Shown here piece by piece: positions 1 through 64,000 of a stretch of 64,000 bases of DNA. This stretch comes from Anadara kagoshimensis. Its lineage: Eukaryota > Mollusca > Bivalvia > Arcoida > Arcidae. Position numbers and translations under genes: made by a program. The stretch is from the NCBI GenBank assembly GCA_021292105.1, contig CM037871.1, positions 55,134,866-55,198,865 on the forward strand, read 5' to 3'. The notes below the pieces were generated by a model. That model was not told where the DNA came from. It ran no database searches and saw only the letters and a program-made list of their open reading frames with translations. Within the stretch, counting starts at the first letter, position 1. Each line of letters begins with the position of its first letter.

Positions 1-520
1 TAATTTCAATATCACATGCTCACCTATGGTCTTGACATGAAATGATCTCTTGTTTGGTTATTGTAATTTGTGAAAAAATCTGACTTTTTTAATTAAGCAG
101 TTAAATTTCTAGAACAGTTTTAGTGATCTGAATATACAATTAACGAAAGAAAATAGTTGACGTTTATATTGTTTTTGTTCACTATTGGAGATATTTAACC
201 ATTTTAAAAACAGTTCCTTTTTAATCTTAGATTGCAGATGAAAATGTCAATTCTTGGTATTAAGATAAAAATCAATCCTTAGTTGCCTGGCCATTGTGGA
301 ATCAACAGTGCGCTTAACGACAACAATTGAGACGATCTTGACCTCTAGAGAGACTATCTTGACCTCTAAATCAACCTGTTCCTTCTGTTATGTTTGACGT
401 TTGTTTATTCTTCAGTAAATCAATCAAGGACCAGTGCACTACAAGATATCTGCCTGGTAAGCTGACCATAGTTTTACTTATTGGTGATTAATTAAACGTG
501 ATCATGCATCCCTTATTTAC
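1..520. other. AT-rich non-coding DNA
   Basis: No convincing coding frame or recognised repeat. A short imperfect repetition (GACGATCTTGACCTCTAGAG followed by a similar phrase) lies near 330-370. Confidence 0.5.
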
Positions 521-862
521 CACTGCGGTAGCTCAGTTGGTAGAGTGCTCGCTCCATAAGTTGGAGGTTGTGGGTTCGATCCCCGGCCGCGTCTGACCCA
601 AGACTTGAAAGTGGGTAGTGACTGTTCTTTCGCAAAGCACTCGGCATTACGAAATGAAAGTCACGGTTCTTTCGGATGGGAACTTAAAATAAACGAGGTC
701 CCGTGTCACGGTGGGCTTGGCACGTTAAAGAACCCTGCTGTATAATGCCATCAGCGCAACGCACAGGCAAAATTTCTGCACCTTCGCCTATAGCTGGCGA
801 CGTCTCGATATAAGTGAAATATTCTTGACTGGGACGTTAAACACCATTACTCAACTCAACTC
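521..862 (+). mobile_element. tRNA-derived SINE (family S), near full length
   Basis: The head has a tRNA-like A box (GGTAGCTCAGTTGGTAGAG) and B box (GGTTCGATCCCC). A conserved body follows (CTGACCCAAGACTTGAAAGTG, then CTATAGCTGGCGACGTCTCG), and the copy ends in ATTACTCAACTCAAC. Copies of the same body occur at 15682, 38116, 41691, 49069, 52153 and 52780. The tRNA-like part has been recruited as a Pol III promoter and is not a working tRNA. This copy has the best-preserved head and tail in the window. Confidence 0.9.
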
Positions 863-978
863 ATGCATCCATTATCTAAGCCTCTCCATAACCAACTGCT
901 GAAACATGTAATTAGATGTCCAGTATTTGATTTCCAATCATTTATTCGATTTTATTTTGAAGACTTGTATTTCCGACT

Positions 979-1580
979 AAAACTAAACATACTAATCCAT
1001 ATCTGAATCAGAATCAGAATCCAGAAGCAAAGTATAAACTTTGGAACTGACAAGTAAGGTTCGACACGTAAACTTCCACCAGGGAAGTGAGGCCGGGTGC
1101 TCTAGACGGATAAGCACCTCCTGTGTAGCTAGCTACACCTGCCATGTGTGTAATCAAAATTGTGTGAAAGAAACATGGAACTATATCCAGGGCAATCCTG
1201 GATATAAAGAAATCAAACTTATTAACAATACTGTAATGAAGGTCTATAAACCTTTTTGAGAGCCTAGGCTTGCAATATAGCTGGGTCAACAATTTATTTT
1301 GTTTTAACAAGTAGTTGGAACAAGCTCTGCCATAGCGTATTAATCGGGAAACAAATACACCAAAAGCCGGTAAAGCAGGTATATTGCTGCATCGAAAATA
1401 GAAAAATTTAAGTCATCACATTTGTAATAAAGTTTCAAATGAAGCCTTTCGCGGGCGCCATAATTGAGGTATTAGTCTGAAAATGAAGCAAAACTTTAGG
1501 AATCAGTCGTATCTTTTATTGCCAACTCACAAGGATAGAAGACATTCACATAGTCTCCAAACGTCTAGAATACAAACTAT
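979..1580 (-). mobile_element. YIDD-type RT retroelement, 3' fragment
   Basis: Read on the minus strand this is the last part of the reverse transcriptase frame and the 3' end. A decayed stretch resembling DYVNVFYP..ELAIKDTTDS is followed by a frame containing YTGGAYPSRAPGLTSLVEV, then the terminal sequence ending at the plus-strand AACTAAACATACTAATCC. The relation to 28646-29345 and 42940-44680 is clear by eye. It is broken by several stops and shifts. Assignment to Penelope-like elements is tentative. Confidence 0.75.
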
Positions 1581-1964
1581 AGAAAGTAAAGTTACATAAA
1601 TGACTCAAAGACTTTAGTATATCCTATTAGATGGACACTTTTAGTCTTAAGGCTATACTAATGTTTCATTGAAGAAGTTTGTATAAATGACTAGGTGGGT
1701 ATGTAAGAAAATAAAAAAAGGTAAATCAGTGACTCAATGATGACTTTGGTATATTCACTAGACGAACATTTCAAATTAAACTGGAGATAGTAAAATACTA
1801 GTACACTTGTACCGAATGGGAGACTTTAGTGTATCGGACTAGATAACCATCTCCAACAAAGAATCGATATGGTGACGTAACACCAGTATCCCATTGAAGA
1901 TTTGAATATACAACTAAATAAAACCTGGAGTAAGGTTAGAAAAATACAGTAACTGATCATTTTC

Positions 1965-2390
1965 TATACAGCGATATACCTGCTCCTCTTGTTTACTGCA
2001 ATACATACGCTGTTGTAGAGATGGTTCCCAATACGAGAACCTTAACACACCGAACCGTGTTGCTAGCACATAAACTGTTGACATAAGGATATTGCAAACT
2101 AGGACTTATCAAACCCTAAAAAAGTTTTATGGCCATTATTACAATAGTTTTGGTTAGACCGATTTCTCTGCATCTGAGGTTGCCCTGAATATATTTGATG
2201 TCCTATAGTTCCGGATCCGTGTTCCTTTTATTCTCAATTTTGACTACACGCGCGATGGACGTAGCTAGCTTTACTATTCCGGAACACCCTGCCTATATTC
2301 CCTGGCAGTATATACTTCGACATGCTATAAAGTTTTTACTTTGCTTCGGGTTGTGATTTGGACATGAATTGTTTTGTTTGTCTTTGATGA
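1965..2390 (+). mobile_element. YIDD-type RT retroelement, 3' fragment
   Basis: Matches the stretch from the end of the RT (ATACCTGCTCCTCTTGTTTAC) through the 3' untranslated part to the terminal TTTGCTTCGGGTTGTGATTTGG. It is diverged and broken. It faces the next fragment tail to tail. Confidence 0.65.
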
Positions 2391-2399
2391 AAACGAATA

Positions 2400-2531
2400 A
2401 TCAAAAACAAACATACTAATCCATGTCCGAATCATAATCCAGAAGCAAAGTAAAAACTTTGGAACTGACAAGTTAGGTTAGACACGTGAACTTCCACCAG
2501 GGAAGTGAGGCCGGGTGCTCCAGAAGGGTAA
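2400..2531 (-). mobile_element. YIDD-type RT retroelement, 3' terminus only
   Basis: About 130 bp of the 3' terminus in reverse orientation, from AAAAACAAACATACTAATCC to AGTGAGGCCGGGTGCTCC. It is well preserved compared with its neighbour at 1965-2390, so it probably inserted later and formed the inverted pair. Confidence 0.8.
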
Positions 2532-3472
2532 ATAAAATATAAGCTGTATTGTTCCCCTTGCACTCTCATTCAAGTATTCTTTAACAATGTCCATATTTAA
2601 AATCTGGCTTCTTTGATCCGTTATAAATTTACGTTCGTGGTGAAATCATTACACACATGAGTGGACACAATTTTACAGACTTATGATTTCATGACATGTT
2701 ATAGTTATTATGAGATCTTTAGATGTAGATTTCTTAGAAGAGAGAACTATTAATAATAAGATAATTACTATGGCACAAGCAAATTTTTGGAGGATGGTAG
2801 ACTAATGTGTTTTTATGTTCACGTCAAGTAGACCTAAGTTTTCTTGCAACCGAGTAATTTAATTCTGATTTTAAAAGTATATCGGGTCTTCTAGTAAGTC
2901 TTGTTATTTGACCATTTCCGGATACAAAAACATAGGTATGATTGGTGGCCGCATTATGTTAGATGCCCCCTTGTAAGTCTTCGTCTTTTGGCGTAACTGT
3001 CATTACGTTTTGCTCTTTCATTTCAGTTTCCTCTAATGTTATATTAAAATGTAATGTATATGTAACTGCTTGTGTTATGTCATTTAAGATATTATACAAT
3101 ATCGTGATGTAACATTTGCAAAGATAAGATTAAAACCGGGCCATTCAATATTGTAACATCGATTAAGTAGATAAGTTAAGATCCAATACTTCTCAATATC
3201 AAATTATGAAGCAGATGTCATTGCACTGGGTCAAATATACATGCATTATGAAAACAAAGTCTTACTGATCATTTATCATATCAATCATTCTAACATGACA
3301 TGTTTTTTCCTTTGTATGGAACATGAAGAGATTCATCGGGCCGTGGTAAGACAAACAAAATTCCCATGTTTGACTTGTTCCCTTACTTACGTTGTGACGT
3401 CATGCTATGTGTTACAAACAATACATGTAAATTAAATTTAAACAGCACAAATACAGCATATATCAAAAGCAA
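2532..3472. other. AT-rich non-coding DNA
   Basis: No gene or recognised repeat. Short open frames here have no domain, no codon bias and no splice context. Confidence 0.5.
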
Positions 3473-3592
3473 ACAAACAAACCAATCGTGTCTATATCGC
3501 AATCCCAAAGCAAAGTCAACACTTTAAAACTGGCAAATTAAGTTAAACACTTAAGCTTTCAATAGGAAAGTGATCCCGGATGCTCGGAAATA
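3473..3592 (-). mobile_element. YIDD-type RT retroelement, 3' terminus only
   Basis: Diverged copy of the terminal 120 bp (AAGCAAAGTCAACACTTTAAA, then AAAGTGATCCCGGATGCTCGG). Confidence 0.65.
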
Positions 3593-3659
3593 ACAACTAA
3601 CATTAAAGTGAATACATGTTGCAAAGATGTTTGAAACATTTTTTATAAACCAAAAGTGT

Positions 3660-3880
3660 CACATATATTCAAAATGCCATGTCATATCGTTCAAAGTTTT
3701 GCCTTAGGTCGAATTGGTAAAAATATTTTGTTACTTCTATTTTCTTAAAATATTTTGATTTCAACAATTTTGGCACTACTGTGACACATGACACTACTGA
3801 TGAGGAATTTTATTCCAAAAGGGTCGTTTAGTGCTGCAAAATTAAAACATATACAGGTTTAGTAATACATGAAAGAAAAA
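3660..3880 (+). mobile_element. Decayed retrozyme-like copy with degenerate hammerhead
   Basis: Contains GACACTA-CTGATGA, a GGAAT/ATTCC stem II and a TAGTGCT stem I strand, as in the intact hammerheads at 23574 and 23874. The flanks are similar too (TTTCAACAATTTTGGCAC upstream, GTTTAGTAATACATG downstream). The GAAA core reads AAAA and the GTC cleavage triplet is changed, so this copy should not cleave. Confidence 0.65.
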
Positions 3881-4855
3881 CCAAATATCTTATAGATTTT
3901 CAAGGGGACGAGTACAAATCAGTACATGAGCCGAGGCGTTGCTACAAATCCCGATTTCAATCTAATCCATACAATATAAATCCTTTAATACAGCAAAAGA
4001 TTTTTGGGTGGGTGTTTACAATGTTAAAAATATTGACAAAATGGCGGTGTCGTTCGTATGACGTAATGATGACGGAAGAATTTATTATTTACATAGGTAC
4101 CCGTCCTATTGGAAATCTTTAGAATATTTGCGTTTTCTTTGAAATAGAGTTAAGAAACAGTAAAAGTACCTAGCTTGAGAATCAATAAAAATAACGAGGA
4201 GTACGAGAAATTATATATGGTCACTTCATCATAACAACAGTGTGTAGGAAATTGAATATGCCTATCAACTAGAAGGTATAGAATATTGACATCTAATGTA
4301 ATATAACGACAAATATAACAGCTGCGACGTAGTTTTCTAGAAAAACAATTTTGATTTTAAACACATGTGACGTAAAGTAATACTTAATTGACAGGTATAG
4401 ATACCATACCGGAAGGAAGTAGGAAGGTAGGGTTTGTATATCAAGGGTTTCGTGTTCATTAGACCAATCACTAGATCAATTTACTGTATCTGATGAGTGT
4501 GGAAACGCTCTCAAGTTACACGTGTAATTACCAAGGGGGAGTAGAGCACGGGAAATCAGACCTCTATAACCGTTAATTAACCAAGGTGTTTACTCAGAAT
4601 ACAAACAGTCCAATCAGATTTGAAGGCATTTAAAAGTAATATGAAGCGAGACTGACCATCGGTCAGCGATAACAAACCCCGAGAGGGATTACAGATGATA
4701 AGGTGAATAAACATCGCAAGGATATGTATTGGATTGTAAAGTGCATTTACAGGATTTTTAGTTATTCTAAGATTTCCATCACCAACATGAATTAACGCCT
4801 TCGATTCTTGCTTGCCGTTGTACATGTCGAATAAATAAACACAACTTTAAACTTA
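3881..4855. other. Non-coding DNA
   Basis: No gene recognised. An 82-codon open stretch on the minus strand (4577-4825) has no domain or splice context. Confidence 0.45.
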
Positions 4856-4980
4856 CCGGCAAATCATGTTCGAATCAAAATCCAAAAACCATAGTAAAAA
4901 TTTGAAAACTGGCAAATTAAGTTTAACAAGTAGACTTATACCATGGAAGAAGGATAGCCCGGGAGCTCAGGATGGGTATA
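4856..4980 (-). mobile_element. YIDD-type RT retroelement, 3' terminus only
   Basis: Old diverged copy: ATCATGTTCGAATCAAAATCC, then AACTGGCAAATTAAGTTTAAC, then the degenerate GCCCGGGAGCTC end. Confidence 0.6.
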
Positions 4981-5483
4981 ATAATCGACTTTATTATTTT
5001 TTTCAATGTGACTCTTTTACAATAATAGTTAAACATTTAAATAGTTAATAGTTAATGGGTTTCAAAAAGAATAAGCAACAATTTACAATTTAAATTGTTT
5101 TAATATTAACTTTTTGTATCTTTAGTGACCAGAAAGAGTTCTGAAACAGTTCTTGGCCAAAACTAGCCCCAAATTATCTGGACCACAACCCTAATCATTT
5201 CCGGTTTCTTTAAGGTATTCACCATAAGTGAAAAAGCGCTCAGAACACTGTAGTTTGAAAGCATTTTACAGGATAAACGCATGTTTTCTGAACACCAACG
5301 TATAAGAAATAAATCATTTAAGTAGAACTATTTCACAAATACAAATGACTGTAAATCGGTCCACCTGATATCTCTCAAAAGGTACCAGTGTTGATATCTT
5401 GGTACACGTATGTCCAGAACCGAAGGGATATCGTTTTGTTCAACCCTGAAATATTTAAGCCATTATATTTTAATTCTATCTAG
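4981..5483. other. AT-rich non-coding DNA
   Basis: No gene or recognised repeat seen. Confidence 0.45.
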
Positions 5484-5640
5484 CTCAGTCTGTTTCAATT
5501 GGTATTTTAGTTGTAAGCGTCCTCTGTAGAGTTCACAGGTGGCCTAGTCTTTTTTGATCTTTACAGATGTTTCTTTAGCATGCACAGAGACTTGGGACTT
5601 TGGCTTTAGTCTCATCCGAAAGACTAATTGTATCCTGTTT
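5484..5640 (-). mobile_element. Second SINE family (family L), 3' part
   Basis: Shares GTAAGCG, CACAGGTGGCCTA and the GCA(C)AGAGACTTGGG motif with the body of the SINE at 12800-13100. The tRNA-like head is missing. Strongly diverged. Confidence 0.5.
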
Positions 5641-6204
5641 AGGTTTGTAAATGCATGCCAAACGGAATAATAACAACAAATTACCACAAAATGACATATC
5701 GAATTGTTAGTTAAATAATACATATACACTAATCGTTTCAAAATGGAGGATGTATGTTCCTGAGGTCATTACAGATCATGTGATTGTTATCAATTACATT
5801 CATTTTAACCTTTTTACTTAAATACATGTCAAACGATATAAAAACGAAACAATATAACTACAAAATGACACGTCAAACTGTTGTTTTATTATGATTAATT
5901 CATGTAACATCCGGCATAATATTTCTGTTTAAGGTATTGGACGTTTTGCTATCAATTTAATTTATTATTATTTTGTGTACATTTGTACTTATGATTGTTT
6001 CGGCAAGTTTTATGCATGCAGTTTCAATTAACATGGTTATAGTGTATTCAAATAAATGTAAATGTGTCAATAATTGATAAAAAGCAAGCAAAAGAAAATG
6101 TGTCTTTTACAAAACTTTGATAAACGCGTGAACATACAATAACAGTATGGTTTTATAACATTATGTGGCTTTTATAACCTAGCTCGGTTTCCTTGATAAT
6201 CAAA
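5641..6204. other. AT-rich non-coding DNA
   Basis: No gene seen. Two loosely similar stretches (around 5645-5710 and 5825-5890, both around CAAATGACATATCGAATTGTT-like text) suggest an old local duplication. Confidence 0.4.
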
Positions 6205-6402
6205 CACAAGCATACTAAGTCATGTTCATAATACAATTCCGAAAGCAAAGCAAAAATTGTGAAAACGTACCTATCCATGTCCAAATTACAATCCAAAAAG
6301 CAATTAAAAATACCAAAAACTTGCAAGTTAAACAAGTTTAAACAAACATGAACTTTTACTTGGGTAGTGAAACCAGAAGTTCCGGAAGGGTAAGCGCGCG
6401 AA
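6205..6402 (-). mobile_element. YIDD-type RT retroelement, two stacked 3' termini
   Basis: The terminal motif (CATGTTCATAATACAATTCC with AAGCAAAGCAAAAATTGTG) is immediately followed by a second start of the same motif (CCATGTCCAAATTACAATCC) that runs on to AGTTCCGGAAGGGTAAGC. It is either a tandem terminal repeat like the satellite at 57822 or a nested insertion. Confidence 0.65.
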
Positions 6403-7204
6403 TAAATGGAATATTGATCTATGGCATTGTGCGCCAGTCTGCTACCCTCTAGCAACTAAGCGACAGCAAATCTGTACAAAAACAGCTTACACTTGTTTTA
6501 TAATTATTTCTTTGAGATTATTAAATAATTATATCGTTGCCATAAAGTTTAGATGTAGAACACGGAATTAATTCGTTGTTCAACAGTAATCTTGTACAGC
6601 CAAATTACCGTCTTTCTGTGTGTGGCTTTTTCTTAATAACCGTCATCAGTCTGGTCTATGTGATTTATAGATTCATATAAATGTCATTAGTAATTATTGG
6701 TATCATAGTGTGTGCAGTATCTGAAATACAGCAGGAAAAACTAATTAACCAATATACACAAAAATAATGTTACACCAGCCAACACTGAAAACTATGGAGT
6801 GCCTAGAGGGACACATTAAAACAAAATTAAATCGCTAAGACGATAATGGTTTAATTGTATTTCAAGTGTAAATATTCATATGAAATTGAAGGCCAAAGTT
6901 TGTTTTTTTGCTCTGCGATAATTCATCAGTATTTTGTATAGCTGTGAAACTGTTGTACTTTTAAACCGATCAACCACAGGAAATACCAATCGAATATGTT
7001 TATACTAGCCACAAAGTGCCATGGAAACAATTAACATCACTTTTGAATAGGGATTTGCCATTTGCTCGCATTCTAAGTGTAGCTCCCCATCCGTTCCTAA
7101 TTAAACAATCAATGTTCCATATAATTATCTTCATGGTGAATTAAATTGATGTAACACAAGGCCAGGTCGCCAATAAGTGTTAATGAACATTTGTATTAGT
7201 GGTA
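6403..7204. other. AT-rich non-coding DNA
   Basis: No gene or recognised repeat. Confidence 0.45.
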
Positions 7205-7416
7205 TACAGTACAGAGCTGTTGAAGGTTTAACACATAACAAAATGAAAACGAGTCCAAGCTTTGCTGCTGAGCTGTTGTGGTACGGAAAGCTAGTAACCA
7301 ATAGCCGCCAAGATAGATAGCAGCTGTCGAAATAATTAACTAGTTACCGAGATAGGCTGTCAACTAGGCACTTATTCGTTAGTTTAATGTTAAACTTTGG
7401 ACAGGTCTGTACTGTA
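7205..7416. mobile_element. Non-autonomous TIR element, TACAGTACAGA family
   Basis: About 212 bp with imperfect inverted ends: TACAGTACAGAGCTGTTGAA on the left, GGACAGGTCTGTACTGTA on the right. The subterminal TTTAACAC / GTTAAACTTT also pairs. TA dinucleotides flank both ends. No coding capacity. Six other copies occur at 12663, 19284, 20568, 21209, 32934 and 62470. Confidence 0.8.
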
Positions 7417-8388
7417 TTCCATCTATCAAGTCAAGGTATATTATGAACGAGGGACGTTAATTGTTGTTTCACATACGGTTTTATTAATTTCTCTTCAGCA
7501 CCTGCTTATTTCTGATTTACAAACAATATTATATAATTTGTATACTGTTTTTTTTCTCATACGAATTATTATAAAAAGAGTACAAAATGTATGTTGAAAT
7601 TAATAAGTTGAAAAGGTTGATATATCAGAATCATGCATCAAACTTTTACCTACTAAGTATTTTGGTTTTAAATAGAGATGTCTAACTAAAAATAAATCAG
7701 AACTGGTCTGATAAAAACGTTTCAATCACGTTTGAAGACTAAGAAACAATAATGCTCATTCTCTACCATAGATTACAATTAATTTTTCAATTTCTATTGT
7801 TTGAATCCACTCATCCTTAATTTTACAAAAACGTTGCTCTGAACGATTTATGTGTGACAATTTTTTGAAATACCTTGTTAAAAGATATCCATTGAAATGT
7901 TTTTGAAGTAGACATTTTTTCCTTCAGCATGTTTACTTAATATTTTGCTATTTGTTCTAGCATGTTGAACTAACGATCAAATTTATCAACATATTCTGTC
8001 ACTTCACCAATATCAAATGCGTAATTTTTCTGAAAGAACCCCATTATATCAAATGGATATTTGAATCTTGAAACCGAGAGTTAAGCTGTCTGTTATGCAT
8101 ATAACAAGTACATTATTATACGGGCCCCTGTTACCAACTTATAAATACAGGGAATCAATCATATTGGAGATACACCGAATTAGATTATATTATCCGCATG
8201 GGGATATCTGTAATATAACTGTACATTTTGCTTCTATCAAATTAGGATATTATGCATGGAACTATCGGATTATGTATCATATACACTGAGAAACATAATT
8301 CCAAGAGTACCAATTAATCAAATAGAATCATATTAGGTAAACTAATACACAGTTGTAAATTCGGTTATATCAAATACGTTAGAACAAA
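7417..8388. other. AT-rich non-coding DNA
   Basis: No gene recognised. Short open frames (for example 8068-8289) lack any support. Confidence 0.45.
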
Positions 8389-8392
8389 CACA

Positions 8393-8424
<32 letters not shown>

Positions 8425-8440
8425 CACACACACACACACA
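8389..8440. repeat. (CA)n microsatellite
   Basis: About 50 bp of CA dinucleotides, interrupted once near 8423. Confidence 0.95.
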
Positions 8441-9117
8441 TATTATACACACTTTTCATAAGCCAGATCGATCATAGATACGCCACAACAAAACTGAAAG
8501 CGTGGATAGTTAGATGCACATGGGAGGCATGGAATGACACTTGAAACAAAAGCCACGTTGACATTTTTACAATTTGTTAATAAATAAATAATAAATGAAT
8601 AAATAAATATTGTTATGCCGTTTAGAAGTCTATTTTAGAAACAGAATTGGTAATGGTACGTCTTTTTACATTAAAAAATGGGCCGTTTATGTTTATGTTA
8701 TGCAAATATAATCAAACAAATCATATACATAATCATATGGCCGATTAATTGTCTTAAATATTAATTTTGGGTATTGTTGGCTTCTTTATTATTATACTAA
8801 ACAAAACAGGGACCGATGTAAGATTTGAGATAACAATCCAAGAACAGAAAAAATATAAAAAATATATAAAATGTATTTTGATTTTTATCTCTTCTTGTTT
8901 CAATTGATGTAATGAAGTAAACTTTTTGTGCATGAAACCAAAACTCATTATAATGATTTACGTTCTACAAAATTAAATAATGTTTTTGATGTTGTCCTTA
9001 ACTTTTTTGTTGAGAATATTATTTGTTTTTAATTGTCGTCTTTATTATACGAAATAGTACAAAAACACCAGCTACCATAGATAATTTCGTGTACTTATTT
9101 TGAAATTCTACATCAAT
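8441..9117. other. AT-rich non-coding DNA
   Basis: No gene. A short AATA-rich stretch lies at 8578-8610. Confidence 0.45.
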
Positions 9118-9246
9118 TAAAAACAAACATACCAATCATTATCCAAATCACAATCCCAAAGCAAAGTAAAAACTTTGAAACTGGCAGATTAAACACGCGA
9201 ACTTCTACCAAGGAAGTGAGACCGGGCACAACGGAAGAATAAGCAT
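9118..9246 (-). mobile_element. YIDD-type RT retroelement, 3' terminus only
   Basis: AAAAACAAACATACCAATCA, then CAATCCCAAAGCAAAGTAAA, then AAGTGAGACCGGGCAC. It lies about 200 bp downstream of the GPCR stop codon. Confidence 0.75.
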
Positions 9247-9450
9247 TTAAAGTCAGAATGTGTCACTGTTTATAGAAATAAAAAACAGGCAAAAAATCAT
9301 TAAAATACGTCTTTTAAAATTGAAAACTATCATTTTAATAAATAAGCAATACATAAAATTGATTAAGAGAATAAATATATAATATTCACATTATAATTAC
9401 ATTCGATTCAGAAACCCGTTTCAAATTGAAGCAAAAACATTATACATGTA

Positions 9451-10557
9451 TTAAACCCCATTTTCATGAGTAAGATCGTCCTTGACTGGCACTGCTTTAA
9501 CATAAGCATGCGATTTACAAAATAATTTGTGACATCCTTGAAGGAACAAAGACTTTGCTTCGTTTCTGAATCTAGAACCACTGAAAATATACAATAAGAA
9601 ATTAAATGTGTTATTAAAATACATTAGGATGTTACAAATTGACCAATGTAAATCGTGCCTGGCGTAGTCATAATCTGTCCAACTAGTCCGGGACTGATCC
9701 TCAAATATATTATAAATACTTATAGGCGTGGTACAGAAAAGAAATACTGTATTTAACGTAAATAACATGAGCGTTATAGAAGACATCCTGGTATTTGGAC
9801 CAGAGTTGTTATTTTTGGTTGAAGTCCTTCGGCTTTTCTCTTTGTGCCATTTTAGAATCTTTATACTAATCAACGTATTCCCAATAAGTAGACAACAGAA
9901 TGGAATGAGTGAAAATATGGCGAAATCTATCCATGGCCAAGTTTCGTTGAAAAATAATTTATACGAATCATCGATGAACTCACAATTTTTATATGTGGTG
10001 ATATTCCCCTCTGTAATATTTCTGCTTGCTGAGCCATGTAAGATATGAGCATTAACGGCTACTAAAAAAACGAATATGGTAGATATAATGATACACCCAG
10101 TTGACTTTGTACAGCAATGTTTGGCTTTATGAGGAAACCAAACCAAAACCAACCGGTCAAACGTCACAGCCACTAAAAGCCATGCTGAAAAATCCAGAGA
10201 AAAATATGTCAGGAATATATGGATCTTACACCCGGCTTCACTGTAATGGCGAACGTGTAACCCAAACTCATACTGTAACCAATGTCGCATTAACCCGGTA
10301 TACAACACAACCGTATCAGAAAACGCCAGTACAATCAGATATAACGCACTCGTTGATTTTACAATCTTCGGTTGTAACAGAATAATCACAGACAAAATGT
10401 TTCCAATCGTACCCACAATTATAAATATCGGTGGTATTATTTGCCATAGATTTTTCGTGATCACTTCCTCCACATATTCGTGATTCTCCGTGATCATTGG
10501 TGTAGAATTATTCACATATTCGTGACTCCCCGTGATAATTGATGTAGAATTATTCAT
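9451..10557 (-). CDS. Rhodopsin-family peptide-type GPCR, intronless
   Basis: Complete 368 aa receptor in one exon with seven membrane segments. TM1 is at about 41-62 (GN at 52-53). TM2 is at about 70-92, with SD at 80-81. TM3 begins after Cys110, which probably bridges to Cys192 in the second outer loop, and ends in DRL (134-136) instead of DRY. TM5 has Pro219. TM6 has FCTTP (274-278), lacking the usual Trp. TM7 has NFLLY (319-323) instead of NPxxY. Cys342 and Cys347 in the tail could be palmitoylated. The outer N-terminus carries a 14-residue duplication (NNST..IT..HEYV at 2-15 and 16-29) with N-glycosylation sites. It probably sits in the plasma membrane and senses a neuropeptide. It resembles the lineage-expanded orphan receptors of molluscs often annotated as FMRFamide- or TRH-receptor-like. 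The ligand cannot be told from sequence. Confidence 0.92.
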   Translation of the reverse strand: MNNSTSIITGSHEYVNNSTPMITENHEYVEEVITKNLWQIIPPIFIIVGTIGNILSVIILLQPKIVKSTSALYLIVLAFSDTVVLYTGLMRHWLQYEFGLHVRHYSEAGCKIHIFLTYFSLDFSAWLLVAVTFDRLVLVWFPHKAKHCCTKSTGCIIISTIFVFLVAVNAHILHGSASRNITEGNITTYKNCEFIDDSYKLFFNETWPWIDFAIFSLIPFCCLLIGNTLISIKILKWHKEKSRRTSTKNNNSGPNTRMSSITLMLFTLNTVFLFCTTPISIYNIFEDQSRTSWTDYDYARHDLHWSICNILMYFNNTFNFLLYIFSGSRFRNEAKSLFLQGCHKLFCKSHAYVKAVPVKDDLTHENGV

Positions 10558-12662
10558 TGTGATATCCTATGTGTTAACAATATAGTTGACGTTAAAAATG
10601 AAAACACGTTGTGATTTGAAACACACGAACAAAACCGTGCTTAAATCACAATGTCATAATCGTTAAATACAATTCGCAACATAAATCACTTGTATCCCAT
10701 ATCAACATATCCTTCACGTTGTGTTACCGAAATATTATAGTTTAAATGTGTCTGTATTTCCTAGTTATAATGTTTTGCTCCTAATAAATTTCAGTAAATC
10801 GCTGTCACAATATCTCACATAACCCTTTACCACAACAAAAACCTAATCACAGAATTTGATTCCACAAAGCTTACAAGTTTTATAGTTTTTAATATGTCGA
10901 TGTCTACAGTTATATTAAATGACAAAATACTACTGGTATTGCCATGGTAATGAAGGCAATCCTTGTCAAATTAACCCTCCATTGTATGAGCAATTTGTCA
11001 GCAACTAGTAATTACAATATGTTCCAAACACAATAATAGGACAATCTCTAATTATTGTTTACCATAGAAAGAGAATGACAGTATTTTTCTAGGTCAATCC
11101 GTTTTTGCTGAGATTTTTTTCCAATTTAGCTTTATTATTTCATTTACATATAAATATTGTTTGTTTTCCCCAAATGTAATAAACTTGGTGGTACTTACTG
11201 CGAGAGACGACGCTTTTATAATTATACATCCATAAATTCGAAATGCCCGTGGATTACGAGTTAATATATTGTAATATTGATGCTATTTTTCCATTAAAGG
11301 AACGTGTGCTTAAATAAATACAGTTATCGACCTTAATTTTCGTCCCATATTTATTCCATATGTCAAATCAATAAAAATCCATAATCAATAACCGTGAATT
11401 TCAATTAATCCATATATTAACATATTAGAATCTGTTCTATAGTTTAAAAATCATTTAAAATATCCTCAACACACAAATACAACAAGTTTAACTTTTTGTG
11501 AAATCTTTCAACTAACACTAAGCTATTTCAGTAATCCAACATTATATTGTCACTTGTCTCCTTTCATCAGAACTCCAAATGTATAAAATACGTCGTTTTA
11601 AAGTGTGAAGTCTTTGAACTGATTCAAGCATATTCCTTCTAGCATTAATTACGCATATATATTCATCAAATCCCAACTTCTTCCATTTTACACATAAGAT
11701 GTGAACTCTGTATTTTAACTTGATTTAAGACGCTGAGAGATACTTATATGTTTTATCCACCTTCAAAAAAAATCGTTGATAGGTTGACAGATGACGACCA
11801 ATCAGAAACAATTCAAACAAACCAGTATTAAACACATTAATTAGTTCAACACACGTGCTCGTCCAAACTAAACAGTATTTATAACGGATACTGGTGAGTG
11901 TAGATAACCAACAGCTGTACGTATCGAAGTGTTATGTATGGTATGGATAGACAGCCGTGTGCTGAGGTGATTTCATCTTGGAGCTGAGAGCGACGGAGCG
12001 TGAACGTAAATAAAGCTTATTTTAGAGTATCCATTCGTTATTTACATCACAATTGGAATAATGCACTATCAAATAAATTCTCGAATATTTATGAAGGATA
12101 AAGTTACATGTATGTATTACAAATCATGACACGCTAAGTTAGAAAAATTGAACCATAATTTAGAGTAAATCACTATGATATAAATTCCCGGATATTTATA
12201 ATAAAAATACGTCACTTAAAAAGTTGACAAGTATATATATTACAAAACATGACACGTTAAGTTTTCAATAATTGATCTTAAATACTTAGTCAATAATGCT
12301 TATTTTCCCGTTACAAAAGAAATTTGAAGATTATCGGAACTATGTACTGGTAACGGAAATCATTGAACATATCAATCTGTTCCAAATAACAACAGCATAT
12401 ATGGTAATTAATTCGTAATGATATGCATTTGGAAAGACATTTTGGGATGTATTAGTTGTAATTTCCTAGTAATAAAATTCCGGGATGTTTATAACACAAT
12501 CCATCAATAATCAACCAAGTCATGTGTAAATGATATGTGTAATTAAATATAGAATGGACCTTAGATATTATTTCCGGTTCAACGATTTTGTAATTAATCT
12601 TCCTATTATGTGGAATAATCAGTTATACATAGATACAGCGTCTAAATGAAAAGGGTTTGATA
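10558..12662. other. Region upstream of the GPCR gene, non-coding
   Basis: About 2.1 kb without a convincing gene. It should hold the receptor's promoter, but I see no element I would name. Loose repetitions around 12050-12300 (ATTCTCGAATATTTATGA / ATTCCCGGATATTTATAA, each followed by TTACAAATCATGACACG-like text) suggest an old tandem duplication of about 130 bp. Confidence 0.45.
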
Positions 12663-13166
12663 TACAGTACAGACCTATCGAAAGTTTAACACTAAGCTAA
12701 CGAAATAGTGCAGGTCTAATCGGCAGCTCATCTCGGTCCCTCGTTAATTGTATCTCAACAGCTGCTAGATGTTCAGACACTAGCCATATATGCAGTCTTA
12801 CTCTCACTTTGGTCAGTCTGTTCCTTGTAGCTGTAAGCGACCCCTGTAATGGCCACAGGTGGCCTACTCTTTCTCGAGCTCGAACTACATGTATATAGAG
12901 TTGTCTTTGGGACGCACTGAGATACGGGGCCTCGGTTGAAAAAATATTCTAGTATCAAGCTTTTTACAGATCTATTATGTATGGACAGGAGATGAAAATC
13001 ATCTCAGAAAATTTCCAAGTCACGACTGAGGTTCGAACCCACAACCATTGACTTCGAAAGCCAGTGACAGTACCACTCGGCCATGTCCGCTCATGCATAG
13101 CTAGGCCTATCTTACAACAGAGCTTTAACTCTCGAAGCGTTAAACTTTCGACACGATTGTAATGTA
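12663..13166. mobile_element. TACAGTACAGA-family TIR element split by a SINE
   Basis: The left end TACAGTACAGACCTATCGAA and the right part (GTTAAACTTTCGACACG...AATGTA) belong to the seven-copy family. The centre is occupied by the SINE at 12800-13100, which inserted into the element. Confidence 0.65.
12800..13100 (-). mobile_element. Leu/Ser-tRNA-like SINE (family L)
   Basis: On the minus strand the head reads GGACATGGCCGAGTGG (A box) and GTGGGTTCGAACCTCAG (B box), with an anticodon-arm-like GGCTTTCGAAGTC. The body contains CAGGTGGCCATTACAGGGG on the plus-strand complement side. Its head differs from that of the GGTAGCTCAGTTGG family. A fragment of the same body lies at 5484-5640. Confidence 0.75.
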
Positions 13167-13369
13167 TATCTACCTTGCTTTGTGTTAAGTATTGTTCTAT
13201 CAAACCTGGGAATGTTGAGCAAATATTTGCTTATTTCTGCAAATAATAGTCATATAATTTGATTTGTCACACAATTTCCTCTTATTTCCGTTACGATATT
13301 AATCAACACTCAATAGAGCTATTGATCTGAGTTTTTTACATTATGAACTGACAACAAATGCAAATTTAT

Positions 13370-14190
13370 CTTATTTGTTTATACCTACAAATATTAATTA
13401 ATAATCCATTATCATGGAAGTTTATATGTAGTCAGTATCATAAAGTAAGCCAGTAATAAGTTGTAGGGTGCAGGACTGGGTATCCAAGGTAACTAACTTT
13501 TCCGATTTTTTTCCAGAGAACTACAATTTCTTCCATCATAAGTGAAATTTGTTTTAATGCTTTATTTGTTTTTACCTACCAATATTAAATGATTATCCAC
13601 TATGATGAAAAGTGATACTACGTAGTATTCAGTATCATAAAACATTTTAATAGGTTGTGAAGTACAAGACGCGGTATTCAAAGTAACTAGCTTTTCATTT
13701 TTTTCCCCAGGGAACTGCAATTTGTTCTATAATAAATGATTTTTTTTAATGTTTTACTTGTTTTTACCTAAAAACATTAAATAATGTTCCATTATCATAT
13801 ATTTTTTATTCAGACAGAATTCTAGAGCATTTATATAAGTTGTTCAAGTCCAAGAATAAATATCCAAGGAAACTATCTTTTCCAGATTTTTAAGCGAATG
13901 AATTTTCTTGTACCTGGCATTGGTTTCACAATCATTTCTTAGCTAATATTTTTGAAGGGAAATGCAATCTCTTCGATTATAAGTGAAATTGGTGTTGTTT
14001 TAATGCTTTACTTGTTTTTACTTTAAATATTAATTAATGTTCCCTTATCATTAAAATTGTTATTAAGGCAGAATTCTTAAGCATTTTAACAAGGTCTTAA
14101 GTGCAAGACTAAGTATCCAAGGAAACTACTTTCTACAATTTTTTAAGTAGCTGCATTTCTGTTTCAGGTATCAAATGAATCATCTATTTC
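13370..14190. repeat. Diverged tandem array, four units of about 190-250 bp
   Basis: Each unit repeats the order TTTGTTTTTACCT, ATTAA..A.T.ATTATCAT, a CAG..TTCT / GTATCATAAA stretch, GTCCAAGA-type sequence, TATCCAAGG.AACTA and TTTTCC. Units begin at about 13370, 13556, 13739 and 13991. Divergence is high and it has no coding capacity. Confidence 0.7.
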
Positions 14191-15681
14191 TTTTAATGAT
14201 CCCTACAAACCAACCAGGAAGTCTGTATCATGAAAGGAAAAAATGGCTTTGGGTTGTTAGACGAAATGATTAGTATCCATGGCAATTGTGATTGGGTTTT
14301 TGGTGACTTTGATTTATATATCAGCATTATATTATATTAGTTATTATATTACATTATCTCGGTTTCTTTGGTTTTTATGGGCAAATATTATTTAATATCA
14401 CACGCAATTCACTGAGACTCATAAAGAATGTTTTCGACTCGCTAATATGTCATTACTTGCTGCTAATAAGAGGTTCTGGTTTAAGAGGACCAGGTCCTTA
14501 CACATACTGTGGCATTGACGACTGAATATTGTAATATTAAGTACAACGTAATGGCCCGATTCTCCAAACGGAGAGACGGAAATAAGTCAAGTAAGTCAAA
14601 GTACAACTTCGGCTACAAAAACTTTACTTACTTTTATTTTGAATATGCCAAAATATTGACTTCAGATCGGTTGGACTTTGGATAAGTCAAAGTATTTTCT
14701 TCGCCCTATGAATATCCAGATAATGATTTTGACTGTATATGCATATATGTTACCTCAAGTACAACCCAAAATGGTTTAGATGAAATGAACGGTTAGCAAT
14801 GCAACTCCCATTTCTGTTCTTTTACTTAGTCGCAATGAAATCATTTAATGTGATAGTATGTGACTTTACACTAAATGGTTTGCATAATTATAAAAATGCC
14901 CAACCAAAAAGTTAAGAAGTCCCTTTAAATATGTTAACAAACGATATTGTAAACTATAACAAAGTTAGCAATATAGTACACAATAACTTTTGATGATAAT
15001 AATTGTATAACACCAAGCTTTAAGCCGATGGGGTTTCATGTGCCCTTCAAATGTTAAATCTAATGAAATTATATTGGATCAATGACAGACAGTGAAAGCT
15101 TTATAAATAATATCAATACGGACATTGACATATATGTAAACTAAATATCAATAATACTTTATCTTATTGAATTTTTCAAAAAAAATCTTTGTTATTTTAC
15201 AATGGAAGCCAGTACATTATTGGTTATATTATAATTTGCTCACTGGCTTGACGGCCCAGGAGATTCATTTAGGCTACTGGATATTGTAATGATCAAAATT
15301 TAGCATTTATCGTGGTATGTGTCTCATAATGTTTGTTATACGCGTATTTTAATTATTTAAAGTGCAATGAATGAAAACATCCATATTTAAATATTCATAA
15401 AGATTGTGACTGCTAAATCGCGTGTTTGCACGAACAATTACTAATCATTTATCTGCTATGTCGGAGTAAAGTTATTTAATTCACATTCGTTCTTTAATTG
15501 ATTAACTCTGTGTTTTGCTTTATCACAGTTTGTAATCTATTAAAATCATTTACATGTTTAAATCATGTATACATTTTGTAACTCACAAGCGGGAAACATT
15601 TGTTTTTTGTGACTACAATTAAAATGAACTTACAGCTTGAACGTTGTGTGACCATTGCGACAGGCACTAATCATGAACGAG
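14191..15681. other. AT-rich non-coding DNA
   Basis: About 1.5 kb with no convincing gene or recognised repeat. A local AAGTCAAAGTA repetition lies at 14585-14700. Confidence 0.45.
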
Positions 15682-16053
15682 TTGGGTTGAGTAATGACGT
15701 CCCAGAAATGAATTTTTCACTTATATTTAGACGATGCCATCTATTGACGAAGGTGCAAAAATTCGCATGTGCATTGCGCTGATGACATTATACAGCAGGG
15801 TTTTTTATCGTGCAAACCGTAGAGTTTATTTTAATTTCCATCCGAAAGAACTGGACAGCATTTCGTAATACTGAGTGCTTGGCGAAAGAACAGTCACAAC
15901 CTACTTTCAAGTCTTGGGTCAGACCAAGTCGGGGTTCGAACTCACGACCTACTTTCAAGTCTTGGGTCAGACCAAGTCGGGGTTCGAACTCACGACCTCC
16001 AACTTACGGAGCGAGCACTCTATTATAGCCACCAACTGAGCTACCACAGTGGT
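15682..16053 (-). mobile_element. tRNA-derived SINE (family S) with internal 48 bp duplication
   Basis: Same family as 521-862, reversed. The B-box region (GGGGTTCGAACTCACGACC) and its flank are duplicated exactly: 15899-15946 and 15947-15994. The copy therefore carries two B-box-like segments and one A box. Confidence 0.88.
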
Positions 16054-16870
16054 GTACTAATCATGAATGGAAAAATCTTTACATTTGAAGCAGTTTTTGT
16101 AATGAATTTCGTTATCTAGAGTAAACAATCAGCAATGTTCACCGTACATGTGTATGGTAGATTGGCGTGATATGGTCATATCACCTGTGCATTATAAGCA
16201 AACAAAATTGACCTGTATGTTTGAGCTCTCATTTATTATAGACGAGTACGATTATGTAAAGATGACACAGGTGTTTATATCACCTGCATTATTAAGGAAA
16301 CATGCGTTATTGGTGTATTGACTGAGAATCCTAAAACTACCCATGTGTTGAGTGGACTGTCGTATATGAATATTCCTAATGAAAGGTCAAGCAGACAGGT
16401 CAGTCTTGTTTGCCCTTACCAATATGTATGTTATGACCCATGTATACCCTAACTCTATAGAACCCCAGTTATTATGACCAATAGGAGCTTGGGTCACGGG
16501 TTTGTAAACTGTTAAGAATGACGTGTTTGTAAATCGTTAACCTGGAGATATTTTTCTAAATCCTAATTCTTCTCATCAATAGTAACCATATCAGTTTTCA
16601 ATACAGACGCCTATTGGCAATGCGTGCAGATAACAACAGTTTTAGAAACAGAGTAAAACCAAATCAATACGTTTATAGTAGTTTGCACATTTGTACTCGT
16701 AACCACCCGCAGGCAATGTGTGCAACTAAAATATGTTGGCAATTATGTTAGATCGAAGAAACTGATGACCAAATTATCGTACTGAACTGATGGCGAAACA
16801 TAAAAGTAAAAAGTACAAAATAAAATGTCAAGTACAATAATGGGTTGCAACAATGAACCGTAGTTCTTAA
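16054..16870. other. Non-coding DNA with a short inverted-repeat element fragment
   Basis: Near 16366-16425 is GAATATTCCTAATGAAAGGTCAAGCAGACAGGTCA, an end of the family seen twice at 56068-56690. The rest is unassigned. Confidence 0.4.
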
Positions 16871-17252
16871 TTATACCAATGTCACAAACACAAAATTTAA
16901 ACATGGTAAACAAGAATTATCGAAAGACAAATGTGAATTCCTGAAACATTGGGTGATTTTATGAAAGTTCAATGAAAACATGTTGTTGTATAATAACCTT
17001 GTAACAAAGGTTATATCTTTTAAGTCCACGGCCTTAAGGTCTAAAAGGTTTGTGTTAGGACTGCTCTTGAACTTGTCTTCAAAAAATGTCTTTACAGAAC
17101 AGCCAAAAGACGTGTATTGTGTAAGAACAATGCTGTATTTTCTGAACATTGGAAAATTTATAAATGGAACACAAATGCGGGTTAAAAGCAACTTGAAAGC
17201 AATGCTACTTACAGTTGGAGGAAAATGCAAATTTCACCAAGGCCCATTTTAA
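16871..17252. other. Open stretch on both strands, unassigned
   Basis: The minus strand is open for 119 codons (16871-17230) and the plus strand for 90 codons (16980-17252). Neither translation has a domain, signal peptide or splice context that I recognise. Its composition is less AT-rich than the flanks, so it may be a gene relic or a processed copy. Confidence 0.2.
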
Positions 17253-18187
17253 ATATCAAAATAAAAGCTCTTGAATATATAAACATAACGTTTAAATTCA
17301 GGATATAATGGTATGTCTTTGTGACTTTGTGACCAGTCATGGCATTCCATATTTTACGCGCCCAGCCAAGCGTCTCTATATTACACACAATGGGATAATA
17401 AAAAGTCAGAAAGGTTATAGCACTTAGCCTAAGTATGTTAACTATTAAATGGCGCTAATGCATTAAATCAACGGTTCCTTTTCATGTTTATACTTAATTC
17501 AGTGTAATATTCTCTCACATAAACTGTTTCATAAACCTCTCCATAATTGAATCCCATACATACATTGTTGGTTCATTATTTACGCTGGTAATAGGTTTAT
17601 GAAAGTTTACAACACAAACATAACACAAATGTATCTAATAAGATTTATACAAGTGTATATTATAAGTAGTTATAAGAACACACACAAAGTATGGTTTGAA
17701 TTGAGCATCATATGTACATACTGAATCCGATTTTCAACATATGTGATTGCACGGCCTCTCTTCTCTGGTTGAATTCCAAGTGATTGTTAGGTTTCAAAGT
17801 TTGTACTTGGTTATTTTTTGGATAGTATTTTGTACATGGACGGGTATGTTTGTTTTTGATGTATATAATAATAATGTGATATACTTTTATGAATTTAATC
17901 ACAACATGCATTCAAAAATGATATATGACAATAATAAAATACAATCAAAAATGGTATATTCAATAAGATAGGGGTTCTGAAAAACGTTTGATGGACACAA
18001 CTTTAGGCAAATAAATAGTTTATCATTACTATCTCCAGTTAGATATGTTCAACAGGTTAATCAATATCAAATCTTTAACATACATAACATGCAGATATTG
18101 AAACACTGTTTATAAAAGACAAGTATAAATAGGGATATTATTGGTACCGATTTATCTTACTGCCAGTGATTCCTTAATACAATACAG
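17253..18187. other. AT-rich non-coding DNA
   Basis: No gene or recognised repeat. Near 17890-17960 AATGATATATGACAAT is followed by AAAATGGTATATTC, distantly like the hairpin at 30577. Confidence 0.4.
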
Positions 18188-18470
18188 ACACCCCCCCCCC
18201 CCCCCCCCGATCACGAACAATACTTAAGCTAGTTTTTATTCTTTGATTCCAAGTTTGTTTCTTAACTCTGAGAGTAATTATATAAATGGATGACAAAACA
18301 AACGTAACTTATTTGTTTAACTTAAACCTAAGTTTGAACATAACTTATCTACGACAGGTACCTGGCCCCGGCATCACGAACAATACTTAACTTTTTTAAA
18401 TTAACTTAGTTTAGTCAAAGCTTAAGTTTCCAAAATGTTAATTATTGTTCGTGATATCATATCTGTGTTT
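18188..18470. mobile_element. Inverted-repeat element next to a poly-C run
   Basis: A run of about 20 C (near 18190) is followed by ATCACGAACAATACTTAA. The same phrase recurs at 18378 and in inverted form (TTAATTATTGTTCGTGAT) at 18440. This fits a short inverted-terminal-repeat element of about 255 bp, or one nested in another. Confidence 0.5.
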
Positions 18471-18576
18471 AATATCTATATATATATAAATATTTGGTGG
18501 AAATTTCAGCATGAAAACCTGTTAATAAATTGAAATTTGTAACTGAAATTTAATACTAAATTAAATTAATCTCAGA

Positions 18577-18710
18577 TTACCCTTCCGGAGCACCCGGCCT
18601 CACTTCCCTGGTGGAAGTTCACGTGTCTAACCTAACTTGTCAGTTCCAAAGTATTTACTTTGCTTCTGGATTGTGATTTGGACATGGATTAGTATGTTTG
18701 TTTTTGATTT
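18577..18710 (+). mobile_element. YIDD-type RT retroelement, 3' terminus only
   Basis: Well-preserved terminus: CTTCCGGAGCACCCGGCCTC, then GTGGAAGTTCACGTGTCTAA, ending GTGATTTGGACATGGATTAG and TTTGTTTTTGATT. It is a useful reference for the family end. Confidence 0.85.
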
Positions 18711-19283
18711 CATAATAATAGATTAAAGGATCTGAGTAGGGGATCAAATTGACTTATTAACTTTATTTGTCGAGAGAATCTGTTTTTATTTCAATTCTAG
18801 TGTACACGGTTGAAGGCATAATCTAATTTTTATAATTACTTTTTACGTTAAAAATAATTTACTTATTAAAACAGCGCCTAGCAATCGTAAACCATCTCTT
18901 TAAATATCAATCGCGATTTTAAATAAAAACACCACACATGTAATAACTGATTTCTTTTCATTTGCTTTAATTAGTGTTGCTAGGAAGCGTTGAATGCCAT
19001 AACGACCATAAGGAGAAGAATCATGGAAAAATCTCATTGACAGTGATTGGACATGAAATCCATTATGTATTCAACGATTAAAGTATATTGTGATTTATTT
19101 TTTTTCATTCAAAATGGTTTAATTATATGAAATAAAACTCATTTTGTAACACATTGTGTATCAACTACAAAAACACAGAGCAGTTAAAGTTTGTAAAAGA
19201 AATAAAAAAAGTAATAAAATTTACTATCTACCGTCGTGTCTTCAAGTGGAATTTTTTATCTGAGATATGGAAAGATGAAAGAA
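18711..19283. other. AT-rich non-coding DNA
   Basis: No gene or recognised repeat. Confidence 0.45.
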
Positions 19284-19536
19284 GAGACAGGCACATATAC
19301 AAGTTAATCACTTAACTAACGAATAAGTGCCAATTGGGTAGATCATCTTGTCTCCTCGTTAGGTATATATCTTGACAGCTTTTCTGCGGCTGCTACTGAC
19401 ATCTCAACAGTTTTTAACCATAAGCTATTCTAAGCTCTGCTACTGATATCTCAACAGTTTTTAACCATAAGCTATTCTAAGCTCTGCTACACAGCAGTCG
19501 AGCTTTGACTCCTTTTCATCGTGAATCTGTACTGTA
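19284..19536. mobile_element. TACAGTACAGA-family TIR element with internal duplication
   Basis: The right end (GAATCTGTACTGTA) and the interior (ACTAACGAATAAGTGC, TCCTCGTTAG) match the family; the left end is degenerate. A 47 bp segment is duplicated in tandem (19391-19437 and 19438-19484) with one difference. Confidence 0.7.
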
Positions 19537-20039
19537 AGTACCACTACCGACTTGATATAGACAACCATAATGCCTAGCGATATCAATATCACTATTGCAC
19601 AGATCTAGAGTCTCAACGATTCTGGTCATTTCACAAAAAGAAACATATAATGATATAATGATACAACACACGTGACGCGAAACACGCCTTTAGGGAGCCA
19701 GGTTTTTAATAAATTCATAATTGTATGAACAAAATATCTAGATGTTGCAAATAACTGTATGTAATAACACAATACGTTGGATTTTATCAGTTCCTTTGTT
19801 TTTTGTTGAGTCAGCCTTCATGACCGATTTCGCCATTTCAAATTAAAGTGCGTCAAGTTTGACCTTGCCGTTTGATCTTTAATCTGATTATTCAAACAGA
19901 CATATCCATATTACACATTATGTAATTTAGGGCTATGTTAAGTAACCTAAATTACACAATCTATTAGCTCAATCTAACAATCAAATAAAAGATCAAACTT
20001 TACTTACTATACACGTTTTATGGATGTTATTACATGTAT
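19537..20039. other. AT-rich non-coding DNA
   Basis: No gene. It contains TAATTTAGGGCTATGTTAAG near 19920 and a partly inverted ACCTAAATTACACA just after it. Confidence 0.4.
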
Positions 20040-20565
20040 ATATTGTACCTTACGGAAATCATGAATGGTTTGTGTCACCTAAGTGACGTTTTTTGAATAC
20101 TATCAAGTACACGGATATTAATATTATATTGAATATACCTTACGGGAATCATGAATGGTTAGCACCGACCTAAGTGATGTTGTTTTGAATACTATCACTA
20201 CTGTTTGTATAATCTATAGTGGATATTATCACTACGATAACCTACATGGGATGAACATGTAATTTAGCTGATTACATCATAAGATCACTTAAGCTACATC
20301 GTTTGTTTCATCACCTGGAGGCCTAGGTCTGAAGTACACGTTATCTGGATCTTACGAATACCATGAATGGTTGGTACCGACCTAAGTGACGACGTTGTGA
20401 TAATGCCATCATTACTATAGTGGATATTATCATTAAGATAATCTACATGGGATGAACATGTAATTCAATTAACGGTTAACATCCTATAGATAATGAGGTG
20501 ATAATGTACATTATATAATTACATCATATAAGATAAGTCTTCTGTGCCATCACCTAGAGGTCTAA
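20040..20565. repeat. Complex tandem repeat, about 220 bp units
   Basis: Two long units (about 20127-20345 and 20346-20565) and one short partial unit (about 20047-20126) share ATCATGAATGGTT, CGACCTAAGTGA, TAGTGGATATTATCA, CTACATGGGATGAACATGTA and CATCACCT.GAGG. Direct orientation, moderately diverged. Confidence 0.8.
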
Positions 20566-20567
20566 AG

Positions 20568-20773
20568 TACAGTACATGTCTGTCGAAACTTAAGTACCGC
20601 ACTCAGCTAACGAATAAGTCACGAATCGCCAGCTCATCCGACTCCTTGTTATCTATATTTTCGCCATGTCTGCAGTTTTCGATCTCTAGCTATAAATATC
20701 TCGGTCACTCAGCAGAACAGCGTCGATTCCTTTACGTTGACTCAGTGTTAAACTGTCGACAGGTCTGTACTGT
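20568..20773. mobile_element. TACAGTACAGA-family TIR element
   Basis: About 206 bp, from TACAGTACATGTCTGTCGAA to GTCGACAGGTCTGTACTGT. It abuts the tandem repeat on its left. Confidence 0.82.
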
Positions 20774-20858
20774 TTGTATAACTAATATATGTAGCGCAAT
20801 AATACATTGGCCGTGAATTTAGACCCCGATGCCAATATGAATTTAATAATTTTTATGT

Positions 20859-20895
<37 letters not shown>

Positions 20896-21208
20896 AGCTT
20901 TACTATTAAAAATATTTATAATTCTAGAGTGACTCAGAAGTATTATAAAAAAAAATCTCCAACTGAAAGACCTGTAACTGCTAATACTAATCACTTGTCA
21001 GTATTATCATAGATAAGTTTATGATAGTACATTGGTCTTTCATCATTCGATTTCTTTTCTCTGTATCAAAGTAAGCAGTGGTTGATTAAAACGTACTTAT
21101 TACAAAGGCTGCATAGCAACACCAGAAAACAAAATTCCTACATCCTGGTTATATCAATTAACCAAAAACGTCCGAACCTCCTAACCAAAACACGATAAAA
21201 GATTTACC
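20774..21208. other. Non-coding DNA with a poly-A run
   Basis: A run of about 28 A lies at 20867-20893. No gene seen. Confidence 0.5.
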
Positions 21209-21410
21209 TATAGTAGAGCCTTGTTGAAACTTTGATACCGAGATATTAATTGGATCCAAAACTCTGCTGCCAAGTGACCGAGATATGGATACATGTAGAA
21301 AGTCTTCGAAAAGATATCGAAAGACAGATAGTTAAGAAATGGACGAGATAAGTTGCCAAATCGGCACTTATTCGTTAACTTAGTGTTAAACTCGCAATTG
21401 GTCTGTACTA
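21209..21410. mobile_element. TACAGTACAGA-family TIR element, diverged
   Basis: The left end TATAGTAGAGCCTTGTTGAA and the right part CGGCACTTATTCGTTAACTT..GTGTTAAAC...GTCTGTACTA match the family. Confidence 0.7.
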
Positions 21411-22239
21411 TGAATGCATTAACAACAGGGTCTATTGTCAAATTATCATTTTGTATTTTCAATCACATATTTAACTATGTTTATGTAGGCGATATTAAGC
21501 GTAAGAGAATGGTTATAATAACAAGGACATAGTGTCCTCTGTTGAAAACATATTTTCTATTTTCCATTTTAAATTTATTGTCTTATGGTTAATGGCTCAA
21601 CATGTTTTATAAACCATTTGGGATTCTTTTAATATATATTAAAATATTTAATGGTCGCAATAATAAGTCATTACTAAGACAACAATAGACGTGGCTAGAT
21701 CACTCTACATAATGAAAAATGAAATATCATTGCAAAACAATAGACTTTATCAATAAACAATCCATTATTGGTTAGATCGAGTTCAACAACATTTGTGTCG
21801 AGAGCTTTTATGATCGATGTTTACAGATTTTGTATTTGTAAAATTAAAAAGAAAGAAAGAAAAAAGAAAGGTTATGAAAAACGAGGCAACGAAAAGATGA
21901 ATCAATACAGTTATGACATTCAGTTTGAATGGAGATGTTTATCCTGTCAATCATGATGAAGTCAATTAAAGTCCATACATCTTGCCACTCATCTTGTAAA
22001 CACAGATAATTAATATTGGTGTTGTTTTATGTATTGTTACGCGTTTGGAATTTCTCGCAGTTTGTTCTTGCCAAACATTTCCAATAGCTTTGTTAAATAA
22101 GCCATTATATGCAACTCTTACCTCTTATGAAACAATGCAATCAACAGTAGCACATGACGATGCATTAATATTCCATAAATAATTAATATTAGCCAACAGT
22201 AGCTCTCAATCCATCTATCTCTATTATTGGCCGTGTTTT
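21411..22239. other. AT-rich non-coding DNA
   Basis: No gene. A purine-rich AAAGAAAGAAAAAAGAAAGG patch lies near 21850. Confidence 0.45.
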
Positions 22240-22800
22240 TTTATCCTGATAACCCTTCCTATATTTAATGGGTAACTGTTTTTTTCGCCAGGTTTCTTTG
22301 TCTTACTTTTTCTCTGACCCTATATATTTCAGTCAAGAGTCTGCCTTATGATGTTTTTCACTGCTGTCCCTTCTTAAAAAGTCAATCCACATCCATCTCA
22401 TAGTTGGTATGGTGTGACAAATTAGAAACTGGTATGTTCGTCACCTATGATGTTTGTTGATGATCAGATTCTGATTATCTGCTTTGGATATCTTTAGTTT
22501 GTGGCTGGGTTATTTGTTATTTATGTGGTTAAGTTTATCTCCACGTTTTGGATCCAAAAAAGACAAAGTTGGTGCTGAAGAGTCATTATTTAATTGTTAG
22601 ATGTTTTCTCAGCCTTTCGTTCTTAAACCTAACGTCCTCATTTGTTTCACCACATGTGTTGACTTTATTACCTAGTTATGTGAACTGGTTTACAATTCCA
22701 ATTTCTTTGCCTCTAACTTGAATGTTGTCTGACATATTGGTATTGACTTTCACGCTCTTTTTCATTTATAGGACACGCCATGTCTTTCTTTTGGACATTG
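22240..22800 (-). mobile_element. LINE reverse transcriptase relic
   Basis: The minus-strand translation near 22590-22730 gives pieces resembling NIQVRGKEIGIVNQFT.LG and GNKVNTCGETNEDVR. This matches the conserved stretch after the RT palm in RTE-like or related endonuclease-encoding LINEs of invertebrates (usual form: G..I..V..F.YLG..). Stops and frame changes interrupt it, so it is dead. The exact clade is uncertain. Confidence 0.55.
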
Positions 22801-23458
22801 CATTTTTTGGGTTTGTAGAAATAATATGTTTTGTTTTTTCAAGAGCAAAGAGCAATACATGTACTAAGCATATAGATTTCCTTTTGAAAAACCACGTGTT
22901 CTTCGTCATTTGCAACAGTGAAATAAATCAAGTGATTAATATATAGTATGAGGCTATTTAGTGAATTCATATGGATAGTATCGTCTGGGATTATGAATGA
23001 TGATTTTTCAATGTGTTTGCGAGGTCTTAAGAGCACGTATGTCTTACCAACTTATACATTATATAGCGCGATAGTACACTGAAAACTAGAGAATGATGCT
23101 TATTGTTTCTAAGTTGGACAGTTAGACGAGAAATGCTCAGTTCGGTGTACATTTAATGATAAATTTAATGAATACCATTGTGACATTTACTCGGAAATGG
23201 TAAAAATCCTAATGGTACACTATGGTTTGGCTGTCTGCGTTCATTATATTTGACAATTTTTTGGTTCTTGGGAATCAACAAATGGCTTCAAAATATATTG
23301 GTAAACAAAAACAATTTTTTTTCTTGAAAGATTACGATGTAAGTTATAGTCATGGAAACCATATAGTTTAAAATTAGAAAAATCTTGCTTTTCGAAAATG
23401 TGCAGGCAGACTAGTATATAAAGTAGATATTGCTACTGTTATATACACTTATTTAATT
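22801..23458. other. AT-rich non-coding DNA
   Basis: No gene or recognised repeat. Confidence 0.4.
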
Positions 23459-23573
23459 TAATCATAAAATACATTAAAGTATTTCCTTAGCTTAATTTGG
23501 TAAAATATATTTTGGTCCTTTGGGTAGCTTTTTAACATCTTCAAAATAATTTTGGTTTCATAATTTTGGTCCA

Positions 23574-23620
23574 AGCACTACTGATGAGGAATTGTATTCC
23601 GAAACGGCCGTCTAGTGCTG
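23574..23620 (+). ncRNA. Type I hammerhead ribozyme, copy 1
   Basis: Stem I is AGCACTA (23574-23580) paired with TAGTGCT (23613-23619). The core CTGATGA is at 23581-23587. Stem II is GGAAT/ATTCC with a TGT loop (23588-23600). GAAA is at 23601-23604. Stem III is the self-complementary ACGGCCGT, too short for a proper loop. Cleavage is expected after C23612 in GTC. Every conserved core base is present. Such a short stem III usually works better as a double hammerhead formed by two copies. Confidence 0.9.
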
Positions 23621-23873
23621 TAAAATTAAAACTGGTATAATATGTAATTTAAACCCCAGAGCCGATATCTCTGCTGGTGGCTGGTGCCCCGAGGATATCA
23701 CAAACTCAAACAAACTAAATTTCCTGCAAGTTAAAATTTGAAATTTCTCAAAAACTAAAGTATACTACCTCATGCAAAGTATTTCCTTAGCTTAATTTGG
23801 TAAAATATATTTTGGTCCTTTAGGTAGCTTTTTAACATTTCCAAAATAATTTTGGTTTCATAATTTTGGTCCA

Positions 23874-23920
23874 AGCACTACTGATGAGGAATTGTATTCC
23901 GAAACGGCCGTCTAGTGCTG
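23874..23920 (+). ncRNA. Type I hammerhead ribozyme, copy 2
   Basis: Base-for-base identical to copy 1, exactly 300 bp downstream. The predicted cut follows C23912. Cutting at both sites would release a 300 nt RNA (23613-23912). Confidence 0.9.
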
Positions 23921-23995
23921 TAAAATTAAAACTGGTATAATATGTAATACATTAAAAAGTGATTTATGTATTGTCACTTTTTATGTATTTTATGA

Positions 23996-25074
23996 TTACG
24001 TTGAAAAATTGGTATATATAAGTACTTTTGAAGCGAAAGCTATAATTCCGAAGGAAAATATTGGCAACAAATAAATATTTAACTTGCTCTTTATTATCAT
24101 AGTAAATACAGTACAGGGAATATAATTGTTTAATTTGAACATATTCCGGGTTCAGTGGTTATGCCAAATGAAGGTAAAGACCTTATTACTCAAGTTTATC
24201 ATTATCTCTCTTGCCTTAGAATATTTTTTATAAATAGTTAATTCAAGAGATTCATTCATATTGTCCTTAATTATCAAGCCAGTATCTAGTGTAATTGTTT
24301 GGGGACCGAAGCTGTAATAAAATAGAATTTATTACTAAACCATCGAGATTTTAATCTGAGTGAAATATCAAAGTAAGTGGATTGTGCTTCATGTTTGCCT
24401 TTTGACGTACAATAAATACATTTATTGTAAATCTGTTACAGTGAGTTTTCAATTAATTTATAATACAAACCCTGTGGCTGATTTAGAAACACTAACATAG
24501 TCTTTGTTTAATCCATATTATCGGATTTTGCTTGGTTCTGCAAGAATTGTTTGCAAATGCAAGGGAATGTTATACCATGGAACTACATAGCCTTATAATG
24601 CTCATAATGCAAAATAAATAAATAAATAATAAAAAAATTAAAGTAAAATTTAATTAAATTTAAAAAATATGAATTTATATTCTGAAATTGTTATTATTGA
24701 ATGTCGATAATTTGGTCTGCAATTAAGTATTTCTATGCACGTGTCTTTAAAAAATACACATTAAATTCCCGTATAACATCTTGAACAACATCAAAATTGT
24801 TTAAAAACTTTTTATATATATATTTATCATAGAAAATTTTAGTGAAGACATATTTTTCTTTTTTTGAACTGAGGCCAGACATTATAGGCCCTTGAAATGA
24901 ATTAAATATTACATATTAAAATCCTGAATATCTTGAAAATAACAAATTATTTAAAATATTAAATTTGATATATTTATCTTAGAAAAGGAATGGTTGTGAA
25001 ACTGAGGCCCGACATTGTAACGTCAAACAATTATATCCCATTGGCGGAAAACTCGATCGTCTTTAAACCCATCG
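23996..25074. other. Very AT-rich non-coding DNA
   Basis: No gene. An (AATA)n-like patch lies at 24612-24650. Near 24750-25020 two phrases recur (TTAAATTCCCGTATAACATC / TTAAAATCCTGAATATCTTG, then ACTGAGGCC.GACATT), indicating a local duplication of about 130 bp. Confidence 0.45.
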
Positions 25075-27600
25075 AACTCTTCAAATACTTACAAGTTTGT
25101 TTATATCACCGTTTAGAGCATTAAGCCTATCGACCCAAGATACTTTTTACCTACTTGTATGTTATTTATAACGTCACTCTTAAGTAAGATGTACGATTAT
25201 GTTACTTCAGCAACATCTCCAATTAACCCTCTACAGCAGTATATACAGACATTAACAAACTGCAATATGTTTTTAACGAAAATCATCTTCGTCCCAAAAT
25301 TAATTGTAGATTGTTATTATTTAAATAAGGATTTACAACATCCCAAAAGAAACAGTACAAGTTCACAAGATTTTTTACTTAGTATTTAAGAATATGGTTA
25401 TAATACACGTTGGATGATTTAGAGTGCTTCCAATAATACTCTTACCACACCACTTGACATAGTAGAGGGTTTTAGAGTTCATACACACAGACTTGTGGTG
25501 TCATTTAGTTGTTTACTTTTCAATTTAAGCAGTATAATACACAATAAAAAGAAAATATCCTAAAATAAAACAAAAATATATATTAAATCGCGAGGCGCCA
25601 TCAGCAAATAAAATTAAGGAATAGATGGACTGTCTGGATACTTGATGCTGGTGCATCATCAAAATTATAGCAATAAACACCCCAGTGTATATGAAATGGC
25701 GACAAATCACTTTGTATTTCTCACAAGAACATTAATATTAAGCTTTAGTTTTCTTTGTTGTCTTGCCCTAGGGCTTTATCCTGTTACTCTGGATTAACAA
25801 GGAGTTTCAAAGTCGGGAAATTATTTTCTATAGTCGCAAAATGTTCGTTCTTTCTTGTCTTGTTCATAGCATTTGCTTGTAAATTGTTTTCGGTTGCCGA
25901 AGTCGTTAACAGATACGTGGTTATGTTAAAAATCTTTTTTATGTTGATGAATGTTATGATTTATGAATAACATGAAAATTATTTGATCCTATTGTTTTGA
26001 TAAACATATTTGGCCACTCGTCATTTTCTATAAATAGAACAGTATTCCGAAAAGACCCCAGATAAGTTCACATACATATATTGGTACTAGTATTAAGACT
26101 GATGTTACTTACTTTAAACCCAACGCACACTTCAAAATACTTAATATTGTTTATAGCACCATTTAGAGTATTTAGTCTATCTATATTATAAAGCTCTTTT
26201 AACGTACTTGTTTCTTATTTATAATGTCCCCCTTTACAAAATATACGATTATGTTGCTTCGAAACCATTTTCAATAAAGCCTCTAACTGTATATACAGAC
26301 ATTAACAAGCTGCATTATGTTTTTAACGAAAATCACCTTCATTCCAAATTGATTGTGGATTGTTATTTTTAACGTTTAAAAGTAAACGTTATAATAATGA
26401 TGATTTACAATATCCTCTACAAACAGTACAAATACACAAGATTGTTTTACTTAAGATTTATGTAGCATTGGTTGTAAGTGGGTGCTTTCAATAATCTTGT
26501 AACCATAACAATTGACAGGGACACTAGTGGCTGTGCAATGTCGAGAACTTTAGAATATGTATTTGATGGAGTAGATGTGTCATTGGCTATTCTCATTTTG
26601 ATCATGTATATGTATCTAATTTAGGTACGGTTAGGGAAATCGTTCGAAAAAGCATCCAATTTAGGTAGTTCTTATACGTTGTATTTACAATATTAATCTT
26701 GATATTCTGCTAAGATTTGCAAAAAGCCAAACTTTTAATATTATAAAACATTGATTTTCGTTTCTCATCGGATGGTTTTGTCAGTAAATGGAACAGCACC
26801 ATTGATGCTTTCAGGACGTTTAACCCCGCCTTTTTGACGTCATTTCATCTTATCAACGCATTTAGCACCTCACAAAATCGGACTTGACGAGAGGTTGACA
26901 GGTGAAATGTAAACATTATTCTTGTCAATAAGTTTATAATGGAAAAAATCAGTAAGTGTAAATATAGCTTCTTGTGTTTTATCTACACAGTAGATCTACA
27001 ATATAAACAATTTGAAACTTGATAATTTTTTTTAAATTGCAAACGGTTTTGCATGCAAGGCGCTATCTAGATACTTTAATAGCAATGATATTTAACCAGT
27101 GAACAAACATGCGAGCCATGCTAATGTTTTAAAGAACAAGTCTCGGTGATAAAACGTTTTCATGTTTAAGCAGTGTAAATTGTCACAAAAAGAAGAGTTC
27201 TTAAAATAAAAATATTGATATATTACATCACGAGGCGCCATTAGCAAATGAAATTAATTAATAACTGGACTACCTGATGCTGATGTAATATTTCATCATC
27301 AAAGCCATGACAATGAACACCCTAGGGTATATAAAGTGGCGACATACGATTTTGCATGTGTAACAAGAAGACTTGTATTATTTTGTTTAAAAAGTAAATA
27401 CGATTTTATTCCTCCTCTAGGGTATAATCCTGATACTCTTGTTTAACAAGGAGTTCCAAAGTCTGGAAATTATTTTCTGTAATCGCATATTGTTCTTTTT
27501 TTTCTTATATTGTCTTGTTCATATCATATGCTTGTATCATTTTGTGTCTGGTTGCCATGGTTGTTTTCAAGTACTAGTACATGTTTTTGTGACATTGTTT
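25075..27600. repeat. Old direct duplication, two copies of a 0.9-1.5 kb block
   Basis: Copy 1 (25075-25990) and copy 2 (26110-27600) share two long segments in the same order. Segment a is 25075-25390 versus 26120-26470 (CAGTATATACAGACATTAAC, TTTTTAACGAAAATCA.CTTC, ACAGTACAA.T.CACAAGATT). Segment b is 25530-25900 versus 27170-27530 (CGAGGCGCCAT.AGCAAAT, CAATGAACACCC.AG.GTATAT, AACAAGGAGTT.CAAAGTC). Copy 2 holds about 700 bp of extra sequence between a and b. I could not find a gene in either copy; a TATA-like GTATATAAAGTGGCGACA is kept in segment b. Confidence 0.75.
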
Positions 27601-27847
27601 TATTTCAATATCTGTTAAGAATAATTAACATAAGATTGCTCTAATGCTACTGGTTTAATTAACTGATCCAACTACTTGTTGCAAAAGAAACAATTATTCA
27701 ACTGGTCTTATGCTGAAAAAATTGAAAAGATAATTTACGTGAAGAAAATGTAATTTTTGTGTCACCACTTCGCAATGAAAAAAATCGGTATTCCGAAAGA
27801 AGAAATGCAAGATCACCAAACCAGTATTAAGACTATAGGCCTTACCA
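27601..27847. other. AT-rich non-coding DNA
   Basis: No gene or recognised repeat. Confidence 0.4.
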
Positions 27848-27972
27848 AACGTACAATTCCGGAGCACACTACTTCACAGCCCTGGTATAAAGTCACGTGA
27901 TTAACTTAATTTTGCAGTTTTCAAGGTTTTAACTTTGCTATGATTGTAATTTAGACATGGACTTGATTGATA
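27848..27972 (+). mobile_element. YIDD-type RT retroelement, 3' terminus only
   Basis: CAATTCCGGAGCACACTACT, then AGTCACGTGATTAACTTAA, then TGTAATTTAGACATGGACTT. Diverged. Confidence 0.7.
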
Positions 27973-28645
27973 TAAATATTCACAATTTCCCATCAGAAAC
28001 GGCATAGAATTTAAAGAGAAATAGCAACTATTTAGCAAAGACAAGCCATAACAAAATAAAAAGAATAAGAAACATTATCATTATAAAATGGCGCGTTATT
28101 CTCTTGCATGATAGATTAAATAATTAAAATGTTGGTGCCGTGACTTTTTCTTTGATTCATCGTTTAACCGGTAATCGGACATAATAATCCATCTTTAGGG
28201 ACAATAATCTAACACAAAACATATATAATTGTGTGAAGATTTATTTTTGTGTACTCTACATACTCGGCCATTACATCAAATAATCTAATTACAGAATTTG
28301 TTTATTAAATTATTTCGTTAAAAGAGAACATTATGGTCGTAAACACTTGGAAGTGATTGAGTACCACTGTCAATTAAAACGTACATTCTTTATCTCACCG
28401 AACTACAGGTATCGGTATCGTATTTATTTAGTTCCGAAAATAAAACATGATGGAATACCAGTGTTCAAAGAGTTTACACCAACCTTTACTGATGAAAAGT
28501 ACAAATTATGTGACTGAAAAATGTTACGCTTTCTGATGTTGCCAAATTGCTGGTAAATAACATGTACTAGACAATAGTCAATGTAACCAAAAACACAAAA
28601 TCAACTAAACATTGTGAAATGATTAATTGATAAACACGTCGTGTC
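27973..28645. other. AT-rich non-coding DNA
   Basis: No gene or recognised repeat. The stretch just before 28646 may be eroded RT sequence. Confidence 0.4.
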
Positions 28646-29345
28646 TTGAACCTGCAGAACCTAGTTAAGTCTGGAGAGAAGACTGTCGCCAAATCATTCA
28701 ACTCCACGTACAGATATATAGATGACGTTCTGTCTCTTAACAATCTTAAATTTGTTGACTACGTTAATGTCGTCTATCCTAGTGAGCTTGAAATAAAAGA
28801 TACGACTGATTCCTCAAGTTCTCTTATGCCTGAATTATGACGCCGACGAAAGGCTACATTTGAACCTTTATGACAAACGTGATGGCTTCAATTTTTCTAT
28901 TGTCAACTTTCCCTTTTCTATGCGACAGTACACCTGCTCCTCCTGCTTATGGTGTATGTGCTTCCCAAATAATACGCTATGGTAGAGCTTGCTCCCACTA
29001 CGGGGACTTTGTATAACGGAGCAAACTGCTTGCAATAAATTGTTGACCCAGGGATATTGCTTATTGTCTAGTCTTATCAAAGACCTAAAAGTTTTATGGT
29101 CGTCATCACAGTATTGTTGATAAGTTTCCTGTCTCTGTGTAAAGGATTACCCTGGATGTATTTGACGTCCTAAAGTTTCATGTTCCTTTCACACAATTTT
29201 GATTACACACGTGGCGGGTGAAACGGAGCACTCGACCTCATTTACCTGGTAAAAGTTCACGTCTTTAACCTAACTTGTCAGTTCCAAAGTTTTTACTTTG
29301 CTTCTGGATTGTGATTTGGACATGGATTAATGTGTGTGTTTTTTA
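28646..29345 (+). mobile_element. YIDD-type RT retroelement, C-terminal RT and 3' end
   Basis: The frame from 28646 reads about 64 codons containing FNSTYRYIDDVLSLNN, the catalytic YIDD box (motif C), then VVYPSELEIKDTTD, the next conserved block. A decayed C-terminal part, the 3' region and the terminus (GTGATTTGGACATGGATTAA near 29310) follow. It is broken in several places. The RT style (LPKLHKNP block in the longer copy at 42940, RYIDD here) fits Penelope-like elements. It lacks recognisable endonuclease sequence, so the class stays tentative. Confidence 0.8.
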
Positions 29346-30022
29346 ATTGTCCTTTCTGTCAAATCTCTTATAGTTTTTGTTTATGCTATAACAAGGATGC
29401 AGCTTGATGCCAATTAAGTTATTATTGTATTATTGTTTAGTCAGATATTGCGTTAATCTGAAAATAAAGTAAATATATATAGAAGATATAGGAAAAACAC
29501 AACGTCTTCATATGTATCTATTAATGTAAACTTAATTCGAGAATTGGACATTGATGGTGACAGTTACATTAAAATAGAGTTTTCTGAATCAATATGATTT
29601 TAAAGTAAGATTTTATCCATTATACTTTAGATGAAGCGTGAACATTAGTTAGCTACATAGCTATATTTCATATAAATGTTTGCTGCATTACTGAGTTTAA
29701 AATAAAAAACCATTAGAAGATACATTACAAGATTTATTTTGATGTCACACTGACACAAGATAAACATCACACCTTTTTTACATGATTGTTGTTTTTATTG
29801 AAATTGAAATAGCAGCACCTATTTACCCTCATTGATTATTGCATGCTCGTATAATTCCAAACCGTATCGTGCTTTATATTCTTTACGTTATATAGAACAT
29901 TATTTAGATTTATGCTTATGTTGCTTAGTTAAAATTTTACCATAATGTCAGTCCAGAACCATATTTTACACTTAAATTTATAGAATAAACAATAATGGAA
30001 GTGTACCCAAATGATATAAGTA
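29346..30022. other. AT-rich non-coding DNA
   Basis: No gene or recognised repeat. Confidence 0.45.
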
Positions 30023-30185
30023 CTACAGAACCTGCCTTAAGGGACCACCTCTATATAAGGACCACCTATTTTAAAGGCCACTAAATGGTTATCCAAATTG
30101 CTTCTTCGTTATGTTATTTGAACCTGTATAAAAAGGTCATGTATTCATAAAGGCCACTTTTACTGGTTTTTATCTTCGTTGGCGT
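30023..30185. mobile_element. Inverted-repeat element with GGACCACCT motif, partial
   Basis: Starts TACAGAACCTGCCTTAAGGG, then ACCACCTCTATATAAGGACC, and contains ATAAAGGCCACTTTTACTGG. A fuller copy in opposite orientation lies at 33609-33790. A further piece (CTTTATAGACAGGTGGCC) is at 49457. Confidence 0.65.
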
Positions 30186-30576
30186 TTACATACATGTTTG
30201 ACTGTAATTAAATAATATTCTTGGTAATAGTCAGAAACATAAGATAGTCAGAGGAAACCAAGAACATGTCGCACATAAGATAAACACATTGACGCTGCTA
30301 TCGGTAATATATAACAGCCAGACTTAGATTTATTTTCTATTTTTCCAGATAATTCTGTAATCCATTATTTAAACTTTCCTTAACAGCTCAGAGTAATTAA
30401 ATTTAAATCCAATTTACCCATCTTTTTATTCTGTCTAGCTCTGATAACAATTCCAACTAGATAATTGGAATTGCAACCAGTTCTTAAATTCTAAAATAAA
30501 ATGTCACAAATGTTATATGATATTCCCTGATAGAAAAGCGAAATTAGAAAAGGAGATATCCTTGTCTGATTTTATG
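30186..30576. other. AT-rich non-coding DNA
   Basis: No gene or recognised repeat. Confidence 0.4.
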
Positions 30577-30635
30577 TGCCATATACCATTTTTTGAATTT
30601 AATCATAAAATATATTCAAAAAATGGTATATGGCA
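30577..30635. repeat. Perfect 22 bp inverted repeat (hairpin)
   Basis: The left arm TGCCATATACCATTTTTTGA + AT (30577-30598) and its exact reverse complement (30614-30635) enclose a 15 nt loop. The loop region ATTTAATCATAAAATA resembles the target of the retrozyme at 23459. No transposon-like flanks are obvious. Confidence 0.9.
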
Positions 30636-31499
30636 TATGCATTATCATGAATCAAATTTCCTTTCATCGAAATCTAATACAAGTCTGAAAAGTCTGAACG
30701 ATATTATTTTCAAGTTTCGAATGATCATAACTAGTGTATCTGATATTTAAAAAAAGTATTTAGCCAATACATAACCTGTAACAAAAAAAAAGTTCCAGAC
30801 CGTTCCATCACATGATCACTACTCCATTCCTGTTTAACCAATTCAATGCACTTGAAATTACAGTAGGATTTCCAATATAAAGATGGATATAGATTCCGGA
30901 GACGGGAACAGACTAATATCATTTACAAGTTATAAGTATGACTTATACGTTATTTATACTAAAACAGATAACCTACCTAACTGAAACATCACCAATAAGG
31001 AGTCTGTCACCATCGTAATTGGAAATCAATTTAATAATAAAAAACCTCAAAATATTAAGATCACCTGTCTATAAAGCATGCATATTTACTGTATTTCCAA
31101 GTTTCCAAGTGCATTGTGTTGGTTAAATATGGAATTATTAATCATGTTCACTGTTCATTGGAGATCAAAGTAATGAATTATAAGTTTACTTAGAAACTTA
31201 GAAGAAAAAGAATAAAATTTACTTGTTCAGAATCCTCGATTTTAAATATAAAAACAATATGCACGAAGTGGCTAAGCGTGGTAAAAAGAACCCAAGATAC
31301 ATTTTAATTTTTGTTCAATGCTTCATCAGCATTCATTATTATGTCATTAATTTTAAACAGAACACCGTAAAGGCCCCATGCATTGATGCTATATATTTGA
31401 ATTTTCAGTCATCCACGCATTTTTTTTAAATTCTCTCTAGCAGGGAATTTTCCAGTTCGACAAGAAAAGTAAAACGCACATTGCGACCACTGATTGTTT
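30636..31499. other. AT-rich non-coding DNA
   Basis: No gene. Short open stretches have no support. Confidence 0.4.
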
Positions 31500-31812
31500 T
31501 GCTATGATATATCAGCCAAATCTTATCAGGGGCCTCAAAAAGTTTTATGGTCTTCATCACAGTATTGTTGATATGTATGGTGTTTGTGTATATAACGTTA
31601 TACTGATTATAAAGTAACAAAGCTCCATGTTCTTTTCATTCTCACATTTGATTACACACGTGGCCGGTATAGCTAACTAAACAGGAGGTGCTTACCCCTT
31701 CGGAGAACCCGGATGGAATCCCATGTGTTTAACGTCATTAACCAGATTCAAAGTTTTAAGTTTGGTTTGGGATTGTGATTTGGATATTGATTGGTGTGTT
31801 GTTGTTGATTTT
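31500..31812 (+). mobile_element. YIDD-type RT retroelement, 3' fragment
   Basis: CTCAAAAAGTTTTATGGTCT, then CATCACAGTATTGTTGATA, then TAGCTAACTAAACAGGAGGT, ending GGGATTGTGATTTGGATATT. Truncated at its 5' side. Confidence 0.78.
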
Positions 31813-31954
31813 AAAATATATCATTCTATATATTGGTGTTAAAAACAATGGAGATAATTGCTCGAATTATCGAGTTACTCTTTTTTCACAAAACCTAAAA
31901 TTTATCTTTAACTACTTGGAGTTATATCTAACAGAAAAGTGTACAAATATCACA

Positions 31955-32300
31955 TGTATTTTGTTGACACGCAAGTTACTACCAAGATGAAATAATATTA
32001 ACGACTGGGAATTGTAACAAGGATAACACATTTGTCGTATTGTCTTAGTACAAGTAATTTGAAATATAGCAAAAGGAATAAAATAAAGTATCATTACGAA
32101 ATAAATTTGTCTTGCATCCCAGAATATGGCGTGTATTTTGTTGATGAACGGTTAGGTAACTAACATGATGTGTTTATGTGAACGTTTGGGAATTGTAATC
32201 ATAATAGCACATATTGTCTTAAAATTTGAGATAAAGCTATTATTGTTAGAGAGATAACAACTAAAGCATCATCATGGGAAATATTTTCTTGCATCTTGTG
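31955..32300. repeat. Tandem duplication, two units of about 175 bp
   Basis: The units at about 31955-32117 and 32128-32300 share TGTATTTTGTTGA, GGGAATTGTAA, ATAACACAT/ATAGCACAT, TATTGTCTTA and TTTCTTGCATC. Moderately diverged. Confidence 0.7.
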
Positions 32301-32669
32301 TAGAAAAAATAATAAAAAGAGCCGTGAAAATACATCAATATTTCATCCCCCTTTGCAAGATAGCCTATATGCACAGATTTATCGATGCAATCAACAACAG
32401 ACTTTATATACATGTATCATTGCATAATATATTTATCTTGGTTTTTACTATACTTTTGTAACAAAAGTTGTTTAAAGCATATTTTAGTCGAAGAGGTGAA
32501 CACAAAATGTAAACAGATTCCCTTTGGCTATTACCTAAATACCGTATACCGTAACCCAATGCAGATACAATTGTTACAAGATACGGAAAAACTTTGTTGT
32601 TTTATTTTGATACTCATCGTTGGTTTATATAATTTCAAACAATGTGAAAAAACTTAAAAGCTTTGATGA
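32301..32669. other. AT-rich non-coding DNA
   Basis: A 90-codon open stretch (32385-32657) has no recognisable domain. I do not regard it as a gene. Confidence 0.4.
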
Positions 32670-32933
32670 ACAAAAATTACAAATGGTTCAATTTTCACAA
32701 TTTTTGCCTCCACATATGAAATTCAGTCGTGATGCAGACGCTCCTGGCCATATGACAACTTAGTTATAATACTAAGATACATGTACAAGTGTTCTCTATT
32801 GTTGTCGCTTTTTTCTAATTGATACTTGGTTTGTTTTGTACTTTGTTACGTTTTATACAAAGATGCAGATAATACTAATCATACTGAAGTCTTAGAGATA
32901 TAAAAACTCTACGAGCAGAACCACCTCTTTATT

Positions 32934-33113
32934 TACAGTTCATTAAAGTTTAACTTTAGTTCATCGGTAGTTCATCTGGACCCCTCATTAGCTATATCAC
33001 GACAACGTTTTGCCAGGTGTTATCAATATTTCGGTAGCTACTAGCTATCCATATCGCGGCCTCTTGACAGCCAAGCCTCGGCTCCTTTTAGCCAGTCCAG
33101 TGTTTGTACTGTA
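32934..33113. mobile_element. TACAGTACAGA-family TIR element, diverged
   Basis: TACAGTTCATTAAAGTTTAAC on the left, TTTGTACTGTA on the right. The interior (AGTTCATCTGGACCCCTCATTAGC, TCGGTAGCTACTAGCTATCC) matches the copy at 62470. Confidence 0.6.
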
Positions 33114-33608
33114 TGAATGTCAATTTTAATGTGATATAAACTACTAAGTAGATTAGGCTTTAAGGTTTTTACAATGATAATAAAGAATCTGTAAAGACAT
33201 ATAAAAGCTGGCAAACAGTCTGATGTGTCCATTAACAGTCTTTTATCCAAGTTATTTTATAAATGCTTGTAACATTCAGGTTTTATGAAAAGATATAATG
33301 ATAATGATTTGAGCAGTGAAGTAACCGTATGTCTTCCTCATCAGACTGATTTATTTGTAATGTCCTTTAGTAAGTCATGGTAATGATTCAAAAGCAACGC
33401 AGTGTCATCATATCGACCATTATCTTGTAGTGTCGTGATCTAAATAGATTGTAAGGTAAACTTCCGATGGCTATGTTTGCTGTCAACAATGATGCTTATT
33501 TTTGACTCATTGAATATGTCACTTTGACTTTCATATTTCTGATAAAAGAATCAGTGAAATCTATTTAACTTGGCCATTTTTTGCAGACAACAGGTGTATG
33601 AACACAAT

Positions 33609-33790
33609 ACAATCAACCCTGTCTATAAAGTACACTCGAGAGAACCAGTAAAAGTGACCTTTATGGGAGGTGGCCTTTATATATAGGTTAAAATAATACG
33701 AATAATGAACAATTGGGATCCCTTTCTACGGGCCTTTATAAGCAGGCGACCCTTATATATAAGCGGCCTTTAAGGCAGGCTGGACTGTAT
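33609..33790. mobile_element. Inverted-repeat element with GGTGGCCTTTAT motif
   Basis: About 180 bp, from TACAATCAACCCTGTCTATAAAG to GGCCTTTAAGGCAGGCTGGACTGTA. The ends are imperfect inverted repeats. Opposite orientation to 30023-30185. Confidence 0.65.
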
Positions 33791-34224
33791 AATCACCATC
33801 TGAATAAAACAAATCGTATGAATTAGTAGTGCAAGAAATAAAGGATTAAACAATATAACTACAGATAATGTTGCCTTCCTTATTCAGGAGTAATATATTG
33901 CAGTCGCATAGTCGAAAATAATCCCTGAAGGAGTCATAAATAATGACATTTTTCTGTGTTAATTTGGCTTTTTATACAGTGCTTTGGTGATGGAACTCTG
34001 AAATTTATAGAATCCTTTTCCATATCAGTATAAAATTAGGATGAAAACAATGTATAGTATCACATACAGAAATGATTAATATTTCGTGATGTCAGCGTCT
34101 TGTAATGAATCTGTAACAAAGCTGTAAGTAATGACACTTATGTTAAAGTAGACATTGACACTTTTCAGCTTCTAGAAAATCATCGAAGCCAGTGACACAT
34201 TAATTTGTTTTCATTCCTATTTTG

Positions 34225-34563
34225 TTATTGAGTAAACAATTTCAAAACATTGTTATATTTCTGACAATACAGGCAAATGATACAGAAACCTGAAGCTGAA
34301 TAGATACATAAGGCAACAGGCAAAGTAACAGTTAGCTTGACAACACCAAAATACACCCAACAGAAATTAAAAAGAAAAAAGAATGGAGCTGATATATTAA
34401 TCATGATTTTAGAGCACTTATATCGACTGTGGACTGGCACTGGATCTAACTGCAAAGTAGTATCTGATCTGGTGGTTAAATACAAAACATGTACATACAA
34501 TTCTAACACATTCATCCAGTTACCTTTGTAACAATTTCTACCAAAAAACCCCCAACATACCAA
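34225..34563 (-). other. Open frame in duplicated block Z (possible gene relic)
   Basis: The minus strand is open for 112 codons. It contains LQLDPVPVHSR followed by two hydrophobic stretches (about residues 53-72 and 75-99). The corresponding place in block Z' (44673-44855, minus) is open for 60 codons and reads LDLVSVQSR followed by hydrophobic sequence. The shared L-D-V-V-SR spacing in copies otherwise diverged is suggestive, but the match is weak. No domain recognised. Confidence 0.25.
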
Positions 34564-34860
34564 TCTATATCCAAGTCATGATCCTAAAACAAAGTAAAAA
34601 CTTGGTGAATTAAGTTTTAAACACGTGAACTTTCCACCTGGGAAGTGAAACCGGATGCTAACCGTAAAACAAAGACGGGTGTTTTCACTCGTTATATTAC
34701 TATTTATTATATCAGACGGAAGCTACAGGGAAAAAAACAAGGTTAACAACTTTATTACTCAACTCTCCTATATATAACAATTTCTAATATTTTGTTTAGA
34801 ATATGAATAAATTGTTATTCCAACACACGCATTTAATGGACTTGTTCTAATAAAAAAATA
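34330..34860. repeat. Duplicated block Z
   Basis: Matches Z' at 44700-45140 (AGAGCACT, GCAAAGTAGTATC.TG..TGGTGGTTAAAT, GTTACCTT, ACAATTTCTA). Interrupted by the retroelement end at 34553-34665. Confidence 0.65.
34553..34665 (-). mobile_element. YIDD-type RT retroelement, 3' terminus only
   Basis: CATACCAATCTATATCCAAG, then ACAAAGTAAAAACTTGGTGA, then GGGAAGTGAAACCGGATGCT. Confidence 0.72.
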
Positions 34861-35109
34861 AGTTTGAAGAATATTGGAAATATGTATAGCATCTATGCCC
34901 TTATTAGCATAGTGTAATTTAAGATATGGGCTTTGACTATCTTTATTATCTGTTTAAAGCAATATCCATGATGATAGCATTAAGTTTATATTCTGGTGTA
35001 TTAGAATCCATAGTGGTTTTAGATATGCATTCCTCTTGTAACGGGTTAGTGGAATAGAATATGGCGTAATTCGAGGTTTCTACAGGAATGGTAAAAGATT
35101 AAAAACTGC

Positions 35110-36120
35110 CACCGAGATATTGGGTTTGTTGTAACGCCGATGTCAATGACTTCTTACTAGTATGTCATTTTGTAAATGTCTATATACTGAGGAAATTGAA
35201 CAAAAAATCACATTGAAAACTGAATCAATAGTTTTATCAATTTTAGAAAAGTTTAGGTTCAGAAAAATAATTACATTTAAAGTTTTGTGCAGTCACTGTC
35301 TTTCAAACATGATGCATCAATACATTTTCTTACTATTGATGTGTCTATCAACATATTATTGAATGCAAAAACTTCAAAATTGCAGATCTAAAAGTCAGCA
35401 GCATTGCCTAGTGTTTCCAGCTTACCTATGCCTAAACATTTACACGAATTGGATATGCCATAATGTTTGACCTCAAATCATATTCCAACAAGGTAACATT
35501 TTTAAGGAAAGCAAAAACGTGTTGATTAATAAAGATGAAGAAGTCTTCTTGCATCAATAAAATCATCTTGTCGAGATTACAAAACGTTTTACCTTTTTGA
35601 AAATATTTTTTAATAATTTTTTTTAAGTTAGGAATTGAGAATAGATACGAAATCTCTGGCAACTTATTCCTGCAATTTGTGTTTTTCAAATATGTATAGA
35701 TATGATCATGACGAAGTCATTCCATAACACAATGAATTGTCTAGCAGTAATTCTCTTCAAACAAAATTTTAATGATTATACACTTGTCCAGTATACACCA
35801 GACAAATAATTTGATTATTCTAGAACGTTACCATTCTGGAAGTAATTTAAAATATATCTTGTGGCAACCTACGACTTTCTTCCATTTTAGACTTAAGTAA
35901 AAATTTAAAACATATTTGGCACTAAAAGTAATGAATGTTTCTAAATATACCCAAGGTACAGATAAACACGAAACAATTTACAATGTTTTTGATACTTTGT
36001 ATTAAGAATAACAAAAAACAATGCCATTGTAAAGTAATATTAATTACATAAACGGAAATGACATTCCTTAAACTTTATATAGATAATGATTATACAAAAA
36101 TACAGCAGAGGAGTGTATCT
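35110..36120. repeat. Duplicated block Y
   Basis: Matches Y' at 46590-47870: TATGTCATTTTGTAAATGTC, TGAAAACTGAATCAATAGTT, CCTAAACATTTACACGAATT, AGATATGATCATGACGAAGT and CAGACAAATAATTT. Y' has about 290 bp of inserted repeat that Y lacks. No gene recognised. Confidence 0.75.
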
Positions 36121-36763
36121 AAAGCACAAATAATATAAAGCAAGATAAAACATAAAATAGATAATATACAGGGTTTTGGCAGGTTACACTTCCTCATGTA
36201 CCCCGTCAAAGATTTATGTACCGTGATCCGCAAACTCATGTTGAGAATGAAACTGAAAGAGAAAATGACTCTGATCAAATTTTATGTTTTGTGTGTGTAT
36301 AGCAAATTAGCATAATACTATAGCGAGCATATTGACAAATGATTCTATACAGCGATAGTATCTTTGAAAGGGCTGGTTAAGTATTTTTGTGTGATGGTCA
36401 AGGTTAACGTTTTAAGTAAATGTAACTGTGTTGCAAATGCAAAATTGTTGATACAAGACAGAACAGATATTTGTTGCTTTGTCATTATATTTCATTGTTT
36501 GTTGTAATTGAAAAAATGCATTTAGGTAAACAAAAAATGGCAAATGTTCTATTTTTACAAAATGTCTTCACGTTTAAAATTCAGTCGTAATACAAAAGTT
36601 CCTGACCATATGACTACGTATTTATCACTAGCGAGTTTCTTTTCAAAATCAACATTTTTATTGATTGAACAAAGAGAATCTGAACGTTTTACAGAATATC
36701 GTCTTATGATTGCAATAATTATAGTTATTATATGATTCCGACAATTTTAGTCATATTTCATGT
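36121..36763. other. AT-rich non-coding DNA with start of block X homology
   Basis: From about 36530 the sequence matches block X (AAAATTCAGTCGTAATACA, CCTGACCATATGACTACG), so the older duplication begins before the younger tandem unit at 36764. Confidence 0.5.
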
Positions 36764-37649
36764 CAAATAATCCCTGTTAATAAGCTAAGATACAATGTTT
36801 GTTCTCCGTTATTGTTGCTCGTTCTGATACTCTGTGTGCTTTGTACTTTGATAAATTTGAATTTATACCATGATTCTGATAATGAAAACTGAGAGATATT
36901 TAACATTTCCAAGGACAATAACATATTATCATATACTTTCAGATTGTCAATTTTAATGTTACATTTATGACTAAGGAAAAACTAGCGTTCTGGATATTGA
37001 AAATGATTTGACAACATGATTATTTGTCATAATACAATGTTTCTCAAATACAAGATATCTGTGTATTCAAAATATATTGCGCTATGAAAAAATATCGTGT
37101 CGATAGTTTTTATTTTCTTGTTAGGGTTCTATGATTCTTTACCATGATATAAAAATATGTGCAGACAAAAGCTGGCAAATACACGTAGTCTGTTGGGTTT
37201 ATTAACTGTCTTTTATTCGAGTTAATTTATCACCTCCTCTTACATCTAGTTATAAAAAGGATAAAATGATTTGAGCAGTGTTGTAAATGTATGGTTTCTC
37301 CATCAGACTGATTTATTTGTAATGTCTCTAGTAAGTCACAGTAATGTTTCAAAATCAACTCAGTACCATCATATGGACTATTATCTTGTTGTGTCGTAAC
37401 CTACACAGATTGGAAGTTAAAGGTAACGCGGCGGTCATTGTTCTGAGCAATGATGCTTACTAATGACTCCGGTTATTAAATATGCTTTCTTATCTGTCTC
37501 CTTTAACGCTAAAATCTATAATAAATCTACATAATATAAGCATCCTTTAATTCCCCGTTAATTTCATGCTTCGTCTTATCCGATTTATGTTAATATTTTG
37601 TACTTTTCACTTTCAAAGTAGGAAGCCATTATGCTAGCAAAACTTATTT

Positions 37650-38012
37650 ACGGGGACTTTGTACAACGAAACATGCTGCCAGCAAATAAATTGTTGACTT
37701 GGGGATATTGCAAGCCTAGGCTTATCAAGGCCCTCAAAAATTCTGATGTCCGTCATCACAGTATTGTTTAAAGTTTTATATCTCTGTGTCCAGGATTGTC
37801 CTGGATATATTTGACGTCCCATAATTTATTTTCCTTTCACACAATTTTGATTACACACGTGACTGGTGTAGCTAGCGAAACAGGAGGTACTTACCCTCCT
37901 GGAACACCCGGTCTCACTTCCCTGGTTGAAGATCACGTGTCTAACCTGACTTGTCAGTTCCAAAGTTTTCACTTTGTTTGTGGACATGGATTTGTGTGTT
38001 GGTTTTTTTTAC
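37650..38012 (+). mobile_element. YIDD-type RT retroelement, 3' fragment (unit A)
   Basis: TACGGGGACTTTGTACAACG, then GGCCCTCAAAAATTCTGATG, then AACAGGAGGTACTTACCCTC. The terminus has lost most of its last 30 bp (TTTGTTTGTGGACATGGATT). Confidence 0.82.
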
Positions 38013-38115
38013 ATATAGAATAAAATGCGCACAACGCCTATATATTTACATGTAAATGAATTATGAAAATCGAGGGACATTTGATATGTAAAAATGTCTT
38101 AATCTTTTATTGATT

Positions 38116-38422
38116 TGAGTTTAGTAATGGTGTTTTACGTCTTAGTCAAGAATATTTCACTTATATCGAGACGTCGCCAGCTATAGGTGCAGGTGCAGAA
38201 ATTTTGCATGTGCGTTGCACTGATGACATTATACAGCAGGGTTCTTTATCTGGCCACGCCCAGCGTGACACGGGACCTCGTTTATTTTAAGTTCCCACCC
38301 GGAATAACCGAGATTTTCATTTCGTAATGCCCAGTGCTTGGTGAAAGAACAGTCAATACACACTTTCAAGTCTTGGGTCAGACCCACCCGGGGATCAAAC
38401 CCACGATCTCCCACTTACGATC
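38116..38422 (-). mobile_element. tRNA-derived SINE (family S), unit A copy
   Basis: Tail at the left (AGTAATGGTGTTTTACGTC), body GAGACGTCGCCAGCTATAGG and B-box region CCCGGGGATCAAACCCACGA. The A-box end is missing beyond CACTTACGATCG, a truncation shared with unit B and therefore older than the duplication. Confidence 0.88.
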
Positions 38423-39479
38423 GAAAAATCTTTTATTTAAATCATCATAGTACTCTAAAGATTTTTAGAATTATACAGATATAATTAAAAAGATCTTAAT
38501 CCTAACGGAAATAGGTTTACGTAATGTGGGTTATACTAGGGTTTAAATGCGCTCAGTCGATGTATTTTCGGTTTACTACTGCTTCAAATAACTGTTTTTT
38601 CATTTTTTTTCATCTGGAGTGGTGTTTGCAGACACCGTAGGTGTAAGTCACACAAAATAATCATGTTCTGAATTACACAAAAATACGAATTTGTTAAACA
38701 TTATATAATGTAACTACAGATAATGTTTCCTTTCTTATACAGGAGTAATGTATTATATTTAATTGTTGTAATACGCAGAGACGAAAATAATCCCTATGCG
38801 ATTCTTAAATAATGTCTATGTTAATCTGGCTTTTTATACAGTGCTTAGGTGTTTGAACTCTGAGATTTATAGACTCTTGTACCAGATAAGTATGGCGTTA
38901 AGATGTAAACAATGTATAATATAACATATAGTATTGATTAGGAAATAAAGCCACCTCGTGATATATTCTTCTGCATATGAAATCCGGTCCGTGTACTATT
39001 CGACGATATACCACGGGTAAATATTGATCATTTCAATTTTATCATAACTTAGATGAAAAATATTGAAATAAACATTGCGAACTCTTTCTTCGGAAGCACA
39101 TTTTACTATCTATTTGCTAAAAGGCACATTGAAACAATGTCGGCTGTTGAGATTACCTTTATTGAAATAAAAGAATTTATGAATGAAAATAACCTCACAA
39201 CCATTGTTTGCGACACATAGCATGACCTCATTAGATTAGCAAGGGAGTACGTCATTAAAACGGCACAGCGATAGGTATATCGTTTGATACACTACGGCTA
39301 CCTCTCTTCATGTTTCATATGAAGGAAAACGCAGGTCATGTTAGAATTAAAACCAATTGATGTTAACGTTTGTTAACAATCTGCAATAAAGCTATTTACA
39401 ATCAGTAAAGTAATGTTAAATTAGAATTGATACTTCTATGTTTCTATAAAATCGAAGAAGTCTGTGACACATCCAAATG

Positions 39480-40328
39480 ATCTTCGAGTACTAAACCGTC
39501 TAGATGCAAAAATTTCGGCAATTCTATCAGACATACACAAGAAGCTGATAATGCTTCCAACAACATTATCTGTAAGAGATTTCTACTTTGAATGTCCTAT
39601 AAAGGAGCTAGGTTAAGATAGTGTATTGGATAACCCTACATAAACTAGAACTGTTTTGCAATAGATAAAGTTCTTTCCAACCATAACGGAGTTCTTGCGT
39701 TTTTTGGTATCGATCTTAAAGAGGAAGAACTTGACCTTCCTGGCTTGTATTTGGTTCCTAAACTTCATAAAAACCCATAAAAGAAAGATATATAGCAGGT
39801 TCATCTAAATGTACTACTAAATCAATATCAGTAACTCTAACACAAATTTTGACAGTCATAAAAGATAGTCTTTTAGTATTTTCAGATGTTTATTTTACAT
39901 CTGGTATCAATCAAATGTGGATTCTAAAATATTCTGAAGAATTACTTTACCTTTTGCGTCTAATTAGTATTGCTTCTAATACTTTAACTCGTGTAAAAAG
40001 TATAAAAACGTTTGATATATCTGCACCTTAGACAACTATCCCCCATTCTAAATTGAAATAACTTCCTACACAAATTATCCACTTGTCATTCTTGTGCTTA
40101 ACACGGATTCTGCTTATTTTGTCAAGCGTTATACGGTTTCCAAATAAGCATTAGTTGCTTATGAAATATTAAAAACGAAAAATCAACAGGTCCTGGTGGT
40201 TTCAACGCAAGACACATTTTTGGAAATTTTCGTCTACTTCCTTCATTCGTTTCTTTAAACGAATTGTTCACTTCTATTTCTTTTACAAAAATGGTGAGCC
40301 AAGATATAAATATCTAGTGCTGAACAGG
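39480..40328 (+). mobile_element. YIDD-type RT retroelement, RT fragment cut by duplication (unit A)
   Basis: Carries the first part of the RT domain, including sequence for a PKLHKNP-type block near 39740-39775 and SGINQMWILK near 39900-39930. It stops abruptly at 40328, where the next tandem unit begins. Broken in several places. Confidence 0.78.
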
Positions 40329-41279
40329 CAAATAATCACTGTTTAAAGACTAAGATACAATGGTTGTTCTCTGTAATTGTTGCTCTTTCTGATACTCAGT
40401 TTACTTTGTACTTTATTAAATTTGAAAGTTAGACTTTGATTCTTATGATGAAAACTAAGAGATATATAACAATTTACAAGGACATTAACATATTATCATA
40501 TATTTAAAAATTGTCAATTTTAATGTAACATTTATGACCAAAGAAAACCTAGGGTCCTCGGTATTGTAAATGGTTTTATGGACATCAAGAAAATAAAACC
40601 TGATGACATGATGATTTGTCATAGCACACACACAGTATTTTTTTCAAACTTACATTTTTCACTAACTGATAAATTACAAGTACAAGATACCTGTGTGTTC
40701 GAAATATAATGCGCTATGAAAAAATTATCGTGTCGATAGTTTTCATTTTCTTGTTAGGCTTCTATGCTTCTTTACCATGATATAAACGAATTTATACAGA
40801 CAAAAGCTGGCAAATAGTATGTTGGGTTCGTTGACTGTCTTTGTATTCGAGTTAGTTTACAACCTCCTCTTACATCTATTTATAAAACGGATAAAATGAT
40901 TTGAGCAGTGTTGTAACTGTATGGTTTCTTCATCAGACTGATTTATTTGTAATGTCTCATTAGTAAGTCACAGTAATGTTTCAAAAACAACTCAGTACCA
41001 TCATATGGACTATTATCTTGTTGTGTCGTAACCTACACAGATTGGAAGTTAAAGGTAACGCGGCGATCATTGTTCTGAGCAATGATGCTTACTAATGACT
41101 CCGGTGATTGAATATGCTTTCTGAACTGTCTCCTTTAACGCTAAAATCTATAATAAATCTACATAACATAAGCATCCTTTAATTCCCCGTTAATTTCATG
41201 CTTCGTCTTATCCGATTTATGTTAATATTTTGTACTTTTCACTTTCAAAGTAGGTTGCCATTATGCTAGCAAAACTTAT

Positions 41280-41630
41280 TTACGGGGACTTTGTACAACG
41301 AAACATGCTGCCAGCAAATAAATTGTTGACTTGGGGATATTGCAAGCCTAGGCTTATTAAGGCCCTAAAAAATTCTGATGTCCGTCATCACAGTATTGTT
41401 TAAAGTTTCATGTCTCTGTGTCCAGGATTGCTCTGGATATATTTGACGTCCCATAGTTTATTTTCTTTTCACACAATTTTGATTACACACGTGGCTGGTG
41501 TAGCCAGCTAAACAGGAGGTACTTACCCTCCTGGAACACCCGGTCGGTCTCACTTCCCAGGTGGAAGATCACGTGTCTAACCTGACTTGTCAGTTCCAAA
41601 TTGTTTACTTTGTTTCTGGACGAATGAAAT
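41280..41630 (+). mobile_element. YIDD-type RT retroelement, 3' fragment (unit B)
   Basis: Counterpart of 37650-38012, with a small CGGT duplication (CCGGTCGGTCTCACTTCC) near 41541. Confidence 0.82.
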
Positions 41631-41690
41631 ACGCACAACGCCTATATGAATTATGAAAATATGTAAAAGTGTCTTAATCTTTTATTGATT

Positions 41691-41882
41691 TGAGGTTAGT
41701 AATGGTGTTCTACGTACCCAGCGTGACACGGGGCCTCGTTTATTTTAAGTTTCCACCCGGAATAACCGAGACTTTCATTTCGTAATGCCTAGTGCTTGGC
41801 GAAAGAACAGTCACTACCTACTTTCAAGTCTTGGGTCAGACCCGCCCGGGGATCAAACCCACGATCTCCCACTTACGATCGA
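41691..41882 (-). mobile_element. tRNA-derived SINE (family S), internally deleted unit B copy
   Basis: Counterpart of 38116-38422. The body between TGGTGTTCTACG and CCCAGCGTGACACGG is missing. Confidence 0.85.
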
Positions 41883-42939
41883 ATAATCTTTTATTTAAAT
41901 CATCATAGTACTCTAAAGATTTTTAGAATTATACAGATAAATTTATATAATTACAAAGATCTTAATCCTAACGGAAATAGGTTTACGTAATGCGGGTTAT
42001 ACTAGGGTTTAAATACGCTCAGTCGATGTATTTTCGGTTCACTACTGCTTCAAATAACTGTTTTTTTTCATTTTTTTTCATCTGGAGTGGTGTTTGCAGA
42101 CACCGTAGGTGTAAGTCACACAAAATAATCATGTTCTGAATTACACAAAAATACGAATTTGTTAAACATTATATAATGTAACTACAGATAATGTTTCCTT
42201 TCTTATACAGGAGTAATGTATTATATTTAATTGTTATAATACGCAGAGACGAAAATAATCCCTATGCGATTCTTAAATAATGTCTATGTTAATCTGGCTT
42301 TTTATACAGTGCTTAGGTGTTTGAACTCTGAGATTTACAGACTCTTGTACCAGATAAGTATGGCGTTAAGATGTAAACAATGTATAATTGATTGGGAAAT
42401 AAAGCCACCTCGTGATATATTCTTCTGCATATGAAATCCGGTCCGTGTACTATTCGACGATATACCACGGGTAAATATTGATCATTTCAATTTTATCATA
42501 ACTTAGATGAAAAATATTGAAAAAACATTGCGAACTCTTTCTTCGGAAGCACATTTTACTATCTATTTGCTAAAAGGCACATTGAAACAATGTCGGCTGT
42601 TGAGATTACCTTTATTGAAATAAAAGAATTTATGAATGAAAATAACCTCACAACCATTGTTTGCGACACATAGCATGACCTCATTAGATTAGCAAGGGAG
42701 TACGTCATTAAAACGGCACAGCGATAGGTATATCGTTTGATACACTACGGCTACCTCTCTTCATGTTTCATATGAAGGAAAACGCAGGTCATGTTAGAAT
42801 TAAAACCAATTGATGTTAACGTTTGTTAACAATCTGCAATAAAGCTATTTACAATCAGTAAAGTATTGTTAAATTAGACATTGATACTTCTATGTTTCTA
42901 TAAAATCGAAGAAGTCTGTGACACATCCAAAGGATCTTT

Positions 42940-44680
42940 GAGTACTAAACCGTCTACATGCAGAAATTTCTGCAATTCTGTCAGACATACACAAGAAGCT
43001 GATAATGCTTCCAACAACATTATCTGTAAGAGATTTCTACTTTGAATGTCCTATTAAGGAGCTTGGTTGAGATAGTGTATCGGATAACCCTACATAAACT
43101 AGAACTGTTTTGCAATAGATGAAGTTCTTTCCAACCATAAGGGAGTTCTTGAGTTTTTTGGTATCGATCTTAAAGATCTTAAAGAAGAAGAACTTGACCT
43201 TCCTGGCTTGTATTTGGTTCCTAAACTTCATAAAAACCCATAAAAGAAAGATATATAGCAGGTTCATCTAAATGTACTACTAAATCAATATCAGTAACTC
43301 TAACACAAATTTTGACAGTCGTAAAAGATGGTCTTGAGTCTTTTTCAGATGTTTATTCTACATCTGGTATCAACCAAATGTGGATTCTAAAATATTCTGA
43401 AGAATTACTTTACCTTTTGCTTCTAATTAGTATTGCTTCTAATACTTTAACTCGTGTAAAAAGTATAAAAACGTTTGATATATCTGCACCTTACACCACT
43501 ATTCCTCATTCTAAATTGAAATAACTTCTTAAAGAAATTATTTACTTGTCATTCTTGTGTTTTTCAGGGAATCTGCTTGTTTTTCAAGCATAATACGGTT
43601 TCCAAAGAAGTTATAGTTGCTTATGAAATATGAAAAAACGACAAATCACATGGTCCTGATGGTTTCAACGCAAGACACATTTTTGGAAATTTTTGTCTAC
43701 TTTCTTTATTCGTTCCATTAAACAAATGTTTCACTTGTATTTCTTTTACAAAAATGGTGAGCCAAGATACAAATACCTAGTGCTGAACAGGGATTCTGCT
43801 TATTTTGTCCAGTATCATATGGATTTCAAACAAAAATATACTGAGGATACAAAATATATTAATAGACAACACATTTGTTGTGTTTGGTAATATGACTTTC
43901 CAGCAAACAATAAGTATACCAATAAGCACAATCTGTGGACCATTTCTTTCATTGTTTCTCCATTTTTAAAAAGTAGAATTTATGCAGATCCTTGTTAGAT
44001 CTGGAAAGAAGACTCGCCAAAACACTCAACGTCACACACAGGTATATAGATAACATTCTATCTCTTATCAATCCTTTTGTAGACTATGAGAATGTCATCT
44101 ATACTAATGAGACTGAATCAAAAGATACGACTTATTCTTCAAGTTCTCTTTCATATTTATACTTATACCTCCATAATAACTCCCACGAAAGGCTTCATTT
44201 GAAAAGTATGACAAACGTGATTACTTCATTTTTTCTATTGTCCACTCTTCTTATCTATGCTGCAATATATCTGCTTCTCCTATTTATAATGTATTTGTTT
44301 CACAGTTAATACGCTATGGTAGAGATTGTTCCCACTACGGGAATTTTATACAACGAAGAAAGCTACTTACATATAAACTGCTGACCTAGGGATTTTGCAG
44401 GCCTACGCTTATCAGGGCCCTCAAAAAGCTTTATGGCCGTCATCACAGTATTATAGATAAGTATGATGTCCATGATTTGACCTCCCATAGTTTCATGTTC
44501 ATTTTACTCTAGGTGACGGGTGTAGCTAGCTAAACAGGAAGTGCTTACCCTTTCGGAGCACACAATTTCACTGCCCTGTTAGACGTTCACGTGTTTAACC
44601 TAATTTGTCAGTTTCAAAGTTTTTACTTTGCTTTTTGATTGTGATTCGGACATAGATAAGTATGTTTATTTTTCATCGTT
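42940..44680 (+). mobile_element. YIDD-type RT retroelement, longest copy
   Basis: The most complete copy. In order it shows sequence like ADNASNNIICKR, then LDLPGLYLVPKLHKNP (about 43190-43240), SGINQMWILK (near 43370), TFDISAPYTTIPHSKLK (ending 43524), RYKYLVLNRDSAYFV, THRYIDNILSL (catalytic box as YIDN, near 44040), the YDKRDDF-type region, the 3' region and the terminus (GTGATTCGGACATAGATAAG, near 44640). It is broken by several stops and shifts. The order and motifs fit a Penelope-like RT; no endonuclease is visible. Confidence 0.8.
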
Positions 44681-44699
44681 CCTCTTTTGTTTTTAGGTA

Positions 44700-45140
44700 A
44701 ACAATAGTAATAACAATAGTCAGGACAATCACTTCACCACAGTAAATCAAATAAAATAAAAAAGAACAAACATTAAAGAACCAATCAAGAAAACAGGATT
44801 CTAGAGCACTGATTATAAACTCTCGACTTTGAACGGACACTAAATCTAAATACATGTGTACAAAGTAGTATCCTGTTGGTGGTTAAATGCAATATATACA
44901 TGGATGATTTTGTAATTTTCATTTAGTTACCTTGGAAACAATTTCTAAAAATTAAAAATGTCCTAGTATAAGACGGAACATAGAAAGAAATTGATAAAAC
45001 TAACAAACTATAAATTCTCAAATAACTTTATCTAAATGTTATACTATTGCTCCTATGTATCACAATGTCTTATCATTAAGTAGTTTTTACAACACACACA
45101 TAAGACTTGTTCGGATAAATTAAACTTTGGATCAATATGT
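44700..45140. repeat. Duplicated block Z'
   Basis: Counterpart of 34330-34860. See that entry and the weak open frame on the minus strand (44673-44855). Confidence 0.6.
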
Positions 45141-45429
45141 TACTTTTATAAATATTTCTTGCTTCTTTTTACATTTACAGGCTGTTACATAACAAAATAT
45201 ATGCACAATGCTTACAGATCACCTATAATGAACTCTGTTTAGAAAACTTTGTTCATTGATCGATAACTTCAAATGACAAAAATTGTGGAAATATTTTACA
45301 CATTTGTTGTACTTATTGACATTACAATGTCTATAGTTTTTTATATAAAAATATCAATTTCATCGTTAAACCATCTAACCGCCTTTTTTAGGAATAGTAT
45401 TTCTCAAAAAACCAAAGCTATACTTAATT
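45141..45429. other. AT-rich non-coding DNA
   Basis: No gene or recognised repeat. Confidence 0.4.
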
Positions 45430-45640
45430 GTTGAAATTACTGTAGGGCACTGTAAAGTAAGACGGATTTAGCAAAATCTTTTTGGGTCTTATTTTTCTCA
45501 TTTAAAATATCTTGAAATTACATGTACTTGGATTTCAACAATTTCCGTTCGTGCACTTATAACACTGATGATGAATTTTGATCCGAAAACGACCGTCTAT
45601 AGCTGAACAATTCAAACAGGTTTAGTAATACATGTGTAAT
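45430..45640 (+). mobile_element. Decayed retrozyme-like copy with degenerate hammerhead
   Basis: CTGATGA (45565-45571), CGAAA (45584-45588) and CCGTC (45593-45597) keep hammerhead spacing, and GTTTAGTAATACATG follows as in the copy at 3660. Stem II pairing is largely lost and stem I is weak, so cleavage is doubtful. Confidence 0.55.
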
Positions 45641-46140
45641 AATCTACTGTATCAGGATCTACACGCCTAATGTGCAACACTCATTTTCATTTTGTCACTG
45701 TAAGCAAACTAAAGAACTGGAGAAAAAGGCACAAGACAGACACAAGTGGAAAACTCTAGTCCTTGCCCTATGTGCACACACCCCCCCCTATCCCCCGGCG
45801 TAACAAGGACTAGGTAGGAAGGTAGGTAAGCAAACGAAATACTGAAATACGTGCAACTTGTCTGAAGTTTGTTATATAGATCTATTGGGTTGTGCACTTG
45901 ATCGTTATTTTAATAAGCGCTAGTCTGCTAGCGTTTCTTTTGAACATGTTGCTTTTTATACGGTTATGTGTTTCTAGGACCCAACGGGCCCCGCCTGCTT
46001 TTCATTTCATTTGAATTGATCCTAAATTATTGCAGCGTACATATATGATGCTTACACGTTTGCTTTGAATCAGATAATATATGTACATGATTTTATTATT
46101 TTATGGGAATACAGCTTAAATTAGTAATTTATTTTACTTA
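45641..46140. other. Non-coding DNA
   Basis: C-rich patch at 45780-45800. No gene recognised. Confidence 0.4.
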
Positions 46141-46323
46141 ATGTTAAAAATCTCATTTTGTGGTTTAGATTTCTCTGAATATCGGTCTAATCAGAATCCA
46201 TATTGTATTAATATTGTAATGGTATTACAGCGATTACGTGACCAATTTGTACAAAAATGGTTTGATTCTATAAAAGGAAAAAATACGTTAAATGTTTATG
46301 TTAGTATTAAATCTAATAATTAG
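46141..46323 (+). mobile_element. Possible LINE C-terminal relic
   Basis: Sixty codons with VLQRLRDQFVQKWFDSIKGK. This resembles the stretch after the RT thumb in invertebrate LINEs (…LRQR..D.FIQ.W…). The match is short and from memory of the family pattern. Confidence 0.35.
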
Positions 46324-46589
46324 AACTTTTTTTTCAACACTCTCAAAGTGATATATAACTGACAAAGAGCAATGGTAATTGTTTAATTATTTTAAGCATT
46401 GGTCTTACTCTGGTTATCGCGTTACGTATTTTTACACAACATTTTCTACATGATAATGACTATGATAATAATGACATTGGAATTCTATAATATCTCGAAT
46501 CCTATAGATCACTAATAACATACACGCGTGTAATAGAATGGTTAATTGACACAACATTAACGATTTACAGAACGCAATGCGATGTCACT

Positions 46590-47870
46590 CGGTGTGCGGA
46601 ACTAGAAACTGAATAATAAGTAATATCGGTCTGAAGTTAATTACTAATGTCATTTTGTCAATGTCAATACTTAGGGAATTGAACTCAAATATTACAGTGA
46701 AAACTAAATCAATAGTTTTTATCAACATAGTATCAGAAAAATAAACATATAAAGTTTATGCTGTCAATATCTTTGATCATTAATACATCAATACAATCTG
46801 TGACGTCTATTGTTTTGATAAAAATATGATTTTAAGCAAAAAGACTTCAAAATCACTTATTCAACAAGAGGCCCAAAAGATCCTGTAATAATCAACTGGC
46901 AAAATTTGACCTCATTTGAATAATATGCTAAAATGGTGTCAATGAAAAATTCCTTCTATGTTTCAAACAAAATGGGTAGAAATCTGAATCCACAATGGCT
47001 ATTTTAGTGATTTTGTTTTATAGTAAAAGTGGCCATATTAAATTTCATACGGGGTCGACGTGTACAAACTTTGATCTACCCCGCGTTCCACACAAAATTG
47101 GTTTAAATTGACACAGTAGTTTCAGAGGAGAGTTTCATAGTTGTTTCATTTCTTTTGGATGTTTGCCTGTACCCAAACATTTACACGACTTGAATATGCC
47201 GTTATGCTAAGTCTCATGACATGTAAATATGGCTTCACAAGATAACAATTATTTTTGTTTAAAACGAAAGAAAAATAGTATTGTTTTATAAACACACGGC
47301 ATCCTTTTCAACAATAACATGTGTTTTGTCGTGATTATAAAACGTTTGCATATTTTACACTTTTTAAAAAAATACTTAAAACAAATGAAATCAGAAATTG
47401 GTAATAAATGCAAAATATCTGCCAACTGACACCTGAAATTAATGGATTTTTAGGAAATTTATAGATATGATCATAACTTAGTCGATACTTTATACACTGC
47501 TTGTCTGGCAGTCAGTCAGGATCTTGAAACAAACCATTGCCATTTCATAATTATGTCATTGTCAATTCTACACCAGACAAATCATTTCAAGAATCTAGAA
47601 TATTCTAGAAGCGATTTAAATATATCTAGCAATTCTCTACTTTCATTCTTTTTTTTAAATGCATTTAAAATGATGAAATCTCTTGGAAATGCTCTAGGGA
47701 CAGACAAATTTTAAACCGTAACGATAGAATTTAAATGTTTTATGATTTTAAATATATTTTAGATATTTCATGTTAAGAATAACGGAAACTAATAGCAATG
47801 CATACAGTAATAATGATCATATAGACGGACAATACCATCTCCTTAAAGCCTTAAGTGGATAATGTTATAA
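46590..47870. repeat. Duplicated block Y'
   Basis: Counterpart of 35110-36120, interrupted by the repeat at 46862-47155. Confidence 0.72.
46862..47155. mobile_element. Dispersed repeat starting CAAGAGGCCC, inserted in block Y'
   Basis: Absent from block Y, so it inserted after the duplication. It begins ACAAGAGGCCCAAAAGATCC, a phrase common to a dispersed molluscan repeat, and contains ATACGGGGTCGACGTG. No coding capacity seen. The family name is unknown to me. Confidence 0.6.
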
Positions 47871-48827
47871 CAATCAGGTGAGGAGTAGAGACGTTGGTAC
47901 AAAGCAATATAATTATATATATATAAAACAAGGTGAGAGATATAATAAAATTAATAACTGTTATATGATGAATGAGTTAAAATGGTTATATTTTTTCGCC
48001 GTTGGATATATTATCATTTGTTTTTATTTTAAAAACATAAAATCATGATTAAATGGTTTTAAAAACGCAAACACGCGTTACCCATTTTTCTATAGAGAAG
48101 CCAAATATCACATTAAATTTTTCTGAAATTTTGTTTTCGTAGAATAAATAGTTGCACCCCTAGCTTACATTGACCTGGTTTGGGTAGCCATAGCCATCAG
48201 TGCCACGAACAAATCTGAATTGCAACGGACCATGGATACATCTGACCGAGTTTCATTGAAACTGTCCGGTAGTTTCGAGGTTAACCACACACACATACAC
48301 ACACACACACACTTGCGCGCGTACTTTGTATGTAATAAATATTGTCCCGAGTTGACTCGATATTTGCACGAGCTTGCGAGTTCAATAACCCTTTTATTAT
48401 ATAGCAAAATAAATTTTGTTTACTTTCCACTAGTATTTCATCTCAAAATACCATTTTTTCTTACAATACATAAACATTGCACTAGTTCTTGTATACGGTT
48501 ATAAGAACTAACAACACAATCATGACGTCGTCAGCCATATAACAAAAATCGTATGACGTCATACATGACAGCGTCATGTGACAAAGCGTGCAGTATGAAA
48601 AAATGATTCGGGAAACCTCGGACTGAAACAAAGTCTGCGTGCAAATATCGATATTTATTGCGCGCTAACACCTCGGGATTCATCCTTTAAATTCTATGTG
48701 ATGCATATATTGCTAATAGCAGGTGTATTGATATCATGCAATAACAATGTTCATCTTCATTTGTTGCTTTATATTTTAGTTATGGGTCTTAGTTTTACAA
48801 ATGAACAGAAGTCTTAAGCCATTTGGA
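47871..48827. other. Non-coding DNA
   Basis: A (CA)n patch lies at 48288-48311. No gene recognised. Confidence 0.45.
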
Positions 48828-49059
48828 GCCAATATACGATCGACTCTGGCTCAGTTGCCAATATACGATGACCTCTGGCTCATTTGTCAATATACGATGA
48901 CCTCTGGCTCAGTTGCCAATATACGATGGCCTCTGGCTCAGTTGCCAATATACGATGGCCTCTCGCTCAGTTGCCAATATACGATGACCTCTGGCTCAGT
49001 TGCCAATATAAGATGGCCTCTGGCTCAGTTGCCAATATACGATGGCCGCTGGCTCAGTT
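48828..49059. repeat. 29 bp minisatellite, eight units
   Basis: The unit is GCCAATATACGATGRCCTCT + GGCTCAGTT, repeated eight times with few changes and ending directly before a SINE head. Both translated frames look like repetitive protein only because of the array. Confidence 0.95.
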
Positions 49060-49068
49060 GGCTCTACA

Positions 49069-49408
49069 AATGCGGTAGCTCAGTTGGTAGTATGTTCGCA
49101 CCGTAAATGGGAGGTTGCATGTTCGATCCCCGACAGGCTCTGACCCATGACTTGAAAGTGGGCAGTGTTCTTTCGCCAATTGCAAGCACTCAGCATTACG
49201 AAATGAAAGTCTCTGTTCATTCGGATGGGAAATTAAAATAAACGAAGTCCTGTATCACGGTAGGCGTGACACGATAAAGAACCCTACTTTGCATAATGTC
49301 ATCAGCGCAAAGACAGGCAAAATTTCTGCACCTTCGCCTATAGCTGGCAACGTCTCGATATAAGTGAAATATTCTTGACTTGGACGTTAAACATCGTTAC
49401 TCAACTCT
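49069..49408 (+). mobile_element. tRNA-derived SINE (family S), near full length
   Basis: A box GGTAGCTCAGTTGGTAG, B box TGTTCGATCCCCGAC, body CGCCTATAGCTGGCAACGTC, tail GTTACTCAACTC. Its head follows the 29 bp minisatellite by about 10 bp. Confidence 0.9.
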
Positions 49409-49904
49409 TATGAAGAGATGAAATAGAGAATCAAATGGGAATGAAGAAATTGAAAGTATCCTTTATAGACAGGTGGCCTTTCTCACAGATTCGAATGTAA
49501 ATATACTCTTCAGTGCAGACATTTAAAAAGAAAGAAAGAAAAAAAACCACACACACACACACACACACGCACACACACTTCTATATACGTATTCTCTTAA
49601 GATCAAAGTTAATATAGAATGTTCTTATCGTTCATCTTCGATCATTACACGTCAGACACAAAATCCGTCAATATAGATCCAAGAGTGAACCAGGAAGAAG
49701 CACCCATCAAAATTTCAATATCGAGCAAGTATTGAGTGATAGTATCCTTGTAGGTTACCATAACTTTAATCTGAATGACTTACGCCGAATAACTTTTGAC
49801 AGTTTTTAGAAAGATTAGCCACAGTACATTTTCAAATGTGGAATTAATAACAGTCGCGATAGGAACTCACTGTTTGGTGATCAAAAGCATCAGACTTACT
49901 CCAT
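49409..49904. other. Non-coding DNA with (CA)n
   Basis: A (CA)n run lies at 49549-49578. A fragment of the GGTGGCCTTT inverted-repeat family is near 49455-49490. Confidence 0.5.
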
Positions 49905-50172
49905 TGTTAATTATACCCCCGCTTAAAAAGTGGGGGGGGGGGTATATAGTGATAGGGGTGTCCGTCCGTCCTTCCGTTACACCTTAGGGTACCTATCTCT
50001 TGTCCGCAACTCCTCCTAAATCCTTCAATTGATTTTCATGAAACTTTCACACAATCTTTGTGATAAAATGTAGATGTGCACCTTCTATTTAAAAATTTGA
50101 TCCGATGGATTTTTTTATGTGGGGGAGCGGGGGGTATTTTTTGTGAGCTTGTGGCTCACAGTTTTTCTAGTT
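49905..50172 (+). mobile_element. Dispersed TATACCCCCGCTTAAAAAGT element
   Basis: Begins TTATACCCCCGCTTAAAAAG with a G run, then GTCCGTCCGTCCTTCCGTTA and TTTTCATGAAACTTTCACAC. It ends with GGGGGGTATTTTTTGTGAGC and a CACAGTTTTTCTAGTTC motif. I know this arrangement as a dispersed bivalve repeat; it is non-coding and its class is unclear to me. Confidence 0.65.
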
Positions 50173-51495
50173 CAAATTTTCCTGGGAGCATTAGGCACGA
50201 CTTGATACGAGTGAACAATCATCAATCGTGTGTCTGCCCTCTCTCTCTCTCTTTCTGTCTTGAATATTGGAAAAAACTTCAGAAAAGTGAGTTTTATTGC
50301 ATAAATCGATGCATGTGCACCCTCTGAAGCACTAGTTGCACCTCGATCAATCAGTCGTAGATTCACAAGTTATTTGATATTTATTGATGCAGTTGGAGAA
50401 GAGATATACCAGACCTGTCATTCCCCCAGTAATTAATTTACAATAACAAATTACAACTGACAGAAGAACTGTTATAGTGATAACGAAATGGCAAATTAGT
50501 TCGAACAGATTTATCAAATTGCTCAATAACAGTGCAGTCTTTTGTCGAGCTGACATCGTGGTGTAATAGTATATTCAAATCAATAAAATATCACTTTGTA
50601 TTGAGTTAATTGAATAAGGACGTTGAATTATTGGTAGAAACTTCCTTTGGGTTTCATTTAAAAACAAATAAACAGCTGCTTATTAAGATGGCGGATATTT
50701 ATGAGCTTCATTTAATCAAACGGTTACGGTATAACTATAGATGTAAAGATGAAAAGAAGTTAAAATATAGAAAAAATCCATTTTTAGCATTAAATGAAAT
50801 TTAACTAAAGACTGAAAACAGCATAAAATTAAAATAAAATATTCTGTTAGAGGACACGGGGTGGTTATAGACAAACGAATGGAGACGTTGAAGACATTTA
50901 AAAACCGGATCTCCAACATATCCCATGACTGGTTCGCATTTTAAACTTTCTCTTTTTTTAACATTATCTTTCTATTCTTTCTTTTCTTTTCTATCTTCTT
51001 CTTCTTTTCTTACTAACTTTCCTGGACCTGGACGCACACTGGTGATAAGCTTTGTTGACGAAGGAAACCAGTATGGTTGGCAAATGGCAAATGAATGTCC
51101 TTACCGACATCTCTAATGTCAACAGACGGGTGATGAAAAGTTAAGTTGATGGTTAAAATCATTAATTTTCAAACCATTGGGTACAAAAATTATGCGTTCA
51201 GTCTTTTCGACACCCTCTCTCTCTGTATCATTAATTTGGCGAGTGGTCACTGTGCTATATTGTCAGCATTTGTGTAATCTCTTAAGCTATAGCATAATGT
51301 CAGTGTTGAAGTTAATAAGGAGAGATAACTCGGACGCTCTCAGTAAAAAATGTAAAAAAAAAAATCGAGTGGATAATGCAGTAAGACGAATCCAATATGA
51401 AAACTAAATAGAACACCACTAACAATATTGTTCAAACCAAATCTTAAAGGGACATAATCGATGAGACCTTAGACTGATAATTTACAACGTATCTA
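50173..51495. other. Non-coding DNA upstream of the dioxygenase-like gene
   Basis: A CT-rich microsatellite (50239-50256) and a CTTCTTCTTTTC patch (50985-51015). Open stretches here (50610-50804, 50925-51116) lack support. Confidence 0.45.
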
Positions 51496-51570
51496 GTACT
51501 GGTACCCTCCCTTTGATTGTTCCCGGAAAAAACTCGCACAATACAACAATCAAAGGGAGAGAATCAGTAC
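51496..51570. repeat. 26 bp inverted repeat just upstream of a start codon
   Basis: The arms 51496-51521 and 51545-51570 match at 23 of 26 positions, including a perfect 14 bp TCCCTTTGATTGTT core. The spacer is 23 bp. It ends 47 bp before the ATG at 51618, so it is likely in the promoter or 5' leader. Confidence 0.9.
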
Positions 51571-51617
51571 TTATAATTCTCTTTCATTGCCTCTTCAATG
51601 TTAGGAGGTTTTGGAAA

Positions 51618-54188
51618 ATGAAAGCGATTTCCTTGTTTCACTTTGTCTTGTGTATGAACTACATCGCCATATCTTATGCGTGGATCCAAAATGTGTATAT
51701 TTTACCACATGGCGGGATTGCTCTAGACCCCAACAACTTTAATACTACAAATCAAACGGCTAAAGAAGAGGCATTGAAGTTAAACAAGGCGTGCAAGCTG
51801 GTCGGTCACAACATAGCTGATACAGGCCCAGATATTGTGTTACTGAGTACCCCACATGGAGTAGCTGATTTAAACAATTTTGCGTTTTTTGAATCCCACC
51901 GGAGAAGGTGAAGCCGACACTGACAACTGTAAATGTCCACCATGTTGTTATAGAGTAAATGTTACTTTAGACTGTCAGATCGCCAAAGACATTGTAGAAA
52001 AATTAGGAAAACACAAAAATATCACTGGTTTTAGTGGGTTTGGACCGCCGTGCCAAAGTGATGTGTCTTTTCCATTAAGGTATGAGATATTTTAAATTAT
52101 AACACAAACGCACGCGAATCTCTCTAAGATTGAATTTCCAAAGGAATAAATACGTCAAAGTCAAGAATATTTACTTATATCGAGATGTCACCAACTATAG
52201 GTGAACTGGCATAATTTTGTTTTACCATTTCATTGCATTCAATGTACAGGGAGGGTTCTACAACTTACTACGCCTGCCGTGACACGGGTCTTCGGTTTTA
52301 AGGAGTCTTCCGAAGGACCTCGTGACTTTCAATTCTAATTACCGAGCGCTTAGCGAAAGAACATTCATAACCGATTTTTAAGTTTTGCTCAGAACCCCTA
52401 CCTTCCACATACATAGCGATCACTCCATGAGATACCGTGGTGATCTCTTAGAATACTGGTTATAAAAAAGACACTTGGAAGGCCATCAGTAGTCTGTGCA
52501 TTGTTTTAAAGGCATAGAAAGTCTGTAAAATTTATAAAAATTATTTACATTATAACATTAGCTAATTGCAATTGTTTCTCAATTTTGTGTTTTCAGATGG
52601 GGAGAGGTCATACCATTGCAGTTTATTCCAAATCTTGAAAATATAAAAGTAATAATTTTGTCCCAGCCGAGTAGAAGATACACTGATGACGTGAAGATGA
52701 TTCCTGAACTTTTAGATTTAGGTTAGATAAACACTTAACCATGTACCTTATTATTACGGTGATTTTACGGTTATAGATTGATTGAATTTTATGTTTCGGT
52801 CAAGAATATTTCACTTATATCGAGACGTCACCAGCTATATGTGAAATGGCGCTTTTTTTTCTTCCACACCTCAGTCATTCCAAAGTAATCGTAACGCTTT
52901 CAATTATATGTTGCAGTGGTTATTTTGGAGCAAAGGTGCATTTTCTCACTGTTTTCCATGTGTTTTCGATCTGTCGCAAATCGGATTATAAAAGAGATAA
53001 ACTTAATTAACGTTGGTAATTGATTTTCCTAACCGTGGGAACAGTTTGTGACGTTTGAGCATATGTCGCAATAGCTAAAGCTCGTTCTGGACAGATAAAT
53101 ATTCTTCCTCGTGTGAAATATCTCTGTCTTGCACTGTTACCGGTGTAAGATTATATTTATCTCCGCTCGGAACAATGTGCAAGAAGTGTACTTTATCTTA
53201 AGGTTTCTTACTAAGCAGACAGTAACTTTTATTTTTAAAGCAATTTTGGTTGGTGAAATAACAGTAACTACTTATTTTCAAGTCTTGGTCACAACCTGCT
53301 TCATATACTACATACTCTTACTTTATTGAAGGTTTTGGGGCTACACACTTGACGAACTTCTCCAATAAACCAAAAGTTGTACGTATTTATCCTTAAGACT
53401 GTTTTGATTAAAATATTCTATACATATATATCATGGATTTTCTAAATGATTTTCAGGGAAAGAACTATTCCATTATTTTGATAATTTGAGTAAAATGGTT
53501 TCAGTGATTATAAGTGCTGACTTGGCGCACACACACGATCCCAATGGACCATATGGGTTCTCAACAGCAGCGGAACCATTTGATCAGGTAAAATATTTAT
53601 TACTTAATTTGGCATTTTGGTAAAAACATTATTGTCATTAAATACCAAGTATTCAAAGAGAAATTTCATGCACATGTATAAAAATGCCTAGGTTGCATTT
53701 TTGCTGAATTTGAAATAACTATTTGGATACATAAGCTATAAGTTTAATATCTGTTATTATCAGAAGACTGGTTATGTTGGTCAAATTTGAATTTAACCTT
53801 AAGAATCCTCATTCAAGTTTTTTATTTGTGAAAATTTGAAAGGGGCAAGTCTTTACTTTTTGAAAATGGTTATCCGTGATCATATATATAGCTATTTCCT
53901 TGCACTACCAAGGCTAGTAATAATGATTAATTCTGTTGATTACAGGCGTGTGGTAGTTGGGCTGAAACATTAAATCCAGACAGTTTACTATTGACAGCAA
54001 AACAGTATGTTGATAAAGCTTTGTCATGCGGATACACGGGGTTAGTGATGTTACACGGTATGCTAAGTGAAGCAGGGTTGTCGTCATGGTCATCACAATT
54101 ATATGCAAATTATCATCCAAGTTATTATGGAATGATGGTAGCATCTGTAAGGAGAAAGCAAAACCTGAATCTTCATGACGACTTTTAG
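51618..54188 (+). CDS. Secreted class III extradiol (LigB-type) dioxygenase-like protein, four exons
   Basis: Exons are 51618-52079, 52597-52721, 53457-53587 and 53946-54188, all with GT/AG borders and matching phase. The expected product is about 319 aa. The ATG at 51618 opens a signal peptide (MKAISLFHFVLCMNYIAISYA). LILPHGG-type His31 and STPHG His80 look like the iron-binding histidines of class III extradiol dioxygenases. CKCPPCC is in the rest of exon 1, SADLAHTHDPNGPYGFSTA in exon 3, and LVMLHGMLSEAGL and YHPSYYGMMVAS in exon 4. The family opens catechol-type rings; the natural substrate here is unknown and a secreted form is unusual. Exon 1 changes frame inside a run of six T (about 51885-51890); total exon length is one base over a multiple of three. 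This may be an assembly error or a real lesion. Introns 1 and 2 hold SINE pieces. Confidence 0.78.
52153..52443 (-). mobile_element. tRNA-derived SINE (family S) in intron 1
   Basis: TCAAGAATATTTACTTATAT, then CCGTGACACGGGTCTTCGG, then GCGCTTAGCGAAAGAACATT, ending in a degraded tRNA-like head (CATGAGATACCGTGG). Strongly diverged. Confidence 0.75.
52780..52868 (-). mobile_element. tRNA-derived SINE (family S) tail in intron 2
   Basis: Only the tail and adjacent body: TCAAGAATATTTCACTTATA, then CGAGACGTCACCAGCTATAT. Confidence 0.7.
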
Positions 54189-54582
54189 GCGCCGGTTTAA
54201 CACCTTTATGGCGGCACACATCACCGAAAGTAAAACTGGTGTATATGAACAAAATGTAACTCCAAGAGTTTGTCATTTTGTTTTTGTGAAACAGATGATT
54301 AAATAACCAGTGTTCACTGAAAAGGCACTTGTCTATTGCAGCAACCATACCATCGAGTGTTTAACTATTACTACTATGCAAAAGACCATACTTTTTATAA
54401 AGGCCACATTCTAAGTACGTGTATGCTTATGTAAAAGAAAATTACCATGCATAGTTGGAGCATTGTGACCTGAACATAAACATATTCTTAACATTACACC
54501 AGCACGATTTTCTCATAAAAAATACTAACACTGGTAACCAGGTTAAAGTGCAACTGAAGTGAATATTTAAAGCATTGAAAAT
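54189..54582. other. 3' flank of the dioxygenase-like gene
   Basis: Probable 3' untranslated region. Candidate polyadenylation signals are weak; I see none that I would fix. Confidence 0.4.
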
Positions 54583-54935
54583 AAAACAAAAACATAAGTC
54601 CATGTTCAGATCACGATCCCAAAAGCAAAGTAACAACTTTCTATATGTACTTTCCAAGTTTATCACTTGAATTTCCGGTAGGAAGTGAGACTGGGTGCCC
54701 CGGAAGGTAAGGCTACATCCGCCATATCACTTGTGAAATCAAAAGTGAAGGGAATAGGAAACCATTGGGCGTGAAATATATTCATGAAAATTTTGGATAG
54801 AGACGTCATACTTATCAACAATGTTGTGATAATGGCCTAAAACTGAAGACCTTGATAATCCTAGGCTTGCAATTATCTATTCAACAAATTCTTTATAAGC
54901 AACCTGTTTCGTTTTACAAAGTTCACATCTAACAT
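54583..54935 (-). mobile_element. YIDD-type RT retroelement, 3' fragment
   Basis: AAAACATAAGTCCATGTTCA, then GTGCCCCGGAAGGTAAGG, then TCAACAATGTTGTGATAATG and ATCCTAGGCTTGCAATTATC. Older than most copies. Confidence 0.72.
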
Positions 54936-56067
54936 ATTTTGTGTTGTTTTCGGTTGCGTCTACTCGTCATCAGGCTAATTCAGGGATTGTTCAATATTAC
55001 CATTGAATTGGTACTTTTGTGTAAATTTTTCCACTTATAAGATAAATTCAAAATAACTATGAATTATATGAGCTGTCTCCTAGATGATTTTACCTTTGTT
55101 GTCTCGTTTGCTTGTTTTTGGTGTTGTTTCCTGTTCTTGACCGAGTGACCATGAGTTTTTCAGCTGCAAAATAATTGCTGTATTTTATTGAAAACAAGAG
55201 CAGTCTTCTCAAATGCATATAGTTGCAATTCATTGTTGGCATATCAAAATATGAGTTCTTGCATACTGCAGATATATTACCCAGATATGAAAACAGTTCT
55301 TATAATTACCGACAGAGATTAATGTTGAATATATAATATTTTACAAAGAAAACAATCTATCTATTACTGCAAACAAACAATTTATTTAACACATTATTCA
55401 GATGCACATATCAAATTAATAGCACCTTAATAACCAAACATTTAAAATAGAATTCTACATACATGTATTTTGTTTTGTGAAAATTACCCGTAAATATGTA
55501 CTAGTAAATGCTCAACTTTCTTCAAATTCTACACAACAACAATTAAATCGCTTTTAGAGCTGCAATTGCCTCATAAAATAATAAAATAAACTTAAAATTG
55601 TAATTAATTAAAGTAGTTTTTTTAGTATTAAGTTTGCATAAGCATGTTAAAAGTAATCGCACCTGTTATTGCAATAGAAGATTTACTGTTACACCAGTCA
55701 ATTATATACAAGATGTAAGGCAATTCAATTAAAACCAATCCAATTGTAGCACTATTAACATTTTTCATTAATGAAATTAACATTACATCACCGACTAGTT
55801 AATCACTCTATCTAACTGTTCAAACATTGGTTCCAAACTCCTTTCAATTTAAGTAATAAGGCTTGATATTTATTGTACTGTGTATTTAAATATGGTTTCT
55901 TAAATCTTAATCGTCCAATATAATAATTGAAAAATCATTGTCTTCAGAAACAGTCGCTGGTTTGTCTCCATTCGTTGCACCATTATCTGGAAGTAAATAA
56001 AAGAAAATATCTCAAATAAACCAGAGGCATAATTTTTATTTTTACAATACAAACATCTATAGTCAAA
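54936..56067. other. AT-rich non-coding DNA
   Basis: No gene or recognised repeat. Confidence 0.45.
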
Positions 56068-56690
56068 GAACATTGACCTGTCCGCTTGACCTTTTATAGG
56101 AAATATTTATATAGGAGGATCCAGCAAATATATGGGTAGTGTTAGGATTTGCAGTTAATGCACACATATTGCAGATGAAAGTACTAGTGTTTCTCATTAC
56201 ACTCGCTAAACATGCATGCACAACTCCATAGTAAATGTGTAAAAATCAAGTGGACTGTTGACAGGTCAATGTTGTTTGCCTATATACTCGTTTATATTAG
56301 CAATGTGCAATAGTTTTAAAACAAGTTGGGTGATTGTTAGCCCTGTTCTAATACCACATCGCTCAATGATAACTGGCCACGATTTTGTTATAAATCCGGT
56401 GCATGTCCACAGAAGTAAGAAAAAGCAACCTCCTTGGATAGTCAAACAACAACGACCTCTTCGTTTGATCTTTCATTAAGAATATTTATATATGAGGGTC
56501 CACCAAATACATGGACAATATTACGATTAGCAGGTAATTATAAAACTAGTGTATACATAAGACACTTGATTAGTGTCTCATTATGTAGACAAAAAAACAC
56601 GTGTTCCCTATATATAAATGCATTGGCTCGTGGTAAATATTTAAATTAAAGGTCAAGCGGACACGTCAATGTTGTTTACCTATATGTATA
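56068..56690. mobile_element. Nested inverted-repeat elements, CATTGACCTGTCCGCTTGACC family
   Basis: The outer ends are ACATTGACCTGTCCGCTTGACC (56070) and its inverted form GGTCAAGCGGACACGTCAATGT (56652). Internal end-like pieces lie at 56256 (GTTGACAGGTCAATGTTG) and 56468 (GATCTTTCATTAAGAATATT), so two copies of roughly 210 bp probably lie side by side. A related end is at 16366. Confidence 0.6.
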
Positions 56691-56789
56691 GATATTTTCA
56701 AAAGCATTCAGTTTTATTTTAACGTAAAGGTAAAAAAACAAAGATCAACATTTGTTGATATAATCGTATATATGCAAAACACCTCTGTC

Positions 56790-57290
56790 TAGCTACCTAC
56801 ATCCGCAACGTATAGAATGGAAGAAACATGAAACATGCGTACTCTTATCTATCCAGGGATAGATTAAGGTAAACATAATACTAATCAACAATATTATGTC
56901 AGTGGTCCTTGATAAGCATAGGTTTGCAATTACCCTAACCCAATTCATTTGCAAGCATCTTGCTTCTTTGTCGTATAAAGGTACCGCATGGGGAACAAAC
57001 TCTACCATCGCGTATTGACTGTGCAACATATACACCATAATCGGGTGTTTTGTGGCATAGAAAAGGAAAGTTGGTGATAGAAAAACTGAAAGTCATCATG
57101 TTTGTCATACAGTCTTAAATGTAATCTTTCGTGGGTGTCATAAGCGTGGTTCAAGTAGGTACAAAAACATGAAGAAACAGTCGCATTTTTCTCAAGCTCA
57201 CCAAGGATAGGAGGCATTCATATAATATGTTATCCATAGTTAAGATTATAAAGAGATAGAACATCATCTATATATCTGTATGTAGTGTTA
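56790..57290 (-). mobile_element. YIDD-type RT retroelement, C-terminal RT and part of the 3' region
   Basis: The minus strand gives a decayed YIDD region (plus-strand complement ACATCATCTATATATCTGTA near 57265), the YDKHDDFQFF-type block near 57090 and GVYV-like sequence. The 3' terminus is missing. A full terminus of another copy starts at 57292. Confidence 0.72.
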
Positions 57291-57291
57291 A

Positions 57292-57590
57292 TCAAAAACA
57301 AACACATCAATCCATGTCCAAATCGCAATCCTAAAGAATAAACTTTGAAACTGGTAAATAAAGTTAAACATGTGAATTTCTACCAGGAAAGAGATTCCGG
57401 ATGCTCAAGGACAAACACCTGCTGTTAACCTAGTTACATCCGCCACACATGTAAGACATCAAAACTGACAATGGAAGAAACATGGAAATATGGAACGTCA
57501 AATAACATCAATGGTAATTTTGAATACGAAGACATCATTATTATCAACAATACTGTGATAACGGCCATAAATAATTTAGCCAGTCCTCTC
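57292..57590 (-). mobile_element. YIDD-type RT retroelement, 3' fragment
   Basis: AAAAACAAACACATCAATCC, then AAACTGGTAAATAAAGTTAA, then CTAGTTACATCCGCCACACA and CAACAATACTGTGATAACGG. Its terminus abuts the RT part of the copy at 56790, so the two lie in the same orientation. Confidence 0.75.
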
Positions 57591-57821
57591 TCCAGATTTA
57601 ATAAGGTTCTTTAGAAATTCTGCTTAGTCTGAATCATTAGTTCACCGTTAGTGCCCATTAGTATACTGCTTGTTTGTTGGAAAGTTATACTGCTAAATAC
57701 AACACATATATTGTCAAAAACTTTGAATGTTTTGTTGATGGTATCTTCAATATATTTGTGTGTTCGAATCTATATGGTCCATATAGACACCAATTGACCG
57801 TGTAAGTCAATATCAAACACT
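57591..57821. other. AT-rich non-coding DNA
   Basis: Nothing recognised. Confidence 0.4.
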
Positions 57822-58300
57822 ATGTCCAAATCACAATCCAAAAATCAAACATACGAATTCATGTCCAAATCACAATATCGAAATCAAACACAAACATACT
57901 AACCCATACACGTCAAAATCACAATCCCAAAGTCGGCCATAAATATACAACCCATGTCCAAATCGCAATCACAATGTCAAATACACACATACCAATCCAT
58001 GTGTAAATCACTTAATCACAACCCCAAAGTCAAACACAAACATACGAAACCAACATGTTCAAATCACAATCCCAAAGTCAAACACAAACATAACAATCCA
58101 TGTCAAAAGCACAATCCCAAAGTCAAACACAAACATACCAACCCATAAATGTCAAAATCACAATCCGAAAGACAAACACAATTATACAAACCCCATGTCG
58201 AAATCACAATACCGAAGCCAAATACAAACATATAGGGATTTGTCCAAGTCACAATTCTGAAGTCAAACACAAACATAGCAATCTATGTCCAAATCACGAT
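57822..58300 (-). repeat. Satellite of about 44 bp units grown from the retroelement 3' end
   Basis: Ten to eleven units with consensus TGTCCAAATCACAATCCCAA followed by AGTCAAACACAAACATACCA and ATCCA. Each is the outermost 40-odd bases of the YIDD element terminus in minus orientation. The array leads without a break into an ordinary terminus at 58301. Units vary from 38 to 56 bp and differ at many positions. Confidence 0.88.
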
Positions 58301-58425
58301 CCCAATGCATGGTAAAACTTTGAAACTGACAAACAAAACTGTGACCTTCTATAAGGTATACGAGGCCAGTGCTCCGAAGGGTAAGCACCTTCTGTTTAGC
58401 TAGCAACAACCGTCAAGAAGGTGAA
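58301..58425 (-). mobile_element. YIDD-type RT retroelement, 3' terminus next to satellite
   Basis: ATGCATGGTAAAACTTTGAA, then TGCTCCGAAGGGTAAGCACC, then CTGTTTAGCTAGC. It is the inner continuation of the last satellite unit. Confidence 0.78.
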
Positions 58426-58474
58426 TATTTTTGTAAAATCTAATATCAAACAAACATCAACTTTCAAACTATTT

Positions 58475-60928
58475 TTAAACTATACCTTTAACTTGGTTAC
58501 TTTTCATGCTTCTTTTACTTGGTGGTAAATCTGGTGGAGAATCAGCTTTCCGTTTATTATTTGGCTTTGTCATTAAATGTCTATTGGGGGTAATTTGTTG
58601 ATTCTGATCACTGTTACTTTTAAAAACGTAGGACAGTTGGGGATAAAACTTATCTAAGTCATCAGCATTCATTAATTTATTACACTTCAAGGCAGTCACA
58701 TGTAAACTATAGTATTGTATAAATGCTTTTTCTTCTTGGTCCGTACAGGAATACACAGTGATCCTAAAAACGTTTTTCAGTGTAAAAAGAAACTCATTCA
58801 CAGAACATCCATTGAAGTAAAGTCTACATATAACTTCAACCAAACAAAACTTTCCTTTTGGTTGACCGTTTATTCTGTGCATACAAGAAATACTTCGACC
58901 TGCAACAGTTTCAACCCTAATTGAGTTTGTTAAACTGCTTACCGCTGCGGGTTGGCGAACATTATTTTTCGTTAAAGTTTGTTGTTTAGCCGTTTGTGAA
59001 TTATCCGACGACGGCTGTGTTTCAACTTGTGCATTGCTGCCAGGGGGATGAGATGCTTCTTTTGGCTGTGTTACGGCAGATATTGCACTAGACGAAGCGG
59101 TAGTGTTCGATTGACTAGATCCTTTTTTTGTTTCGGCACTTTGCATCTCTTGTTTCCTTTTACTTAAAGCATCTTTCAATGCATGTGCAACTGTTTCTGG
59201 AATATTTCCCATTCTGGGGATAGTTTTACTAGGCCTAGAGAGAACTGCATTTGTTTGGTTTTCTCGGCTGTCTTGTTAGTACTGCTAGTTAAATCTAGCG
59301 CACTGTCAGTATTTACTGTCGTATTCGTCCTAAATTGATTTTTTAGCAGTTGATGTACCTCTAGTTTCATTGTTTAAACTAGAACTCTTATTATTTATTT
59401 GATGCTGAACACTAGAATGTCTTTGAACATTATGATTAGACTGAACTAGTGATGGAACCGACGCATTAGTCACTGTTGTAGACAGGGTGGCTGTAGGCGG
59501 TCTCGATACAGACGAAGCGTTAAACGAGTATGGAGGTGGCAGTCGAGTTGCAGCAGTGTAAGTTTGGGACTGAACAGCAGCTGGTCTCAAATACTGCTTT
59601 GTAACATCATACGGTACTCCCAAATTTGGATAAATAAGTCCAAGAGGATTTGAAAATGGTATCTGCATTGCCCCATATTGACTAGATTGACTAACGGCTG
59701 ACTGACCTAGCTGTTGTTGAATAGTGTTAGATCCAGAATTAGGAGGCAAATAAAGAAAGTTTCCTGCTACTGAGGGATTAACAGTACTACTTCGTCATTA
59801 CAGGTCGCGGTAGTCCCGTAGGCACATTTTGCTGCAAAAGGTCCTTGTGTGACAGTTTTTGTTATACTGGCTGTTGGCTGTGATTGTTTTTGGGCAAGAC
59901 ACGACAGAGGTCATAACATTACCGTTACTTTTTGGCTGTCCCATATTAAAATATTTATCCAATGTAACATTCCCTGAACCACCTTGTGTCTTGGATTTTT
60001 CTGAATTTTGTTCCACATATTTAACATGACTAAGTGGATTGTCTGACGGAAGTTCCTTTACGATGACAGAATGAACTATACGTATGGTAGATAAACTAAT
60101 TATTCTGGTTACACTTGTAAACACAAATCTAAACCCTGCCATAGTACACATTCGGTTAAGAAGATCGCATTCCTCTTTCGTTGGAAGGAATCCCTCATCC
60201 TTTAGGTTAATCTTCGCCGCATATTTCATTATTGAAACTGGGACAAATTTTTCTTTAATCCTCGTCAGATAAGGTGTAACAGTATTATTTATTTGTAACC
60301 AGCCACATGTTTCTTTTATAGCAGAATCTCCACGATGATCTACTCGTGTCACCTGTAGCAATGTGTTGCCTTGATGCGACTTAACTTGATTTCCTTTCTC
60401 GGGAAAGGTGTTTTGAACAAAGTTTAAAAACTCTATAAAATCTGCCAAAAGAACTATAAGATCTGTTTTGGTGAATTCCTTTTTCCCATACTCACAACCA
60501 CAATGATTATAGTTGATTTCATTCAGGAGTTTAGCTTCGTTCAGAGTGATGAAATGACTCTCCAAAGGAGGACGCTTTTTTATCTCATCTGGGTAACTAT
60601 TTGGATATTTACTAAGGATTTTCTGCTCCACAATTCTAACCGACACATATTTTTGTTCTTTTCTGACTAAATACGGGATATTGATATTTGTGACTTCAGT
60701 CCATCCAAATCTTCCTTTAATACTTTCAATATCAATTTGATCCTCTGAGAATTCCTCTTCATTCTCTGTCGGTTTGGTCACAGCGTTATTAGCTTGATAA
60801 CTACTTCTCTGTATGACAGGGGCACCTTGCTGTAACGGAACTTGTTGTCTTTGCGGTTGTGCTGTTGGAGTCTGTCCAAATAATGGTTGATTAAAGAACA
60901 AATCTTTCCGTTCACTTTTTATCTGCAT
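58475..60928 (-). CDS. Unrecognised nuclear protein with repeated module, frame interrupted
   Basis: Starts at ATG 60928 with an in-frame TAA three codons upstream and ends at 58475; no introns are apparent. The first 376 codons hold a Q/P-rich start and two related modules: GRFGWTEVTNINIPYLVRKE..KYVSV (about 71-185) and CGWLQINNTVTPYLTRIKEKFVPV (about 203-300). A Q/S/T/P-rich linker follows (59330-59749). The last 245 codons hold a weaker third module (IRVETVAGRSIS..KGKFCLVEVICRLYF) and a nuclear localisation-like NNKRKADSPPDLPPSKRSMK. The same frame is kept at start, middle and end, but it is interrupted at about 59765-59900 and 59235-59345, where other frames carry linker-like sequence. 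It may be a recent pseudogene or retrocopy, or a good gene with homopolymer errors in the assembly. I do not recognise the family. Confidence 0.55.
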
Positions 60929-62469
60929 GTCCTCTTACATTGACTTTATAAACTTCACAACCTACAAAGACAAATAATAGAGAGATGTAGGATGGATAAA
61001 TCGAATACTTTGGTTTACGGTACTTTAACGAGAATAAATAGCGGACAGGTTTGTGTGTCTATACGAGTACATATACGGTTATTTAATTATATTTTCATTT
61101 AAATGTTGTTATTCCAAAACGAGAAAAATGGTGATTTTCTTTGGATTTCTTCTTCATTTTAAAACTGAAAAGCTATTACCAGTGGTCTGTGGATCAATCA
61201 ACAGTCCATCTATTCTACTAAGTTACTAACTGTAATTGTTATTGTAAGCCTTTCAAAGTTTTGAATTGAGTACTATTGTGGTCATTGTGTCTGCGAGTGA
61301 ATTATGGTTAATTTTCATGGGAAATGAAACAATTTGAATAATGTTTTTATTTTTCAATTACCTAGTAAGCGACAAGTATTAATATGCGCACCCATGGTTA
61401 CCATAGAATATATCTTTACACAATCGTTGCCATTAACTATAGCCAAATATGGGAATTACACATGTTGAAAAAGCAGGCAGTTCCATTTGTGCATACTTTG
61501 TCATCTGACATCATTCACATCACTCCCGGTATAATTAACCATCGCCATTCTCGACATTGAAAAATCCCCACAATGGCAACTTTTACCTTTTTTAAACACA
61601 TGTTATGAAAGCTTAACAGTATACTCCAAGTCAATGGCAATCTTATCTCAATAATTTTCGTTTTGAAATTTGTTGAAAGATAAATTGCTGAGTAACAGAG
61701 GCGTTACCTAAGACAAGGACGCATGTGTAATTTACAAAACTAATATTTGTAAGCCGTTTTTATACTGTTATGAACCTTTAGGTTAGGCCTTTAACTTATG
61801 TTATGATCTGAATCCATCAATATTTTTAAAGTTAAGTGGAGTATTTCTTTTGTTTATATCGAAGCGGATGGTGGAAAAAAATCACAGAACCTGGAAAAAA
61901 GCTACAACTTCAGGCAAGAGAACTGGCAAACTTCATCACACTAGGATCTAACCGCGGGGGATTTGAATCTAGACGTTGAAAGCAGTGAATCCGTAAGCGT
62001 GCGCTTTGGATCATTCGGCCACATTTTCAGATACCTTTTATGGGTAGGTGTAGCCTTAATGCCCAATGGTTATCCTGTTTATCTGAATTTCAGGTTCTAT
62101 TACCAACAGAAAAATGTACCCTTAGTTATATTAACGTCTAATAGTATCAATGCATGTATTTAAATACAATACTAGTCTGTCCTAGTTAATTTTTGGTAAG
62201 GACTCTTTTTTGGTGACGCAATATGTATGCTTTTCGCTCTTGTGGACTGATATTATTCCACAATGGCATTTGTGTTACAATGTTTTACCAAAATCTTGTT
62301 AAAGTGTTGCATACATACATGCATTAGACTTTTCGTTTTGTATTGATTCTGATAACGATTTTAAAGGTTGAAACTTAAAGTTTCATTCCGGATTTGACGT
62401 CACGATAAGATGCCAATCTGTGCCAGTGTACACACGTGTTCATAAATTATCTCGAAACGGATGTTTGAC
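60929..62469. other. Non-coding DNA upstream of the modular gene
   Basis: No gene or recognised repeat. It includes the presumed promoter of the minus-strand gene. A 66-codon open stretch at 61963-62163 has no support. Confidence 0.45.
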
Positions 62470-62671
62470 ATACAATAGCCTGTCGGAAGTTTAACACTAA
62501 GCTAACGAGTTAGTGCAGGAACAGCAGTTCATCTAGGCCGCCCGTTAGCTGTATCTCAGCAGCTGCTATCTATCTCGGTAGGGCAGCTATTCGGTCACTA
62601 ACTGCCGATTTCTCTGTTACTAGACAGTCGAACGTCGACTCCTATCCGTTGTATCAATAGGTCTGTACTAT
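62470..62671. mobile_element. TACAGTACAGA-family TIR element
   Basis: About 200 bp: TACAATAGCCTGTCGGAAGT at the left, CAATAGGTCTGTACTA at the right. It keeps the family interior AACACTAAGCTAACGAGTTA and GTATCTCAGCAGCTGCTATC. Confidence 0.78.
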
Positions 62672-62721
62672 ATCTCATTATCACAATGTATACTATGCGC
62701 GACTCATTTAAATACTGTGTA

Positions 62722-62956
62722 CTGGTTTCACAGTCATCCCTTAACTAAGATTTTTCTTCACTTAAGTTTAGCAAATTTTGACAATAATGTTTTTTTGAAA
62801 AATAAAAATTTTGTAAACTTGAAATGATCTTTAAAATGAGACCTTAAATCCATGAATATCTTAAAATAAAAAAAAAATAATATTATAGTATGAAATTTGC
62901 CAGATGATTTAAGTTAAGGAAAATCTTAGCTAAGGAACGATTGTGAAACCGGGGCC
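62722..62956. mobile_element. Non-autonomous TIR element with GGCCCCGGTTTCAC end
   Basis: About 235 bp with roughly 35 bp imperfect inverted ends: CTGGTTTCACAGTCATCCCT + TAACTAAGATTTTTC on the left, GAAAATCTTAGCTAAGGAAC + GATTGTGAAACCGGGGCC on the right. AT-rich and non-coding inside. No clear target duplication. Confidence 0.78.
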
Positions 62957-64000
62957 TGATGTACTCCGGTCATTTCCCTGAATGTTTTTGTCATGCGTGC
63001 AAAATAAGCAATGTATTACAGGGGAAACGCCAACCCGGCCTACGCATTGATTCATTAAACAAGTTTGCACGCGCAGAAGGGGTGAAAAAAATGGCCAAAA
63101 ACGGCATACACTCGAGGCGTGGAAATAATGAAATATTTGTCTTACCGACTGTTTTACTGAAACACATGGCATTTTATTAAAATTTCTGATTGTAATTGAT
63201 TAAAGGGAGATTTGCTCAATTTGGTGGCAATTTTACCATTTAAATACCGATTGAATGTGAGACACTGCCTAAAATCGAAAATTATTTTTTTGAAAAATGT
63301 GATCTCTTTCAATCATTTGCTCATGCACCAAAGATGTTTTAATATGAATGGAAAGAACTTTTTCCCGTGTTTATTTTGATGTATAATTCGACTGTTAAAT
63401 TTTCTGGTACAAAAAACGTACAAGTTTTAAAGTCGAAAAAATCGATGAAAATGTCGGATATGTGATCATGGGTCGGTCCCTTTTCCGGCTCATTTGACCC
63501 ATAAATAATGCAACGGCAGCTTCCTCATGGTACACCATGTGTAAATTTGATAGTCAGAGACGCTGTTTGGATTTATTTGCTGAAATAAAGTAAGTTTTAC
63601 CATTTAATAGTATTTTCTTCACACTTCAAGCCGATTTTGCCGGAATTTTGGGTCTACTTTCAGGCAGCCATCTTAGAAAAGTGCCGTCACCGCCTCAAAG
63701 TTATTTTTTGCATTCCCGAACGATCCTTTTGTATTTGTACATAGTATGGTTTTTACACCATATAACATGCAGGATTGATTTGTGGTACCACTGAATATAT
63801 GAATTTGCATGGATACCAATACACTGGCCTGCATGTACTCAGGACACATTGGCCTGTATTTGTAGGCCTTCAATTATTTGGCTGCTAAATAACAATCAAC
63901 TGTCTTATTTTATTTATTTTATTTTAAATATATGGGGATGGGTTTACTCAAATATTTACCATTAATTTGACCAGGAGTGTGGATTTCTACATAAATATTC
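62957..64000. other. Unassigned DNA
   Basis: A 73-codon open stretch (62959-63180, plus) is richer in G+C than the flanks and reads GKRQPGLRIDSLNKFARAEG, but I recognise no domain; it could be an exon or a relic. Nothing else is recognised up to the window end. Confidence 0.3.

Follow-up and report, generated by a model that had tools for sequence, protein, structure and literature searches.

A probable metazoan non-LTR retrozyme copy with two type I hammerheads and a readable insertion site in Anadara kagoshimensis

The locus described here is best explained, with a probability of about 85%, as the genomic copy of a retroelement that is small, non-coding and non-autonomous, namely a metazoan non-LTR retrozyme. 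It lies in the window, which is the whole 64-kb (64,000-nt) stretch of DNA that was analyzed, and its parts are listed in Table 1 together with two relatives, copies A and C. The retrozyme is the best-supported class because type I hammerheads, a dimer-like tandem of a 300-bp unit with 34% GC, and a target duplication of more than 4 bp match published metazoan non-LTR retrozymes. An earlier note on this DNA had recognized the layout of an animal retrozyme, and that assignment is kept; its further claim of recent or ongoing activity is given up below. The main element is a real, well-preserved and ordinary copy of an already published kind of element that occurs in many animals, and what the locus offers is an insertion site that can be read from a split palindrome and a duplication, as well as three copies ending at a common word.

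Table 1. Features of the locus and its relatives, with positions in the window
Feature	Position	Strand	Evidence or remark
Left part of target palindrome (TAATCATAAAATACATTAAA), including left duplication copy	23459-23478	.	16-nt exact complement in right flank; joined flanks form hairpin
Left target-site duplication copy AATACATTAAA	23468-23478	.	5 to 11 bp given end ambiguity
Repeat copy 1, carries hammerhead 1	23476-23648	+	173 nt, 98.3% identical to 23776-23948
Type I hammerhead 1	23574-23619	+	RF00163 28.1 bits at 23575-23618, below gathering score; descriptor match
Predicted cut-to-cut RNA monomer, circle if ligated	23613-23912	+	300 nt; predicted from the published retrozyme pathway
Spacer, single occurrence	23649-23775	+	127 nt
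Repeat copy 2, carries hammerhead 2, ends at GTAAT	23776-23948	+	173 nt, 98.3% identical to 23476-23648
Type I hammerhead 2	23874-23919	+	RF00163 28.1 bits at 23875-23918, below gathering score; descriptor match
3' junction GTAATACAT, common to copies A and C	23944-23952	+	3/128 GTAAT sites run on as ACAT
Right target-site duplication copy AATACATTAAA	23946-23956	.	matches left copy
Remainder of interrupted target palindrome	23957-23998	.	joined-flank folding
Copy A, decayed single-unit relative	3687-3874	+	BLAST 71-73% identity; nhmmer 1.6e-42, profile built with copies A and C included
Copy C, decayed single-unit relative	45466-45633	+	BLAST 67% identity; nhmmer 5.4e-38, same profile

Hammerhead motifs and the repeated unit

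Two identical type I hammerheads lie on the + strand at a spacing of exactly 300 bp, as the earlier note had described apart from the length, which is 46 nt and not 47 nt when counted from stem I to stem I. Each consists of a 7-bp stem I (AGCACTA/TAGTGCT), the core CTGATGA, a 5-bp stem II (GGAAT/ATTCC) closed by a TGT loop, GAAA, the stem III ACGGCCGT and the cleavage triplet GTC; that all of these are intact in both copies had been proposed before and is confirmed by reading of the sequence and by a structural descriptor. Cleavage is predicted to occur after 23612 in the first hammerhead and after 23912 in the second. Stem III comprises 2 bp with a GGCC tetraloop, or 8 bp when formed in a dimer, and may for this reason work better in dimers. 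The covariance check suggested for the motifs was run with the Rfam model Hammerhead_1 (RF00163) on 701 nt and succeeded in part, as each site was recovered over the full model (E 1.1e-4) with a score that nonetheless falls short of the gathering score of 34. A search of the whole window with RF00163, up to E 5, listed neither hammerhead, which is probably due to stricter filters on longer input.

The descriptor requires CTGANGA, a stem II of at least 3 bp, GAAA, stem III, a cleavage base other than G and a stem I of at least 5 bp. Its only 2 matches in the window are the two hammerheads, none occurs in 500 dinucleotide shuffles (both strands), and relaxing it adds no further match in the window; judged by the Rfam score and the descriptor shuffles, the motifs are well beyond chance. 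A much looser pattern, CTGATGA-gap-GAAA-gap-TC, is matched 4 times in the window, where 0.63 matches are expected and a count of 4 was reached in 1 of 100 shuffles; the matches are both hammerheads, copy C and a site at 28489 that looks like chance. The exact 29-position hammerhead pattern has no match in a viral-contig collection and none in a prokaryote-genome collection; an 18-nt version found in 2 viral contigs was attributed to chance, the context by eye being without the second half of a hammerhead. An outer extension of stem I (TAATTTT/AAAATTA) is not claimed, as 430 of 2000 shuffled flanks pair equally well. In local folding the free structure (-14.7) beats the hammerhead-constrained one (-10.2), a comparison made with standard parameters, which leave out tertiary contacts.

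The hammerheads are carried by two direct repeats of 173 nt with three differences between them (23522, 23539 and 23541 in the first unit). The insert amounts to about 1.57 units with one hammerhead per unit, in agreement with an earlier description of a 300-bp unit repeated 1.5 times, and the unit falls in the retrozyme range of 150-450 bp. The GC content of the unit, which lies under the retrozyme criterion of <45-50%, says little because the window itself is at 33%. The 127-nt spacer contains no stretch of 9 or more purines, and 173-nt direct repeats fit an LTR or a non-LTR layout. None of the 16 ORFs of at least 100 aa in the window lies inside the insert, which is shorter than 500 nt.

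The retrozyme pathway published in PMC7229834, PMC7761336 and PMC4918200 runs from transcription through hammerhead cleavage and ligation of the tRNA-ligase type to a reverse transcription step in which the circle is copied into more than one unit. Applied to this locus, read-through transcription would be followed by hammerhead cutting at 23612/23613 and 23912/23913, the 300-nt RNA would be released and ligated by a host RNA ligase, and the circle would be reverse-transcribed for more than one turn by the enzyme of another element, primed on a nicked AATACAT-like target, before integration with target duplication. Slightly more than one and a half turns around such a circle would account for the length of the insert. 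Penelope-like elements are the authors' favored candidate for the enzyme that moves retrozymes, according to PMC7229834 and PMC7761336.

High self-pairing is a described trait of published retrozyme RNAs. The predicted 300-nt circle folds at -48.9 kcal/mol against -49.6 +/- 5.2 for shuffles, 107 of 200 of which are as low, and it is 57% paired compared with 55% in 200 shuffles (z +0.14); as modeled, its structure is thus not unusual in stability or in pairing. This trait of retrozymes is therefore not found here, and it is not treated as defining because the papers identify retrozymes by the hammerhead and the tandem layout.

The intact cores had been taken earlier as a sign of recent or ongoing activity. 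This is not borne out, as three differences in 173 positions would, even without selection, all spare a 46-nt hammerhead in about 39% of cases (by arithmetic), and the other two copies in the window have broken hammerheads. Both points are equally those expected of an inert fossil, in which the hammerheads survive only through a fairly young insertion and the copy is not used now. Such a fossil has even odds, and being a denial of present activity only, it is compatible with the retrozyme reading.

Relatives in the window and their common 3' end

Copies A and C, which the earlier note did not mention, lie on the same strand as the main element and are proposed to be older members of its family. 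This gives three family loci in 64 kb, with unrelated downstream flanks. By eye, copy A retains a hammerhead remnant around CTGATGA at 3797 in which GAAA has become AAAA and stem III is broken, and copy C keeps the core letters (45565-45597) with stems I and II broken and an extra base before stem III; the descriptor, even when relaxed, matches neither copy. The hammerhead is conserved at 40 of 46 positions in copy A and 38 of 46 in copy C, compared with 96 of 136 and 83 of 136 elsewhere, giving p values of 0.03 and 0.007, each uncorrected and from one alignment. As the ribozyme is thereby better conserved between loci than the remainder, the alignments suggest that it was under selection while the family was moving.

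A resemblance to the 127-nt spacer is tentative for both copy A and copy C, with 9 and 10 of 500 mononucleotide shuffles scoring as high, and the 5' ends of both copies are therefore uncertain. A possible duplication at copy A, AATACATG at 3611 and 3864, was noticed post hoc; the same word also occurs at 3420, and random 8-mers recur at that distance in 227 of 20,000 trials. A flanking duplication was also looked for around copy C, and none was found.

The 3' ends are more uniform, since the main element, copy A and copy C all end at GTAATACAT, beyond which the similarity of the flanks is at chance level. Among 128 GTAAT sites counted on the + strand, the three that are followed by ACAT are the three element 3' ends. 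AAT ends 36 nt past the cut in the main element, 38 nt past it in copy A and 32 nt past it in copy C. Inside the main element repeat 1 runs on as GTAATTTAAACC, so that ACAT lies outside the 300-nt unit, and ACATT is target at this locus because the palindrome shows it to be so; the target of the main element itself contains AATACAT. For copies A and C, either insertion occurred at AATACATG targets or the end was inherited from their own RNA.

By analogy with the "tail" of Penelope-like elements, the fixed 3' end suggests that reverse transcription may start at a specific site. A tentative and rather doubtful extension of this to the retrozyme family would be that reverse transcription begins at a single fixed position in the RNA, about 35 nt past the cut, and is primed at AATACAT-type targets by pairing of 3-7 nt or by sequence preference. 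If true, a circular template would here be copied from an internal start of the Penelope-like kind, which would give a pointer to the machinery behind the mobility of animal retrozymes; if the common end holds genome-wide, direct tests become possible both of where reverse transcription begins and of which targets are preferred.

The position of the common end past the cut can also be read as that of a miniature Penelope-like derivative, in which 173-nt pseudo-LTRs with hammerheads would surround a 127-nt body and a Penelope-like enzyme would start internally past the ribozyme, making circular RNA unneeded. In PMC11167929, insertions of Penelope-like elements are described as having a short tail at their end, where copying had started at internal sites past the hammerhead, and cleavage is preferred at ATT in AT-rich DNA; the lizard Penelope-like protein is described there as copying from internal RNA sites past the hammerhead with the same preference. 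The common end resembles this behavior, although it lies at another distance and although a window with 33% GC offers many AT-rich targets. In the anole element, start sites at 111-118 nt into the ORF and a cut at 26 nt into the ORF (same source) place the start farther from the cut than here. Stem III, which is absent from the minimal hammerheads described for Penelope-like elements, is present here, and no minimal Penelope-type hammerhead occurs in the window besides the two sites, by a rule that gives 8 matches per 100 shuffles. The RT/GIY-YIG open frame of Penelope-like elements has no counterpart in the insert, which is under 500 nt long and holds not one of the 16 ORFs of at least 100 aa, and no reverse transcriptase or transposase was found among the 106 of 179 stop-to-stop ORFs of at least 60 aa that were scanned (8 and 98 in two sets), the other 73 having been set aside by hand, with no fixed rule, as overlapping, low-complexity or short. 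A Penelope-like derivative is thus improbable, and the retrozyme reading is retained.

The set of 8 ORFs yielded one GPCR and nothing mobile, and the set of 98 two weak, unrelated Pfam families. The GPCR is a rhodopsin-family open frame on the minus strand (9451-10566; Pfam 7tm_1, 1.2e-22) whose N-terminal end holds a 42-bp tandem duplication (10471-10556). Other repeats in the window include an adjacent segmental duplication of about 3 kb (37045-40328 and 40677-43791; 93-95% identity over the two longest aligned pieces), a 29-bp minisatellite of 8 copies (48828-49060) crossed by a 108-aa open frame, and a nested complex tandem array (57846-58305) with periods of about 45, 93 and 140 bp. A dispersed family on both strands (518-863, 15697-15950, 38111-38425, 41717-41875 and 49065-49407) is possibly a tRNA-derived SINE; one copy holds a tRNA-like stretch at 525-590 that scores 25.6 in Rfam against a cut-off of 29.

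The insertion site

The 11-nt word AATACATTAAA occurs in the window, searched on both strands, only as the two flanking copies, and the earlier observation that the same sequence stands on both sides of the element is upheld. Only ACATT can be assigned to the target without ambiguity, because the end of repeat 1 accounts equally well for AAT in the right copy, as does the start of repeat 2 for AAA in the left copy. The duplication is therefore 5 to 11 bp long, above the 4 bp exceeded in retrozymes; duplications of 15 bp are reported for Nematostella retrozymes. An 11-nt match at a spacing of 478 nt, with the ends free by 4 nt, was obtained for 4 of 20,000 random pairs.

When the flanks are joined with a single AATACATTAAA, they can form a hairpin of 25 pairs that leaves one base unpaired. 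With DNA parameters, 100 nt of joined flanks fold at -18.9 kcal/mol, whereas the 100-nt pieces from either flank reach -3.1 and -11.4; equally strong folding is seen in 2 of 1278 stretches of the window. As the collapse of one copy restores the hairpin, the insert split a pre-existing palindrome, and this explains a flanking inverted repeat that would otherwise be suggestive of a Helentron-type element. Other strong, MITE-like palindromes lie at 2326-2463 and about 30551-30650, with matches to microRNA precursor models that are far below cut-offs and probably reflect long hairpins only. The possibility that the latter is a second instance of the target palindrome was considered and abandoned, as only a short AT-rich stretch is shared (82-85% over 39-45 nt).

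A Helentron-associated element (HINE), whose core would be a ribozyme-bearing satellite array, to which the inverted repeats and 3' hairpin would belong, and which would move by rolling-circle DNA transposition, is very improbable: a tandem array flanked on both sides by inverted repeats, with a hairpin past its 3' end, is indeed published HINE anatomy (PMC7492417), but here the inverted repeats and the hairpin merge into one continuous palindrome once one AATACATTAAA is removed, as expected for insertion into a palindrome, a duplication is present whereas Helitron-type elements make none (PMC7492417), and copies A and C are without such flanks, having no inverted repeat of more than 5 nt at their assumed ends (5' ends uncertain) and 3' flank folds of only -2.4 to -3.5 kcal/mol against -9.7 for the main element.

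Comparison with known systems

The locus can be set beside four kinds of element. Helentron-associated satellite-bearing elements (PMC7492417) likewise have a short tandem array between inverted repeats and a downstream hairpin, and differ from this locus in its duplication and in the bare flanks of its window relatives. Hammerhead Penelope-like elements (PMC11167929) share a type I hammerhead, a partial tandem, a 3' end shortly past the ribozyme and an AT-rich target; unlike them, the present element has no ORF, retains stem III and shows another distance from cut to end.

Plant LTR retrozymes (PMC4918200) are alike in their target duplication and in having a non-coding center between direct repeats that carry two hammerheads. 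They have type III hammerheads, a length of 600-800 nt, 4-bp duplications, a primer-binding site and a polypurine tract, and the type I topology and the duplication of 5-11 bp at this locus do not agree with a retrozyme of this plant type.

In the accessible portions of PMC7229834 and PMC7761336, no description was found of a shared 3' end that overlaps with an AATACAT target, as seen in all three copies here, and the predicted circle differs from those of metazoan non-LTR retrozymes in not being notably self-paired. The elements described there are otherwise those to which this locus is closest in kind, with one type I hammerhead per unit of about 300 bp, arrangement as dimers upward, low GC, duplications of more than 4 bp and no coding capacity.
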